From: Herpetosiphonaceae bacterium
Lineage (GTDB): Bacteria; Chloroflexota; Chloroflexia; Chloroflexales; Kallotenuaceae
Reading direction: 5' to 3'
Length of the DNA: 59,555 nt
Assembly (NCBI GenBank): GCA_013821605.1
Contig: JACDGP010000017.1
Coordinates: forward strand, 1-59,555
Under the pieces are notes generated by a model. That model was not told the DNA's origin and ran no database searches. It worked only from the letters and a program-made list of their open reading frames with translations. Positions 1 through 59,555 of the stretch are shown here, in pieces. Within the stretch, counting starts at the first letter, position 1, and every line of letters starts with the position of its first letter. The position numbers and the translations under genes are program-made.

Positions 1-2
1 TG

Positions 3-377
3 ACTCCGCAAGGTAGCAGCCCCATCAACATGATCGTTGAAGCTGCGATCGTTGGGATCTTTACCCTCCTCGTCTCAGCCGACCTCCTGGAAGAACTCAA
101 GCGCAGGATTGCGACAAAGCCCTATCGTGCCCAAAGAATTGAGTCAGTTCGGATAGAACTGCTGGTCGATACGCTCTTGGCAAATGCCGAGACGATCCCT
201 ACCATAGAAGAGCCTTTTCCTGAGGTAGGACGGGACCGAAAAGACGATTATCTGATCGCCTATGGGCATGTCGGCCAGGCCGATTATCTGGTGACTGGCG
301 ACGAGGATCTGCTCTCACTCAAGGAAGTCGGCAGCCTCAAAATCGTGACCCCTCGTCAATTTGCAGATCTGATTTGA
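3..377 (+). CDS. PIN-domain ribonuclease-like protein, 5' end cut by window edge
   Basis: The reading frame is open from base 3 to the stop at 377, so the true start lies upstream of the window. An internal ATG at 30 is not a credible start, because the residues before it (TPQGSSPIN) fit the usual SG-L-PxGSPA segment of this family. The protein matches the putative toxin group of PIN proteins (COG1569 type). It has a helix around FTLLVSADLLEEL, a central acidic site in DRKDDYLIAYG and a C-terminal acidic pair in TGDEDLL. PIN proteins are metal-dependent RNases, often toxins of type II toxin-antitoxin pairs. The first catalytic aspartate and any antitoxin partner would be outside the window. 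Toxin function is inferred. Confidence 0.75.
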   Translation, partial: TPQGSSPINMIVEAAIVGIFTLLVSADLLEELKRRIATKPYRAQRIESVRIELLVDTLLANAETIPTIEEPFPEVGRDRKDDYLIAYGHVGQADYLVTGDEDLLSLKEVGSLKIVTPRQFADLI

Positions 378-499
378 AGTGGCATGATGAAGGGGCAAAC
401 TCCTACACCGCTGCTGTAGGTGGATCGAGCACATTGTAGCATGCGTGTTCTAACCCTCGCGGCTTGCCACTGCCTCCCTCGCAATGCTAAGATCTGACG

Positions 500-1045
500 G
501 TGATTATCTTTATAAATGGGCCGTTTGGTGTTGGCAAAACGACGACAGCCTACCTCCTTGCCAGTCGCCTGCACCAAGCCATGGTGTACGATCCCGAGAT
601 CATTGGTACCTGTGTCCGCCACCTTGTCAGCAGCGTTGAACAGGCCGCTGACTATCAGGACCACTTGCTGTGGCGTATTCTGACGGTCGAGGTTGCGCGG
701 TTGGTGCAGGTCAGCGATGGCGGGTCGCTCATCGTTCCCATGACCATCACGCGGCCCGATTATTACACGAGCATCATGGATGGCTTCCGCCGAGTCGATC
801 CTGACCTTGTCTGCGTGTGCCTCATGGCCTCGCCGGACACCTTGCACGCGCGCATTCTAGCAAGCTCCGACGTTCGGGCCGTCGCGTGGCGCTTGGATCA
901 CATCCAGCAGGGGCTGACAGCACTACACGACCCCCTGTTTGGCACCGCAATCCCGACCGACGACCGGAGCCCTACCGAAGTCGCGGACATTATCATGAGC
1001 CTGCTGCTACCTTCATCCCTCAACCCACACATCCACAGCCGGTAA
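500..1045 (+). CDS. TmrB-like P-loop ATPase/kinase
   Basis: A 181-residue protein starting at a GTG. The N-terminus reads INGPFGVGKTT, a Walker A P-loop at about residues 6-15, followed by MVYDPEIIG. That layout resembles TmrB, the tunicamycin-resistance ATP-binding protein of Bacillus, and related AAA_33-type small kinases. No ribosome binding site is strong and the GTG could be replaced by a nearby codon. The gene stands alone between the PIN gene and a convergent enolase-superfamily gene. The substrate cannot be read from the sequence; a nucleotide-dependent small-molecule kinase or resistance ATPase is the best guess. Confidence 0.7.
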   Translation: MIIFINGPFGVGKTTTAYLLASRLHQAMVYDPEIIGTCVRHLVSSVEQAADYQDHLLWRILTVEVARLVQVSDGGSLIVPMTITRPDYYTSIMDGFRRVDPDLVCVCLMASPDTLHARILASSDVRAVAWRLDHIQQGLTALHDPLFGTAIPTDDRSPTEVADIIMSLLLPSSLNPHIHSR

Positions 1046-1130
1046 CGCACCGTTGCGCATTTGCACCCTGCTTACGCCGCCCGCGCGCTTGATCTCTGCG
1101 CACGACTGTCTCCCTACTCTCATGTACCCA

Positions 1131-2276
1131 TTACAGTTTGAAGCTGAGGCCGTTTTTAGCGACTGCACGCTGAAATAGCTCCTCGTCCAGATCCAGACCA
1201 AAACCTGGACGAGCAGGGACCTTGACCTGTCCCTCATGAACCACATACCCTGACGTCTCAAGACCGGGCGTTGTTGCTTCATCCCACTCCACGAAGGCAA
1301 AATGCTGCACCGCACCGGCTAGGTGGCAGGCAGCATAGTTGCCGAAATGCCCCCCATAATGATGCGGCGCTGATCGTACTCCCACCCGGTCAAGCTCGCG
1401 ACTCAACCGCAACCAGCGGGTCAGACCGTACGCAAAGATGTCATACTGAAGCACATCCACCAGACCGGCCTGTGCCCAAGTGACCAACCGCGGATCGGCC
1501 TGTCCTTCGCCATCTGCAATCAGGACCGGCAGGCGGTGCTTGGCCAACCACGCTTTGAGATCGGCATACAGCACGTTGTCTTCATGGAATGGCTCTTCGA
1601 GCCAGAAGATTCCGCAATCGGCTGTCTCTTGCAGGACGTACTTTGCAAGGTTGAGGTTGTAGCCATTGTTGGCATCAAGCATGATCGGCGGCTGATGACC
1701 GACCGCCGCCCGCACACTCCGCACAATCGCAATGTCGCGTCGCGTCCCGCTCTCCAGCGGGAGGTGGCGCGCACCTCGCCCGACCTTAATTTTAAAGGCG
1801 CGATGCCCACGCTCGTAGCCCTCCCACACTTCTTGAGCGATCAGCTCAGCCGCTGCCTCGTCCGATGGGAGATGGAGATCGTCGAAGTAGAGCGACGTGT
1901 CATAGCAGGGAACTTGGAAAGGCACGTCCACCGCCCGACCCACGGTTTCGACGGCAAGGGCATAGACTGGACGCCCAGTTCGCTGGCCGACGAGATCCCA
2001 GATTGGGTACTCAAATGCTTGCCATGGCTCACGGACACCCTGCTCCGGGTCAAACAGCGCATCAAGACTGATACCCACTAATGGCTGAAGCTGATCAGGT
2101 CCAGCATGACAGGCTCCGAAGCCACGCGCTCCCTCGCTGTCCGTAATACGTAGCAGCGGGACGCGCACCTCGCGACCGTGTACGTCCAGTCGCGCATTCT
2201 TCCCTGCGCTCCGCGGACGTTCACCATGCAGCACTGCCCACTCCAACACCACAATATGTGGACCTGGCACATTCAT
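1131..2276 (-). CDS. Mandelate racemase/muconate lactonizing enzyme family protein (enolase superfamily)
   Basis: A 381-residue enolase-superfamily enzyme. The N-terminal capping domain is followed by the TIM barrel. FKIKVG (K162 and K164) supplies the catalytic lysine, and D201 (MLDANNG), E227 (WLEEPF) and E257 (ADGEG) are the metal ligands. HH at 305-306 in APHHYGG is the position of the mandelate-racemase-type catalytic histidine. The family abstracts a proton alpha to a carboxylate, using Mg2+; sugar-acid dehydratases and racemases are typical members. The exact substrate is unknown. An ATG at 2276 is used, but a GGAG is better spaced for a GTG at 2270. Single gene facing the TmrB-like gene. 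Confidence 0.85.
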   Translation of the reverse strand: MNVPGPHIVVLEWAVLHGERPRSAGKNARLDVHGREVRVPLLRITDSEGARGFGACHAGPDQLQPLVGISLDALFDPEQGVREPWQAFEYPIWDLVGQRTGRPVYALAVETVGRAVDVPFQVPCYDTSLYFDDLHLPSDEAAAELIAQEVWEGYERGHRAFKIKVGRGARHLPLESGTRRDIAIVRSVRAAVGHQPPIMLDANNGYNLNLAKYVLQETADCGIFWLEEPFHEDNVLYADLKAWLAKHRLPVLIADGEGQADPRLVTWAQAGLVDVLQYDIFAYGLTRWLRLSRELDRVGVRSAPHHYGGHFGNYAACHLAGAVQHFAFVEWDEATTPGLETSGYVVHEGQVKVPARPGFGLDLDEELFQRAVAKNGLSFKL

Positions 2277-2330
2277 TCTCCAACTTGACCCAACACTTAT
2301 TCGTGCTTATCTATTTGACAGTCTCGTACG

Positions 2331-2807
2331 TTAGTTGTCAACCAAAGCGTCATACGTCATGACTGTAGCGAACCCATAGACCAGATGGAAGCCGACATCA
2401 GACAACCAGCCTGACGCGCCCCAGGTCGCGGGGTCGGTAGCACCTGATAGTGTCGCCGGGAGATCGCTGGTTGCCATCGCCGCCAGCCCGACCACGACAC
2501 TGGCAATCACCGGTGGTAAGTCATCGATCTGTGGACGTACTAATCCATAAGCTATACCAACGCCGAGACCCGTACCATAGCCCATCAGTGAACCAATTCC
2601 GGTGCGACGATTCGACGCGGTTTTCTCAGCATCTGGGCCGGACCCTCGCAGGTCAACCCCGGCTTGATCGGCAAGCGCTCCGGCCAGCTTGTCTGGCACT
2701 TCACTGGCCGGGCGACCACGAAGCGCCATGTCGGCATACGTTGCTATATTGAGCGCGACGGTTCCTGCTGCTCCGGCTACTACTCCTGCCCACACCCGCG
2801 ACTCCAT
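2331..2807 (-). CDS. Small four-helix membrane protein of unknown function
   Basis: A 158-residue hydrophobic protein. The chosen ATG at 2807 has AGGAG six bases upstream; a TTG two codons earlier is less likely. Four likely membrane segments lie around residues 7-28, 68-88, 98-120 and 133-153. Between the first and second is a hydrophilic stretch with charged residues (EVPDKLAGALADQAGV). No catalytic motif was recognised. The gene is divergent from the MHS transporter and shares a roughly 250-bp control region with it. A DUF-type integral membrane protein, function unknown. Confidence 0.6.
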   Translation of the reverse strand: MESRVWAGVVAGAAGTVALNIATYADMALRGRPASEVPDKLAGALADQAGVDLRGSGPDAEKTASNRRTGIGSLMGYGTGLGVGIAYGLVRPQIDDLPPVIASVVVGLAAMATSDLPATLSGATDPATWGASGWLSDVGFHLVYGFATVMTYDALVDN

Positions 2808-2904
2808 ACCCAACTCCTTCCCGTTCCCCTATGACGTTCAATACCTTAACGGCAACGAGCAGCAACAACAATGCCACCTTCAGATGTGCGGCGTCGTGCA
2901 TAGC

Positions 2905-2933
2905 TTGATGAATTGCCGTGCGACTGCTATACT
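2905..2933 (+). promoter_or_regulatory. Sigma70-like promoter for the transporter gene
   Basis: TTGATG at 2905-2910 and TATACT at 2928-2933 are separated by exactly 17 bases, a good match to a housekeeping promoter. Transcription would begin near 2940 and give a leader of about 125 nt before the ATG at 3065. Seen in sequence; not tested. Confidence 0.55.
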
Positions 2934-3064
2934 AAAATCCTAAACCCGATCAGGCTCAATTAAATAGCTCTGCGGCGGAAGGAGGTTAGCTACCCTTCGT
3001 TCGTTTGGTCGTATCGTTTCCCCGTTGGCTGTATTCCCCCTACGATGTCGAGGAGGAACCTTTC

Positions 3065-4546
3065 ATGGCGAAGGACTACACATTGGGGTCTGCGTCTGTG
3101 GGACGCGTAGCCTCATCCACCATTGTCGATACGCCTACGATCTGGAAGGTGATCATGGCGTCCGCCTTGGGCACGATGATCGAATGGTACGATTTCTACA
3201 TCTTCGGCAGCTTGGCCACTGTTATTGCCGCGAACTTCTTTCCTTCGCGTGATCCCAATGCCGCCTTGCTTAGCACCTTTGCGACCTTCGGTGCCGGCTT
3301 TGCCGCACGTCCCTTCGGTGCGCTGGTCTTTGGTCGCGTCGGTGATTTAGTCGGTCGTAAATATGCCTTTCTGGTCACGTTGCTGATTATGGGCGGCTCA
3401 ACGACCTTGATCGGCCTCCTGCCGACCTATGCCTCGATCGGCATAGCCGCACCCCTGATCCTGGTACTCATCCGCATCATCCAGGGCCTAGCGCTTGGCG
3501 GGGAGTATGGCGGAGCGGCCACCTATGTCGCCGAACATTCGCCCGAAAATCGTCGTGGCTTCTATACCAGCTTCATTCAGATTACTGCAACGGCCGGCCT
3601 CTTCGTCTCGTTGCTCGTGATTCTGGTTGTGCGCGGCTCGATGAGCCCGGCCAGCTATGCCTCCTATGGCTGGCGTATCCCGTTCCTCTTGTCGATCTTC
3701 CTGGTTGCCATCTCGGTCTACATTCGCAGCCGAATGAAAGAGTCGCCCTTGTTTAGCAAGCTGAAGGCTGAGGGCAAAACCTCGAAGACACCGCTCACCG
3801 ACGCCCTAGGTAGCCGCAAGAATTGGGGCATTATGCTGCTGGTGCTTTTTGGTGCGGCAGCTGGTCAAGCCGTCATCTGGTATACAGCGCAGTTCTATAT
3901 CAGCACCTTCCTCAAAAGCAAGGGGGTGGGCATCGACCTAAATCAGGCAGATACTGTCGTCGCCTTGGCGCTCCTGTTTGGCCTCCCATTCTTTGTGCTC
4001 TTCGGCGCGCTATCTGACCGGCTCGGCCGGAAGCCAGTGATGATGGCTGGTAATCTGCTCGGTGCCCTACTGATTTATCCTATCTTCAGCGGGATCAAAG
4101 CTGCTGCTGGGCCGATCGGGCCGTTGGTCGATGCGACAGGTAAAGCTGCCCTGGATGCAGCCGGTAAACCGCTGACCCATGCACTCCAGCCGAACCTGTT
4201 TGTAATCGGTCTACTCATCTGGATATTGCTGGCGACGGTTGGTATGGTGTATGGCCCAATTGCAGCTTTTCTGGTTGAAGCCTTTCCGGCTCGGATCCGC
4301 TATACTTCGGTCAGCTTGCCTTACCACGTCGGCAATGGCTACTTTGGTGGCTGGCTCCCCTTTATTGCGACGGCGCTTTCAGTCCGTGCCGCAGTGTCGG
4401 CGAATCCAACAATCAAGGCGAACTACATTTATGCCGGCTTGATCTGGCCCATTGCTGTCGCCCTGATCACCTTCGTGATTGGCACGCTCTTTGTGAAAGA
4501 GACCAAAAACGTTTCGGTTCACGAGGAAGCCGGCGAAGAACCCTAA
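3065..4546 (+). CDS. MHS-family major facilitator transporter (metabolite:H+ symporter)
   Basis: A 493-residue 12-helix transporter of the metabolite:H+ symporter branch (ShiA/KgtP/ProP-like). The ATG at 3065 is preceded by GAGGAGG, so the 20-residue upstream extension of the open frame is rejected. The family signature is clear: GTMIEWYDFYIFGSLA in helix 1, ARPFGALVFGRVGD with the MFS loop 2-3 motif GDLVGRK, and IQGLALGGEYGGA in helix 4. Further on, GALSDRLGRKP repeats the loop motif in the second half. A hydrophilic insert lies between helices near residues 350-385. The gene precedes two acetyl-CoA synthetase genes, so uptake of a short-chain carboxylate such as acetate or propionate is a reasonable inference. 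Confidence 0.88.
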   Translation: MAKDYTLGSASVGRVASSTIVDTPTIWKVIMASALGTMIEWYDFYIFGSLATVIAANFFPSRDPNAALLSTFATFGAGFAARPFGALVFGRVGDLVGRKYAFLVTLLIMGGSTTLIGLLPTYASIGIAAPLILVLIRIIQGLALGGEYGGAATYVAEHSPENRRGFYTSFIQITATAGLFVSLLVILVVRGSMSPASYASYGWRIPFLLSIFLVAISVYIRSRMKESPLFSKLKAEGKTSKTPLTDALGSRKNWGIMLLVLFGAAAGQAVIWYTAQFYISTFLKSKGVGIDLNQADTVVALALLFGLPFFVLFGALSDRLGRKPVMMAGNLLGALLIYPIFSGIKAAAGPIGPLVDATGKAALDAAGKPLTHALQPNLFVIGLLIWILLATVGMVYGPIAAFLVEAFPARIRYTSVSLPYHVGNGYFGGWLPFIATALSVRAAVSANPTIKANYIYAGLIWPIAVALITFVIGTLFVKETKNVSVHEEAGEEP

Positions 4547-4625
4547 CCAACCCCGGCCTAAGGTCAACGCTGGTTGACCAAATCTGGGTCTGCCTTGATT
4601 GTCGGGCTCATCGAACGTATCATAC

Positions 4626-4655
4626 GGCGCAGGAACGAACCCCGTTTCCTGCGCC
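4626..4655 (+). terminator. Perfect 10-bp hairpin between transporter and synthetase genes
   Basis: GGCGCAGGAA at 4626-4635 pairs perfectly with TTCCTGCGCC at 4646-4655 across a 10-nt loop. It is followed by TTCTCG rather than a run of T. It may be a partial terminator, an RNA-stabilising hairpin or an attenuator for the downstream synthetase, whose Shine-Dalgarno sequence begins 17 bases later. Confidence 0.5.
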
Positions 4656-4681
4656 TTCTCGATGCCAAAATAGGAGATGCA

Positions 4682-6610
4682 ATGATGCAGGCTGATGCGA
4701 ATCGATCCGGTGCCGACCTCCATGCGGCCTACGGTGGCGATCACCAAGTCCCGCCGCCTAATCCGCAGCTCGCGATGGAGGCTCAAGTGGGCGATTATCA
4801 GAGGCTTTATCGCCGTTCACTTGAGGATCCCGATGCATTTTGGCGTGAATCTGCGCAAGACATTACGTGGCATACGCCCTTCACGCAAGTGCTTGATGAC
4901 CGGCAAGCGCCCTTCTACAAATGGTTTGTTGGCGGCAAGACCAACGTCGTAACGAATGCCCTGGAACGCCATCTCGCTGCACGCGGGAGCCAGACTGCAC
5001 TCATCTGGGAAGGCGAAGACGGCGCTAGCCGAACCCTCTCCTACGCTGAACTTAACGAGCAGGTCAACCGCTTCGCCAACGTGCTCCGTTCGCTTGGCAT
5101 CAACAAAGGCGACCGCGTCGCGATCTATATGCCCCGCATTCCGGAGCAGCCTATCGCGATGCTGGCCACGGCCAAGCTTGGTGCCGTCCACATGGTTGTG
5201 TACGGGGGCCTTTCGACCGAGGCGCTGCACGCTCGGATTGCGGATGCCCAGGCCAAGGTGGTCGTCACAGCGGATGGTGGTCATATTAACGGCAAGCTCA
5301 TCGAACTCAAGCGTATTACGGATGAGGCAGTTGCCCATGCGCCGAGCGTCGAAACGGTGGTCTGTGTCAAGCATGCCGGTAATCCCATCAACCAGACGCC
5401 TCGTGATCGTGATTGGCATACGCTGATGGACGATCCACAGATGGTCGGACCTTGTCCTACTGCGTCGATGGATAGTGAAGATCCGTTTTTCATTATCTAT
5501 ACCTCGGGATCAACCGGCGCACCGAAAGGGGTCGTCCATACGGTCGGCGGCTATCTCGTCGACGTCTACTCGTCGCTGAAGTGGGCGCTCGACTTCCGGG
5601 ATGGCGATATCCTCTTCTGCACCTCGGATGCTGGTTGGATCGTTGGCCATTCAATTGTGCTATACGGCCCACTGATGCACGGCGTGACGACCATCATGTA
5701 CGAGGGTGCCCCGACCTACCCCAATCCGGGCCGGTGGTGGAATATCGTTGAGCGCCACAAGGCCACGATCATGTACACGGCGCCGACCGGTGTCCGAGGT
5801 CTCATGCGCTTCGGTGCAGAATGGCCGGCAAAATCCGACCTTAGCTCGCTCCGCCTCTTGAGTATTGCTGGCGAGCCCCTCAACCCTGAGGCCTGGCGCT
5901 GGTTCTTCGAGGAGATTGGACAGAGCCGCTGCCCTATCATCGACTCGTGGTGGCAAACCGAGACCAGCAAGCCCATGATCTCGAACCTACCGACCGTCGC
6001 AATGAAGCCCGGCTCGTGCGGGCTGCCTATGCCCGGCGTCGAGATCGCGGTCGTCGATGACAATGGCCTACCCGTACCGCCGGATACCGAAGGACGTCTG
6101 ATCATCAAGCGCCCATGGCCCGGCATGCTGCGTACTGTCTATCGCGATCCTGATCGCTATGTGCAGCAGTATTGGAGCGAATTGCCCGGTGTGTATTTGA
6201 CCGGCGATGCGGCCCGTATCGATTCTGACGGCTATACCTGGGTTATTGGTCGTACCGATGACGTAATGAAGGTCTCCGGCTACCGCTTAGGGACAGCCGA
6301 GGTCGAATCGGCGCTCGTATCGCACCCATCCGTTGCCGAAGCAGCTGTGATCGGTCTGCCACACGCGATCAGAGGTACTGCTATTCACGCCTTTGTGATC
6401 TTACGCCAGGGTATTGCAGATACAGGTGACCTTTTCATTGAAGAACTGAAGGGACATGTTAGCAACACTATGGGTCCCATTGCCAAGCCTGAGGCGATTA
6501 CGATTGTGCCGAAGCTGCCCAAGACTCGGTCGGGCAAGATCATGCGTCGTGTGCTAAAAGCCCAGGCACTTGGTCAACCGCTGGGCGATACCAGTACGAT
6601 TGAAGAATAA
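4682..6610 (+). CDS. Acetyl-CoA synthetase-like acyl-CoA ligase 1 (divergent paralogue)
   Basis: A 642-residue AMP-forming acyl-CoA synthetase. AGGAG at 4672-4676 serves ATGs at 4682 and 4685; the upstream TTG at 4574 has no such site. It carries the ACAS N-terminal region, the P-loop YTSGSTGAPKG, the DSWWQTETS adenylate motif, and a C-terminal PKTRSGKIMRR with K619 as the probable acetylation-regulated catalytic lysine. The two adjacent tryptophans, which include the one that limits chain length in Acs, are kept. However the pocket segment reads GWIVGHS, where its neighbour and classical Acs have a Thr after the aliphatic residue. TETS replaces TETG. The substrate may therefore differ from acetate (for example propionate or another short acid). 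The next gene is a paralogue 119 bases on. Confidence 0.9.
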   Translation: MMQADANRSGADLHAAYGGDHQVPPPNPQLAMEAQVGDYQRLYRRSLEDPDAFWRESAQDITWHTPFTQVLDDRQAPFYKWFVGGKTNVVTNALERHLAARGSQTALIWEGEDGASRTLSYAELNEQVNRFANVLRSLGINKGDRVAIYMPRIPEQPIAMLATAKLGAVHMVVYGGLSTEALHARIADAQAKVVVTADGGHINGKLIELKRITDEAVAHAPSVETVVCVKHAGNPINQTPRDRDWHTLMDDPQMVGPCPTASMDSEDPFFIIYTSGSTGAPKGVVHTVGGYLVDVYSSLKWALDFRDGDILFCTSDAGWIVGHSIVLYGPLMHGVTTIMYEGAPTYPNPGRWWNIVERHKATIMYTAPTGVRGLMRFGAEWPAKSDLSSLRLLSIAGEPLNPEAWRWFFEEIGQSRCPIIDSWWQTETSKPMISNLPTVAMKPGSCGLPMPGVEIAVVDDNGLPVPPDTEGRLIIKRPWPGMLRTVYRDPDRYVQQYWSELPGVYLTGDAARIDSDGYTWVIGRTDDVMKVSGYRLGTAEVESALVSHPSVAEAAVIGLPHAIRGTAIHAFVILRQGIADTGDLFIEELKGHVSNTMGPIAKPEAITIVPKLPKTRSGKIMRRVLKAQALGQPLGDTSTIEE

Positions 6611-6729
6611 TGAGCCAGCAATCAAGTTGAATGATCCCTATGCGCTGATCTATCATATACGCTTGCGGCAGGCACACTATCTGCTGGGCAGCTACCACCG
6701 CCTGTCGAAGATGATAAGGAAAGGTTGTT

Positions 6730-8691
<1,962 letters not shown>

Positions 8692-8725
8692 GGAGCATGA
8701 ATCAGGATCCGCAAGGAGGAGCAGT

Positions 8726-9916
8726 ATGAGTGCAGGGCGTGAAGTAGTGGTGCTCAGCGGCGTTCGCACCGCTATCGGTAAATACGGGGGCAGTCTCAAG
8801 GATAAGCCACCGACCGAACTGGCGGCGATGGTCGTCCGCGAAGCCGTGAAACGGGCCGGGGTCGAGCCTCAAGCAATCGGCCAAGTGGTCTTTGGGAACG
8901 TGATTCACACCGATATCCACGACATGTATTTGGCGCGTGTCGCCGGTGTTAACGGTGGCTTGCCGGTCGAAATCCCCGCCTATACCCTCAATCGTCTGTG
9001 TGGTAGCGGCCTGCAGGCGATCGTCTCCGCTGCACAAGCGATCATGGTTGGTGATGTGGATGCGGCAGTCGCCGGCGGGGTCGAGGTCATGAGCCGCGGG
9101 CAGTATTGGCTGCCGGGTATGCGCTGGGGCCAGCGCATGAATGATGCGGCGGTCGTTGATGCCATGGTCGGGGCCTTGACCGACCCCTTCGATGATTGTC
9201 ACATGGGTATCACGGCCGAGAATGTGGCTGAAAAGTGGCATGTGAGCCGTGAAGATCAAGATAAGTTGGCGGTCGAATCACAGCGCCGCGCGGCGAAAGC
9301 GACGGTGGAAGGCTATTTCAAGGAGCAAATCCTGCCGGTCGAACTCAAAGTGAAAGGCGGCACAACCGAATTTGCCACCGACGAATCCGTGCGTGGCGAA
9401 GCCACGCTGGAAGGGCTGGCGAAGCTCAAGCCGGTCTTTACGCCGACCGGCACCGTCACCGCCGGCAATGCCTCCGGTATTAATGATGCGGCGGCTGCGG
9501 TCGTGCTAATGGAGCGCCGTAAAGCCGAAGCAGGTGGTTTGAAACCGATGGGCCGGCTCGTCGGCTATGCCCATGCCGGTGTTGATCCCAAGTATATGGG
9601 TATCGGCCCGGTTCCCGCCGTGCGCAAGCTCCTTGATAGCACAGGCTTGGGTATTCAAGATATTGACGTGTTTGAGGTCAATGAAGCCTTTGCTGCTCAA
9701 GCGCTTGCTGTGATCCGCGACCTTGAACTCCCACCCGAAAAGGTCAACCCCAATGGCAGCGGTATCTCGCTCGGCCATCCAATTGGCGCAACAGGCTGCA
9801 TTTTGACCGTCAAAGCACTCTATGAACTCAAGCGCACCGGGGGCCGCTATGCTCTAGTGACCATGTGTATTGGTGGTGGCCAAGGGATCGCGGCGATTTT
9901 CGAGCGCATGACATAG
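8726..9916 (+). CDS. phaA: Acetyl-CoA C-acetyltransferase (thiolase)
   Basis: A 396-residue biosynthetic-type thiolase condensing two acetyl-CoA to acetoacetyl-CoA. GGAGGAG precedes the ATG at 8726. The nucleophilic cysteine C92 sits in NRLCGSGLQAI, H351 in GHPIGATG, and the second catalytic cysteine C381 in CIGGGQG. The ALxNASGINDAAA-like region appears as TAGNASGINDGAA-type sequence (here AGNASGINDAAAAV). It is directly followed by phaB, so the pair channels acetyl-CoA towards (R)-3-hydroxybutyryl-CoA. The same reactions could also serve carbon assimilation through crotonyl-CoA. Confidence 0.94.
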   Translation: MSAGREVVVLSGVRTAIGKYGGSLKDKPPTELAAMVVREAVKRAGVEPQAIGQVVFGNVIHTDIHDMYLARVAGVNGGLPVEIPAYTLNRLCGSGLQAIVSAAQAIMVGDVDAAVAGGVEVMSRGQYWLPGMRWGQRMNDAAVVDAMVGALTDPFDDCHMGITAENVAEKWHVSREDQDKLAVESQRRAAKATVEGYFKEQILPVELKVKGGTTEFATDESVRGEATLEGLAKLKPVFTPTGTVTAGNASGINDAAAAVVLMERRKAEAGGLKPMGRLVGYAHAGVDPKYMGIGPVPAVRKLLDSTGLGIQDIDVFEVNEAFAAQALAVIRDLELPPEKVNPNGSGISLGHPIGATGCILTVKALYELKRTGGRYALVTMCIGGGQGIAAIFERMT

Positions 9917-9930
9917 CTGGAGCAACGACT

Positions 9931-10674
9931 ATGGGACGACTAGATGGCAAGATTGCACTTGTGACAGGTGCGTCACGCGGTATCGGTCGGGCAATCGCTT
10001 TGGAGCTCGCGCACGCGGGTGCCAGTGTGTCCATTAACTACCTCAGCGCCGAGGATGAGGCCCAAGCCGTGGCGGATGAGATCGCTAAGTTCGGTGGTAA
10101 AACACTGCTGCTCCAAGCCAATGTCAGCGATAAAGACCAGGTGCGCGGTATGGTTAAGCAGGCCGTGGAGCACTTTGGACAGCTCGATATTCTAGTTAAC
10201 AACGCCGGTATCACCCGCGATAGATCGATGCGCAAGCTGACCGACGACGACTGGACCGAGGTCATTAACACCAACCTCAACAGCGTCTATTACTGTACCA
10301 CTGCGGCGATGCAGGGCATGATCGACCACAAATTTGGCCGCATTATCAACATCAGTTCCTATGTCGGTCAGGCCGGTAACTTTGGTCAGGCGAACTATGC
10401 CGCGAGCAAAGGTGGCATTATCGCCTTCACCAAAACCGCAGCCATTGAACTGGCCAAGTACAACATCACCGTCAATTCCATCGCGCCGGGCTTTACCTTG
10501 ACCGAGATGCTGGCAAAGGTGCCGGCCAACGTTCAGGATCAAATCAAAGCCAAGATCCCGATGGGACGCTTCGGCTTGCCCGAGGAGGTCGCCAAGGCAG
10601 TGGCCTTCCTGGCCGCCGATGGCGACTATATCACGGGCCAGCAGATCAACATCAACGGCGGCGTTTATATGTAA
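9931..10674 (+). CDS. phaB: Acetoacetyl-CoA reductase (SDR)
   Basis: A 247-residue short-chain dehydrogenase. The start is the ATG at 9931, just after the phaA stop, with GGAG nine bases upstream; the longer open frame begins inside phaA and is rejected. The nucleotide-binding motif TGASRGIG is at residues 13-20 and NNAG at 90-93. The catalytic triad is S143, Y156 and K160 in YAASK. The C-terminus ITGQQININGGVYM is typical of PhaB/FabG. It reduces acetoacetyl-CoA to (R)-3-hydroxybutyryl-CoA, most likely with NADPH. PhaB is preferred over FabG because of its place between phaA and a PhaE-like gene. Confidence 0.9.
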   Translation: MGRLDGKIALVTGASRGIGRAIALELAHAGASVSINYLSAEDEAQAVADEIAKFGGKTLLLQANVSDKDQVRGMVKQAVEHFGQLDILVNNAGITRDRSMRKLTDDDWTEVINTNLNSVYYCTTAAMQGMIDHKFGRIINISSYVGQAGNFGQANYAASKGGIIAFTKTAAIELAKYNITVNSIAPGFTLTEMLAKVPANVQDQIKAKIPMGRFGLPEEVAKAVAFLAADGDYITGQQININGGVYM

Positions 10675-10686
10675 GGGAGAACCAAC

Positions 10687-11043
10687 ATGAGTCAACATCG
10701 CCCCGACGATACTAACCCCATGGACCCCTTTGGCATGATGAAAGGGCTGCGCGATGCCAACCTGGACGCGTGGTCCAAGATGATGCAGCAGTTCGTGAAT
10801 ACCGAAGGCTACGCCCAGGCCACCGGAAAAATGCTGGATACCTACCTAACAACGTCGGCACCCTTCCGCAAGCTGATCGAGCAAAGCATGGCCCAGGTGC
10901 TGGCTCAGCTTAACATGCCTACACGCTCCGATGTAACCAGTCTGGCAGAGCGCTTGACCAATATTGAGATGCGCTTGGATGACCTGGATGCCAAGCTCGA
11001 CAGCTTGCTCGAGAGCAAGCCGTCGAAGCCTGAGCAAGAATGA
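10687..11043 (+). CDS. Small PhaE/phasin-like PHA-associated protein
   Basis: A 118-residue acidic helical protein starting 12 bases after phaB with GGGAGA upstream. The N-terminal part (MDPFGMMKGL, then AWSKMMQQFV) and the segment PFRKLIEQSMAQVLAQLNMPTRSDV resemble the C-terminal part of PhaE subunits and granule-associated phasin-type proteins. There, a PTR-D/E turn precedes a coiled coil. Residues 78-108 (LAERLTNIEMRLDDLDAKLDSLL) form that coiled coil. It probably binds a PHA synthase or the granule surface. It is too short for a full PhaE (usually above 300 residues). No phaC follows it in this window. Confidence 0.6.
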   Translation: MSQHRPDDTNPMDPFGMMKGLRDANLDAWSKMMQQFVNTEGYAQATGKMLDTYLTTSAPFRKLIEQSMAQVLAQLNMPTRSDVTSLAERLTNIEMRLDDLDAKLDSLLESKPSKPEQE

Positions 11044-11057
11044 GCCGTTGACACCCA

Positions 11058-11423
11058 TCAATCAGTGGGTAGCGCGTCCGGCTTCGCCTGAAGGTACCGC
11101 AGCATCGCGCGCACTGCGTCTTGATGTCCACGCTCATACATAACGTCTACCTTCTCGACCGCTAAATGGGGTGGGAGTGCTGCCGCAAGTGGGAAGCCTA
11201 CACGCGCGGCAGCATCCTCCTCCGGTGCCAACTCCGCGCTGAGACCGCCTACTAATGCCGCCCTGCAGTGCCGTTCCAACATATCGAAGTAGCTAATGTT
11301 GTGCTCAATGACATGATGATCAACTGTGCTCCCATCATGCAGCGCACATCTCAAAACGGTAATGCGTGGGTCCCATCCCTCGTTTGCTATGAGTTCAACG
11401 CGGTTGCCGAAATGTTGCTCCAC
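11058..11423 (-). CDS. Conserved hypothetical protein
   Basis: A 121-residue protein with a GTG start at 11423. No membrane segments or recognisable catalytic motif were seen. Visible features are an N-terminal part reading GWDPRITVLRCAL and a histidine-rich stretch DHHVIEHNISYFD. The C-terminal half is helical and ends in AVRAMLRYLQAKP. It is the last gene in the same direction as the three-gene operon upstream, 29 bases after the oxidoreductase stop, so it may be co-transcribed. Function unknown. Confidence 0.5.
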   Translation of the reverse strand: MEQHFGNRVELIANEGWDPRITVLRCALHDGSTVDHHVIEHNISYFDMLERHCRAALVGGLSAELAPEEDAAARVGFPLAAALPPHLAVEKVDVMYERGHQDAVRAMLRYLQAKPDALPTD

Positions 11424-11452
11424 CGCTCAATCACACTTTCTCTACCTTACAA

Positions 11453-12433
11453 TTACTTGATGACAGGTTCCGGCAATCCGCTCACCAGGGATCGATTTGC
11501 GGCCAGTGTCGTCGCCAGGGTCCCCAATCCGTCACGGTAGGAACAGCGCACCAAGCTTTGGTCGTGGTCGCGGACAGCACGGACGAAGGTTGCTATTTGC
11601 TCGAGATAACCACTCACTGGATCATGGTAGTCGACCGGTTCGCCATCGATGGTCCCTCGCACTGTCCAGGCGTCATACACCAGTTCCAGATGCAAATCGC
11701 GGGCGATGATCGTGCAGCCCCAGAAGAATTTCCAGACAGCGCACGTCGAGACGATTGTGCCAACTGCGCCACCGTCGAAGTCGAGGCTGACGGTCGTCAC
11801 ATCTTCATAATCGACCCGCTCGGGTACCGTGCCCTTGCGTCCCAGGGCATACACCTGCTTGATCTCGCCGCCGAAATAGCGTGCGAGATCGACCATATGG
11901 GTGCTTTGCTCCACAATCTGACCGCCTGACAGCGCTCGCTGCTGGTTCCAGCCGCCCGGCATTGCACCGATGACCTGCCCCATGATCATTGCCAGTGGCC
12001 GATCTTGGAGCAGATTTTTGACATACTTCGTAATGCCACTATACCGAAACATATAGCCGACGCTGTTGATGACCCCGGCCTGCTCAATAGCCGCGAAGCT
12101 ACGCTGTGCGGTCGCAAGATCCAATGCTAATGGTTTGGTCGTAAAGATCGCGCACCCGCGTTCGGCAGCGAGGACCAGCTCGTCGCCTCGCGCAAACGGT
12201 GGCAAGTTATCGAAGATGGCATCCAGCTGCCCATGGTAGAGCATTGGACGGTAATCGGTGTAGATCCCGATCTGCCGGTCCCGCCCTACCTCACGACCCA
12301 GTGCTAGCTCTTGCGCACGCCCTTGATCGATGTCGCAAAAGGCGACAACCTGCGCCTCATCTGACAGCATATCAAGGCGCTGAAGATACTCGCGCGCAAT
12401 ACCGCCACAGCCAATAAAGCCGATTCGGATCAT
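11453..12433 (-). CDS. Gfo/Idh/MocA family NAD(P)-dependent oxidoreductase
   Basis: A 326-residue dehydrogenase of the sugar/inositol oxidoreductase family. The Rossmann motif IGFIGCGGIA is at residues 4-13. The EKP-type motif, normally carrying the catalytic lysine, reads TTKPLALD. The C-terminal alpha/beta domain contains EQSTHMVDLARYFGGEI, the usual substrate-pocket histidine region. It acts on a sugar, polyol or related hydroxyl compound with NAD(P). Its ATG overlaps the stop of the upstream aldo-keto reductase by four bases (ATGA), indicating translational coupling. Confidence 0.85.
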   Translation of the reverse strand: MIRIGFIGCGGIAREYLQRLDMLSDEAQVVAFCDIDQGRAQELALGREVGRDRQIGIYTDYRPMLYHGQLDAIFDNLPPFARGDELVLAAERGCAIFTTKPLALDLATAQRSFAAIEQAGVINSVGYMFRYSGITKYVKNLLQDRPLAMIMGQVIGAMPGGWNQQRALSGGQIVEQSTHMVDLARYFGGEIKQVYALGRKGTVPERVDYEDVTTVSLDFDGGAVGTIVSTCAVWKFFWGCTIIARDLHLELVYDAWTVRGTIDGEPVDYHDPVSGYLEQIATFVRAVRDHDQSLVRCSYRDGLGTLATTLAANRSLVSGLPEPVIK

Positions 12434-13347
12434 GGCTCCTCGTACCTTCCTGTCTGTTGAGCTACCACATACGCATGCTGTACCACTTGAAAGCTTGCTG
12501 CGTCTAACGCCGGTAGCTCGGCAGCCACAACGTTCGCCAGCAAATGTTCAAGTCGCGTCGTACCCACGATCGCACTACTAACCAACGGGTTAGCCAGTAC
12601 CCAGCGCAGTGCGAATTGGAGTCGGTTTTCCTCCGCGCCCATGACTTGCCAGTCCAGCTGTTGCGCGATGTCCCACTTCCAACTCCAGTCGGGATGCGAG
12701 GGTCGCTGCCGGAGTAATGGAATACCATTGGCAATAGGCTGCTTAATAATGAGCCCCAGTCCCTGCTCCGCTGCCGCCGGCAGCACATCGTCGCCGGGAG
12801 CTTGTTGTAAGATACTATACGACGTTTGGAGCGTAGCGAAGACACCCAATTCGAGTGCCCGTCGAGCGTCGTCACCATCCGCGCTCACTCCCAAATGTCG
12901 AATCTTCCCAGCCTCCTGCGCGCGCACTAAGCCTTGGATGGCTGCGCCATCATCAAGCACCCAACGTGGTGGGCTATGCAACTGCACCACATCAAGATAA
13001 TCAGTCTGAAGGCGGCGCAAACTTTCATCGACCGTCGCCACTATACCCTCTGCGCTCCAATCCTCTCGGACAATCCAGTCATAACCATTCCATGGCTGGA
13101 GCCGGCCGCACTTGGTCGCCAGTACGACATCTCGGCGGTGACTTCGTAGCGCTCGCCCCAGCAGTTCCTCGCTATGCCGGTAATCCGGTGCAGTATCAAA
13201 CAGTGTAATGCCGAGATCGACTGCGCGCTCCACTAATGCCACAAAGCTCGCCGCATGCTGCGCCGGAGCAAAACCAATCGGGGCTCCACCAAAACCAAGT
13301 GCCGAAACTCGTAACCCAGTCTTTCCTAACGGTCGTTGTATCATCAT
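12430..13347 (-). CDS. Aldo/keto reductase
   Basis: A 305-residue aldo/keto reductase close to the galactose/fucose dehydrogenase-like branch. The catalytic tetrad is visible as D and Y in FDTAPDYRHSEELLG, K in VLATKCG and H in VVQLHSPPRW. It reduces aldehydes or oxidises aldoses with NAD(P)H. Both ends overlap neighbouring genes by four bases: its start overlaps the hydrolase stop, and its stop overlaps the Gfo/Idh/MocA start. This tight coupling points to a small sugar or sugar-lactone pathway in which hydrolase, reductase and dehydrogenase act in sequence. Confidence 0.87.
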   Translation of the reverse strand: MMIQRPLGKTGLRVSALGFGGAPIGFAPAQHAASFVALVERAVDLGITLFDTAPDYRHSEELLGRALRSHRRDVVLATKCGRLQPWNGYDWIVREDWSAEGIVATVDESLRRLQTDYLDVVQLHSPPRWVLDDGAAIQGLVRAQEAGKIRHLGVSADGDDARRALELGVFATLQTSYSILQQAPGDDVLPAAAEQGLGLIIKQPIANGIPLLRQRPSHPDWSWKWDIAQQLDWQVMGAEENRLQFALRWVLANPLVSSAIVGTTRLEHLLANVVAAELPALDAASFQVVQHAYVVAQQTGRYEEP

Positions 13348-14111
13348 CGCACGACTCTCAACCCTTCCGGTAGCGGCTTATCCCGTATCCACGCTCGTAC
13401 CATCGCTGTAAACAAGGCCGGTGCTTCCAGATTCCACAGATGCCCTACCCCTGGAACGATGACCTGCTGCGCATTCCCTACCGTTGTGCCGAGTCGCCGC
13501 GCAGCCCGTTTGGCCGGGATTGTTTCGCGCTCACCGACAGCGATCAGGGTTGGTGCCGCTGTTCCACGAGGCAGTTCCATCGTCATCAGCGCTTGGGTAT
13601 AGTGGCGAGTAAATGTGGCGTTCATACCCAGGACGAGATCATCGTGGACCAGTCCGTAGTAGGCCGGTGGAATGTGGAACTGCGTATACGCGAGGCGCAC
13701 CAGTGTTTCTGCCGGTATGAAGCGATACAGTGCTGCTCCTGCAATCGAAATCGCTCCCAACACTTTTCCTAATCCGGCTGCTGTCCCACTAACGATGAGA
13801 TGGTCGACCACCTCAGGAAACAGCCGGAGTACAGTCAGTCCCACGGCACCACCGAGTGATAGCCCAACGATATGCGCTCGTCCACTCGGCACCCGTTCGC
13901 GGATGATTGTCGCTACATCCTGAGCGGCGCCGTCTAAGATAAATGGCCCGGTAGCAATGCTCCGCCCCTGCTCTGGTAAATCGGGCACAAGGCAATGGTA
14001 TTCCGGCAGCCCTTCGATTTGTGGCTCCCACATCCGCCCACTGAGACCTCCGCCATGCAGAAAAACGATCGCGGGGGCCGTCACTGGACCAGACTCATCA
14101 ACATATAGCAT
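13344..14111 (-). CDS. Alpha/beta hydrolase
   Basis: A 255-residue alpha/beta-fold hydrolase. The ATG at 14111 has AAGGAG six bases upstream; an ATG 69 bases earlier has no site and is rejected. The oxyanion segment FLHGGGLSG precedes the nucleophile elbow VGLSLGGA with S85. The catalytic histidine is H224 in VPGVGHLWN. The substrate is unknown; as first gene of a three-gene coupled operon with aldo/keto reductase and Gfo/Idh/MocA oxidoreductase, a lactonase or esterase role in sugar metabolism is plausible. Confidence 0.82.
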   Translation of the reverse strand: MLYVDESGPVTAPAIVFLHGGGLSGRMWEPQIEGLPEYHCLVPDLPEQGRSIATGPFILDGAAQDVATIIRERVPSGRAHIVGLSLGGAVGLTVLRLFPEVVDHLIVSGTAAGLGKVLGAISIAGAALYRFIPAETLVRLAYTQFHIPPAYYGLVHDDLVLGMNATFTRHYTQALMTMELPRGTAAPTLIAVGERETIPAKRAARRLGTTVGNAQQVIVPGVGHLWNLEAPALFTAMVRAWIRDKPLPEGLRVVR

Positions 14112-14220
14112 GCTGCTCTCCTTCATCGACCGGCCTGTGCAGTGCAGACGATCTCGGCAATTGGACGCAACATTTTGCAACGGCCATCGTCATAGCTCCA
14201 GAACACATAAGGAGCTTACA

Positions 14221-14658
14221 ATGAACACGCAACTAACTCTTTCAACAACTCACAGGGTAGTCGGCGGTGTAGCCGGCGGTCTCGGCGAATATCTACAGGT
14301 TGATCCGGCATTCGTACGCATTGGCTTTCTCGTCCTTGGCTTCGCGACCCCGATCGGTATTCCGCTGTATCTGCTGCTCTGGTTCGCGATGGGCCGACCT
14401 GATGGGCAAAACCTGGTCCAGCGGGGTATCGACAGTGCACGTCAAGGAGCGACGCAGTTGGGATCTAGTTTCCGCAGCGGCCCGCATTTCGACCCGCAGA
14501 CTGGTGCTCCCATCAGCACCGTCTACAGCCGTAACCAGAAAGCCGGCATGGCCTTAATGGGCTTGGGAGCCCTGATGCTGGCGAGCATGCTGCATATCGC
14601 AGCTCCCTTGATTGCGATTGCATTCGTAGCCACAGGCTGGTATTTGCTCAAGCACTAA
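14221..14658 (+). CDS. PspC-domain membrane protein
   Basis: A 145-residue protein starting at the ATG at 14221 behind AAGGAG; the longer frame reaching back to 13957 overlaps the divergent hydrolase and is rejected. Residues 6-60 form a PspC domain: VVGGVAGGLGEYLQVDPAFVR followed by a membrane helix and LLLWFAMG. A central hydrophilic part is followed by two hydrophobic segments at about 103-142. PspC-domain proteins act in envelope stress sensing or partner with PspA-like proteins at the membrane. No pspA is nearby. Confidence 0.8.
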   Translation: MNTQLTLSTTHRVVGGVAGGLGEYLQVDPAFVRIGFLVLGFATPIGIPLYLLLWFAMGRPDGQNLVQRGIDSARQGATQLGSSFRSGPHFDPQTGAPISTVYSRNQKAGMALMGLGALMLASMLHIAAPLIAIAFVATGWYLLKH

Positions 14659-14676
14659 CCATTCCGAGATTGGGAA

Positions 14677-14712
14677 GTGCTGGCCGTGGGATGTTCCATG
14701 GCCAGCACTTTG
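14677..14712. terminator. Bidirectional terminator between convergent genes
   Basis: The 13-base arm at 14677-14689 pairs with 14696-14708 across a GATGTT loop, with one G-U pair, followed by TTTG. It lies between the ends of the convergent PspC and SnoaL genes and could stop transcription from both sides. Confidence 0.7.
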
Positions 14713-14743
14713 TCCCGTCTTCCATTACCCGCCGTCGCCGCGT

Positions 14744-15136
14744 TCATGACGACCTCAGTTGCTGCAGCAGGCCAAACAAGTCCCAGTTGTTCCAAAGTCC
14801 ACGAATTTTGCCTTCGGCGACTTGGAAGATTGTGATGCCGAGCATCGTAACATCCTTGCCTGTCGGCTCGATCCCCGCAAAGCTACCCTGATGCGTTGCG
14901 GTTGCCGTCCAACGCGCGACAACCTTATCCGCCTGCGCAACCACATCATGCACAGTGTACTGTACGTCAGGAAAGCCCGCTAAAAAGGCCCCAATAAATT
15001 CTTTTGCTGCTGCCGCCCCCACAATCTTGGTGCCGTTGACTTCCCCTACGTAGTCTGCCGCCAGCAACTCATCCAACAGCCCGACGTCCTGCCGGTTATA
15101 AACATCATAAAATCTGAGTGCGATGTCCGTCCCCAC
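14744..15136 (-). CDS. SnoaL-like (NTF2-fold) ester cyclase family protein
   Basis: A 130-residue protein of the SnoaL/NTF2 fold. The typical pattern is a helix with FYDVYNRQDVGLLDELLAADYV, then KEFIGAFLAGFPDVQYTVHDVVAQADKVVARWTA, and a GITIFQVAEGKIRGLWNNWD strand pair. Such proteins are small cone-shaped binding or cyclase domains; many are uncharacterised. AGGGAGG lies upstream of its ATG. It is a single gene divergent from the phosphodiesterase. Confidence 0.78.
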   Translation of the reverse strand: MGTDIALRFYDVYNRQDVGLLDELLAADYVGEVNGTKIVGAAAAKEFIGAFLAGFPDVQYTVHDVVAQADKVVARWTATATHQGSFAGIEPTGKDVTMLGITIFQVAEGKIRGLWNNWDLFGLLQQLRSS

Positions 15137-15236
15137 CTGTACCTCCCTTCAGTTATGGTTGATCCACTATCCCTAATGGTCTGCATCCTCAGCTTGCGCT
15201 TAGTGTACAATCGCCATGGAGCAAGGAGAAGGCCCA

Positions 15237-16511
15237 ATGATCGATCAAGCGTCGCTCGACGCGGTAGACGCTGCTCAATTGAACTCCCACTTTATCCATC
15301 CGCTCTACGACAGTTATGGTTTCGCACAAATCCCGCAAACGCTGCGTTGTCTGCTGACCGATGATCAGCGTCAAGGTGTGCCCTTTGGCCCACGCTCGGA
15401 TCTGTATCAGAAATACGACACGGTGATCCTGTTCTTCATTGACGCGTTCGGCTGGCGCTTCTTTGAACAATTCTCGGATCACCCGTTCTTGCGTCGCATG
15501 ATCGACGAAGGCTTGGTCTCCAAGCTGACCTCCCAATTTCCCTCGACCACGGCCGCGCATGTCACGGCCATCCATACTGGATTGCCGGTCGGGCAGAGTG
15601 GAGTCTATGAATGGTACTACTACGAGCCGCTGGTAGATGCCTTAATCGCGCCACTCCTTTATTCTTTTGCAGGCGATTCGCAGCGCGATACTTTGCAAGG
15701 GACGGGTGTAGCTCCATCGGCATTATACCCAACCCATACGCTGTATCAAGAACTCAAGGCTGCCGGTGTACGCTCCGTTGTTTTCCAGCACCTTGCCTAT
15801 GCCTTTTCGCCCTACACCGAACTCGTGACGAACGGCGCGACAATCATGCCGTACCGCACCTTACCTGAAGCAGTTATTAACTTAACACAACTGCTCGCCA
15901 GACAAGACAGCCGCTCCTATTACTTCCTGTACTATGACCACATTGATACCATCTGCCACCTATATGGTCCAGATTCACCCCAGGCTGCCGCCGAGATCAC
16001 GGCATTTTTAGACGTCATGGAACATATTTTTCATGCCAACCTCGTCCGCCACGGACAACGAACCCTGTTCCTGATGACTGCCGACCACGGCCATGCTCCT
16101 ATTGATCCGGCCACCACGGTCTATCTCAACCACACCTTACCCCCAATTCAGGGCTGGCTCAAAACTAATGCCGCCGGGCAGCCACTTGTGCCGGCCGGCT
16201 CGTGCCGTGATATGTTTTTGCATATCAAACCCGAGTATTTGGATGACGCACACGCCGCTTTACAGCATCATCTGGCCGGCAAAGCCGAGGTTCAGCGTGT
16301 CGATGCCCTGATCGCCGGCAATTTCTTTGGTGCCACCCCGCCGTCGCCAACCTTCCTTGGGCGCGTTGGCAATCTCGTGATTCTGCCGTACACCCATGAG
16401 TCAGTGTGGTGGTATCAGAAAGATCGCTTTGAACAGCATCATCGTGGTGCCCATGGCGGCCTCACACCCGACGAGATGGAGACACTTCTGCTTGTGCAGC
16501 CCTACGGCTAG
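15237..16511 (+). CDS. Alkaline-phosphatase-superfamily phosphodiesterase/nucleotide pyrophosphatase
   Basis: A 424-residue type I phosphodiesterase-like hydrolase. AAGGAGAAGG precedes the ATG at 15237, which is preferred over the ATG at 15216. The two-metal site is readable: D in LFFIDAFGW, the nucleophilic threonine region in SQFPSTTAAHVT, D and H in YYDHIDTICH, and DH in MTADHGHAP. It hydrolyses phosphodiester or pyrophosphate bonds of an unknown substrate. No signal peptide is evident, so a cytoplasmic location is likely. Confidence 0.82.
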   Translation: MIDQASLDAVDAAQLNSHFIHPLYDSYGFAQIPQTLRCLLTDDQRQGVPFGPRSDLYQKYDTVILFFIDAFGWRFFEQFSDHPFLRRMIDEGLVSKLTSQFPSTTAAHVTAIHTGLPVGQSGVYEWYYYEPLVDALIAPLLYSFAGDSQRDTLQGTGVAPSALYPTHTLYQELKAAGVRSVVFQHLAYAFSPYTELVTNGATIMPYRTLPEAVINLTQLLARQDSRSYYFLYYDHIDTICHLYGPDSPQAAAEITAFLDVMEHIFHANLVRHGQRTLFLMTADHGHAPIDPATTVYLNHTLPPIQGWLKTNAAGQPLVPAGSCRDMFLHIKPEYLDDAHAALQHHLAGKAEVQRVDALIAGNFFGATPPSPTFLGRVGNLVILPYTHESVWWYQKDRFEQHHRGAHGGLTPDEMETLLLVQPYG

Positions 16512-16597
16512 GTGTGGCTATCGAGCTGGCACTCTCGAGACGCATTGGCATCCTTGTTGCTTCGTTCAAGGAAAGACGACTCACTTGGGGGATTACC

Positions 16598-17362
16598 ATG
16601 ACGGACTCTGCAAAGCAACCGGACGCCAAAGAGGGACGTCTGGCCTGGCTGAACGACATTCCCGACGATCAATGGTCGGTCTATCAGACGGTCATTGCCG
16701 AAGCACGCGCCCGCAGCCTGCCCTTTGCCTTGGGTGGTGCCTTCGCGCTAGCAACCTACACCGGCCACTGGCGGAACACCAAAGACCTTGATCTCTTTAT
16801 CTTACCGGAAAGCCGTGATGACTTCGTTGATACCCTCACGCATAGCGGCCTGAGCGACTACTATGATCAACTTGAGTATGACCGGAGTTGGATTTACCGT
16901 GCCCATCGCGAGGAAATCATCGTTGATGTGATTTGGTCGATGGCCAACCACCATGCCTCCGTAGACGACGCCTGGCTCACATGTGGGCCTGAATTGAACG
17001 TTCGTGGTGAGCACATCCGCGTCCTGCCTGTGGAAGAGGTCATCTGGAATAAGCTCTATATCCTGCACCATGATCGTTGTGACTGGCCGGATGTGCTCAA
17101 TCTCGTGTCTGCTGCCGGTCCAACCCTTGACTGGAATTATCTGCTCGGTCGCGTAGCGGAGGATATTGCTCTCTTGCGCGGGTTACTATCTGTATTCATC
17201 TGGCTGTCTCCTATCCATGCCGCAGCATTACCTGCTTGGCTCTGGCAACGCCTGCAACTGCCTGCACCGGCTGCGGAGGGTATGTCCGAAACAGACCATC
17301 ATCGTGCGGATTTGCTGGACACGCGGCCTTGGTTTACCTCCATGCTCGCAGACCAAGCATGA
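16598..17362 (+). CDS. Nucleotidyltransferase-fold protein
   Basis: A 254-residue protein from the ATG at 16598. The region FALGGAFALATYTGHWRNT followed by KDLDLFI carries the GG ... DxD pattern of minimal nucleotidyltransferases of the AbiEii/DUF6036 kind. RVLPVEEVIWNKLYILHHDR downstream is typical of the same family. Such proteins transfer nucleotides to RNA, protein or small molecules, and some are toxins; no antitoxin-like gene precedes this one. Its stop overlaps the start of the next gene (ATGA), coupling it to a Nudix hydrolase. Confidence 0.7.
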   Translation: MTDSAKQPDAKEGRLAWLNDIPDDQWSVYQTVIAEARARSLPFALGGAFALATYTGHWRNTKDLDLFILPESRDDFVDTLTHSGLSDYYDQLEYDRSWIYRAHREEIIVDVIWSMANHHASVDDAWLTCGPELNVRGEHIRVLPVEEVIWNKLYILHHDRCDWPDVLNLVSAAGPTLDWNYLLGRVAEDIALLRGLLSVFIWLSPIHAAALPAWLWQRLQLPAPAAEGMSETDHHRADLLDTRPWFTSMLADQA

Positions 17363-18021
17363 CACCTGTCGAATCAATCGCTCTCTGGGCCGATATGTTG
17401 CGTGACATCACGGCGACTGGCTTAAAGTTTGCGCAGGGTAGTTATGAGCGAGATAACTATCAGAAAATACAAACGATCGCGCTCGAAATGTTCGCCGTCG
17501 TAGCAGATCAGCCCCTCAATCAGCTTGAACCCCTGCGCTCCGTAATCTTTAAACACCCTGGTCCAATCTCGGGTGGTGACGCCGCAATTATCGATGAGCA
17601 GGGCCGTATCCTCCTCGTTCAGCGGGCTGACGATCACAAATGGGCCATGCCCGGTGGTGGACTAGCAGTGGGCGAGACTCCGGCCGAGGGAGTGGAACGT
17701 GAAGCACTTGAAGAGACAGGGATACGGTGTCAGGCAACGCTGCTGGTAGGCGTCTTCGACTCGCGACTCTGTGGCACAGTGTCACTGCACCACTTGTACC
17801 AATATGTTTTTCTCTGCAAGCTCCTTGATGCTTACGAGGTCGTAAACCCATCCTCCCATGCTCATGAGGTGCTCGCCACACGCTGGTTCGCTGAGCATGC
17901 GCTACCCACTGATCTATCTCCGGGTCATGCCCTGCGCATCAACGCCGCCTTCCACGCATGGCATGGTGATCAGTCGGCGTATTTTGATCACTCAAATGCT
18001 GCACCATTAGCGCCTAGTTGA
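17359..18021 (+). CDS. Nudix hydrolase with N-terminal Nudix-associated domain
   Basis: A 220-residue protein. Its ATG at 17359 overlaps the upstream stop by four bases. Residues 1-60 match the small helical domain found before many ADP-ribose/NDP-X Nudix enzymes. The Nudix box spans GGGLAVGETPAEGVE then REALEETGI, with the REALEE metal-binding core intact. It would hydrolyse a nucleoside diphosphate linked to another moiety. Coupling with a nucleotidyltransferase suggests linked nucleotide chemistry. Its 3' end overlaps the convergent DUF983 gene by eight bases. Confidence 0.85.
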   Translation: MTPVESIALWADMLRDITATGLKFAQGSYERDNYQKIQTIALEMFAVVADQPLNQLEPLRSVIFKHPGPISGGDAAIIDEQGRILLVQRADDHKWAMPGGGLAVGETPAEGVEREALEETGIRCQATLLVGVFDSRLCGTVSLHHLYQYVFLCKLLDAYEVVNPSSHAHEVLATRWFAEHALPTDLSPGHALRINAAFHAWHGDQSAYFDHSNAAPLAPS

Positions 18022-18403
18022 GATTACCGGGCTGGTCAGGATCGATCATCCAATCAATGTGCATCCAGAGGACGCGGGAGTAGCGAAAAATTGTCGGTAC
18101 ACAGGGCAGGAAGAACACAACGGTGAGGCCCATAATCCAGCGGATTGACCAGACGGACCGCAACAGCAACCATAGGATGCCAAAAATCACCCCCAACACT
18201 CCCAGCGCCAAAAAATAGCTGGCATACATCGCACCAACAAAATAGCCCTCTTCGCGCCCAAAGTGAAACCCACACACCATGCACTCTTCACGCATCGCAA
18301 CGACGCCCCGGAATACCCCACCTTGGCAGCACCGTGGACAGCGCTGGTGCAGAATCGCTCTCAACCGCTGACGGCCTGAAATTTTGGTTGGACGGTAGTA
18401 CAT
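18014..18403 (-). CDS. DUF983-family membrane protein
   Basis: A 129-residue protein with a zinc-ribbon-like start: CPRCCQGGVF at about residues 22-31 and CMVCGFHF at 41-48. Two membrane helices follow at about residues 58-84 and 88-108. This is the DUF983 pattern. The family is widespread in aerobic bacteria and sometimes neighbours cytochrome oxidase genes, but its function is unsettled. It converges on the Nudix gene with an eight-base overlap. Confidence 0.78.
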   Translation of the reverse strand: MYYRPTKISGRQRLRAILHQRCPRCCQGGVFRGVVAMREECMVCGFHFGREEGYFVGAMYASYFLALGVLGVIFGILWLLLRSVWSIRWIMGLTVVFFLPCVPTIFRYSRVLWMHIDWMIDPDQPGNLN

Positions 18404-18546
18404 GGTTGACGTGCCTATATTGCTGACGGTCTACTGATGCCATATTCTACTACCATAATCTCATCCGCCATGGTCATTCCATACTGGAGGTAATCCCTTT
18501 CAACTTCTCTGCGCGCCCTATGCTACACTGCCTGAGGAGGCACAAC

Positions 18547-19185
18547 ATGGGCGAACCAATCTCTGGTGTTGTACTGGCGGGTGGTAAAAGCCTGCGACTT
18601 GGCCAGGATAAGCGGCGCTTACGCTTGTGGGGTGAAGCGGGGCCAACCTTGCTAGAGCATACGGTCGCCGTACTCCATACGGTGTGCGATGAGGTCATTG
18701 TGGTGCTAAATGACCCGTTGGAGTGGACCAACCTTGCAGTACGCATCGTTCCTGATGCCTTTCCGTCAGGCGGCTCCCTTGGCGGCATTGCGACCGGTCT
18801 GATGGCCGCGCAGCATTCCGCTGCACTCGTCGTGGCCGCCGACATGCCTCTACTAAATGTTGCGTTATTACGCTGGATGGTGGACCAACAACGTACCTAC
18901 GATATCCTGGCTCCTCAAACCACGGGTGATACCAAGAGCGGCGGGTGGGAGACGCTTTGTGCGATCTACATGCGGAGCTGCCTCCCGGTCATGACTGCGC
19001 TCCTCGCGGAAGGCAACCTCAAAATCCGGCGAGTGTATGACCAGGTACGCGTGCAAGCGGTCACCGAGGACCAGTTGCGGCGTTTCGATCCCGCTGGCGT
19101 TGCCTTTGGTAACATCAACACGCTGGCTGACTGGCAACAGATGCAACATCAACTCGCCATTGCCGGAACTACCCATGCCGAGTAA
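18547..19185 (+). CDS. mobA: Molybdenum cofactor guanylyltransferase
   Basis: A 212-residue MobA-type enzyme that adds GMP to molybdopterin to make the guanine dinucleotide cofactor. GAGGAGG lies seven bases before the ATG at 18547. The GTP-binding signature VVLAGGKSLRLGQDKRRL is at residues 6-23, SLGGIATGL follows near 79-87, and VAADMPLL gives the metal-binding aspartate. No other molybdenum cofactor genes are in the window. Confidence 0.85.
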   Translation: MGEPISGVVLAGGKSLRLGQDKRRLRLWGEAGPTLLEHTVAVLHTVCDEVIVVLNDPLEWTNLAVRIVPDAFPSGGSLGGIATGLMAAQHSAALVVAADMPLLNVALLRWMVDQQRTYDILAPQTTGDTKSGGWETLCAIYMRSCLPVMTALLAEGNLKIRRVYDQVRVQAVTEDQLRRFDPAGVAFGNINTLADWQQMQHQLAIAGTTHAE

Positions 19186-19227
19186 AATATGCAGTCGACG
19201 AGCCGATCATGATAAGGATAAACGCCG

Positions 19228-19791
19228 ATGACCATCTATGCACCCCCGACGAGTCAGGGCGGTAATGATACGATACCGGCCGAGCTTATCGCCTTAGCTC
19301 ATCTCGAAGCTACCTGTAACGGTATTCGGCTGCGGATCGCGGGTCTGTCCCCTGACCAAATCTACCGTGGTACAGCTGCAGATGCGTCGATTGCCGAGCT
19401 CGTAGCGCTGGCCGTTGAGCGTGAAAAGGTCTACCTACAAGCCGTCAAGCAGTCGCAAGTGGGAGAAAAGCCCGATTTGGTAGAGCCCGAACCCACAGGT
19501 TTGCTGCTCGACCGTGTGTTTAACGACGACCTAAGCACCTTCTTCGCGGTCCGCCGCGCAACCCTGGATGTGCTACGTACTGTCTCAGCCAAACACTGGG
19601 AAAACAAGATCATGGTGCGTGGCCAGCGCGAGATGACCCTGCGTGAGCTAGCGATGCGCTTAGACCAGCATGACGCCCAGATGCTCAGCACCATCAGCAC
19701 ACAGCGCCGCGGCTGGCTCAAGACGAACGGTGTTGACGAGCTTCGTGACTCGGGTGTAGCAGGCAAGCTCTCTCCTAATATCGCCCAATAG
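19228..19791 (+). CDS. DinB-like helical bundle protein
   Basis: A 187-residue protein, mostly helical. It has the layout of DinB_2-type four-helix bundles: a helix ending in LAVEREKVYLQAV, an FFAVRRATLDVLRTV helix, and RELAMRLDQHDAQMLSTI with a possible metal-ligand histidine. Only one of the three usual metal histidines is obvious, so the metal site may be lost. The ABC-F gene starts 16 bases downstream. Function unknown. Confidence 0.5.
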   Translation: MTIYAPPTSQGGNDTIPAELIALAHLEATCNGIRLRIAGLSPDQIYRGTAADASIAELVALAVEREKVYLQAVKQSQVGEKPDLVEPEPTGLLLDRVFNDDLSTFFAVRRATLDVLRTVSAKHWENKIMVRGQREMTLRELAMRLDQHDAQMLSTISTQRRGWLKTNGVDELRDSGVAGKLSPNIAQ

Positions 19792-19807
19792 CCGGCACTC
19801 ATCGCTC

Positions 19808-21706
19808 ATGCATCTATTATCTGTAGAGTCAGTTAGTAAACAATTTGATGATCGCGCGTTATTCACGGCTCTCTCCTTCGGTATGGAGCGCGGCGAACGC
19901 ATCGGCGTCATTGGTGTCAACGGCAGCGGTAAGTCGACGCTGTTGCGGATCATTGCGGGTGCGGAAACGCCGGATACCGGGCGCGTCTCCATTAATGGGA
20001 GCGTACGAGTCGCCTACCTCGGTCAAAATCCACAGATGGACGGTGATAAGACGGTGCTTGAGCACCTCTTCGCAGGTGAGGGCGAGCGCATGCAACTGGT
20101 GCGTAACTATGAGGCTGCTGTGCTCGCTGTCCAGCAACATCCCGACGATCAAGCCGCGTTGCTCCGGCTCGGCGAATTAAGCGAACGCATGGAGTTAACC
20201 GGCGCGTGGGAGACCGAACGCCACGCCAAAACGATTTTGTCACAGCTCGGGATTGTCGATACCGACGCGCTGCTTCGCAACCTTTCAGGCGGTCAACGCC
20301 GGCGTGTCGCGCTGGCTGCCGCGCTGATTGACCCGGCCGATCTGCTGATCCTCGACGAGCCGACGAATCATCTCGATGCTGATACCGTCGCTTGGCTTGA
20401 AACGGAGCTGACCCGTACCCCTACTGCACTGCTGCTGGTCACGCATGATCGCTATTTTTTGGACCGCGTGGTCAAACGTATCCTGGCCCTTGAAGGTGGC
20501 AAGCTGTGGGACTCACAGGGAGGCTACTCCGAGTACGTGCGACGGCGCGCCGAACGTGTAGAAGCCCAAGCGACGGTCGACCAGCGTCGCAGTTCGATTC
20601 TCCGCAAAGAGCTTGCCTGGATGCTCCAGGGCGCTCAAGCCCGCAGTACCAAACAAAAGGCCCGGATTCAGCGTTTCGAGACTATGCGCGACGAGCCCAC
20701 CGCGAAATCCGCTGCTGCATTAAGCATGACTGTGCCTAGTGCACAGCGCCTCGGCAAACGCGTCATCGAGCTCAAACATGTCGCCAAAAGCTTCGGCGGT
20801 CGGCAGCTGTTTGATGACCTGACCTTAACACTTGAGCGCGGTGAGCGCCTGGGGATCGTTGGCCCCAACGCGAGCGGCAAAACGACCTTGTTGAATATGT
20901 TGGCGGGGCGGCTGACACCGGATGCGGGCGAAGTCGTCGTCGGCGAAACGGTGCGCCTCGCGTACTATGATCAGGAGTCGACGGCCCTCAATCTCGACCA
21001 ACGCGTCATCGAATATCTGGAAGACGAAGCGCCGCTCGTTCAGACTGCGGACGGCAGCATCGTAACGGCAGCCCAAATGTTGGAGCGTTTTTTGTTCGAT
21101 GCCAAGGCTCAATATGCTCGCGTCGGCACGCTATCCGGCGGCGAGCGTCGTCGCTTATACCTGCTGCGGACCCTACTCTTTGCGCCGAACGTCCTGTTGC
21201 TTGACGAGCCGACCAACGACCTTGACGTCGAGACGCTGGCCATTCTTGAAGATTATCTTGATGACTGGGCCGGTACGCTGATCGTCGCTTCGCACGACCG
21301 TTATTTTCTAGATCGCACCGTCGATCACTTGTTGACCTTTGATCACGGCGTTGTTGTGACCTTCCCTGGGAGCTATACTACGTATGCCGAGGCACGCCAA
21401 GGGCGGAAGCAGCCGCTTGCGGACGAACGTCGTCCTGGCCTGGCACGGTCCGCTCCATCCAAAGCGGCTCCGATGTCGTCCAAGCCGCGCACGTCATCGT
21501 TCAAAGCCAAGCGCGAGCTCGACATTCTTGAGGCTCGGATTGCCGAGCTTGAAGCAACACAGGCGCGGCTTAATGCTCGTCTGGCCGAAGGCAGCGGTGA
21601 TTACCAAGAGCTTGAGCAAATGTCTAACGAGCTTGTCGAGACCAACACGGTGCTCGAAGATGCCATGGAGCGTTGGGTTGAGCTATCAGAACTCATGCTG
21701 ACCTAG
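19808..21706 (+). CDS. ABC-F family ATPase (Uup-like)
   Basis: A 632-residue soluble protein with two ABC ATPase domains and no membrane segments. Domain 1 has GVNGSGKSTLL, LSGGQRRRVALA and LLILDEPTNHLD. Domain 2 has GPNASGKTTLLN, LSGGERRRLYL and VLLLDEPTNDLD. Both catalytic glutamates are present. The basic linker around residues 245-300 and a C-terminal coiled coil from about 560 (KAKRELDILEARIAEL) place it near Uup. ABC-F proteins act on ribosomes or, for Uup, in DNA transactions. It is not a transporter. Confidence 0.9.
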   Translation: MHLLSVESVSKQFDDRALFTALSFGMERGERIGVIGVNGSGKSTLLRIIAGAETPDTGRVSINGSVRVAYLGQNPQMDGDKTVLEHLFAGEGERMQLVRNYEAAVLAVQQHPDDQAALLRLGELSERMELTGAWETERHAKTILSQLGIVDTDALLRNLSGGQRRRVALAAALIDPADLLILDEPTNHLDADTVAWLETELTRTPTALLLVTHDRYFLDRVVKRILALEGGKLWDSQGGYSEYVRRRAERVEAQATVDQRRSSILRKELAWMLQGAQARSTKQKARIQRFETMRDEPTAKSAAALSMTVPSAQRLGKRVIELKHVAKSFGGRQLFDDLTLTLERGERLGIVGPNASGKTTLLNMLAGRLTPDAGEVVVGETVRLAYYDQESTALNLDQRVIEYLEDEAPLVQTADGSIVTAAQMLERFLFDAKAQYARVGTLSGGERRRLYLLRTLLFAPNVLLLDEPTNDLDVETLAILEDYLDDWAGTLIVASHDRYFLDRTVDHLLTFDHGVVVTFPGSYTTYAEARQGRKQPLADERRPGLARSAPSKAAPMSSKPRTSSFKAKRELDILEARIAELEATQARLNARLAEGSGDYQELEQMSNELVETNTVLEDAMERWVELSELMLT

Positions 21707-21746
21707 TCGTAGGCAGCGATAAGCATGGGTAGGATATGCCACCTCG

Positions 21747-22553
21747 TTAACGAGTCCGCACCTGTTCAACGCCTTCGATAATCCCGAGCAGTGCTCGCCG
21801 CACAGCACTCCCGCTACTGCCAAGCATCCGCACGATCACGCCGGCCTGATTTGGTAGCAGATCAACACCGAGCAAAGTACTGCTCACCTCTCGTCGTAAT
21901 GCAGGCAGCAGCGGTGGATACGATCGTCCGAGCAGATAGGCGCTGCCTACGACCGGCGCTTCAGAAATACCTGTACCAACCCAATTCTGACCGTCTGGTC
22001 TCAGATCGCTGCGCTCGGCCACCAGCAAATGTCCATCGGCTGCCGTAACCGTCAGGGCCGAACAAAAGCGATGGAACCGCCATAGTTCGCCGCGCTGTAA
22101 CCTACCCGGCACGAGCACGTCCAGGAGGATAAGACTCGCCGTGGGGGCCAGCCGGACATTGGTTACCTGCCGGAAATCAGCACCGGCGCACAAAATCAGT
22201 GGCTCAGGTAGGTAGCGGAAAGACGCATGCTCGCCGATATCAAGGTGTACGTGCTGCTCCGCCCCATGCTCGGGAGCACGGTAAACTTGCGTTGCCGCAG
22301 CTGTCGCTAGTGTTGCGCGGCTGCATCCTCCCGCCGTGATATCAAGGACGTAGCAGTCACCCTGTACCACGCCAGCTTGGTGCAGCAGCGTGACTGCGGC
22401 CCGCCCTGAATCGGCGGGATCATCATAGCGTAGCCGTGACAGCTGCAAGGGTGGCTGCGCGATGGCCCGCTGCGTAACAGTTCGATCGCCCTGTGAGGTG
22501 AAAACGAGCGTCAGCTGTGCAGCTTCGGACGGAGTCACGACATAATTGCTCAA
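21747..22553 (-). CDS. ureD: Urease accessory protein UreD
   Basis: A 268-residue UreD/UreH-type protein, last gene of the urease operon. It shows the beta-rich UreD pattern: [33 protein letters not shown], and [22 protein letters not shown]. With UreF and UreG it forms the complex that delivers nickel to apo-urease. Its start overlaps the ureG stop by four bases, so the two are probably translationally coupled. Confidence 0.88.
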
Positions 22554-23212
22554 CTGGCTCGTTTGTTACGGACGAGCGTGGCGATCTCCTCGATGATCGG
22601 TGTCAACCCTTCGCCCCGCATGCAGTTCGTGAAGATAAACGGACGGTCTCCGCGCACCAGCCGCGCGTCCCGTTCCATGACCGCCAAGCTGGCACCCACA
22701 TATGGCGCTAGATCCATTTTATTGATCACCAACAGATCCGACGTCATCGTCCCTGGCCCGCGCTTGCGTGGGATTTTATCGCCGCCCGCTACGTCGATCA
22801 CGAAAATAAAATAGTCGACCAAAACACGACTAAACGTTAGCGACAAATTATCGCCACCGCTCTCGATCAGCGTTACCGCCGCATCGGGAAACTGTGCTTC
22901 GAGTTGGTTGGCCGCCTCGATATTCATCGAAGGATCATCACGCACGGCAGTATGTGGGCAGCAGCCGGTTTCAACGCCGACGATCCGCGCAGCGTCAAGC
23001 TGCGCAGCCAATGTTCGCCGCACGTGCTCAGCATCTTCGGTCGTATAAATATCATTGGTAATAACCAGCGGTTCCATACCACGCGCTTGCAGCATTGGCA
23101 CCAGCTGTTCGATCAACGCAGTCTTGCCCGACCCCACTGGGCCGCCGATGCCGATTCGTACCGTTGTTCGTTGTGCCGCCGTCGCCGGCAATTGTGGAGC
23201 TTCAATCTGCAT
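22550..23212 (-). CDS. ureG: Urease accessory GTPase UreG
   Basis: A 220-residue SIMIBI-class GTPase that drives nickel insertion into urease. The ATG at 23212 with AGGATAGAG upstream is preferred to the longer frame. The P-loop GGPVGSGKT is at residues 23-31, the nickel-binding CPH motif is in [12 protein letters not shown], and the guanine specificity motif is in [24 protein letters not shown] is the switch region. It lies between ureF and ureD. Confidence 0.95.
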
Positions 23213-23252
23213 CTCTATCCTACGCTTCGCTAAGGAGGTGCTTCGTGTTGGG

Positions 23253-23936
23253 TTAGCTGGCAAACAGGCGTGACTCGGACGCAGCATGCTGCATCTGGCG
23301 GATGTCGATCAGCGGAGCCCAACCGCCCATGTCAGTCCAATGAACGTCTTGCCCGATGGCAGCGGCTGCCACCAGCCAAGGTGCGGTCGCATGAAGCAGT
23401 GTTTGTGCCTGAACATAATCAAGCGCCCCCAGGCGAACTGCAGCCGCCAGCCACCCTGCCGCGACCGCATGCAGTTCGCAAAGCACCGCCGTGGCTTCAT
23501 CAAGCCCCGCTCTCCCTAGCAGCAGCCCGACCGCGATGGCATGATGCCCTGGGTACGTTCCGGCGTTGACCTGCGTGGCGTACTGCTGTGCTCGCCCGTC
23601 CGCAAATGCGGTTTGCCCGACCGTCAGCACGGCTCGTCCACTCCGGCGTGATCCTTCGCGACTTTCGCTGCTCATTTTCAGGGCGTCGAGACGTTGGTCG
23701 ATCAGTCCCACCTCGCTAAGCTGCCCTTCCGCGCGCATCACCCAACGTAGTGCAACCGCATCTGCCGGCCCCACGACCTGCAACAGATAGGCACGCAGCA
23801 AAGCGCCAACCTGATCGGGACCATGTGTGCCCAGTGCCACAAACTGCTCCAGCCCGTGCGACTGCGTAAACAGCCCGCTCGGAAAGAACGAGTCTGCCAA
23901 TTGCAGCCCAGCCAGCAGAGCTAAGCCGTCAACCAC
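23253..23936 (-). CDS. ureF: Urease accessory protein UreF
   Basis: A 227-residue all-helical UreF with a GTG start at 23936. The N-terminal [27 protein letters not shown] is the conserved UreF opening, and the C-terminal segment contains the usual [19 protein letters not shown] tail. It bridges UreD and UreG during nickel delivery. It overlaps the upstream UreE-slot gene by eight bases. Confidence 0.93.
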
Positions 23937-24267
23937 GCTGCGTATCCGTTCGCTCCAGCCAGGCAGCCCGCCGCCCGGCTTGGTCGACCTTCCCTAGAAA
24001 CTGGAAAGCTGATGGCTGTGGATATGCGATCGTAAACCCGCCCTCGCTGAACGGCACCTGCGCTCCCACGGCTAACTCTTCCACCAGCACGCAGCCCTCC
24101 AGCCGGTGAGCCGCGAAGTCGAGGTTCAGATGGGTCAGCGGATCGATTGGTCCTGCCAATGCACCAACCTGCCCATGCTCGATAGTTCCGTGTCGCACGG
24201 CCTGCGGATCAATAATCAGACCTTCAGCATCAACATTGGCCCGCGCGACCAGATGATATACATGCAT
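23929..24267 (-). CDS. Unknown urease-operon protein in the UreE position
   Basis: A 112-residue protein whose ATG at 24267 is four bases after the ureC stop and whose end overlaps ureF by eight bases. It is clearly an operon member. Position between ureC and ureF is normally that of ureE, the nickel chaperone. The sequence, however, lacks the UreE beta-barrel signatures and the His-rich tail. It reads MHVYHLVARANVD, then IIDPQAVRHGTIEH, then a sandwich-like middle, and ends in GKVDQAGRRAAWLERTD. Histidines at residues 2, 5, 25, 30, 46 and near 54 could bind metal. Function as nickel chaperone replacement is an inference. A longer frame upstream overlaps ureC and is rejected. Confidence 0.6.
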   Translation of the reverse strand: MHVYHLVARANVDAEGLIIDPQAVRHGTIEHGQVGALAGPIDPLTHLNLDFAAHRLEGCVLVEELAVGAQVPFSEGGFTIAYPQPSAFQFLGKVDQAGRRAAWLERTDTQRG

Positions 24268-24271
24268 GCCG

Positions 24272-25990
24272 CTACACCAAAAAGTACAGCTGGGCCAACG
24301 GCAAACGTTCGGCCGGCGGCACCGACACCACCTCGCCGTCAACCCGTACCTCGTACGTTTCAGGATCCACCCTAATCGATGGGGTTGCACTGTTCCAGAC
24401 CATCGCTGCCTTGCCGACGCTCCGGCAATGCTTGACCGCCACACTACGACGTTGCAGTCCAAGCTTGCCGCGCACATCCAGCTCAACCGATGCGTGTGAC
24501 ATAAAGTTAACGCAAGTTTGCCCAAGTGCCGCACCAAAGGCCCCGAACTGTGGACGGTACAGCACTGGCTGGGGCGTGGGGATCGACGCATTCGGGTCGC
24601 CCATCAATGCCCAATTAATCATCCCGCCTTTGATAATGAGCTTCGGTTTGACCGCAAACATTTCTGGACTCCACAGCACGATGTCCGCGAGTTTGCCTAC
24701 TTCGAGCGAGCCGACTTCGTGCGCCAGACCATGTGCCAATGCCGGGTTGATCGTCAGCTTGGCTAGATAGCGCAGAATGCGGGCATTATCATGCTCTGGG
24801 GTATCTTCGGGCAGCTTGCCGCGTTGCCCGAGCAGCTTGTCGGCAGTCTGGAAGGCGCGAATACACGATTCGCCGATCCGGCCCATCGCCTGCGAGTCCG
24901 ACGAGTAGATCGAAAGCACGCCCATATCATGCAGCACATCTTCGGCCGCAATCGTCTCGGCCCGAATCCGTGACTCGGCAAACGCCACATCCTCGGCCAG
25001 CGCCGGATTGAGATGGTGGCACACCATCAGCATGTCGAGATGCTCTGCTAGAGTATTGACGGTATAGGGCCGCGTCGGATTGGTCGAAGACGGCAGGATA
25101 TTAGGCTCACCCGCAATCGCAATAATATCGGGGGCATGACCGCCGCCGGCCCCTTCGGTATGGTACGAATGAATCGTGCGCCCGTCGATGGCACTGATCG
25201 TGTCGGCCAGAAACCCTGACTCATTGAGTGTGTCGGTATGGATCGCAACTTGCACATCGTACTCGTCGGCCACCCGCAGCGAGCAGTCGATCACCGCCGG
25301 GGTCGTTCCCCAATCCTCATGATCCTTAAGGCCACATGCTCCTGCCTCAAGCTGTTCGCGCAATGCTTCGGGCCGGCTGCTGTTGCCCTTGCCCAGCAGT
25401 CCCCAGTTAACGGGTAAGCCCTCCGCAGCTTGTAACATACGTGCGATGTTCCATGGACCGGGTGTACACGTCGTCGCATTAGTTCCATCGGCCGGTCCGG
25501 TGCCTCCGCCGATCATCGTCGTAATCCCGCTCGACAACGCGTGATACACCTGATGCGGCGTGATCATATGAATATGCGTATCGATCAGCCCCGCCGTTGC
25601 GATCAGATGCTCCCCAGCAATCGCCTCGGTCCCTGGCCCGATCACCATCGCCGGATGGACCCCATCCATCGTATCAGGATTACCGGCCTTGCCAATGCCC
25701 ACGATCCGCCCATCTTTGATGCCGATATCGGCTTTAAGGACACCCAGCACGGCATCGAGCACAATCACATTCGTGATCACCAGATCGAGTGCTCCACCCG
25801 CGCTGGTTGCACTCGCACGCTGGCCTTGCCCATCCCGAATCGTTTTTCCGCCGCCAAACACCACCTCATCACCGGCGTGTAACAGATCACGCTCGATCCC
25901 CAGCAGCAATTGGGTATCGGCTAGTCGAACCCGATCCCCTACTGTAGGACCATACAGTGCGGCATAGTGAGCACGAGAGATAGAGGTCAA
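24272..25990 (-). CDS. ureC: Urease alpha subunit
   Basis: A 572-residue catalytic subunit that hydrolyses urea to ammonia and carbamate. The family start (MSxISRxxYAxLYGPTxGDRVRL) fixes the start at a TTG at 25990 with GAGGAAGTC upstream; the longer frame from 26089 has no support. The di-nickel site is complete: HIHMITP histidines, carbamylated lysine in [28 protein letters not shown] and the SSDSQAMGR aspartate. The mobile-flap histidine region is MVCHHLN. Length matches the family. Confidence 0.96.
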
Positions 25991-25997
25991 GACTTCC

Positions 25998-26381
25998 TCA
26001 CGTATCGCTAGCGTTGTCCGGCGTCTGCCACTCCTGCAGCCGTCGCAACGCATCTCGTCGTCCACCGTCCGTGATGGCGCTCCCATCAACCAAGTTGTTA
26101 AAGCCGACCATCCGATGGGCGCCGCCGAACTCGACTACCTCAACCTCACGCTCATCGCCCGGCTCAAAGCGGATCGCTAGGCCAGCCGGGATATTCAAGC
26201 GCATCCCGAGTGCTTGCGCGCGGTCAAACCGGAGCGCACGATTGACCTCAAAGAAATGAAAATGCGAACCGACTTGGATCGGACGGTCACCAGTATTAGC
26301 AACCTTCAGCGTAACAGTGCGCCGTCCGGCATTGATCTCGACTGGCTCATCAGCCAGCAAATAGCGGTCGTTGGTCTGCAT
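25998..26381 (-). CDS. ureB: Urease beta subunit
   Basis: A 127-residue structural subunit of the urease heterotrimer. Typical UreB sequence: [39 protein letters not shown] and RFEPGD followed by the VVEFGG strand. The gene lies 9 bases after ureA and 7 bases before the ureC TTG start used here. The separate ureA and ureB genes are the usual bacterial arrangement, as opposed to the fused Helicobacter form. Confidence 0.95.
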
Positions 26382-26390
26382 GCCGCCTCC

Positions 26391-26693
26391 CTACACAATC
26401 GGATCATGACACGATACCAACTTCGTGCCATCGGGAAACGTTGCTTCAACCTGCACGACCGGGAGCATCTCGGCAACGCCCGGCATCACATCATCGCGCG
26501 TCAAAACTTCCCTGCCTAGCTGCATCAACTCGACCACCCGCCGCCCATCGCGGGCCCCTTCCAACAGTGCTTCCGTAATTAAGGCCGTCGCCTCAGGCAA
26601 GTTCAGCTTGAGGCCACGTGCTCGCCGCCGCCGTGCAACGTCCGCAGCAACAAAGATCAAAAGCTTCTCTTGTTCGCGTGGTGTAAGATTCAC
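26391..26693 (-). CDS. ureA: Urease gamma subunit
   Basis: A 100-residue small urease subunit, starting at a GTG at 26693 with GAGG five bases upstream. It shows [20 protein letters not shown] at the start and the family segment [16 protein letters not shown], ending in [15 protein letters not shown]. It is the first urease gene of the operon. Its start codon overlaps by three bases the stop of a 44-codon ORF that follows an antitoxin gene. Confidence 0.95.
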
Positions 26694-26824
26694 AGCAACC
26701 TCGTGGACAAATGGAGGACATTAAAACCGCGTGGCATCTTTGCGGTCGGAGCAGCGTTGCGTGCCGGATAGCATAGCATATGCTGCAAGCTCATATTTGA
26801 GGCTGTATGGAGCAAAAGAATCAT
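26690..26824 (-). CDS. Possible 44-codon ORF bridging antitoxin and urease genes
   Basis: An ATG at 26824 overlaps the vapB-like stop by four bases (ATGA), and the frame ends with a TGA at 26690-26692 that overlaps the ureA GTG. The product would be 44 residues, starting [10 protein letters not shown]. VapC toxins usually start just here with a similar M-x-LLDTN segment, so it could be the decayed start of a vapC gene. It might equally be a chance frame. No domain is recognisable. Confidence 0.3.
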
Positions 26825-27054
26825 TCAAAAGCACGTTCCCGTGCTGGTTGGCTTGGTTGCTCGCGATCCTCCATGAAGTCCCCAGAGAATTTGTCAAGGC
26901 TATCAAAGAGTGCCTGCCAGGAATCATGGTACGGCAGCAACACGACAGCATTGCCCATACGCTTAATGAATACTTTATCGCCCTGAAAGCGGAACTCTTT
27001 GGGCAAGCGCACGGCTTGACTTTGCCCGTTTTGGAACAGTTTCGCAGTTTCCAT
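26821..27054 (-). CDS. VapB-like (AbrB/SpoVT fold) antitoxin, apparently orphan
   Basis: A 77-residue protein from the ATG at 27054, with AGGAAGG upstream. METAKLFQNGQSQAVRLPKEF is the classical start of VapB-type antitoxins with a swapped-hairpin AbrB fold; residues 21-45 continue FRFQGDKVFIKRMGNAVVLLP. The C-terminal part, rich in acidic and polar residues, would bind and block VapC RNase. No PIN-domain VapC follows: only 127 bases separate it from ureA. It may be an orphan regulator or the relic of a broken pair. Confidence 0.8.
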   Translation of the reverse strand: METAKLFQNGQSQAVRLPKEFRFQGDKVFIKRMGNAVVLLPYHDSWQALFDSLDKFSGDFMEDREQPSQPARERAFE

Positions 27055-27066
27055 ACGCACCTTCCT

Positions 27067-27076
27067 GGTATATACC
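27067..27076. promoter_or_regulatory. Palindromic operator candidate of the VapB-like gene
   Basis: The perfect palindrome GGTATATACC sits 12 bases upstream of the antitoxin ATG, next to an AT-rich stretch (AATATATATC) that could hold the promoter. Antitoxins with an AbrB fold usually repress their own operon by binding such palindromes. Confidence 0.45.
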
Positions 27077-27225
27077 AATAATATATATCAAGAGGCTGCA
27101 CAGTGCAGGGTACACCGTTCATGTGTGGCAACTGCTCTCAGTAATATCATATGACATCTACATTTGCGGTTCAGGAGACTACTTTTGTCTCATCCGGACT
27201 TTTGCGGTTCAACGAACTCGAATCT

Positions 27226-28182
27226 TTACCCAATACCATAATCTTGCTCGAACACCACTACACGGTCCTCACCAAGCTCATGTTCCAGCCATGCCTTGAT
27301 CTCAGGCGTCAGATCTTTCACTCCGATATGTACCTTGTCGAACGAGCTATTGACTCCGTACATTGTTAGGTAGATGCCACGAGCCCGGAACTCTTCCGAA
27401 CGTATCGAAATCAAATCACGTAGATGCTCAAGGGTAGCAAATGAATACTTGCAGTCCGCGATGACGATTACGGGAACTGGGATACTACTGCTATTTATGG
27501 TGTGAATGATCTCCATAATCAAAGGATCGTGAGCAGTAACATGCACCTCAATCGGCTTGCCTCCTGAGCTACGGTCGATGATGCCTGCAAAGATTCGAGG
27601 GAGGCATATGCGGAGGGTCACACGAAGTTGTGCTACAAAAGGGAGACTACTTACAGAAGAATCTCTTCTCCTAGTAACGATAGCTTTTACGTCCTGTTGG
27701 TCTATGACACGTTCTTTCCTCGTGATTAGCGAACTTAGCTCCTTGTCACTCTGATAAGTATCATTATTACCGTAATCACTGCAAAAACGCTCAATATCCA
27801 TCCGGGAGATTTGGAGTGCAACCGAAGCATAAAGAACAGGTATAGGCGGTATCGAAATAGTGCCGGCAGCAGCTAATGCTTGGAGCACAGGTGTTATCTC
27901 CGTCGATAGATCGAATACATCAGGAGATGCACGCAAAAGAGCTGGACATAGATGTGCGCGAATATCTGCCTGCTGTAGTAGCTCTTCAGCTTTCTTCGTG
28001 CTAGCATAATTACGTAACGCCAGAACCATCTTTCGTTGCTGCACTGTTAGCTGTTGCTCGGGTTGCTTGTGAAGTCGCTGTTGTAGATCGCCACCTATTA
28101 TATTTCCTGGATCAAGCATAAGCAGTTCTTCCAACAGCCGCTGATCGCTATATTCTAAAGGTCCGTGCCCCTGTCGTTCCAT
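27226..28182 (-). CDS. Unknown protein with a C-terminal segment like S1-protease pro-regions
   Basis: A 318-residue protein; the ATG at 28182 with AGGA upstream is preferred to one ten codons earlier. The N-terminal 90 residues are helical (LLEELLMLDPGNIIGGDLQQ, then LRNYASTKKAEELLQQA). The C-terminal part, ARGIYLTMYGVNSSFDKVHIG then VKDLTPEIKAWLEHELGEDR, resembles the segment that precedes the catalytic domain in many secreted trypsin-like proteases. No protease triad is present. Base composition is more AT-rich than the flanking genes, hinting at transfer. It lies 62 bases downstream of a pentapeptide-repeat gene in the same direction. Confidence 0.5.
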   Translation of the reverse strand: MERQGHGPLEYSDQRLLEELLMLDPGNIIGGDLQQRLHKQPEQQLTVQQRKMVLALRNYASTKKAEELLQQADIRAHLCPALLRASPDVFDLSTEITPVLQALAAAGTISIPPIPVLYASVALQISRMDIERFCSDYGNNDTYQSDKELSSLITRKERVIDQQDVKAIVTRRRDSSVSSLPFVAQLRVTLRICLPRIFAGIIDRSSGGKPIEVHVTAHDPLIMEIIHTINSSSIPVPVIVIADCKYSFATLEHLRDLISIRSEEFRARGIYLTMYGVNSSFDKVHIGVKDLTPEIKAWLEHELGEDRVVVFEQDYGIG

Positions 28183-28244
28183 GACGTGATCCTTTTTGTC
28201 GTGCTTTCTCATGAGGCCTGACGATGTAAGCGTTCATCAGTAGA

Positions 28245-28787
28245 TTATGCTGGAGTGCCATCAACCGGCCAGATTGTGCGCTCGTCATAGGTGATGTTAT
28301 CCAAATTGGCTCCGTCAAGATTACTTCCTTCAAAGTTAGTCCCCCTCAGGTCGGCGTTCCGCAGGTCAACTCCTTGCAGGTTGGCTCCCTGGAAAATGGC
28401 ATCTGAGAGTTGAGCTGCCCTAAGATCCGCTTGCCGGAGATTAGCTCCGCAGAGGTCGGCCTTCATAAGAGCACTTATTGTAAGATCAGCTCCCTCAAGG
28501 TTCGCTTGCCGGAGGTTGGCTTCCCTCAGGTCACCTCCGTTGAGATTAGCTCCTCGGAGGTCGGCTCCCTGTAAGTCGGCGCCCCTCAACCGAGCGCCTC
28601 GCATGTCGGCACGCTCGAAGCTAACTCCTTGAAGGTTGGCTCCCCTCAAGTCAACTCGCTCGAAGCTGGCTCCCTGGAAGTTGACTCCCCTGAGGTCGGT
28701 TTCTCGAAGATCAGCGCGTGCCCGCAACGCGTGAATCTCTTGCTCAACCTCTATCTGGAATGTTTGTCTGCTAATATCCTCACTCAT
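28245..28787 (-). CDS. Pentapeptide-repeat protein
   Basis: A 180-residue protein made of about 25 tandem A(D/N)LxX repeats from residue 27 to about 165, for example ADLRETDLRG and GADLRGANLNG. These fold as a right-handed quadrilateral beta-helix. The N-terminal 25 residues are helical and the C-terminus ends in TYDERTIWPVDG, a frequent ending of this family. Roles include DNA mimicry (gyrase protection) and scaffolding, but none can be assigned here. It is likely co-transcribed with the unknown gene downstream. Confidence 0.88.
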   Translation of the reverse strand: MSEDISRQTFQIEVEQEIHALRARADLRETDLRGVNFQGASFERVDLRGANLQGVSFERADMRGARLRGADLQGADLRGANLNGGDLREANLRQANLEGADLTISALMKADLCGANLRQADLRAAQLSDAIFQGANLQGVDLRNADLRGTNFEGSNLDGANLDNITYDERTIWPVDGTPA

Positions 28788-29006
28788 AGTCTGTCACTGC
28801 CTCTTGTAACATCAGAGTATAAAGGATCGTTGTCGTAGAATGCGAGGTTGTGCTAACCAACTATGTGACCCGTGCTGTCATTGCCCTCACGAAATGTTTC
28901 CCTAAGATTCGCCCCAAATTCCTTAACCATTCCTGGCGACAAGCGGTATCATGTTAACCAACAAGGGCGGCCAGACATGGTCGCCTGTTATGTTGCGAGA
29001 GGTTGT

Positions 29007-30746
29007 ATGCAAGGGTTAGCACCGCTGTGGCCGTATTTACGACGTCAACGCGTCCCTTTAATCTGGGGCTTTATCGTGGCGGCGTTAGGGTCAATTGTCG
29101 GGACCGCTTCCCCCTACATCCTACAGCTTGCAGTTACCAGCTTGCAGCAACAAGGCGTTGTCGCTGGGCTCCTGCTTAAGTATTGTGCGTTAATTGTGCT
29201 GCTCGGCGTGGTCAATAGTGTGCTTAACTTCTTTATCCGCCAGCTCATCGGTACGATCTCATACACCGTTGAGAACGAGCTACGCAACGATTTGTTCCAG
29301 CAGTTCATGCGCCTTGACCAAAAATTCTACGGCGAGCATCATACCGGCGATCTCATGGCCCGCTCAACCAATGACCTCAGTGCCGTTCGCCAAATGCTTG
29401 GGCCTGGCTTAACTCAAACCTTCGGCTCCGGACTTCTGGTTGTCGTGGCAGCCTTCTGGATGTTCTCTATCGATCTCCGTCTTGCGCTACTGGCACTAAC
29501 GATGTTGCCGACGATCACGATCTCCTTCGTCATTATTGGTCGTCGTATGCGCGAGCGCTTCGGACATGTACAAACCCAATTCGGCCAAATTTCGACGCGT
29601 GCCCAGGAAAACTTTAGTGGCATTCGCACCATCAAGGCCTATGCTCAGGAACAGCAAGAGATCGAGTCCTTTCGTGAGGCGAACGAAGAATACCGCCGCC
29701 TGAATCTCAAATATGTTCTCCTTAACGGCCTGGTCTGGCCCCTCATGTCGTTGCTGATCGGTATCACGCTCGGCCTAATCTTGCTGGTTGGCGGTCAAGC
29801 GGTTGCCAGTGGTCGCATCACGCTCGGCCAATTCGTACAGTTTAACGCCTATGTTGGTCTACTGACCTGGCCGATGATCGCCCTCGGCTGGACGGTTTCG
29901 CTCTACCAGCAAGGGGTTGCATCCTTGCAACGCATTAAGGAGGTGCTGCATGCTGCTCCATCCATCAAATCCCCGCCACAGCCTAAGCTACCCGCTCACT
30001 GGCAGGGCGTTGTCGAAATGCGCAATGTCGGCGTGCGCTATGGCGACCGGTGGATTGTCCGCAATATCTCCTTTACCATCCCCGCCGGCCGCTCATTAGC
30101 CATTGTCGGCGCAACCGGAGCCGGCAAAACGACGCTAACCAACCTACTAGGCCGCGTTCGGGACCCAAGCGAAGGCGTGATTTGTATCGATGGCATTGAC
30201 ATCCGCGAGTTGCCGCTTGATGAACTGCGCCGCCGCATCGCCTACGTTGCCCAAGATACCTTTTTGTTCTCGGTTCCACTCCAAGAAAATATAACATTTG
30301 GTCGAGTAGACGCCGGTGAAGCTGACGTCGAGCGTGCACTGGAAACCTCGCAACTGGTTAACGACCTGCCGCAGTTCCCGCAAGGCCTGACAACCATGCT
30401 GGGTGAGCGCGGTGTAACACTCTCCGGTGGTCAGAAGCAGCGTACTGCGATTGCGCGTGCCGTACTGCGCGACCCGACGATCCTTATTCTAGACGACTCG
30501 ATGTCAAGTGTTGATACCCACACAGCTGCGGAAATTCTGCGGCACCTGCGTGACGTTATGCAAGGCCGCACCAGCATCATCATTGCGCAACGCATTGCCA
30601 CGGTCAAAGATGCCAACGAAATAATTGTGCTCCAGAATGGGCAGATAGCCGAACGTGGCACCCACACCCAGTTGATCAGGCAGAACGGACCGTATGCGGC
30701 TATGTATCGTCGTGAACTGCTACAATCCGAGATGGAAGTCGAGTAA
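29007..30746 (+). CDS. ABC exporter subunit with degenerate ATP site (heterodimer partner A)
   Basis: A 579-residue half-transporter: six membrane helices (about residues 15-300), then an ATPase domain. The ATG at 29007 behind AGAGG is chosen; upstream ATGs lack a site. The ATPase has GATGAGKTT, LSGGQKQR and ILILDDSMSSVD. The aspartate after the Walker B replaces the catalytic glutamate, as in TM287-type subunits of heterodimeric exporters. The next gene, 43 bases on, encodes the partner with an intact glutamate. Together they would export lipids, peptides or drugs. Confidence 0.9.
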   Translation: MQGLAPLWPYLRRQRVPLIWGFIVAALGSIVGTASPYILQLAVTSLQQQGVVAGLLLKYCALIVLLGVVNSVLNFFIRQLIGTISYTVENELRNDLFQQFMRLDQKFYGEHHTGDLMARSTNDLSAVRQMLGPGLTQTFGSGLLVVVAAFWMFSIDLRLALLALTMLPTITISFVIIGRRMRERFGHVQTQFGQISTRAQENFSGIRTIKAYAQEQQEIESFREANEEYRRLNLKYVLLNGLVWPLMSLLIGITLGLILLVGGQAVASGRITLGQFVQFNAYVGLLTWPMIALGWTVSLYQQGVASLQRIKEVLHAAPSIKSPPQPKLPAHWQGVVEMRNVGVRYGDRWIVRNISFTIPAGRSLAIVGATGAGKTTLTNLLGRVRDPSEGVICIDGIDIRELPLDELRRRIAYVAQDTFLFSVPLQENITFGRVDAGEADVERALETSQLVNDLPQFPQGLTTMLGERGVTLSGGQKQRTAIARAVLRDPTILILDDSMSSVDTHTAAEILRHLRDVMQGRTSIIIAQRIATVKDANEIIVLQNGQIAERGTHTQLIRQNGPYAAMYRRELLQSEMEVE

Positions 30747-30789
30747 GGCGGCATAAGAAGCGTAATTCTTATCCCGCATCAGAGGTTTT

Positions 30790-32583
30790 ATGGCTGGCTT
30801 TGACGATGATGAATTGCTTGGTAAGGCCTATGACGCGCATCTTATGCGCCGGTTGTTCGGCTTTATCAAACCGTACCAGGGTCAGGTCGTTGTTGCCCTG
30901 GTGCTGCTGTTAGGGGCCGCGCTGGTCGATCTCGCTCCACCATTGTTGATTGCCCGCGCGATCGACGGTCCCATTGCAGCTCGTAATGTGCCGGGCATCC
31001 TGCCGATCTTTGCATTATTCATCGTCGTGCTGATCATGAGCTTTGTCTTGCGCTATGGTCAGGTCTACTTAATGCAGCGCATCGGCCAGCGCGTCATGGT
31101 CGATTTGCGCATGGCACTGTTCAGCCATATCCAGCGCATGAGCTTGTCGTTCTTCGACCGCAACCCGGTGGGCCGCTTGATCACCCGCATCACCAATGAC
31201 GTCGACGCCTTGAACGAGTTCTTGACCCAAGGCTTTGTGCTGATCCTCGGTGACTTCGTGACCCTAATCGGCATCATCGTCATCATGTTTATTAAAAACT
31301 GGCGTCTCGCACTGCTCAGCGTCGCCGTCTTACCATTTGTCGTCATCACATCGGCGGTCTTCCAACGTGTCATGCGCCAAACCTACCGCATCATCCGACA
31401 ACGGCTCGCTCGCATCAATGCCTACCTCAACGAGCAACTGACCGGCGTCCTCGTGGTCCAACTGTTTAACCGTGAACCCGTCAGTAAAGCGCACTTTGAG
31501 GAGATGAGCGAGTCATATCGCTCAGCGAATATGCGGTCGCTCTTCGCTTTCGCTCTGTTCTTCCCCACGATCGGCTTTTTGCTCGCCGTGGGAACCGCGC
31601 TCTTGCTCTATTGGGGTGGTCGTGGCGTCTTGGCCGGCTGGACAACGCTCGGCATTCTGGTCGCCTTTCTGCAATACCTTGAGCGTTCGTTCCAACCGAT
31701 TCGCAACCTAGCCGAGCGCTACAACATCTTGCAGTCGGCCATGGCCGCCTCCGAGCGCACCTTCTGGGTGCTCGACACCCCCGAAGATGTCCACGACCTG
31801 TCGCAACCCGCCAAGCTGCCCTCGCATGTACAGGGCGAGGTCGTTTTTGACCATGTTGTCTTTGGCTATAACCCCGATGAGCTTGTACTGCGTGATGTTT
31901 CCTTTACGATCCCGGCCGGCCAGGCTGTCGCCGTCGTCGGTGCTACTGGCGCCGGTAAAACGTCCTTGATCTCATTGCTGGCGCGCTTTTATGACATTCA
32001 GGGCGGCCACATCACGCTTGATGGTATTGATATCAGCACCGTTGCCCAAAGTGATCTGCGGCGCCACGTCGCAGCCGTGCCCCAGGATCCGGTCTGTTTT
32101 TCAGGCACGATCGCCTCCAATATCCGGCTGCACGAGCCTAATATTACCGATGCCGAAATCCGCCGCGCTGCCGAGATTGCTAACGCTGCGCCCTTCATTG
32201 AGCGGCTGCCGGGGCAATATGAGTACGAGGTGCGTGAGCGTGGCTCCAACCTATCCGTTGGTCAGCGCCAACTCATCGCCTTTGCCCGTGCGATTGCCTT
32301 CAATCCCGATGTCTTGCTGGTCTTAGACGAGGCGACATCCAGCGTGGATACCGAGACCGAGGCCATGATTCAAACGGCACTGGAACGACTAATCCATGGC
32401 CGCACCAGCATTGTGATCGCCCACCGCCTGTCAACGATCCGCCACGTTGATCGCATTATTGTGTTAGACAAAGGCAAGGTCGTTGAAGATGGGACCCACG
32501 AGGAACTGTTGGCTCGGCACGGCTTCTATCACCGGCTCTACCAGATGCAGTATGTTGGACAACAACGCTCGCTGGTTGACTAG
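30790..32583 (+). CDS. ABC exporter subunit with intact ATP site (heterodimer partner B)
   Basis: A 597-residue half-transporter with six N-terminal membrane helices (about residues 30-315) and an ATPase domain. GATGAGKTS and VLLVLDEATSSVD show a complete Walker A and catalytic glutamate. The signature reads LSVGQRQL instead of LSGGQ. In a heterodimer this weak signature faces the Asp-containing site of the partner, so both changes fall in the same, degenerate site; the other site is canonical. A gamma-glutamyltransferase gene follows 14 bases later, apparently in the same operon. Confidence 0.92.
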   Translation: MAGFDDDELLGKAYDAHLMRRLFGFIKPYQGQVVVALVLLLGAALVDLAPPLLIARAIDGPIAARNVPGILPIFALFIVVLIMSFVLRYGQVYLMQRIGQRVMVDLRMALFSHIQRMSLSFFDRNPVGRLITRITNDVDALNEFLTQGFVLILGDFVTLIGIIVIMFIKNWRLALLSVAVLPFVVITSAVFQRVMRQTYRIIRQRLARINAYLNEQLTGVLVVQLFNREPVSKAHFEEMSESYRSANMRSLFAFALFFPTIGFLLAVGTALLLYWGGRGVLAGWTTLGILVAFLQYLERSFQPIRNLAERYNILQSAMAASERTFWVLDTPEDVHDLSQPAKLPSHVQGEVVFDHVVFGYNPDELVLRDVSFTIPAGQAVAVVGATGAGKTSLISLLARFYDIQGGHITLDGIDISTVAQSDLRRHVAAVPQDPVCFSGTIASNIRLHEPNITDAEIRRAAEIANAAPFIERLPGQYEYEVRERGSNLSVGQRQLIAFARAIAFNPDVLLVLDEATSSVDTETEAMIQTALERLIHGRTSIVIAHRLSTIRHVDRIIVLDKGKVVEDGTHEELLARHGFYHRLYQMQYVGQQRSLVD

Positions 32584-32597
32584 CGAAAGGCTGCGCT

Positions 32598-34211
32598 ATG
32601 CTCTCGCTGGATCTGCTCTATAACCCGTATCACGGCCAACGGAGTCCTTTGGTGGCACGGCAGGGCGTCGTTGCCACCAGCCAGCCTCTGGCTGCTCAAG
32701 CGGGCTTGTCAATGCTACAACGCGGTGGTAATGCCGTTGACGCAGCCGTAGCCACGGCAATTGCCCTGACCGTCGTTGAGCCGACCTCGAACGGCATTGG
32801 TGGCGACGCCTTTGCGCTCGTATGGGACGGGGACCAACTGCATGGGCTCAATGGCTCGGGTCGAGCGCCGCAAGGCCTCACCCGTGCTGCCGTTGAGCAC
32901 GCCGGTCATACGGCTCTCCCGTCGCGCGGCTGGCTCCCTGTGACCGTACCTGGCACCCCGCAGACCTGGCAAGATCTCCACAGCCGCTGGGGGCGTCTGC
33001 CGTGGGCTACACTCTTCGAGCCTGCCATCACCTACGCCGAGCAAGGCTATGCACTCAGCCCGGTGCTAGCCTGGAATTGGCATGTCGCGACCGAGGTTTA
33101 CCGTTCCTTCTCTGAGCCCTGCTTTCGCGGCTGGATGCCGACCTTTGCCCCGACCGGTGACGCGCCCCAAGCCGGCGGACTCTGGCGTTCACCCGATCAT
33201 GCTCGCACCTTGCGCACGCTTGCGGAAGAAGGCAGTACGGCGTTCTACACCGGCAAGCTTGCCCAGGAGATTGTAGCCTTTGCCCAAGAAACGGGCGGCC
33301 TAATCACCGCTGCCGATCTCGCTCAACACACGAGTACCCGGGTCGATCCGATCAATGTCAACTATTGCGGCTACGATGTTTGGGAAATTCCACCAAACGG
33401 TCAGGGCCTCACAGCGCTGATAGCTCTGAATCTTTTGGATGGCCTTGATCTTCAGCGCTTGCCCCGTGACTCCGTCGAGTCCTACCATCTCCAGATCGAG
33501 GCTATGAAGCTGGCCTTCGTCGATGCCCAACGCTACATTGCCGACCCCGAGCATGTCTCGGTACCGGTCGCAGGCTTGTTGAGCCTGCGTTATGCCGAAG
33601 AACGACGTGCCTTAATCAGCGATAAGGCGCGGCTACCGGAGGCAGGGAGTCCCCCTGAAGGCGGGACAGTGTATCTCTGTGCTGCTGACCGTGATGGCAT
33701 GATGGTCAGCATGATCCAGTCGAACTACCAGGGCTTTGGCTCGGGGATTGTCGTCCCCGGTACTGGCATCGCGCTCCACAACCGCGGCCTCGGCTTCTCC
33801 ATGGAGCCCGGCCACGCCAACGAGCTGCAACCAGGCAAGCGGCCCTATCACACGATTATTCCCAGCTTTTTGACAAAAGATAATCAGGCCATCGGCCCAT
33901 TCGGTGTGATGGGTGGCTTCATGCAACCGCAGGGCCACGTCCAGATGGTCGTCAACACCGTCACCTACGGCCTCAATCCGCAGGCCAGCCTTGATGCGCC
34001 GCGCTGGCAATGGCTCCAAGCTCTGGCGATCGAGATCGAGCAGACCGCCGCCCCTTCCCTAGCTCAAGGCCTGTTGCGCCGGGGCCATCATGTGATCATT
34101 CCCCCGACCGGTGGTAGCTTCGGCCGTGGCCAAATCATCTGGCGCATGCCCAACGGCACCTATGTCGCCGGCAGTGATGGCCGGACCGATGGTTGCGCCG
34201 TCGGCTGGTAA
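32598..34211 (+). CDS. ggt: Gamma-glutamyltransferase (Ntn hydrolase)
   Basis: A 537-residue GGT-family protein that cleaves or transfers gamma-glutamyl groups. The N-terminal region GGNAVDAAVATAIALTVVEP and the segment LNGSGRAPQ are family landmarks. The autoprocessing site with the new N-terminal threonine is in EGGTVYLCAADRDG (about residue 356). SGIVVPGTGIALHNRG and PGKRPYHTIIPS follow in the small subunit. No signal peptide is apparent, unlike many secreted GGTs, so it may be cytoplasmic. It is last in the ABC exporter operon; transport of a gamma-glutamyl compound is possible but unproven. Confidence 0.88.
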   Translation: MLSLDLLYNPYHGQRSPLVARQGVVATSQPLAAQAGLSMLQRGGNAVDAAVATAIALTVVEPTSNGIGGDAFALVWDGDQLHGLNGSGRAPQGLTRAAVEHAGHTALPSRGWLPVTVPGTPQTWQDLHSRWGRLPWATLFEPAITYAEQGYALSPVLAWNWHVATEVYRSFSEPCFRGWMPTFAPTGDAPQAGGLWRSPDHARTLRTLAEEGSTAFYTGKLAQEIVAFAQETGGLITAADLAQHTSTRVDPINVNYCGYDVWEIPPNGQGLTALIALNLLDGLDLQRLPRDSVESYHLQIEAMKLAFVDAQRYIADPEHVSVPVAGLLSLRYAEERRALISDKARLPEAGSPPEGGTVYLCAADRDGMMVSMIQSNYQGFGSGIVVPGTGIALHNRGLGFSMEPGHANELQPGKRPYHTIIPSFLTKDNQAIGPFGVMGGFMQPQGHVQMVVNTVTYGLNPQASLDAPRWQWLQALAIEIEQTAAPSLAQGLLRRGHHVIIPPTGGSFGRGQIIWRMPNGTYVAGSDGRTDGCAVGW

Positions 34212-34223
34212 TAGCCACCAAGA

Positions 34224-34259
34224 AGCCGTCACTGTTGCACGTAGCAGTAAGTGACGGCT
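34224..34259. terminator. Hairpin between ggt and the secreted FxLYD gene
   Basis: AGCCGTCAC at 34224-34232 pairs perfectly with GTGACGGCT at 34251-34259. No T-run follows. It lies between convergent genes and probably acts as a terminator or stabilising 3' hairpin. Confidence 0.5.
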
Positions 34260-34335
34260 CCTTGTCAGAGCAGTTTATTCCCCCATACATCCCTTAGCAT
34301 GGATGCTGCTGAGGAAGTGAGCGCGGATTGCAGTG

Positions 34336-35160
34336 TTAGGGTGCGAGCTGTGCCTCTGTCTGCACTTCGTAACGTGTTGCACCATTCCACGGCTCGATCG
34401 CAATCTCGAATGGCGATGTCTGACCTGGTGTTAAGGTAGCAATGGTTGAGAACGCAAGGCCCGCTTGCACAACACGTCCACTTGCATCATACAGAGTTGC
34501 CACGAGTCTCACAAATTGCACGGTGCTGCTGCAGTCATTACGTACCTGTCCGTCGATAAGGCGGGCATCATCAAAACCGGCCGAGCGGTCGCTGACCGAC
34601 AACACGGTAGTGCAGGAGATCGGTTGGAGGCTCGTTGTGGTCCACTGTGTCTGCAAAGTGTAATGGTCAAATCCGGCAGGTGGACTCGAAATGAGTATAC
34701 TAAAAGGTGCGCGCTGCCCCGGTGTAAGGATGTCGAGGTCTGCATAATTAAGGCTGGAACCAATAGAGCCTCCACTCGAGTTATACAGCGATGCGACGAT
34801 CTTAACAAACTCCACGTTTGAGCTGGTGTTGTTCTCTACCTCCCCCACGATCGATCGACTGCCATTCGCGACATATGTGCTTGAGCTTAAAACCGGAACA
34901 TCACCCGAAACATTCGTTGGCGTTGGTGTCATGGTAGGGGTCGCAGAGGTGCTAGCAGTAGGCGTTGGCGCGGGTGTATTGGTAGGAACCGGTGTGTTCG
35001 TTGGAGTCGGGGTGGCGGCCGGCAAGCCATCCTTCCGAATCAAGGGCAGATAGACCACTGGGGGGAGGGACGGAGTTTCGCTCGCGGCCTTGACGGGAAA
35101 TAGAGTCAAGACGAGGCATAGCAGAAGGACGGATGAAAAGAAGATGAGAACCCGACGCAT
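34336..35160 (-). CDS. Secreted protein with two FxLYD domains and a Pro/Thr linker
   Basis: A 274-residue exported protein. Residues 1-25 form a signal peptide (RR, then a long hydrophobic stretch ending near VKAAS). VYLPLIRK at about residues 35-42 is a motif seen near the mature N-terminus of many Chloroflexota surface proteins. A PT-rich linker (TPTNTPVPTNTPAPTPT) leads to two repeats of an FxLYD-like domain; FVKIVASLYNSSG and FVRLVATLYDASG mark the repeats, each followed by LTPGQ. The function is unknown; cell-surface binding is likely. Confidence 0.75.
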   Translation of the reverse strand: MRRVLIFFSSVLLLCLVLTLFPVKAASETPSLPPVVYLPLIRKDGLPAATPTPTNTPVPTNTPAPTPTASTSATPTMTPTPTNVSGDVPVLSSSTYVANGSRSIVGEVENNTSSNVEFVKIVASLYNSSGGSIGSSLNYADLDILTPGQRAPFSILISSPPAGFDHYTLQTQWTTTSLQPISCTTVLSVSDRSAGFDDARLIDGQVRNDCSSTVQFVRLVATLYDASGRVVQAGLAFSTIATLTPGQTSPFEIAIEPWNGATRYEVQTEAQLAP

Positions 35161-35284
35161 AGTGTTTCACTCCTTCATAAGCATCATGAGTATAGGTGCA
35201 TCGTCAAATGCATTTCGGTCTCGAGCCATGTCTGTTACATGATAGAGCCCCATGAGAGTAAGGGAAAAGAACATTGTGCTTGCT

Positions 35285-36094
35285 TCAAGCGAGAGCTTTG
35301 CCGATAAAGGCAAGCATTGCGCTGTTGAATTGCTCGGGTCTCTGCAGCGGCGCGAAATGACTCACACCATGGAGCATGACGAATTCTGCATGGGGAATGC
35401 TACGCGCGAGATATTCGGCGTGTTCGCGCCTGATAAATTCATCATGCTCGCTCTGGACGATCACGACTGGCACGCTGATCTGCGCTAAATCGTGCGCCGA
35501 ATAATTAGGTTGCGTTCGCTGCATCAGGCTGACGGCTTCGGAAAACTCGTCGAATTGATCCGGCGTGGCCGATAGCTGCGCGTAGTCCTTCCTGTGGCGG
35601 CTTATACATCGTCTGAGAATCGGAGTGAATTCCGTAATTTCCTTTGTGCCGCTCGGATCCATATTGCACGCAAAGTAAAACACGCCTGCCACCCGTGCAG
35701 GAGCTTCCGAAGCAAGAACCAATGCCGTGCATGCGCCATCACTCCAGCCTACCAGACCCGCTTTTTCAAGGTGCAATGCATCCATCACCGCGGAAACATC
35801 CGCTGCCATCAGCTCATACGTATACGGTCGCTCGTTGCGGGTACTACGACCGTGACCACGGCTATCGATAACTACAGCACGGTAGCCGTTCTTGACCAGC
35901 GCCGGAACTTGATACCCCCAATTGCCACTATGGCCGAGGCCGCCATGCAACAGGATTACGGGCGCGCCGGACCCGTACGTCGCGTACCAGAGCCGAGCAC
36001 CGTCGTGTTCGATGTAGCCTTGATCAGGTGTGACCGGCAATGGCGCGGCACCTTCAGCTTCAAACCTGCTGAGATCGTCGTCGTACGTTTCCAC
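35285..36094 (-). CDS. Alpha/beta hydrolase
   Basis: A 269-residue alpha/beta-fold hydrolase. The oxyanion loop is LLHGGLGHSGNW, the nucleophile serine sits in VGWSDGACTAL, and the catalytic histidine is in HGVSHFAPLQRPEQF. The acid D is in VQSEHDEF. Related proteins are often annotated as 3-oxoadipate enol-lactonase-like, but the substrate cannot be read here. It is divergent from the beta-hydroxyacid dehydrogenase gene with a 209-bp intergenic region carrying an inverted repeat. Confidence 0.82.
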   Translation of the reverse strand: METYDDDLSRFEAEGAAPLPVTPDQGYIEHDGARLWYATYGSGAPVILLHGGLGHSGNWGYQVPALVKNGYRAVVIDSRGHGRSTRNERPYTYELMAADVSAVMDALHLEKAGLVGWSDGACTALVLASEAPARVAGVFYFACNMDPSGTKEITEFTPILRRCISRHRKDYAQLSATPDQFDEFSEAVSLMQRTQPNYSAHDLAQISVPVVIVQSEHDEFIRREHAEYLARSIPHAEFVMLHGVSHFAPLQRPEQFNSAMLAFIGKALA

Positions 36095-36212
36095 GTTACT
36101 CTCCTTGGATAGTAACGCTTAGCAAACCATGTCTTCTATCACAGTCAAAGAATAACTCTTTAGATGATGCATTCTACTGAAAGCGTGTGACAACTACAGC
36201 CACGTCCCGTCC

Positions 36213-36249
36213 TTGGTGAGCGCAGAACGCTGAGCAGCGCGCTCACCAA
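36213..36249. promoter_or_regulatory. Perfect 11-bp inverted repeat in a divergent intergenic region
   Basis: TTGGTGAGCGC at 36213-36223 is mirrored exactly by GCGCTCACCAA at 36239-36249 with 15 bases between. It lies between the divergent alpha/beta hydrolase and dehydrogenase genes, 54 bases before the latter's start. It could be an operator for a dimeric regulator of both genes or an RNA hairpin. Confidence 0.5.
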
Positions 36250-36303
36250 AACATGCTAAACTGCGCTGTGTAACCTGTTTTGCCATCTCCGGGGAGAAGC
36301 TGA

Positions 36304-37224
36304 ATGCCAAACGAAGCACTACGCGTGGGTCTGGTAGGCGTCGGAGCGATGGGTGAGCCGATGGGCCAAATGTTACTGCAGCGTGGTTTCGCGCTCACAA
36401 CTACGGCTCACCACAACCATGGCCCCATTGAGCGGTTGCAAGCCGCCGGTGCCACTGTAGTCGCGTCGCCCAAAGAAGTGGCGGCTGCCTCAGATATCGT
36501 AGTGATTTGTGTGCCGGACGCGCCACAAGTCGAGGCTGTCACCTTAGCTCCAAATGGCATTGTAGCTGGCGGACAGCCCGGTCTCGTCGTGATCGACATG
36601 AGCACAATTGCTCCTACGGCGACCCTGCGCATCGCTGCCGCACTCAAGGAACACGGCATCGAGATGCTCGACGCGCCCATGAGTGGTGGTCCCGCGCGGG
36701 CCGCAACCGGCGACCTGACGATCATGGTCGGCGGTCCCGAAGAGCTCGTCGAACGCTGCCGCCCCGTGCTTGCTGCGATGGGCTCCAAGGTGATGCATGT
36801 CGGTCCGCTTGGCCAAGGCGAGGTCGTCAAGCTCGTCAACAACACGATCCTCGGTGTGCTCATGACGGTACTGGGCGAAGCCTTAACTATGGGTGTCAAG
36901 GCCGGTGCCAACGTCCATACCATGCGCGAGGTGATCATGAACTCGGCCGGAGCGAATTATCTGCTAGATAAATGGATTGTGCCAACGGTCCTAGAGGACC
37001 AGTATAGCGGCGGCTTCGCGACCGAGCTTATGCACAAAGACCTAGGTGCCGCCTTGCAGACGGCGCGCGACCTTGGTGTCGCCATGCCGACAGCCGCCTT
37101 GGTCCAACAGTTCTACCGCATGATCATGAGTGAGCATGCTCGCGACGACTATAGTGCGGTCACCTTGCTCAACCAGGAAGCCGCCAACATCTCGATTGCA
37201 ACCGGGCAGCCCCGTAAATCCTAG
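36304..37224 (+). CDS. Beta-hydroxyacid dehydrogenase (3-hydroxyisobutyrate/tartronate-semialdehyde type)
   Basis: A 306-residue NAD(P)-dependent dehydrogenase with GGGGAGAAG upstream of the ATG. The Rossmann motif VGLVGVGAMGEPM is at residues 8-20. The substrate-binding signature DAPMSGGPARAATGDLTIMV and the catalytic lysine in GEVVKLVNNTILG are intact. It could reduce tartronate semialdehyde or oxidise 3-hydroxyisobutyrate; sequence alone does not decide. The glycoside-hydrolase-like gene begins ten bases after its stop. Confidence 0.88.
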   Translation: MPNEALRVGLVGVGAMGEPMGQMLLQRGFALTTTAHHNHGPIERLQAAGATVVASPKEVAAASDIVVICVPDAPQVEAVTLAPNGIVAGGQPGLVVIDMSTIAPTATLRIAAALKEHGIEMLDAPMSGGPARAATGDLTIMVGGPEELVERCRPVLAAMGSKVMHVGPLGQGEVVKLVNNTILGVLMTVLGEALTMGVKAGANVHTMREVIMNSAGANYLLDKWIVPTVLEDQYSGGFATELMHKDLGAALQTARDLGVAMPTAALVQQFYRMIMSEHARDDYSAVTLLNQEAANISIATGQPRKS

Positions 37225-37234
37225 CCCCTTTGCT

Positions 37235-38314
37235 ATGTACAAACTCATGCTCATACTCATGGTGGGGTTGGCAGTCGTGACGATGGCGCTCCAATATATG
37301 ATCCCGCGCACCCTACCACCACTTCATCTTCCACCACCACAAACCGTTCATACCCGTAATCCGAAAGTCGGCGTCCACCTGCGTCTGACCGGGGTAGACG
37401 ATGAAGCGCAAATCGACGCTCAACTCACATCTGTCCGTGAGATGGGCGGCCATTTCGTCGTCGATCTGTTTCCGTGGGCTTACGTCCAACCCCTGGGTCC
37501 CGCGCAGTTCGACTGGCGCGGGGCCGACCTCTTGATCGCCCACGCTCATCAGCAAGGCCTCGAAATCGTCGCGCGGTTGGATATTGTGCCCGCCTGGGCC
37601 CGCCCTCCCAAGACCAGTGACCGCTATCTTGAACCCGCCCACTACCTTGACTACGCGCGCTATGCCGCCGCCTTTGCTGACCGCTATCATAAGGAAGTTC
37701 GCTATATCCAACTATGGAACGAGCCTAATCTCAACCTCGAATGGGGTCTCCGCGACCCCGACCCCCTCGCCTATGCCGCGCTGCTCAGAACAACGACCCC
37801 GCTTATTAAAGCTGCCAACCCCGACGCCTTGGTCATCGCCGGTAGTTTCTCGCCCGGCCAAGCCGTGCCCGGCATCCGCATGGACGATCTCGCCTACCTG
37901 CGCGCAATGATCCAAGCCGGCGCGCCCTTCGATATTCTTGGCATCCACGCCTATGGTGCCCGCGCTCCCGCCGACGAGCCCCCACATCCCGACCGCGTCA
38001 ATTTCCGCCGCGTCGAGGTCTACCGTGACACGCTTCGCGAGTTGGCGCAGCCTCACCCGTTGATCGTGACCGAAGGCGGCTGGAATGATCACCCGCGTTG
38101 GAGCGGCGCAGTTACGCCCACACAGCGTGTCCAGTGGACGGTAGACGCCTACCGTATGAGCGAACAATGGCCCGATGTCATCGCTGTCTGCTTATGGGAA
38201 TGGCAACTCCCCACCACTCACTCCTATCAGGACAACTGGACCTTCCTCACCTCGGACGGAACGCCCAAAGCCATTTATTACGCCGTCCAGCAATACACCC
38301 AAAAGGAGCCCTAG
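37235..38314 (+). CDS. Membrane-anchored glycoside hydrolase-like protein (GH39/cellulase-like)
   Basis: A 359-residue protein with an uncleaved N-terminal anchor (residues 1-22) and a TIM-barrel domain. The acid/base glutamate is in IQLWNEPNLNLEWG and the nucleophile glutamate in LIVTEGGWNDH, as expected for clan GH-A retaining enzymes. FDWRGADLLIAHAHQQGLEI and ILGIHAYGA are typical of GH39- or GH5-related proteins. The target polysaccharide is unknown. It starts ten bases after the dehydrogenase and converges on a membrane glycosyltransferase gene nine bases away. Confidence 0.72.
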   Translation: MYKLMLILMVGLAVVTMALQYMIPRTLPPLHLPPPQTVHTRNPKVGVHLRLTGVDDEAQIDAQLTSVREMGGHFVVDLFPWAYVQPLGPAQFDWRGADLLIAHAHQQGLEIVARLDIVPAWARPPKTSDRYLEPAHYLDYARYAAAFADRYHKEVRYIQLWNEPNLNLEWGLRDPDPLAYAALLRTTTPLIKAANPDALVIAGSFSPGQAVPGIRMDDLAYLRAMIQAGAPFDILGIHAYGARAPADEPPHPDRVNFRRVEVYRDTLRELAQPHPLIVTEGGWNDHPRWSGAVTPTQRVQWTVDAYRMSEQWPDVIAVCLWEWQLPTTHSYQDNWTFLTSDGTPKAIYYAVQQYTQKEP

Positions 38315-38323
38315 CCGCTGCCG

Positions 38324-40024
38324 TCACTGTCCCGGCAACCGTACCCGCCATACTTCGAGCTCAGGATTGCCCCGTAATCCGTTGATCGTGCTGACCCGTT
38401 CCGCCCAATGCCCCGAGTCCGCGACTGCCTTAAGAAACACAGATCGCGCCTTGAACGCTTCCTGATTATCCGCGTGCGTCACATACAGTTCCTTGCGGTT
38501 GAAGCGCTGGCGGATCTGCGTGCCGAATGTTGGTAGCTCGGGATGGTAGTTGAAAACCTCCTCGACTGCTGTTTGCCCATCCGTAAGATACTCGACCGGC
38601 GGTGCGATGCCCCAGTCCAGCGCCACGATATGCTCATGCTGCGTCTGGAGGAAATGACTCAAGTCATAGATCGAAGCCGAGTGAAAGGACAGCCCGCCGC
38701 TACTCGTCACCGCTCGCAAGTAGCGCACGTCTGTCACGCCCTGTCCCAACACAACCAAGAGGCCCAATGCTACCAGTGCCACCCTTGCGGTACGCCGCCA
38801 TCTAATGCCATATCGTTCGATCCAATCACCTGTCTTCTGCATACCCAGCCCAAAGATCATCGCCGGCAGCGCGACTGCGATCGCAAAATGAGTTGGCCAC
38901 AGGGCTGAGATCGTATAGCAACTCTCAAGAATGACAGCGAGTGCGAGGAACGGGATGAACAGCAACCGTTGCCAGCCTTGACCGCGTCGCACAAAGCAAG
39001 CGCTCACCAATACTGCCAGTGCCCCAACGAGGGATAGCACGGCGACCGTATTTGGGAACGTACCGCCTAGATACCACAGATGATCGCCTGACCGCACGAC
39101 ATCGACAGCCTGGACGAGCCGTTCGCCGAGATTATGCAACACAGCACGGTTATCGGCTCCCAGATACGTTTCCCCGGCACTTTGTTGCACGACCTCCAAC
39201 GTCGCGCCACCCGTCCGCAAGTTATACAGTAAGACCGGTGCCAGCCCCACAATCAAACCGGCCGTTCCCACCAGCAGAACTGACCAACCAATTCGTCTTC
39301 CGGCACCCTGACGATATATCCTCGCCGCCTGCCTCGTTCGCTGCTGCCACAAGCTGATCATCGCGCAGATCCCCCACCACCCAACAACTCCTGCCAGCAG
39401 CCACCCGGCATTCAGTTTGCTCCAGATTGCCAGCCCAAACAACCACCCTGCCAATGCTACCGCCCAGAGCCTTCCCGTCTGCCACCAATATGCTCCTGCT
39501 GCCAAAGCCCACATCGCCAAGCAGGCCGCCAGCGAAGTAACAAAGACGCCCTGCCGTGACCAAAAGACGAACGAGCCAAACAGTGCCAGCCACATGCTCG
39601 CCCAAAATGCCGCCCGTCTTCCATACAGCTGAAGCATGAACAAGTAAACGGCAATGATCGTGAGCGCCCCTACCACCACCGACATACTACGCAGTGCCAC
39701 CACCTGTGAACCACTCAACCAGATAAATGGTAATGCAGCATAGATTTGGAGCGCCCCAATATGGCTCTGCACCATCACCGGCAGCGCACGTCCCCCTACA
39801 TGCAGCGCGAAGCCGTTAAGCGTTGGCACCGGCAGCCCCTGGAGCAGTTGTACTGCCGGCAGCCCACCTTCCAGCGCCTCATCATAATGCAGCCCTGGAC
39901 GATCAAGGTGCCAGCTTGCTACCAACAAAAAAAGGAGCAGTGGGAAGAGGATTGGCAGTATGCGTCTACCAAAAGTCGGGGCAAAGAACAGGACGCTCGT
40001 TGATTCTTCGACTGGGCTGCTCAC
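38324..40024 (-). CDS. GT39/ArnT-like membrane glycosyltransferase
   Basis: A 566-residue polytopic protein with about ten membrane helices and a soluble C-terminal tail of some 130 residues. The first loop reads GLHYDEALEG, the acidic D-E motif of GT-C enzymes such as ArnT and PMT that use polyprenyl-phosphate sugars. Several RQ/W-rich loops follow. It would glycosylate lipids or proteins at the outer face of the membrane. Substrates are unknown. It faces the GH39-like gene. Confidence 0.75.
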   Translation of the reverse strand: MSSPVEESTSVLFFAPTFGRRILPILFPLLLFLLVASWHLDRPGLHYDEALEGGLPAVQLLQGLPVPTLNGFALHVGGRALPVMVQSHIGALQIYAALPFIWLSGSQVVALRSMSVVVGALTIIAVYLFMLQLYGRRAAFWASMWLALFGSFVFWSRQGVFVTSLAACLAMWALAAGAYWWQTGRLWAVALAGWLFGLAIWSKLNAGWLLAGVVGWWGICAMISLWQQRTRQAARIYRQGAGRRIGWSVLLVGTAGLIVGLAPVLLYNLRTGGATLEVVQQSAGETYLGADNRAVLHNLGERLVQAVDVVRSGDHLWYLGGTFPNTVAVLSLVGALAVLVSACFVRRGQGWQRLLFIPFLALAVILESCYTISALWPTHFAIAVALPAMIFGLGMQKTGDWIERYGIRWRRTARVALVALGLLVVLGQGVTDVRYLRAVTSSGGLSFHSASIYDLSHFLQTQHEHIVALDWGIAPPVEYLTDGQTAVEEVFNYHPELPTFGTQIRQRFNRKELYVTHADNQEAFKARSVFLKAVADSGHWAERVSTINGLRGNPELEVWRVRLPGQ

Positions 40025-40142
40025 CTACCGTTAGCTCCAGGACATCGATTGTACTTGTGCGACATCAGTGGAGGATTATAGCGTGGAAACGTAGCCTAGT
40101 TTATCATCACTTGCTCTACGTTTTACCTGGTTAAGGCTCTGG

Positions 40143-40148
40143 TATAAT
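40143..40148 (+). promoter_or_regulatory. TATAAT -10 element of the DUF104/PIN pair
   Basis: A perfect TATAAT stands 45 bases before the antitoxin ATG at 40193. No good -35 is seen at 17 bases; TTTACC at 40122-40127 is 15 bases away. Confidence 0.35.
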
Positions 40149-40192
40149 CGCCCATACGAATGTTTCGTCATTGTTTAGGCGATGTGACCGAA

Positions 40193-40492
40193 ATGGCAAC
40201 AACAATTTCTGCAATCTACGAAGACGGCGTCCTCCGCCTCCTGGTACCTCTGTCCTTGCCGGAGCACACCCAGGTGGAGGTGACCGTGGACGTACCTGCT
40301 ACCGCAACTTTCAGGGACTCGCGGGAGCGAATCCGTGCAGCTCTAGTTGCAGGTGGACTGAGCCGCGCCCAATCGGAGCCATGGGCTGGCCCACCCCCTC
40401 TTTCCACTGAGGAGCGTGCGAGTTTAGCGCAGCAAGTGGGTCCTGGACGACCACTCTCGGAGATCATCAACGAGGAGCGCGAGGGGCGCTAG
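40193..40492 (+). CDS. AF2212-like (DUF104) antitoxin
   Basis: A 99-residue protein. The start at 40193 fits the family start (I-A-x-YEDGVLRLL ... LPEHTQVEVTV); the 11 residues upstream are not family-like. The N-terminal beta-rich DUF104 part, residues 4-36, would form the DNA-binding/dimer domain, and the C-terminal helix-rich part would bind the toxin. The last base of its stop is the first base of the PIN gene start, so the pair is coupled. Confidence 0.8.
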   Translation: MATTISAIYEDGVLRLLVPLSLPEHTQVEVTVDVPATATFRDSRERIRAALVAGGLSRAQSEPWAGPPPLSTEERASLAQQVGPGRPLSEIINEEREGR

Positions 40493-40956
40493 TGGCGATC
40501 TACTATGCCGATAGCAGTGCGCTAACAAAAAGGCATGTCGTAGAAGTCGGTACGCCATGGGTCCAAGCCCTAACCGATTCAGCCGCAGGACACGGATTCA
40601 TTACCAGCCGAATGAGTGTGGTCGAGGTCATCAGCGCCTTGAATCGCCGTCAACGTGAAAGGATGATCAATACAGTTCAGTATATGCGCATTAGCACGGA
40701 CTTCATGGGGCTTTGTGCGACCACCTACCAACTGGTAGAGGTGACCGAGGAGGTCATTGATCGGGCAAGGCACCTGCTAGAACAGCATGCTTTGCGTGCC
40801 TACGATGCCGTACAGCTTGCGTCCGCATTGCTGACCGATCAGATCGTCCGCGCTGGCGGTGATCCACCCCTGCTATTTCTCGCCGCAGACGATCGGTTGC
40901 TCACGGTAGCGCAACTCGAAGGGCTGGTGGTTGACAATCCAAACTGGCATCCATAA
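40492..40956 (+). CDS. PIN-domain toxin (VapC-like)
   Basis: A 154-residue PIN-domain RNase from a GTG at 40492 that overlaps the antitoxin stop by one base. The four acidic catalytic residues are visible: D in YYADSSALTK, E in SVVEVISAL, D in LRAYDAVQLASA and D in LAADDRLL. Such toxins cleave RNA, often tRNA, when released from their antitoxin. Pairing with a DUF104 protein is well known in archaea and bacteria. Confidence 0.85.
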   Translation: MAIYYADSSALTKRHVVEVGTPWVQALTDSAAGHGFITSRMSVVEVISALNRRQRERMINTVQYMRISTDFMGLCATTYQLVEVTEEVIDRARHLLEQHALRAYDAVQLASALLTDQIVRAGGDPPLLFLAADDRLLTVAQLEGLVVDNPNWHP

Positions 40957-41047
40957 ATAACCATTTTCCAACAGCCTGCCGGCCGTACATCGCCGGGTTG
41001 TGCCTCAACGAGGTCCACATCCTTGACCCGACGTGATCTTGTCGTCC

Positions 41048-41734
41048 CTACCACACATACGGGATAAGGCGATATCTGACCTTTCGCATATACTCACGAT
41101 ACCCCGGCAGTTCTTCACGCAGTGTCCGTTCCTCCTGCACTGCCCGAAATGCTATCGCGACGATTAAGAGCAGTGCCAAAATGAACCCATACCACGATCC
41201 GAGTAACAGGGTTGTGCCGACCATCAAAATGCCCGCCGTGGCATACATTGGATGGCGCACGTAGTGATACAGTCCCGTCGATATCACCCTTTGCCCGCGT
41301 TCGCTTTGGTCGCGCACGGCGGGTGACAGATACGGATTTTCCCGAAACGTCAGGAAAAAAAGATAAAACGATCCCAGCAAAAGGACTGCTCCAACCACCT
41401 GGAGCCAGCCCGGCATATGCGACCAGTGGAATCGTACGGCATCCAGCGGCATCAAGACCAGCCAAGCCAGAAAGATCACGTTTGCGACCCCAAAGAACAC
41501 CTTATCCCAGCTCTTTTGATCGGCTTTACCAATCCCGGTCATGCGCTCTGTTAGGAGGCCTGGGTTGGATCGGAGCAACCACAGGCTCAGTGCAATGGTA
41601 AACCCAAAGAACAGAACCAGAAAGGCCCACCCCGCAGGCCAGGCAATCGTACCCGCTGCGAGAAACAGAGCCAGCGCGAAGACCACAAACATACCGGCGA
41701 TTTGTGCTGTTAGCATCTTGAGATTGACTGTCAT
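41048..41734 (-). CDS. Isoprenylcysteine carboxyl methyltransferase-family membrane protein
   Basis: A 228-residue membrane protein with five helices. The C-terminal region has STGLYHYVRHPMYATAGI and then EERTLREELPGYREYMRKVRYRLIP. This is the SAM-binding signature of the ICMT/PEMT-type membrane methyltransferases (PF04140/PF04191 type). Bacterial homologues are widespread; the methyl acceptor is unknown. Confidence 0.82.
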   Translation of the reverse strand: MTVNLKMLTAQIAGMFVVFALALFLAAGTIAWPAGWAFLVLFFGFTIALSLWLLRSNPGLLTERMTGIGKADQKSWDKVFFGVANVIFLAWLVLMPLDAVRFHWSHMPGWLQVVGAVLLLGSFYLFFLTFRENPYLSPAVRDQSERGQRVISTGLYHYVRHPMYATAGILMVGTTLLLGSWYGFILALLLIVAIAFRAVQEERTLREELPGYREYMRKVRYRLIPYVW

Positions 41735-41821
41735 CTAGCCCGCCTCATATGTTATGACACCCCAAAATGCTACCACAATCACCAACTCGCCGCTATAAAG
41801 AGTGATGTACAATCAGCATCT

Positions 41822-42835
41822 ATGCTGACGCCACCCGACATCTCCGATGACATTATCCTCGCTTGTGTGCACGCGAACTTCGGGCTGCCCATCACACATG
41901 CAACCTTTCTACCGATCGGCGCGGATATCAACAGCTTCGTATACCGGCTCACCAGTGATGATGGCACGCCATACTTTCTCAAGTTGCGGCGGGGGAACTT
42001 CAACGAAGTAGCAGTCACTGTCCCTGCTTTTCTCTATGCACAAGGCATTCACCGCGTCATGGCTCCGTTTCCCACTATCACACACCGGTGGTGGGTACAT
42101 GCTCATGACTTCGACTGGATGCTCTACCCGTTTTTCGCAGGGAAGAACGGCTTCGAGGTTGCCCTATCACAGCCACAGTGGCTCGCACTAGGCGAAAGCA
42201 TGAAGGCCGTTCATTCCACGATCTTGCCCCCCGGGCTCGTAGCACGTGTGCCACGCGAAACCTATTCGCCGCGCTTGCGTCGTATCGTGGAAACGTTCGA
42301 TGATCATGTGGAACAGCCTTTCGACGACCACATTGCGGCCCGTCTTGCCGCCTTTTGGCTGACCAAACGTGATGAAATCCACTGCATTGTCCAACGCGCC
42401 GAGCAGCTTGCTCACCTGCTGCAGCATCGAACTGTCGACCTTGTCGTGTGTCACGCCGACCTTCATGGCGGCAACGTCCTGCTGAGCGCGCATGACACAC
42501 TTGCCATCGTAGACTGGGACGAGCTCATCCTCGCACCAAAGGAACGTGATTTGATGTTCGTAGGTGGTGGCATCGGCGGCATCTGGAACCTACCTCAGGA
42601 AACACTCTGGTTTTATCAAGCTTACGGTCACACGGAGATCGATCCGGTCGGCCTCGCCTACTACCGCTATGAGCGAATCGTGGCCGATATTGCTGCCTAT
42701 GGGGAGCAAATTTTCGGCATCCAGGGAAGCGCCGACGACCGTGAACAAGGGCTGCGCGAGTTAATGGCTCAATTCCTGCCCAACGATGCACCCGTCGTGC
42801 AGATCGCGCATAAGTCATACCAAGCGCTATCATAA
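41822..42835 (+). CDS. Aminoglycoside-phosphotransferase-fold kinase (APH(9)-like)
   Basis: A 337-residue protein of the APH/choline kinase fold. The catalytic loop is VCHADLHGGNVLL with D and N, and the metal-binding aspartate is in AIVDWDELILAPKERDL. The ATP lysine lies in YFLKLRRGNF. The overall pattern, including GGIGGIWN and the C-terminal tail, resembles APH(9)-type spectinomycin kinases and related proteins. Resistance is not shown; many homologues phosphorylate other small molecules. Confidence 0.75.
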   Translation: MLTPPDISDDIILACVHANFGLPITHATFLPIGADINSFVYRLTSDDGTPYFLKLRRGNFNEVAVTVPAFLYAQGIHRVMAPFPTITHRWWVHAHDFDWMLYPFFAGKNGFEVALSQPQWLALGESMKAVHSTILPPGLVARVPRETYSPRLRRIVETFDDHVEQPFDDHIAARLAAFWLTKRDEIHCIVQRAEQLAHLLQHRTVDLVVCHADLHGGNVLLSAHDTLAIVDWDELILAPKERDLMFVGGGIGGIWNLPQETLWFYQAYGHTEIDPVGLAYYRYERIVADIAAYGEQIFGIQGSADDREQGLRELMAQFLPNDAPVVQIAHKSYQALS

Positions 42836-42972
42836 GCCTCGTCTTTATATGGCTACGATCTCCGTCAATAAAGTTTGCTTGACCATACCCATCATGGTGC
42901 ATCTTGTTTTCTTGTTGAGCTTAAGCATGTATTGTGTGTTTGTGATATTGAAGAATAATGCCGGAGGATGCT

Positions 42973-43527
42973 GTGCCGCAGTTACGTGTCTTTCAACACT
43001 TTGAGTTCCCGGACGAACTGAAATGGCAGGTCGTGTCATTTATGCGCATCGAGTGGCCATTCATTTTCACCGGCGCGAATCGTTTCCTCACGGAACTGTG
43101 TCCTCCAGAGCTACATCCCGTTCATTTCGCGATCGTCGAGGGTAACGTCTTGCTAAGCTATGGGGCTACTCTCCGGCTTGAGCAGCCTCACGCGGGAGAA
43201 GTATATAGGCTCTATGGTCTAGGTAATGTGTTTACCTTTCCTCCCTATCGTCGAGAGGGGTTCGGTCGGCAAGTCGTTGATGCAGCGACGCACTATATTC
43301 TGGCAAGCGCGGCAGACGTAGGGGCGCTTTTTTGCGGGGCTCGCTTGGCACCATACTACCGTGTCTCTGGATGGGAGGCGATGGAGGGTGCCACGACGCG
43401 GATAGGAACGCCCGACGGGTATGAAACGCATAATGTGCTGCGCATGATGCTATTTGTGTCTGAGAAAGGAAAGCGCGGACGTCAAGCGTTCATGCATACT
43501 CCCTTCTACATCGAGTCACCGTGGTAG
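42973..43527 (+). CDS. GNAT-family N-acetyltransferase
   Basis: A 184-residue protein. GGAGG at 42963-42967 is ideally placed for a GTG at 42973; the ATG at 42958 overlaps that site. The acetyl-CoA binding motif reads FTFPPYRREGFGRQVVDAA. The following LFCGARLAPYYRVSGWEAM is the usual GNAT end (YxxxGF/W). The substrate is unknown. The gene is more AT-rich upstream than its neighbours. Confidence 0.7.
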   Translation: MPQLRVFQHFEFPDELKWQVVSFMRIEWPFIFTGANRFLTELCPPELHPVHFAIVEGNVLLSYGATLRLEQPHAGEVYRLYGLGNVFTFPPYRREGFGRQVVDAATHYILASAADVGALFCGARLAPYYRVSGWEAMEGATTRIGTPDGYETHNVLRMMLFVSEKGKRGRQAFMHTPFYIESPW

Positions 43528-43723
43528 ATATGCTCGGTAGACGCGGGGAAGACTGCAGTCGGTGATCGCAAAGTGCGGCCTTCGACTATGCTCGGGGTGT
43601 AATGGACAAAAAGAACGACAGTATTCCAGGTATGGTATACGACGCCTGTGCCATACCGAGCTAAAGAGAAGCTAAGCCTGATTCAGACTTAGACGAAACC
43701 AATGTTCTCATACGAGGTGTTCC

Positions 43724-44629
43724 ATGCCGTTTACCTCCCGTCCATATGCAGGTCAACGTGATCTGGAAAACCTCTCGACCTTCCTGACCCAAGCGAGAAG
43801 TAGCATCCACAACGTGCACTCCCTGCACGTCGGCGACCTAACCTGGCAGTTGTCCCACATGCAAGCTGCATTCAACCCTGCGGACATCGTCCAACTATCG
43901 GAGGACGAGTATGGACGCTTAACCGGCTTCGTTCTGTTGTACCCCGCCTTTGGCTTTTTCGATCTCCAGGTGCAGATGCAACGGCGTGGCACTGCACTCG
44001 AAGAAGAGATGCTGGCATGGACCGAGCAGCACCTTGCTGCATTCCGGCAACAGGGAAATGCTGGCATGTTGTCAACACTCGTTCATGAACACGATGCTCT
44101 GCGGATTGCCCTGCTCGAAGCTCATGGGTATCGCAAGGGCGACCCGTGGCTATATATGCAGCGGTCCCTCACTGCGCCGATCCCAAGCGCCCAGCTCCCA
44201 CCCGGCTTCACTGTGCGACACGTGACAGATGAACGTGAGGCGGAAGCGCGTGCCGCCGTGCTCGCTGCCGCCTTTGAAGCACCTGTACAGACCGAGCGCT
44301 ACCGGCAGTTCATGCGAGCACCGGGGTACCGCTTCGAGCTTGACCTCGTCGCGGTGGCACCCGATGGACGGTTCGGTGCCTTTGCCACGTGCTGGATTGA
44401 CCCCGTGAATAAGGTCGGGCAGTTTGAGCCGGTAGGCACCGCTCCGGCCTTCCGCCGAATGGGACTTGGGCGTGCAGTCTTGTTGGAGGGCATGCAGCAG
44501 ATGAAGCTGCAGGGAGCGGAGAGCGTGATCGTCGTCGTGGAGGAAGCTGAGGATGCAGCGCACGCATTGTATGAGTCGGTCGGGCTCAGACCCCGCTGGA
44601 ACCTCTATACCTACAGCAAAGGGTACTAA
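43724..44629 (+). CDS. Tandem GNAT-domain acetyltransferase
   Basis: A 301-residue protein with two GNAT-like halves. The second half, residues 150-301, has the acetyl-CoA loop FEPVGTAPAFRRMGLGRAVLLEGMQ and the ending AHALYESVGLRPRWNLYTYSKGY. The first half is degenerate in the acetyl-CoA loop. This layout resembles mycothiol-synthase-like tandem GNATs, but the substrate is unknown. A short open frame begins four bases downstream. Confidence 0.78.
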   Translation: MPFTSRPYAGQRDLENLSTFLTQARSSIHNVHSLHVGDLTWQLSHMQAAFNPADIVQLSEDEYGRLTGFVLLYPAFGFFDLQVQMQRRGTALEEEMLAWTEQHLAAFRQQGNAGMLSTLVHEHDALRIALLEAHGYRKGDPWLYMQRSLTAPIPSAQLPPGFTVRHVTDEREAEARAAVLAAAFEAPVQTERYRQFMRAPGYRFELDLVAVAPDGRFGAFATCWIDPVNKVGQFEPVGTAPAFRRMGLGRAVLLEGMQQMKLQGAESVIVVVEEAEDAAHALYESVGLRPRWNLYTYSKGY

Positions 44630-44633
44630 TTAA

Positions 44634-44750
44634 ATGAGCCAACCTCTTCCAATCGAGGAAGCTGCAGATCGACGTGAGCGGCTGCATGTTGAACTCAGTC
44701 ATTCACCAAGTGTCATTCTTTGCGCCCCTGCCTGCTACCCAGATCGATGA
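44634..44750 (+). pseudogene. Short 38-codon frame, possible truncated gene
   Basis: An ATG four bases after the GNAT stop opens a 38-residue frame (start MSQPLPIEEAADRRERLHVE) ending at 44750, just before the end of the convergent PemK toxin gene. The close spacing suggests it was the start of an operon member that lost its remainder when the toxin-antitoxin module arrived. No family was recognised. Confidence 0.25.
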
Positions 44751-44758
44751 ACTGGTAG

Positions 44759-45094
44759 CTACACTTTGCTCAAGAGTTTGATAACAGCACCAATGATACG
44801 CCGGAAGGCATCGTTTGTAAGTATGCCCTCTTGTCCCACCATTAAGCGTGTATTCGCCGTGAAAAGCTTGCCTGGACGGGCATAACTGACGAGGCGTAGT
44901 CCACCTGTCCCAAAATCGGATGGCGAAAGCTGAATTGCTCGCACATCCGTGTAGGGCTTGCTGGTAATCTGGCATAACACCCAATCGTCCCGATCCGCAT
45001 CCGCTAACACGACTGCTGGTCGGAGTTTGGACTGCGACAAATCGGAAAAGGGAAAATGGACTAGGACTACTGCGCCGGGCGAAGGTACGACCAT
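44759..45094 (-). CDS. PemK/MazF-family mRNA interferase toxin
   Basis: A 111-residue toxin from the ATG at 45094, which lies inside the end of the antitoxin gene. PSPGAVVLVHFPFSDLSQSKLRPAVVL is the MazF/PemK beta-barrel start with the catalytic arginine-lysine region. WVLCQITS and KPYTDVRAI follow, matching the family. It would cleave single-stranded RNA at a short motif. The 28-base overlap with the antitoxin gene couples their translation. Confidence 0.88.
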   Translation of the reverse strand: MVVPSPGAVVLVHFPFSDLSQSKLRPAVVLADADRDDWVLCQITSKPYTDVRAIQLSPSDFGTGGLRLVSYARPGKLFTANTRLMVGQEGILTNDAFRRIIGAVIKLLSKV

Positions 45095-45288
45095 GCAGCA
45101 TCCTCCTCTGGGCGCTCCCAATCCTCTGCCAGTGCTGCCTCACTCAAGAGAGCCGTTTCCGCAATGGTTTCCATCGGTGCTTCATCCAGGATAGTGACGA
45201 GAGCGCGGCGCGCAGTAGGCAACTGGATGGCCTCCTGCAAATGCACAACCCCTTGTTCATCAATGACAGCTTCTACAGTTCGAAGCAT
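45067..45288 (-). CDS. Antitoxin partner of the PemK-type toxin
   Basis: A 73-residue protein with GGAGGTG five bases before its ATG. MLRTVEAVIDEQGVVHLQEAI resembles the short beta-rich start of antitoxins such as those paired with PemK (DUF2281-like or AbrB-like). The remaining residues are acidic and likely disordered, suited to covering the toxin. The toxin gene overlaps its 3' end. Two TGTAC(A/C) elements lie just upstream. Confidence 0.72.
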   Translation of the reverse strand: MLRTVEAVIDEQGVVHLQEAIQLPTARRALVTILDEAPMETIAETALLSEAALAEDWERPEEDAAWSYLRPAQ

Positions 45289-45300
45289 ATCTCACCTCCA

Positions 45301-45313
45301 TGTACATTGTACC
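45301..45313. promoter_or_regulatory. TGTACA-type elements upstream of the PemK antitoxin gene
   Basis: TGTACA at 45301-45306 is followed by TTGTACC at 45307-45313, 13 bases before the antitoxin start. On the minus strand TACAAT here could be the -10 element. The same hexamer is found at the YefM gene, so these may be related operators. Confidence 0.35.
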
Positions 45314-45332
45314 GTTTCCATAAAAGTGTGCC

Positions 45333-45449
45333 CTGTATGCCCATCTCGCCCAAGCACATACCCACAGTCGCGGTGTCCGCTATCCGCTTGCCGCGCTCCT
45401 GCCCGTCGCCCTGCTCGCTAAACTCGCCGGTGCCCAGCCTGTCCGTGCT
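45333..45449 (+). pseudogene. Transposase fragment, ISAs1-like N-terminal region
   Basis: Reading in the frame from 45333 gives LYAHLAQAHTHSRGVRYPL and then AALLPVALLAKLAGAQPVRA. This is the N-terminal pattern of ISAs1/H-repeat family transposases (RxGxRYPLxALLxxALLAxLAGA). Stop codons lie upstream, and the frame loses similarity after 45449. No DDE region or terminal repeats are found nearby. It is a remnant and no longer mobile. It lies in the 309-base stretch between two toxin-antitoxin pairs, where no intact gene is seen. Confidence 0.6.
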
Positions 45450-45560
45450 ACGCTCATGACCAAAGGGCGGCGCACGGCAGGTGACAGTAGTGTTGGCATA
45501 CGACCTTCAGGTGCTGGATAAGATCCTAATTCTACCGCCATAGACACGAAAGCCAATATG

Positions 45561-45581
45561 TTGTACAGTGATGCTGTACAA
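45561..45581. promoter_or_regulatory. YefM-type operator with two TGTACA cores
   Basis: TTGTACAG at 45561-45568 and CTGTACAA at 45574-45581 form a perfect 8-bp inverted repeat with five bases between. Each arm holds the self-palindromic hexamer TGTACA. In E. coli the yefM-yoeB operator is built from palindromes with this same core, bound by YefM and YefM-YoeB. It lies 16 bases before the yefM ATG. Confidence 0.7.
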
Positions 45582-45597
45582 GTTGAAGGAAGCATAG

Positions 45598-45885
45598 ATG
45601 ACGATCCAGACCTCCTATACCGATGTCCGTGCGCGGCTTGCGTCGCTGCTTGACGAGGTAACTGAGAACAACGAGGTCATCATCATCCAACGACGTGGGG
45701 CGGAAGACGTAGCCCTCATTTCAGCTGCAGAGTTGTACAGTCTTCAAGAGACTGCTCACCTGCTTCGCTCACCAGGCAACGCCGAACGGCTCCTGCGAGC
45801 ACTGGCGCGTGCCGAAGCCGGGGAGGGCATGCCGGAGACAACTGAGGAGTTGCGACGCGAGGTCGGACTTGCCGAAGAAGCGTAA
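45598..45885 (+). CDS. yefM: YefM-type (Phd family) antitoxin
   Basis: A 95-residue antitoxin with GGAAG upstream of the ATG. It opens MTIQTSYTDVRARLASLLDEV and continues VIIIQRRGAEDVALISAAEL, the Phd/YefM DNA-binding domain. The C-terminal part is acidic and would wrap the toxin. It neutralises YoeB and represses its own operon through the TGTACA sites upstream. The toxin frame starts 17 bases before its stop. Confidence 0.9.
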   Translation: MTIQTSYTDVRARLASLLDEVTENNEVIIIQRRGAEDVALISAAELYSLQETAHLLRSPGNAERLLRALARAEAGEGMPETTEELRREVGLAEEA

Positions 45886-46192
45886 GACTGCGGGGAGCGG
45901 GAACGAGACCACGCAACGCCTGGAGCGTCCTCCAGCCCGAGAAGCGGTCTTCCATCCCGAGTTTCGTGAGGACTTACATTGGTGGGTCGCGACTGAGCAC
46001 AATATTGCCCTCCGTGTACTGTCGCTTGTTGAAGCGGTGTTGCGGGAGCCGTTTACCGGTATTGGCAAGCCCGAGCCATTAAAATACGTCGGAGCCGGCG
46101 TGTGGTCGCGTCGCATTACGCAGGAGCATCGTCTGGTCTACCGTGTGAGTGAGGCGCGCATCGATTTCCTACAGGCCCGTTACCACTATTAA
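45869..46192 (+). CDS. yoeB: YoeB/Txe-type ribosome-dependent mRNA interferase toxin
   Basis: A 107-residue frame starting at TTG 45869, overlapping yefM by 17 bases; the exact start is uncertain because the first 22 residues are not family-like. From about residue 28 it follows YoeB: FHPEFREDLHWWVAT, VEAVLREPFTGIGKPEPLK, WSRRITQEHRLVYRV and DFLQARYHY. The glutamate, arginine, histidine and C-terminal tyrosine of the YoeB active site are present. It would cut mRNA on the ribosome. Confidence 0.88.
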   Translation: MPKKRKTAGSGNETTQRLERPPAREAVFHPEFREDLHWWVATEHNIALRVLSLVEAVLREPFTGIGKPEPLKYVGAGVWSRRITQEHRLVYRVSEARIDFLQARYHY

Positions 46193-46288
46193 GTTGCGGT
46201 TCTGTTAGCAGCTTCCGTAATCCTGCCAACGATTCTATTCTATACTCCCCGATTAGGTGCCCGTCATCGTTTAGCGAAATGCTACTTT

Positions 46289-46330
46289 CCCCTCTCCCGC
46301 ACGCTGGGAGAGGGGCTAGGGGTGAGGGCC
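46289..46330. repeat. Intergenic hairpin repeat element
   Basis: CCCCTCTCCC at 46289-46298 pairs exactly with GGGAGAGGGG at 46306-46315 over a 7-nt loop, followed by CTAGGGGTGAGGGCC. From general experience, elements of the type GGGAGAGGGGCTAGGGGTGA are dispersed between genes in many Chloroflexota and other genomes. The copy number here is one. It may work as a weak terminator after yoeB. Confidence 0.45.
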
Positions 46331-46438
46331 TCCGCTCGAGGAAAAACCGCTATTTCCCGAAAGATCAATAGAATCAATAGGCATTATCGCTCGGCATCGC
46401 ATGACCCACTTAATACGTCCTTGCGTTGTGAGAAGCTC

Positions 46439-46650
46439 ATGAAAGTGCAGGCTAGACAACAACGCGCGGAGCGGATCGAAATACCCGAACTCCAAGCACG
46501 GAGCATTCTGACCGAAACGCGCGGCTTCACCGGTGTGACCGTGCCGGGCACCGGTTTTCACTATAGCCTGAATCCCTACCGTGGCTGCGCCTTCAACTGC
46601 AGCTACTGCTACGCGCCCGCCTTCGTCTTCGATGAAAATGCACGCGCGAA
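46439..46650 (+). pseudogene. Truncated radical SAM protein (spore-lyase-like family)
   Basis: The frame from the ATG at 46439 gives ELQARSILTETRGFTG and FHYSLNPYRGCAFNCSYCYAP, with the CxxxCxxC [4Fe-4S] motif of the SplB/Rv2578c-like radical SAM family. After FDENARANWV the similarity stops and the frame ends within about 35 codons (ORF end 46762). A whole protein of this family has about 300 residues, so about 70 percent is missing. The phosphotransferase gene begins at 46708, indicating a deletion junction near 46650. Confidence 0.7.
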
Positions 46651-46707
46651 CTGGGTGTTGATGAGCCGCTGCTTGCCCAGACCTCATTGCTGTAGGAGTA
46701 GGTTGCC

Positions 46708-47655
46708 TTGGTTCAATCAGACTCGGCTAGAGTCAACCCGCGTACCATTCTATCTGCTCTAGGCCTGTCGGCGTCGCGCATCCAACTCATCCCGATCCGC
46801 CATAACGTGCATTGGCTTGTGGATCTGCCGGGTGAGCGAGTTGTACTTCGCCGCTACACCTCCGACCATTCGCGAGCAAGTGTTGCATATGAATTACGCC
46901 TGCTTGAGCACCTTGACCGGCGTGGCTGGCCTGTGCCCACCCCCGTCACTCCCGTAACCGAAGCGGCGGGCTCGATCTGGTGTGTTTTTCGTTATATGGC
47001 AGGTCGCGCGCCCATACCACGTTCGGTTGCGGGTGTTCGTGCTGAGCAGCGTCGCCGTGGTCGCCTCCTAGCACAACTGCATATGGACATGGTGGATGTT
47101 GCCGAAATGGGGCAACGCGAAGGCTGGCTGCGAGCAGACGAGGGCTTGTTGGATCGAACAAGCCAGTTGCCGGTGGATGAGCTTCTTGCTGCCTACGAAC
47201 GCAAAGCTCCTGAGAACGGGCGCATCTTGCGCGTCTATGCTGATCGCATGCGCGAACGACTGGGCGAATTGTTACCCCACGCACCCGCACCGCTCGTGAT
47301 TCACGGCGATTTCACACCATGGAACATCAAATATAAGCATGGTGCCCTCTCGGCTATCCTCGATTTCGAAATGGCCCACCTCGATCTGCGCGTAGCAGAC
47401 TTCGCGCTCTCATGGCGTGGCCAATACGATGATGTCGTGCGCGGCTACGAAGAGGTGTCGCCGCTGGATCCCGTTGAGCAGGAGTTGCTTGTCCCGATCT
47501 ACTGGGCCTGGGTTATCGCGTCTGCGGTTGCCGAGCTCGATGCGGGTGAAGCGGTCAGCGACTGGGCGGTAACGCACTTGCTCCGCACCCCTTCCAATTT
47601 GCCCACCTCCCTCCCTGGATCTATAATTCCCCTGCCATCACATGGAGCACACTGA
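46708..47655 (+). CDS. Aminoglycoside-phosphotransferase-fold kinase
   Basis: A 315-residue protein of the APH/homoserine kinase-like fold, starting at a TTG at 46708 with an AGGAG ten bases upstream. ATP-binding HNVHWLVDLPGERVVLRRYT is followed by the catalytic loop VIHGDFTPWNIKYK and the metal aspartate in AILDFEMAHLDLRVADFA. Substrate unknown; homoserine, choline, aminoglycoside or other alcohols are possible. Its 3' end contains a good promoter for the next operon. Confidence 0.8.
   Translation: MVQSDSARVNPRTILSALGLSASRIQLIPIRHNVHWLVDLPGERVVLRRYTSDHSRASVAYELRLLEHLDRRGWPVPTPVTPVTEAAGSIWCVFRYMAGRAPIPRSVAGVRAEQRRRGRLLAQLHMDMVDVAEMGQREGWLRADEGLLDRTSQLPVDELLAAYERKAPENGRILRVYADRMRERLGELLPHAPAPLVIHGDFTPWNIKYKHGALSAILDFEMAHLDLRVADFALSWRGQYDDVVRGYEEVSPLDPVEQELLVPIYWAWVIASAVAELDAGEAVSDWAVTHLLRTPSNLPTSLPGSIIPLPSHGAH
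47599..47627 (+). promoter_or_regulatory. Sigma70-like promoter for the ech-etfBA operon
   Basis: TTGCCC at 47599-47604 and a perfect TATAAT at 47622-47627 are 17 bases apart, within the end of the phosphotransferase coding region. Transcription would begin near 47634, leaving a leader of about 110 nt before the ATG at 47745. Confidence 0.6.
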
Positions 47656-47681
47656 TCGATGCTGATCGTTGGGAGATAACT

Positions 47682-47729
47682 GGCGAGAGTCTCGGTGGGC
47701 GCTGTGTCCCTGAGCTTCGCCGGTTTTTT
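47682..47729 (+). terminator. Terminator-like hairpin with T6 tract in the ech leader
   Basis: GGCGA at 47682-47686 pairs with TCGCC at 47717-47721; inner pairs include CTC with GAG and GGG with CCC. GG then TTTTTT (47724-47729) follows. Only 15 bases separate the T-run from the ATG at 47745. Because the promoter lies upstream, this is either an attenuator or a terminator read through at some rate. Confidence 0.55.
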
Positions 47730-47744
47730 GTGTTTGGAGCAACG

Positions 47745-48530
47745 ATGACCTTTACGAATATCGAAGTAACGCATGCAGCAGGCGTCAGCACCATCACGCT
47801 GAACCGTCCGAAACAGCTCAATGCTTTGGACGCTGCGACCATTAGCGAATTAAGCACCGCCTTAACCGGTATCAGCAGTGATACCGGCGTGCGAGCCATT
47901 ATCTTGACCGGCAGCGGCGAGCGCGCCTTTGCCGCTGGAGCCGATATCGGCGAGCTACGCGAGTTGCAATCCGCAACGGCGGCACGTGAGATGGCGCTGC
48001 GCTCGCAAGGTTTAGGCCGCTTGATGAGCGAGCTCCACCAGCCCATCATCGCCGCTATCAACGGTTATGCCTTGGGCGGTGGCTTGGAGCTTGCCCTGGC
48101 CTGTGATATACGGATTGCTGCTGATACAGCTCAGCTCGGCTTGCCGGAGGTAACCCTGGGCATTCTGCCTGGTTGGGGTGGTACGCAGCGCCTAGCTCGT
48201 CTGATTGGCCCCGGCATGGCCAAGCTTATGATGATGACCGGCGAGCGCATCAAGGCCAACGAAGCCCTACGTCTCGGCCTCGTCGAGCGCGTTGTACCTG
48301 CCGCCGAGCTAGCGCAGGCTGCCCAGCAACTCGCCCAGCAGATCGCGGCGCTGCCGCCCTTGAGCATTGCGGCGATCAAGCAGGCCGTCAATCAGGGCTT
48401 GAATATGAGTCTTGATCAAGGCAATGCCTTTGAAGCCGGCCTGTTCGGTGAGCTGGCGATGACGGCCGATGCCAAAGAAGGCACCACCGCCTTTCTCGAC
48501 AAACGAGCGGCGGTCTGGCAAGGTAAGTAA
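47745..48530 (+). CDS. Enoyl-CoA hydratase
   Basis: A 261-residue crotonase-fold enzyme; GGAG precedes the ATG at 47745. It hydrates trans-2-enoyl-CoA to 3-hydroxyacyl-CoA. The oxyanion-hole segment AFAAGADIGEL and the active-site glutamates in NGYALGGGLELALACDIR and LGLPEVTLGILPGWGGTQR are complete. It heads an operon with etfB and etfA, which suits fatty-acid or short-acyl-CoA oxidation. Crotonyl-CoA from the phaAB products may be a substrate, though this is inference. Confidence 0.92.
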   Translation: MTFTNIEVTHAAGVSTITLNRPKQLNALDAATISELSTALTGISSDTGVRAIILTGSGERAFAAGADIGELRELQSATAAREMALRSQGLGRLMSELHQPIIAAINGYALGGGLELALACDIRIAADTAQLGLPEVTLGILPGWGGTQRLARLIGPGMAKLMMMTGERIKANEALRLGLVERVVPAAELAQAAQQLAQQIAALPPLSIAAIKQAVNQGLNMSLDQGNAFEAGLFGELAMTADAKEGTTAFLDKRAAVWQGK

Positions 48531-48556
48531 AGCAATCATCTAAGGAAGGACTCAGG

Positions 48557-49339
48557 ATGCACACTCTGGTATTTATCAAACAGGTCCCCCAACAAAATAG
48601 TGTCAAGATTACCCCGGATAAGCATATCGATGCCTCGGGTATCGAGTCGATCATCAGCTTGTTCGATGAATATGCCCTGGAAGAAGCCTTGCTACAAACC
48701 GAAAAAGCGGGCGGCCAAGTGACCGTGATCACCATCGGCACCGAAGCCGACAAAGAAGCCTTGCGTAAAGCGCTGGCGATGGGCGTCGATAACGCCATCC
48801 TGGTCAGCGATCCGCAGTTTGCCGACATCGGCTCCCTGGCTGCGGCAAAAATTGGCGCCGCTGCCGCCCGCAAAGTCGGTGACTTCGACATCATCTTCTG
48901 CGGCAAGCAATCGACCGACGACGAAACGGCCACCTTCGGCCCGGCCCTAGCCCGCTACCTTGACATCCCGGTGTTGAGCTATGTCTTTAAGGTCGAGTCC
49001 GTCGATCCCAATACTCACACCGTCGTCCTTGAGCGCGCTCTGGAGTCGACCATCGAAACCGTTGAGTCCACGCTACCTGCCGTGCTGACCACGGTTAAGG
49101 ACCTAAACCAGCCGCGCTATCCATCGCTGCTGAAGATTCGCAAGGCTGCCAAGGCCACCATCCCCACCTGGGGTGCTGCCGATCTTGGCATTGAAGCGGG
49201 GAGCCTTACTCCGAAGATCGAGTATTTGGACCGTGTACCACCACCACCACGACCGGTTGGCTCGATTGTAGACGGCGCTTCGGCGCAGGATAAAGCTGCG
49301 AAGCTGGTAGACAAACTGGTCGACGCACAAGTCATCTAA
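48557..49339 (+). CDS. etfB: Electron transfer flavoprotein beta subunit
   Basis: A 260-residue ETF beta subunit, which with EtfA carries electrons from acyl-CoA dehydrogenases to the membrane quinone pool. MHTLVFIKQVPQ, VKITPDKHIDASGIES, and the nucleotide-binding loop ALAMGVDNAILV are typical. Later GKQSTDDETATFGPALARYL and the C-terminal TVKDLNQPRYPSLLKI-type signature appear. Start at 48557 has AAGGAAGG upstream. It is 26 bases after the hydratase. Confidence 0.93.
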   Translation: MHTLVFIKQVPQQNSVKITPDKHIDASGIESIISLFDEYALEEALLQTEKAGGQVTVITIGTEADKEALRKALAMGVDNAILVSDPQFADIGSLAAAKIGAAAARKVGDFDIIFCGKQSTDDETATFGPALARYLDIPVLSYVFKVESVDPNTHTVVLERALESTIETVESTLPAVLTTVKDLNQPRYPSLLKIRKAAKATIPTWGAADLGIEAGSLTPKIEYLDRVPPPPRPVGSIVDGASAQDKAAKLVDKLVDAQVI

Positions 49340-49393
49340 TACGCTGCTGGGAAAGTCAATCCCCTGGCTTGTAACATTACAAAGGAACCAAAG

Positions 49394-50368
49394 ATGGCAG
49401 AGATATGGGTCTATCTTGAGGAGGGAGCAGACGACCTGGCTCCCATCAGTCGCGAATTGATTACGAAAGCGATGGAGTTGGCCGCTGGTCTGGGCGGCTC
49501 CGTCGCGGGCCTAGCCCTCGGTCCCAGTGCTGCGACTATCACTGCACAAGCCTTTAACTATGGTGTGCCGAAGGTCTATCTGACCGAAGCTCCGGCCTTG
49601 GAGCACTATACCAACGAAGCCTATGTAGCAGCCGCTGCTGAATTAATCAAGCAGTACCGGCCTTCCGTTGTCTTAGCCGGCACGTCGATTCAAATGCGTG
49701 ATTGGACACCATCACTGGCCGCCGCCCTCGACGCCGCCCTTGCCGCAGATGTCACCCACGTTGCGGTTGAAGGTGGGCGGCTGGTCGCCACGCGCCCCTC
49801 GCATGGTGCCAATGTGATCAACAAACTCGGCTTCAACGCCCCGCTCGTCATCATATCCCTGCGCCGCCAAGTATCGCCCGAAGCCAAGCCCACCGGCGGC
49901 ACCGGCGAGACGATTCGTGGCACGATGCCTGCGATCAAGCAGCGCACCAGGGTCCGCAGCGTCAAGGAAAAAACCAACGCTGTGAACCTGGCCGACGCCC
50001 AGATCATTGTCTCAGGTGGTCGCGGTCTCCAATCGCCCGAAAACTACCAGAAGCTGGTGCCCGAGCTGGCGCAGGCCTTCGGTGGCGCCTATGGTGCCTC
50101 GCGTGCAATTGTCGATGCCGGCTGGGTCCCCTACGAGCGTCAGGTCGGCCAAACCGGCAAGACGGTCTCCCCCAAGCTCTATGTGGCCTGCGGGATTTCC
50201 GGTGCCATTCAGCATCTCGCCGGTATGCGTAGTTCCGGCACAATCGTAGCGATCAACCGCGACCCAGAAGCCCCGATCTTTAAAGTTGCAACCTACGGTC
50301 TGGTTGGTGACGTGAACGAGCTCCTGCCGGCCTTGACGGAAGCCGTGAAGACGAAAGTCGGCCAATAA
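49394..50368 (+). CDS. etfA: Electron transfer flavoprotein alpha subunit
   Basis: A 324-residue ETF alpha subunit holding the FAD. The N-terminal domain starts AEIWVYLEEGADDL. The FAD-binding C-terminal half has VSGGRGLQSPENYQKL, GASRAIVDAGWVPYERQVGQTGKTV, KLYVACGISGAIQHLAGM and AINRDPEAPIFKVATYGLVGD. It follows etfB by 54 bases and is probably in the same transcript, with the DinB-family gene 24 bases later. Confidence 0.94.
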   Translation: MAEIWVYLEEGADDLAPISRELITKAMELAAGLGGSVAGLALGPSAATITAQAFNYGVPKVYLTEAPALEHYTNEAYVAAAAELIKQYRPSVVLAGTSIQMRDWTPSLAAALDAALAADVTHVAVEGGRLVATRPSHGANVINKLGFNAPLVIISLRRQVSPEAKPTGGTGETIRGTMPAIKQRTRVRSVKEKTNAVNLADAQIIVSGGRGLQSPENYQKLVPELAQAFGGAYGASRAIVDAGWVPYERQVGQTGKTVSPKLYVACGISGAIQHLAGMRSSGTIVAINRDPEAPIFKVATYGLVGDVNELLPALTEAVKTKVGQ

Positions 50369-50392
50369 GCTAATAAGGGGCAGCGACAACGC

Positions 50393-50875
50393 ATGGAATC
50401 AGAGATCACAACCTACACTCGGTTGCTCGACCGGATGCGCGAGGACGTGCGCGAGGTGTTACTTGGCTTGTACGGCGCGGGGTTGAACTGGCGACCTCTG
50501 CCGACCGACACGAACTCGGTCTACGCTCTCGCGCAACACTCCGCCTGGGTCGAAGACTGGTGGATCGGATCAGTCGCGGCGCGCGCCCCTTTTCCACATA
50601 ATTGGGACAACGACGAGGATCTCGCAAGCAGCGGCGACGACCCCGCCGATCTCCTCGTCTTCCTAGACCAAGCCGCCGTTCGCACCGCTGCCTTTTTTGC
50701 CACGCTCGACCCGGATGAACTGGGCGCACGCCGCGAACGTATCCGGCGTGATGGCAGCGTCGATACCCGAAGTGTGCGCTATTGCATCGTGCATACCATC
50801 GAGCACTATAGCGAACATATTGGTCAGATGCGCCTAACCCGTCAGCTATGGGAAGCCGGTCAAAACAAGCCATGA
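50393..50875 (+). CDS. DinB-family protein
   Basis: A 160-residue four-helix bundle. A metal site is suggested by H in LAQHSAWVEDWWIG and by HTIEHYSEHIGQMRLTRQLWE, the usual DinB HxxxHxxH-like pattern. DinB proteins are thiol-dependent transferases or hydrolases and often uncharacterised. Its stop overlaps the start of the E2-like gene by four bases (ATGA), so the two are translationally coupled. Confidence 0.82.
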   Translation: MESEITTYTRLLDRMREDVREVLLGLYGAGLNWRPLPTDTNSVYALAQHSAWVEDWWIGSVAARAPFPHNWDNDEDLASSGDDPADLLVFLDQAAVRTAAFFATLDPDELGARRERIRRDGSVDTRSVRYCIVHTIEHYSEHIGQMRLTRQLWEAGQNKP

Positions 50876-51939
50876 CACTGCGCCAACTCCGGCTGCCGTC
50901 GCTTCCCGGTGACGGCACCGTGACGCTTGAGCACTGGTATAAACAGCCCGGCGAGCCAGTCACGCCGGGCGATCCCCTGCTCCTTGTCCGTACCGAGCAC
51001 TTTGCGCTCGATCTACCGGCGCCCATCGCTGGCACCCTAGCTCAACACTGCTATGATGCTGGCGAAACAATCCCGGTGGGCACGACCTTCGCCACCCTTG
51101 ATCAGGAGGACAGCTCGCTCACTGAGCCTCCAGCACCCCTCGCGTCGCATCCAACGCCACGGCCAGTCCGCGTTTCGCCCCTTGCCCGTAAGCTAGCCAC
51201 GGTCCACGCCTATGATCTCACGACGATCACCGGCAGCGGCTACGGCGGTCGCATCGTCCAAGCCGATATCGTGCGCCTGCAAGCCTCCCTTATCCCTCAG
51301 TCCGCATGCCCAGAGGGCGCCCCGACCCCCGCCCTCAGTCCTCGTCCCCTCAGTCCTCAGTCCTCATCCCTCGCCCCTACCGTCTTGACTGCCATGCAGG
51401 TGCAATTGGATGCGGCTTTAACAGTGGGGCACCGAGCGCGCCAAGGGCCGCGTGGTGTGGAGCTAACGCTTGCAAGCTGCGTAGCCCATGCCGTGAGTCA
51501 GGAACTACTTACCCACCATTTGCTCCAGGCTGTCTGGGACGACGACGGACTAATCCTGCCACGACAGACAACGTTGGCAATCGAGGATGGCAGCGTCAGT
51601 CGCGTTATCCCCGATGCCGCCGCACTCAGCTTACTGGGGATCGCGCGGAGCCTAGCGAGCTCATCGGCGGCTGCGGATATCACCCGCGCATTTAGTATCC
51701 GGACGACTTCGGCCCACTGGACCGAAGCGTGGCTTGCTCCCGGCTCGACCGCGACCTTAACTATCGGTTCGCCCACCGTCCGGCCCATCGTCGTAGCGAC
51801 ACTGGAGGGTGATCGCATTGAGCCGCACCCCACTGCGCTGCTAACCCTCTGCTACGATGCCCGCATCCTCACACAGCCGGAGGCCGATGCCTTCTTGTGG
51901 GCTGTGAAGCGACGCGTTGAATGTTTGCACGGAGCTTAA
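50872..51939 (+). CDS. Degenerate 2-oxoacid dehydrogenase E2-like protein (pseudo-E2)
   Basis: A 355-residue protein with the three-part E2 layout. Residues 1-80 form a lipoyl-like domain, residues about 98-132 a peripheral-subunit-binding domain (VRVSPLARKLATVHA), and residues 165-355 a catalytic-like domain. In the lipoyl domain the ETDK loop reads RTEHF, so the lysine that carries lipoate is H43. In the catalytic domain the DHRxxDG motif reads DARILTQ, so the catalytic histidine is A330 and the glycine is lost. The binding domain looks intact. The protein probably cannot be lipoylated or transfer acyl groups. It may scaffold or regulate. The linker contains a low-complexity S/P/T segment coded by a tandem DNA repeat. 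Confidence 0.75.
   Translation: MTLRQLRLPSLPGDGTVTLEHWYKQPGEPVTPGDPLLLVRTEHFALDLPAPIAGTLAQHCYDAGETIPVGTTFATLDQEDSSLTEPPAPLASHPTPRPVRVSPLARKLATVHAYDLTTITGSGYGGRIVQADIVRLQASLIPQSACPEGAPTPALSPRPLSPQSSSLAPTVLTAMQVQLDAALTVGHRARQGPRGVELTLASCVAHAVSQELLTHHLLQAVWDDDGLILPRQTTLAIEDGSVSRVIPDAAALSLLGIARSLASSSAAADITRAFSIRTTSAHWTEAWLAPGSTATLTIGSPTVRPIVVATLEGDRIEPHPTALLTLCYDARILTQPEADAFLWAVKRRVECLHGA
51332..51377. repeat. CCTCAGTCCT-type repeat inside the pseudo-E2 linker
   Basis: Short units such as CCCTCAGTCCTC recur here three to four times. A related stretch, with a similar GCCCAGAGG lead-in, lies at 53704-53735. The unit is in frame with the E2-like gene and codes for the linker. Confidence 0.5.
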
Positions 51940-51952
51940 ATCCGCTCATAAT
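51925..51952 (+). promoter_or_regulatory. Weak promoter candidate for pfkA
   Basis: TTGCAC at 51925-51930 and CATAAT at 51947-51952 are separated by 16 bases at the end of the pseudo-E2 gene. Transcripts would start near 51959. Confidence 0.35.
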
Positions 51953-51978
51953 ATGCTACACTATCGGCGAAACGACCG

Positions 51979-52006
51979 ATGAAGGTCCGCAGGGCGGGCC
52001 TTTCAT
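51979..52006 (+). other. Leader hairpin before pfkA
   Basis: ATGAAGGTCCGC at 51979-51990 can pair with 51994-52006 across a three-base loop, with one bulged T and one U-G pair. It precedes the Shine-Dalgarno GGAAGGAG. It may stabilise the transcript or control its translation. Confidence 0.4.
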
Positions 52007-52041
52007 GTTCTACCAGTAGCGCGTCCGGAAGGAGATCGGCT

Positions 52042-53247
52042 ATGCCGACAACGATTCGACGAATTGGTGTTCTGACCGGCGGTGGTGATGCACCCGGCCT
52101 GAATGCAGTGATTCGTGCCGTCGTTAAAACCGCCGAAATCGAATATGGCTGGAAAGTCGTAGGCATCGAAGACGGCTTTGAGGGCTTATTAACTCCACCA
52201 CGTATACGCAACCTTGGCTTGGAGCAGGTCCGGGGCCTGCTCCCAAGTGGTGGTACCTTGCTTGGCTCAACGAATAAAGGTCACTTCGGTTCGAAAATTA
52301 TCGACGGTCAGCACCACCGCGAGCCTGGACCCTTCAAAGAAGCGGCGCAAAATATGCGGCGGCTGGGGCTTGACGCTCTGGTCGTGATCGGCGGCGAGGG
52401 CTCCCAGGGTATTGCCAGTGAGTTTGCCAAGTATGGTATGCGAGCCGTAGGCGTCCCGAAAACGATCGATAACGATCTGTGGGGTAGTGATCGGACCTTT
52501 GGTTTCGACACAGCATTAATGGTTGCGACCGAGGCGATCGACCGTTTGCATACAACTGCCGCCAGCCATGACCGGGTCATGGTCCTGGAAGTCATGGGAC
52601 GCGATGCTGGCTGGATCGCGTTGCACGCCGGTATCGGCGGTGGTGCTGACGTCGTTCTGATCCCCGAAATCCCCTTCCGTATTGAGGCTGTCGCCTCGAA
52701 AGTCCTGGCCCGCGAATACCAAGGCTCCAAGTTCTCGATCATCGTCGTCGCCGAAGGAGCACGCTTGCTTGCCGGTGATCAAATGTTTGTTGACGATAGC
52801 GGGCGTCTCGGTGGCATTGGTCACTATGTGGCAGCCGAGGTCGCCAAGCGTACCAAAAAAGACGCACGTGTTGTCGTCCTGGGTCACCTGCAACGGGGTG
52901 GTGCTCCCACGCCCTATGATCGCGTTTTAGCCACACGCTTTGGTTGTGCTGCGGTTCGCTCGTTGGCCGAAGGCAAGTCCGGCGAAATCGTCGTTCTCAA
53001 AGGCGGTGAAATCCAGACGATTACGATGGCGGAAGCCGCCTCACGGATCAAGACGGTGCCGACCGACGACGAGCAAATCCGCGTGGCACGCGGCCTCGGC
53101 ATTGCTTTTGGCGACGAGAATGCCGATCTCTTCGAGGAAGAGGAAGAAGCGGTCATCGAACATATCGAAGCCGAACGCCCAATTTCGCATGGCGTTGACG
53201 ATGAGGAAGAAACACCGCTTCATCATAGCAATCTCGAAGGTGTCTAA
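52042..53247 (+). CDS. pfkA: 6-phosphofructokinase
   Basis: A 401-residue phosphofructokinase. GGAAGGAG precedes the ATG at 52042. The glycine-rich opening GVLTGGGDAPGLNAVIR is followed by VIGGEGSQG and PKTIDNDLWGSDRTFGFDTA. A Gly at the position that is Asp in PPi-dependent enzymes argues for ATP, while Lys before TIDND is the combination known from group III ATP enzymes of actinobacteria. MGRDAGWIALHAGI and PEIPFRIE complete the fructose-6-phosphate site. The C-terminal 45 residues are acidic. It catalyses the committed step of glycolysis. Confidence 0.92.
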   Translation: MPTTIRRIGVLTGGGDAPGLNAVIRAVVKTAEIEYGWKVVGIEDGFEGLLTPPRIRNLGLEQVRGLLPSGGTLLGSTNKGHFGSKIIDGQHHREPGPFKEAAQNMRRLGLDALVVIGGEGSQGIASEFAKYGMRAVGVPKTIDNDLWGSDRTFGFDTALMVATEAIDRLHTTAASHDRVMVLEVMGRDAGWIALHAGIGGGADVVLIPEIPFRIEAVASKVLAREYQGSKFSIIVVAEGARLLAGDQMFVDDSGRLGGIGHYVAAEVAKRTKKDARVVVLGHLQRGGAPTPYDRVLATRFGCAAVRSLAEGKSGEIVVLKGGEIQTITMAEAASRIKTVPTDDEQIRVARGLGIAFGDENADLFEEEEEAVIEHIEAERPISHGVDDEEETPLHHSNLEGV

Positions 53248-53293
53248 TGACCACGGGCTTCATCCCTGCTCTGCTATAGGCGGGGATAGGAGG

Positions 53294-53680
53294 GTGCTAA
53301 AGCTGGCAGTGCATCATGGCGCAACACTGCTGCTCCTGCTGGCATGTCTCGGCTGCAGTCCGGTGGATCGCACCGGCCGTCCAACTGTCCAGCCCATCGT
53401 CTATATAACGCCTGCTCCAACCCAAAATGTAGCAGCGACTGCGACAACCTATGCCCGTCGGAGCATCCCGACCGCTACTCCGGCCAACGTCTACGTGGTG
53501 CGACCTGGAGATACGTTGACCAAAATTGCCGATGCCAACGAAACGACGATTGACGAACTCATGACCGCCAACAACATAAGCGACCCGAACAAAATCGAAG
53601 TAGGGCAGGTACTGCACCTACCGGCCTCCTCCGCCACAGTCCTGCCCAGCGCCACCATTCCCATAACGGCAACTCCCTAG
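53294..53680 (+). CDS. LysM-domain lipoprotein
   Basis: A 128-residue secreted protein. The frame begins GTG at 53294 with a Lys-containing signal; a GTG at 53309 is the alternative. LLLLLAC is a credible lipobox, so the cysteine would be lipidated. A PT-rich spacer (TPAPTQN, SIPTATPAN) leads to a single LysM domain, YVVRPGDTLTKIADANETT to GQVLHLP, which binds peptidoglycan. It is close to pfkA but probably has no metabolic link. Confidence 0.75.
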   Translation: MLKLAVHHGATLLLLLACLGCSPVDRTGRPTVQPIVYITPAPTQNVAATATTYARRSIPTATPANVYVVRPGDTLTKIADANETTIDELMTANNISDPNKIEVGQVLHLPASSATVLPSATIPITATP

Positions 53681-53783
53681 TCCTTCCCCTCCCCCACTCG
53701 GCCCGCCCAGAGGCACCCGTCCTCATCCCTCAGTCCTATCACTCCTCCGACCATCGGTGCCACTCACTTAACCCGTGCTGCGG

Positions 53784-53812
53784 TTGACCGTTCTCAAGGT
53801 CAGTGCTAGACT
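53784..53812 (+). promoter_or_regulatory. Sigma70-like promoter upstream of glgX
   Basis: TTGACC at 53784-53789 and TAGACT at 53807-53812 are exactly 17 bases apart. Transcription near 53819 would give a leader of about 135 nt before glgX. Confidence 0.55.
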
Positions 53813-53904
53813 CTGCTTGGTGAACCTGACAAGCAGGGCATACGTCTTGCTCCTCAGGGAGTTTTTTTGTTGCTGCCCTTGAGTGGCTGTGCGCCACTCA
53901 GGGG
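53813..53904 (+). other. Structured glgX leader with terminator-like element
   Basis: Three hairpins can be drawn. CTGCTTG at 53813-53819 pairs with CAAGCAG at 53830-53836. CTCC at 53850-53853 pairs with GGAG at 53858-53861 and is followed by seven T (53862-53868). The arm at 53876-53887 pairs over 12 bases, one G-U, with 53893-53904. The T-run after a hairpin upstream of the coding start suggests conditional termination. No known riboswitch class was recognised. Confidence 0.45.
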
Positions 53905-53953
53905 TCGTGCATATCTGGGCACTTGATCGCCCGCGCAACGCTGAGGTTGGTAT

Positions 53954-56062
53954 ATGGAGATTTGGCCAGGACGGCCCTTCCCCCTAGGGGCAACCTGGGA
54001 TGGCCAGGGTGTCAATTTCGCCTTGTTTGCCAAAGACGCAACGGCAGTCGATCTGTGTTTATTCGACGCCGCCGACCGGCCGGTCGCAGAGCTGCGACTA
54101 GGCGAATATACCGATTACGTATGGCACGGCTATGTCCCCGCTCTCCAGCCTGGCCAACGCTATGGGTATCGTGTGGATGGCCCGTACAACGTCGAACGTG
54201 GTCTACGCTTCAATCGCAACAAACTCTTGATCGACCCTTATGCTCGCGCGCTTTCTGGTGCTGGAACGTGGAATGATGCATTGTATGGCTATACCCGTGG
54301 CCATGCGGCTGCGGATTTCGCCTTCGACACCTCCGATAGTGCGCCCTACATGCCGAAAAGCGTCGTGGTCCACGAAGCCTTTGACTGGGGTGACGACCAT
54401 GCTCCCCGCACACCCCTCGCCGAGTCGGTCATTTACGAACTACATGTCAAAGGCTTTACCATGTGCCACCCGGCGGTGCCGCTGACATTGCGTGGCACCT
54501 ACGCCGGACTAGCCTCCCCCGCCGCGATCAACTATCTGCGCGAACTAGGCGTAACAGCCGTCGAGCTCCTGCCGGTCCACCAGCACTTCGATGAGCGGCA
54601 CCTCGCCGACCACGGGTTAACCAACTATTGGGGCTATAACACCGTCGCCTTTTTTGCCCCCGACATTCGCTACTCTGCGCAACCTGACCAATGTACCCAG
54701 GTTCGTGAGTTCAAGTCCATGGTCAAGACCTTGCATGCTGCCGGCATCGAAGTCATCCTTGATGTCGTCTACAACCATACTGCCGAAGGCGATCACCTGG
54801 GTCCCACGCTGTCGATGCGTGGCATCGATAACCAGGCCTACTATCGCTTGCAACCTGACGACCCACGCTGCTATATGGATTTCACCGGTTGTGGCAACAG
54901 CATGAATATGATGGACGCTCGCACGCTCCAGCTCATCATGGACAGCTTGCGCTACTGGATTACCGAAATGCATGTCGATGGCTTTCGCTTCGACCTTGCA
55001 TCGGCGCTGGCCCGTGAACTCCACGCCGTGGATCGCCTTTCGGCCTTTTTCGACATTATTCACCAGGATCCCGTCATTTCACGCGTCAAATTGATCGCCG
55101 AACCCTGGGATGTCGGTGTTGGCGGCTATCAGGTCGGTAACTTTCCGGTCCTCTGGGCCGAATGGAATGATAAATATCGTGATGCGGTGCGCGGCATCTG
55201 GCGCGGCGATTGGACGCGTGTGCGCGAGTTCGGCTACCGCTTGATGGGCTCCAGTGATCTATATCACGACAACGGCCGGCGACCCTATGCCAGCATCAAC
55301 TTTATCACTGCCCATGACGGCTTTACGCTGCTCGACATCGTCAGCTATAACGAAAAACATAATCTGGCGAATGGCGAAAATAATCGCGATGGCAACAACT
55401 ATAACCTGAGCTATAACTACGGGGTCGAAGGGCCGACGACCGATTCCGCTATCAACATGCTGCGCGCTCGTCAGCAGCGTAATATGCTGGCAACCCTGCT
55501 GTTATCCCAGGGCGTACCGATGATCTGCGGCGGCGACGAGTGGGGTCGTAGCCAGCAGGGGAACAATAATACCTACTGTCAGGATAATGAACTCAACTGG
55601 TTCCGCTGGGAGTGGACGGATGAGGAGCACGCCCTATTTGCCTTCACGCGCCAGCTCATCGCGCTCCGCCGCAACCATCCTCTGCTCCGTCGTCCCAAGT
55701 TTTTTCAAGGCCGGCTGATCCATGGCGCGACCGTCGAAGATATTCACTGGCTGCGTCCGGACGGCGAGCCACTCAGTGATTATGATTGGTACGAAACGCC
55801 GGTCACCTGCCTGGGTTTAGAACTTGATAGCACCGTTCTTGACCTACGTGGCCCACGTGGCGAACCCCTGAGTGACGATACCTTATTGATTCTGATTAAT
55901 GTGGCGGATCATGCTGCCCACTTCAAGCTCCCGACCAAGCTGGGTGATAGCTGGACGGTATTGGTCAATACTGAGGTCGCTGTCGAGCAAGCCGAGTATA
56001 TCGTGCCGGGCGACACGCTCTTCACCCTCGCTCCCTCCTCGTTGGTGCTTTTGAAGTGCTAG
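53954..56062 (+). CDS. glgX: Glycogen debranching enzyme (isoamylase-type)
   Basis: A 702-residue GH13 enzyme that cuts alpha-1,6 branches. The N-terminal CBM48-like domain opens with WPGRPFPLGATWDGQGVNFALF. In the barrel come VILDVVYNHTAEGDH (region I) and DGFRFDLASAL (region II, nucleophile Asp). LIAEPWDVG (region III, acid/base Glu) and FITAHDGFT (region IV) complete the site. NYNLSYNYGVEGPT and GDEWGRSQQGNNN are typical of GlgX. It sits behind a structured leader. It suggests that the organism stores glycogen. Confidence 0.94.
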   Translation: MEIWPGRPFPLGATWDGQGVNFALFAKDATAVDLCLFDAADRPVAELRLGEYTDYVWHGYVPALQPGQRYGYRVDGPYNVERGLRFNRNKLLIDPYARALSGAGTWNDALYGYTRGHAAADFAFDTSDSAPYMPKSVVVHEAFDWGDDHAPRTPLAESVIYELHVKGFTMCHPAVPLTLRGTYAGLASPAAINYLRELGVTAVELLPVHQHFDERHLADHGLTNYWGYNTVAFFAPDIRYSAQPDQCTQVREFKSMVKTLHAAGIEVILDVVYNHTAEGDHLGPTLSMRGIDNQAYYRLQPDDPRCYMDFTGCGNSMNMMDARTLQLIMDSLRYWITEMHVDGFRFDLASALARELHAVDRLSAFFDIIHQDPVISRVKLIAEPWDVGVGGYQVGNFPVLWAEWNDKYRDAVRGIWRGDWTRVREFGYRLMGSSDLYHDNGRRPYASINFITAHDGFTLLDIVSYNEKHNLANGENNRDGNNYNLSYNYGVEGPTTDSAINMLRARQQRNMLATLLLSQGVPMICGGDEWGRSQQGNNNTYCQDNELNWFRWEWTDEEHALFAFTRQLIALRRNHPLLRRPKFFQGRLIHGATVEDIHWLRPDGEPLSDYDWYETPVTCLGLELDSTVLDLRGPRGEPLSDDTLLILINVADHAAHFKLPTKLGDSWTVLVNTEVAVEQAEYIVPGDTLFTLAPSSLVLLKC

Positions 56063-56079
56063 CCTAGCGAAGGTATAAT
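56051..56079 (+). promoter_or_regulatory. Sigma70-like promoter before the DE-WHR membrane gene
   Basis: TTGAAG at 56051-56056 and TATAAT at 56074-56079 are 17 bases apart, overlapping the end of glgX. Transcription would begin near 56086, so the leader is very short. Confidence 0.6.
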
Positions 56080-56105
56080 GGCTAAGCAATAGTATGGAGC
56101 GCAGG

Positions 56106-57509
56106 ATGCAGCAGATGACCGAAACGAAACCGTTGGGTTGGCACACCTTGCGGACTGGCCTGATCCTTGCCGGTGCATTAACCATCATCCTGTCACTGGT
56201 CCGTTGGGGTGGTACTGCAAAAAGTGGTCCGATCCTCTGGGCCGGGGTTGGGCTGTTATCCGGGCTGATCATTGGCTTCGGCATACTAACGTGGTGGCTA
56301 TACCTGAGTCCACTACATACTACTGCTGTCACCGTCAGCCAACGCTCGCCGCAGCTGCGCCAAATGGTAGGGCTGCTGGTATTAATGAGTGGTACCTTGT
56401 TTGCCCTGGGCGGCTTCTGGGATGAAGTTTGGCACCGGCGCTTCGGCGGCTTCGGCAACGATTTCCTATGGCCCCCCCATATGCTGCTGTACGGCAGTAT
56501 CGCCCTCACCGCCGCCTTTGCTCTAGGTGGCATCGTGTTGATCGTGCGTGGCACCGGTGGCTTGCGCGAGCGTTTCCGCAGCGAGCCCCTGCTCGGCCTG
56601 CTCGGCTTGATCACCTGCTACCTGCTGGCCTCAGTGCCGTCGGATGAACTGTGGCATCGCATCTATGGCAAGGACCTGACCGCCTGGAGCCTTCCTCATC
56701 TTCTGCTGGCCGGTGGTTTTGCGCTGGTTATGCTGGTCGGAGTGAGCTTGCAGCTTTCGCTCATTCCACTCCGTCCCTGGCAAGGACTGCGCGGCCTGCG
56801 CGGCGGTGAGCTACTGGCCCTGGTCATGGTGGCTTGGGCGACGATTGGTCTGCTGCAAATCGGTGCCACGGAGTGGGATACGATTCACGTGCTAGGAGAA
56901 ACGCGTGATGCCTTTGAGAACGCCTTTTGGCACCGGCCGCTCTGGCTCTATCCGGCGGTCATAACCACGGTCAGCATCTTTTGTGGCACCTTTACCCTCC
57001 ATGCCCTGCGGCGTGCCGGAACTGCGACACTCCTTGGCCTGCTCGTGCTCGGGCTACGCCTGTTGCTGCTTGTCTCGTTAGGTGGCTTTGCACCGGGAGT
57101 CTCCATGAGCTATACGTCACACCTGCTGGTCTTGCCACCACTGGTAGCCTTGGACATCTGGTACGCGACCCGGCTCTCGCGTGGATCTACTTTGAGTACG
57201 TTAATCAGCGGTAACCTCGTAGCCGGCCTGGTATTCGTAGCCTGTGATCTGCCACTGATCGGCGCGCTGATGGTCTATCCTCCTGTTAACCGGAGCACGT
57301 TACCCGGTATGCTTGGCATGAGCCTCGCCATGGCCCTTGTCGCTGGTTGGGCTGGCGCACGCTTCGGCAGCTGGATCGGAACGCTTGATCGTCCGGCTGG
57401 TACCACTGCTCCCATCACAAGACGTGCCCGCTGGACCGTACTTGGTGTTGCGACGGTCGCCGCTGCCCTGGTACTCATGCTCATCTTAACAGCTCATCCG
57501 CCAGCCTAA
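56106..57509 (+). CDS. Polytopic membrane protein with repeated DE-WHR motifs, function unknown
   Basis: A 467-residue protein with about twelve hydrophobic helices. The ATG at 56106 has GGAG six bases upstream; an ATG at 56094 overlaps that site. Two near-repeats are visible: FWDEVWHRRFGGFGNDFLWPP then HMLLYG, and VPSDELWHRIYG then WSLPHLLLAGG. A third degenerate one reads GATEWDTIHVLG ... AFWHRPLW. Asp, Glu, Trp, His and Arg together near helix ends suggest a metal, heme or ion site rather than a simple structural role. No family was recognised. Confidence 0.55.
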   Translation: MQQMTETKPLGWHTLRTGLILAGALTIILSLVRWGGTAKSGPILWAGVGLLSGLIIGFGILTWWLYLSPLHTTAVTVSQRSPQLRQMVGLLVLMSGTLFALGGFWDEVWHRRFGGFGNDFLWPPHMLLYGSIALTAAFALGGIVLIVRGTGGLRERFRSEPLLGLLGLITCYLLASVPSDELWHRIYGKDLTAWSLPHLLLAGGFALVMLVGVSLQLSLIPLRPWQGLRGLRGGELLALVMVAWATIGLLQIGATEWDTIHVLGETRDAFENAFWHRPLWLYPAVITTVSIFCGTFTLHALRRAGTATLLGLLVLGLRLLLLVSLGGFAPGVSMSYTSHLLVLPPLVALDIWYATRLSRGSTLSTLISGNLVAGLVFVACDLPLIGALMVYPPVNRSTLPGMLGMSLAMALVAGWAGARFGSWIGTLDRPAGTTAPITRRARWTVLGVATVAAALVLMLILTAHPPA

Positions 57510-57578
57510 CGCTCAAGCACACCCATATCGTGCCGCGTGTAGGTTGTGCCTTGCCAACCTGCTGCGCGTTATGCCGCA

Positions 57579-58586
57579 TCAAACTTGCTTACGTCGTACC
57601 CGCAACACCGCAATCTTGGTTGGATGATTGAAAGGAGTGGGATCGACCGGTGCCACCCCGACCCGTGTTTCAGGATAGCCCGTAAAATCGTCTGGAACCG
57701 GGATCAGCTGCTCAAGGCTCAGATAGCCATCGGCACACAAGCGCTCCAACTCCTCAAGATACGCTGCACCACTCACAAAGAGCGCGTTGTTGACGGCCAC
57801 GAGGCTACCACCGTCTTCGATCAACGGGCGGACCTTGTTGATCACCCGTCCGACGTTCGCCTGCAGATCGACCGTACCCTTCGTCGTCGCGGCGAAAAAG
57901 GGCGGGTCGACAAACACGCAATCAAAGCGCTCGCCCCGGCGTTTGAGTTGGTTAATCTGCGTCCAAAAATCGCCGGCCTGGAAATTGGCTTTGTCGATGG
58001 GAAAGCCGTTCAGCGTATACGATGTTTTTGCCACATTCAAAAAGCTACGGTTAAGGTCAAGCTGCACGACCCGCCGTGCCCCACCTGCCTGCGCCGCCAC
58101 GCCTAAACTCCCCGTATACGCAAACGTGTTCAACACAGTTTTCTCGCCCAGCTGCTCCCGTGCCCACGCCCGCAGATTGCGTGTATCAAGATACAGGCTG
58201 GCATCCCGATTAAGCAGCAGATCGACGGCATACCAGACGCCATCTTCGCGCACGCGCTTGGTCAGGGTTTCCGGTGTGCCAAACACCACCACTCCACGTT
58301 TGAGAGCGTCGCTCCTGCCATGCCGTGTTTTAACCGCAACCGCCGTGATCCATGGCAGTTCTGTGAGTAGTGTCTCCTGTGCTCTATCAACGAGCTCCTG
58401 CGCCATCTCCGGCTCGTCGGCATAGTTATGCAACAGGAGCGTCCGGCCATACAGATCGATCGCCAGCTCGGGACAGCCCTCATAGAAGCCGTTAAACAAC
58501 CGCAGTGCTGCTTCATGGCGCGTGTCGAGCAACCCTGCCCGTAGTGCTATTGCTGTTTGCAAACGCGAGCTTATATCCTGGTCCAT
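57579..58586 (-). CDS. Class I SAM-dependent rRNA methyltransferase-like protein (RlmI/RlmK family)
   Basis: A 335-residue protein with an N-terminal beta-rich RNA-binding part (residues 1-110) and a Rossmann methyltransferase domain. The SAM motif reads VLNTFAYTGSLGVAAQAGGA, the acidic residue after strand 2 is in VVQLDLNRS, and the catalytic motif IV is FVDPPFFA. It resembles RlmI/RlmK cytosine or guanine methyltransferases acting on 23S rRNA. The exact base is unknown. It is divergent from acnA. Confidence 0.85.
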   Translation of the reverse strand: MDQDISSRLQTAIALRAGLLDTRHEAALRLFNGFYEGCPELAIDLYGRTLLLHNYADEPEMAQELVDRAQETLLTELPWITAVAVKTRHGRSDALKRGVVVFGTPETLTKRVREDGVWYAVDLLLNRDASLYLDTRNLRAWAREQLGEKTVLNTFAYTGSLGVAAQAGGARRVVQLDLNRSFLNVAKTSYTLNGFPIDKANFQAGDFWTQINQLKRRGERFDCVFVDPPFFAATTKGTVDLQANVGRVINKVRPLIEDGGSLVAVNNALFVSGAAYLEELERLCADGYLSLEQLIPVPDDFTGYPETRVGVAPVDPTPFNHPTKIAVLRVRRKQV

Positions 58587-58674
58587 GGCTCGGACTCTAC
58601 CATATTCTCCCAGCTATAGATGGTACCTATAGGCTGTATAGATACCTCCGCTGTAGCCTTTTGCTGCATCGCGC

Positions 58675-58680
58675 TATAAT
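58675..58680 (+). promoter_or_regulatory. TATAAT -10 element upstream of acnA
   Basis: A perfect TATAAT lies 59 bases before the acnA ATG. A clear -35 at 17 bases is not seen (TGTAGC). Confidence 0.4.
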
Positions 58681-58739
58681 TGGCTCAGTGTAACGACAAA
58701 AAATGAACAAGCGCAATGCTGCAAGAAAGGAACGCGTCC

Positions 58740-59555
58740 ATGGCTGACTCCTTCGATCCTCAATCCACCCGCACACCACTGACCGTCGGTGAGCGTACCT
58801 ACATCATCTATCGGTTGGCCGCTTTGGAGGAGCAAGGCGTTGGCAAGATCGAGGCATTACCCTTCTCGATCAAAGTCGTGCTCGAGTCCCTGCTGCGCAA
58901 CTGTGGTGATGGCTTTACGACGCCCGACGAAGTGGCAGCCTTGGCAGGTTGGACCCCTGCGACGGCCGGCCGGCGCGAAATCCAGTTCAAGCCAGGTCGC
59001 GTCCTGTTGCAAGATTTCACCGGTGTCCCCGCCGTCGTCGATCTTGCGGCCATGCGCAACGCCATGGAACAGCTAGGCGGCGATCCCGCCAAAATCAATC
59101 CGTTGGTCCAAGCCGATCTCGTCATCGATCACTCGGTGCAGGTCGATGCTTACGGTACTGCCGGCTCGTTGCTCTTTAACGCCGAGCTAGAGTTCGAGCG
59201 CAACATTGAGCGCTATGAGTTCCTACGCTGGGGTCAGCAGGCCTTCGACCGCTTCCGTGTAGTACCACCGGCAACCGGTATCGTGCATCAGGTCAACCTC
59301 GAATATCTGGCGTCAGGTGTCCTCACCCGTGAAGCTGATGGTGAGACCGTGGCCTATCCCGATAGTCTTGTGGGTACCGACTCGCATACGACGATGATCA
59401 ACGGATTAGGTGTCCTAGGTTGGGGCGTCGGCGGGATCGAAGCGGAGGCCGTGCTGCTCGGTCAGCCACTGGCCATGCTCACGCCTGCGGTTGTCGGTGT
59501 GCGCTTGACCGGCCGTCTTGCTGCCGGTGCGACGGCTACCGACCTTGTGTTGTCC
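58740..59555 (+). CDS. acnA: Aconitate hydratase, 3' end cut by window edge
   Basis: The frame starts at the ATG at 58740 behind AAGAAAGGAA and stays open to the window end, giving 272 residues of an enzyme that usually has about 900. It isomerises citrate to isocitrate through a [4Fe-4S] cluster. [39 protein letters not shown] and [14 protein letters not shown] are aconitase A landmarks. [25 protein letters not shown] is the conserved block, containing Asp-Ser-His of the substrate site. The cluster cysteines lie beyond the edge. Confidence 0.94.

Follow-up and report, generated by a model that had tools for sequence, protein, structure and literature searches.

What purpose could an E2-like protein of the 2-oxoacid dehydrogenase family serve once it has lost both its lipoyl lysine and its catalytic histidine? 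The question is raised by a gene at 50872..51939 (+ strand) of the window, the whole 59,555-nucleotide (59.6 kb) stretch of DNA analysed here. This open in-frame ORF encodes 355 amino acids, and the reading frame runs without a stop from another ATG further upstream, at 50848, a possible alternative start that would give 363 amino acids. We refer to the product as pE2 (pseudo-E2). Three Pfam domains, all with matches exceeding the curated cut-offs, bear out the lipoyl, subunit-binding and acyltransferase layout that the earlier note had proposed for it. These are, all on the + strand, a lipoyl-like domain (aa 4-78, 50881..51105; PF00364, Biotin_lipoyl match aa 14-76, 6.8e-6, together with the site column and AlphaFold2 strands E3-7 to E72-77), a peripheral subunit-binding domain (PSBD; aa 98-137, 51163..51282; PF02817, E3_binding match aa 99-133, 2.3e-10) and an acyltransferase-like domain (aa 166-351, 51367..51924; 2-oxoacid_dh match aa 164-350, 5.7e-8, profile positions 23-225 of 232).

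Both active residues are indeed replaced, as had been claimed. The lipoyl loop reads RTEH in place of ETDK, which puts His43 (50998-51000, + strand, from the site column) where the lipoylation Lys should be. The catalytic motif reads DARILTQ in place of DHRxxDG, and in the alignment the catalytic His site falls in Tyr328-Asp329-Ala330-Arg331 (51853-51864, + strand), with Ala330 for His. The acyltransferase-like domain also lacks the N-terminal RRxIAxxM arm and the (T/S)NxG loop. Judged from its sequence, pE2 is thus without the lipoylated Lys, the catalytic His and the strand-exchange arm of a functional E2, and both a lipoyl group and acyl transfer are beyond its chemistry. The domain order and fold of an E2 are kept nonetheless, as seen in the Pfam, AlphaFold2 and PDB fold matches. 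With AlphaFold2, pE2 of the window (pLDDT 84) and L042, a relative without a lipoyl domain (pLDDT 83), both gave confident predictions of an E2-like fold; E2 cores in the PDB match both predictions, and the L042 fold also matches human E3BP (6h60, TM 0.72). The whole 59.6 kb window holds no homologue of E1 or E3, in line with the reported absence of such genes close by, and no Rfam match. The genome from which the window comes (5.88 Mb) encodes three further E2s (L052, L053 and L054) with Lys and His intact; they lie on other contigs, each adjoining E1 genes, and L054 adjoins an E3 gene as well.

To place pE2, homologues were gathered by a relatives search, alignment and a profile search of 82 Chloroflexales genomes, with site states read from re-fetched loci. 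The resulting 87 E2-family rows comprised 50 with both Lys and His, 31 with neither, five without the lipoyl Lys column and without His, and one fragment with His. Doubly dead E2-like proteins therefore number 36, in 36/82 genomes. The lipoyl Lys was present in 0/31 members scored at that site, the other five having no such column, and the catalytic His site was A, T, S, V or G in 36/36; both residues were present in 50/50 intact E2s scored at both sites. The same double loss, which the earlier note had suggested seeking in related genomes, was therefore found in every member of the clade, and homologues within it with intact Lys and His were looked for and amount to 0/36. All 36 dead rows group together (support 100/99, in 100% of bootstrap trees) in a tree of bacterial sequences whose root relative to the live E2s is provisional and in which several dead rows are long branches. 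As these rows mostly track the four families f1 to f4, the simplest account has one inactivation close to the base of the Chloroflexales and losses later on. The gene is absent from a Roseiflexus-type genus (g7) and from other lineages, where absence from incomplete genomes may reflect assembly; the names Chloroflexus, Herpetosiphon and Roseiflexus are those to which we take the relatives' genomes to belong. No further member of the clade turned up in 158 genomes of the class and 350 of the phylum, searches that more divergent members could escape (an alignment subset, A2, served for the collection scan), and the hits fetched from outside the order, among them the top two from the phylum, all proved to be intact E2s. 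In the literature we found no description of this clade or of such a bacterial family, and the main text of one C. aurantiacus proteome paper makes no mention of it.

The losses extend beyond the two active residues. In live E2s the second catalytic loop reads FTITNxG and comes after the stretch RARxxxLxPDExQGG; dead-clade members have both either replaced or deleted. The RRxIAxxM arm helix ahead of the catalytic domain, of a type present in live E2s, has disappeared or decayed in nearly all of them, with a recognisable remnant in L036. Given the state of this arm, it is doubtful that pE2 forms an ordinary E2-like trimer; the PSBD, whose presence was likewise to be checked, was recovered by Pfam. 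The clade also has features of its own, namely an invariant Y-D-[A/T/S/V/G]-R, in which Tyr, Asp and Arg are each found in 36/36, and a conserved Trp. In genus g12 the lipoyl domain is gone and the PSBD kept in 4/4 members found (L042, L046, L097 and L108); for L042 and L046, no lipoyl domain was present in three forward frames read back into recG.

What remains is under constraint. The dN/dS of pE2 genes was 0.11-0.35 in Chloroflexus, 0.08-0.18 in Herpetosiphon and 0.33-0.40 in genus g16 (NG86, with many dS values near saturation), several times the 0.03-0.04 of two intact E2 pairs but still a sign of purifying selection. Taken domain by domain, the ratios of the PSBD and of the catalytic-like domain (0.10-0.36) were similarly low and the linkers tended to be relaxed. 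Mean identity within the dead clade was 0.51 for the PSBD, 0.40 for the lipoyl and 0.37 for the catalytic domain, whereas live E2s of the same order ranked in reverse (0.61, 0.69 and 0.69, respectively). Since the PSBD ranks top in the dead clade and bottom in live E2s, the comparison points to it as the functionally central part of pE2, with the E2-like domain needed too, and it is probably this partner-binding domain for which pE2 is kept. The claim that the subunit-binding domain is conserved thus holds for the clade at large. In an alignment to the PSBD of B. stearothermophilus, Arg106 and Arg127 of pE2 correspond to Arg135 and Arg156 and are kept in 32/36 and 30/36 members, respectively, and the equivalent of Arg139 is mostly lost; we take these three B. 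stearothermophilus arginines to be E3 contacts, as in the E3-PSBD structure 1EBD. As a separate observation, the PSBDs of L054-type E2s (19 rows, e.g. L054, L120 and L123) all have Ala or Ser at the normally basic Arg135 position, where class-level relatives outside the Chloroflexales (L125-L130, L132-L134) retain Arg. A complementary loss of this Arg in the live E2 only alongside pE2 was considered and found no support, as the Roseiflexus-type genomes, which lack pE2, have Ala there as well.

The reading with most support, to which we give about an even chance, is that pE2 descends from an E2 and works through its PSBD as an adaptor or regulator without catalytic activity. A single inactivation of an E2 copy, at the base of the Chloroflexales or close to it, would have left a non-catalytic subunit that was then retained. 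Its PSBD would bind the shared E3 dimer and/or E1, and its E2-like C-terminal domain would dock on a true E2 or make a separate body. Such a protein may add, space or remove E3/E1 docking sites on 2-oxoacid dehydrogenase complexes, with a presumed effect on their activity, and would act like eukaryotic E3BP/PDHX from an independent bacterial origin. The idea of a dead E2 serving as scaffold or regulator, as first put forward, is supported and gains strength from the double loss in 36/36, the purifying selection and the PSBD as best-conserved domain; a meaningful pairing with a DinB gene was not supported, and the link to etfA is limited to two families (see below). Against an adaptor, the loss or degeneration of the strand-exchange arm in almost all members makes co-assembly with E2 uncertain, no E1, E2 or E3 gene was seen next to pE2 at any locus examined, and g7 and other lineages manage without the protein. 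Purifying selection on the catalytic-like domain as well argues against a role of the PSBD only.

Alternatively, pE2 may stay off the E2 core as a titrating regulator, its PSBD sequestering free E3 or E1 and so reducing flux through one complex or dividing the shared E3 among complexes. The superior conservation of the PSBD, the missing trimer arm and C-terminal anchor, which suggest a non-core state, and the position of the gene away from complex operons would all fit. However, a pure titrator needs the PSBD alone, and the C-terminal E2-like domain is both kept and constrained, so we hold this to be a rather unlikely reading, if one with substance.

Could pE2 instead belong to the genes around it? 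In the window it follows, all on the + strand, etfB (48557..49339) and etfA (49394..50368), both assigned from Pfam and relatives' loci, and a DinB/mycothiol-S-transferase-like gene (50393..50875), and it precedes a phosphofructokinase (PFK) gene (51979..53247). The start of pE2 is coupled to the gene directly upstream through an ATGA overlap at 50872-50875, as had been noted, and the product of that gene matches Mycothiol-S-transferase (4.9e-20) better than DinB_2 in Pfam. A conserved DinB-pE2 pair was not borne out: no DinB-like gene lies near any other pE2 locus, and the insertion between etfA and pE2 is private to the window's genome. The neighbouring etfA is real in the window, but as a general link it is limited to f1 and f3. 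It lies immediately upstream of pE2 in the f1 relatives and at L111, a basal f3 locus, and etfBA adjoins pE2 in only these two of the four families; we therefore rejected etf as the defining context. The region upstream of pE2 is ACAD-etfB-etfA in f1 and L111 and degV-recG in f4, and at Herpetosiphon-type loci an ECF sigma factor and an M23 peptidase flank the gene. The most recurrent neighbour is PFK, which adjoins pE2 on its downstream side in 20/36 loci across three families. Among the 82 genomes, 29 have pE2 and a PFK orthologue, seven pE2 only, 15 PFK only and 31 neither, an association that adjacency and shared descent can explain.

Further observations concern the window itself. The f1 relatives carry an ACAD gene between ECH and etfB that the window lacks (48530-48557); a copy with 79% identity is found on a different contig (G000:C190:13990-15225). 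At 46322-46762, a short ORF with a Cys-rich stretch, GCAFNCSYCYAP, and a radical-SAM-like start ends after 146 amino acids; it has no Pfam match, is overlapped by an APH-type phosphotransferase ORF and is possibly a truncated gene. A YoeB-type toxin of a type II toxin-antitoxin system (Pfam, 1.4e-30) is encoded at 45809-46192.

The adjacency to PFK, the order ACAD-etfB-etfA-pE2-PFK in f1 and basal f3, and the clade-specific Y-D-x-R and Trp would suit a protein that has left the 2-oxoacid dehydrogenases for a new function, e.g. as scaffold or regulator for PFK or for ETF/acyl-CoA dehydrogenase. We nevertheless consider this improbable, since either gene, pE2 or PFK, occurs in genomes without the other, etf lies apart from pE2 in Chloroflexus and Herpetosiphon, and the PSBD signature is retained. 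A functionless, degenerating pseudogene would explain the faster evolution relative to intact E2 and the patchy losses over the order, but is very improbable and was discarded, given frames open in 36 genomes, dN/dS well under 1 in three genera and persistence from the base of the order. An ordinary E2 with a sequencing error or misalignment at both sites, for which nothing but the E2-like architecture speaks, deserves next to no credence and was ruled out by the same losses in homologues from independent genomes, where further catalytic elements are gone too.

Of the known systems with which pE2, in our preferred reading a non-catalytic adaptor or regulator, can be compared, actinobacterial E2p/OdhA are among its best PDB sequence and fold matches (9y7v, 6zz*). 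They form no cubic cores, owing to the C-terminal ends of their E2 domains (PMC10415282), but differ from pE2 in keeping the catalytic His and function, and OdhA is an E1-E2 fusion. Closer to home, the L054-type E2 of the Chloroflexales E1-E2-E3 locus shares the domain order of pE2 and a similar C-terminal ADAFLxxxKxxLE ending without the trimer-trimer anchor. In contrast to pE2, it has intact TDK, DHR, RRxIAxxM arm and catalytic loop, is under stronger purifying selection and carries Ala or Ser in its PSBD where pE2 has Arg106.

The most telling comparison is with E3BP/PDHX of eukaryotic PDH complexes. In bacterial complexes, one and the same E2 PSBD is considered to recruit both E1 and E3, and E3BP, termed "a eukaryotic gene", is regarded as an invention of eukaryotes (PMC10156792). 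By the criteria of that work, E3BP resembles pE2 in being E2-derived, with the lipoyl-PSBD-acyltransferase layout, no catalytic His and a retained PSBD, and at sequence level pE2 has the catalytically inactive E2-homologous core domain of an E3BP (PMC10156792). However, pE2 is bacterial, confined to one order and encoded outside any PDH operon; it also lacks the lipoyl Lys, at times the whole lipoyl domain, and its trimer arm is degenerate. In testable features pE2 is E3BP-like, yet it is not classed as an E3BP, having no lipoyl Lys and only a putative E3 specificity and common descent. Because the dead clade is restricted to the Chloroflexales, an origin independent of eukaryotic E3BP is suggested. 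Cultured hosts, Chloroflexus aurantiacus and Herpetosiphon aurantiacus, appear to be available, which makes the purpose of a dead E2 testable in bacteria. Tentatively, and short of an even chance, the Chloroflexales may have evolved their own lipoylation-free E3BP-like subunit from an E2, in which case an E3-recruiting, non-catalytic E2 paralogue would have arisen at least twice; if so, the conserved pseudo-E2 of these bacteria, its PSBD retained, would amount to a second solution reached independently.
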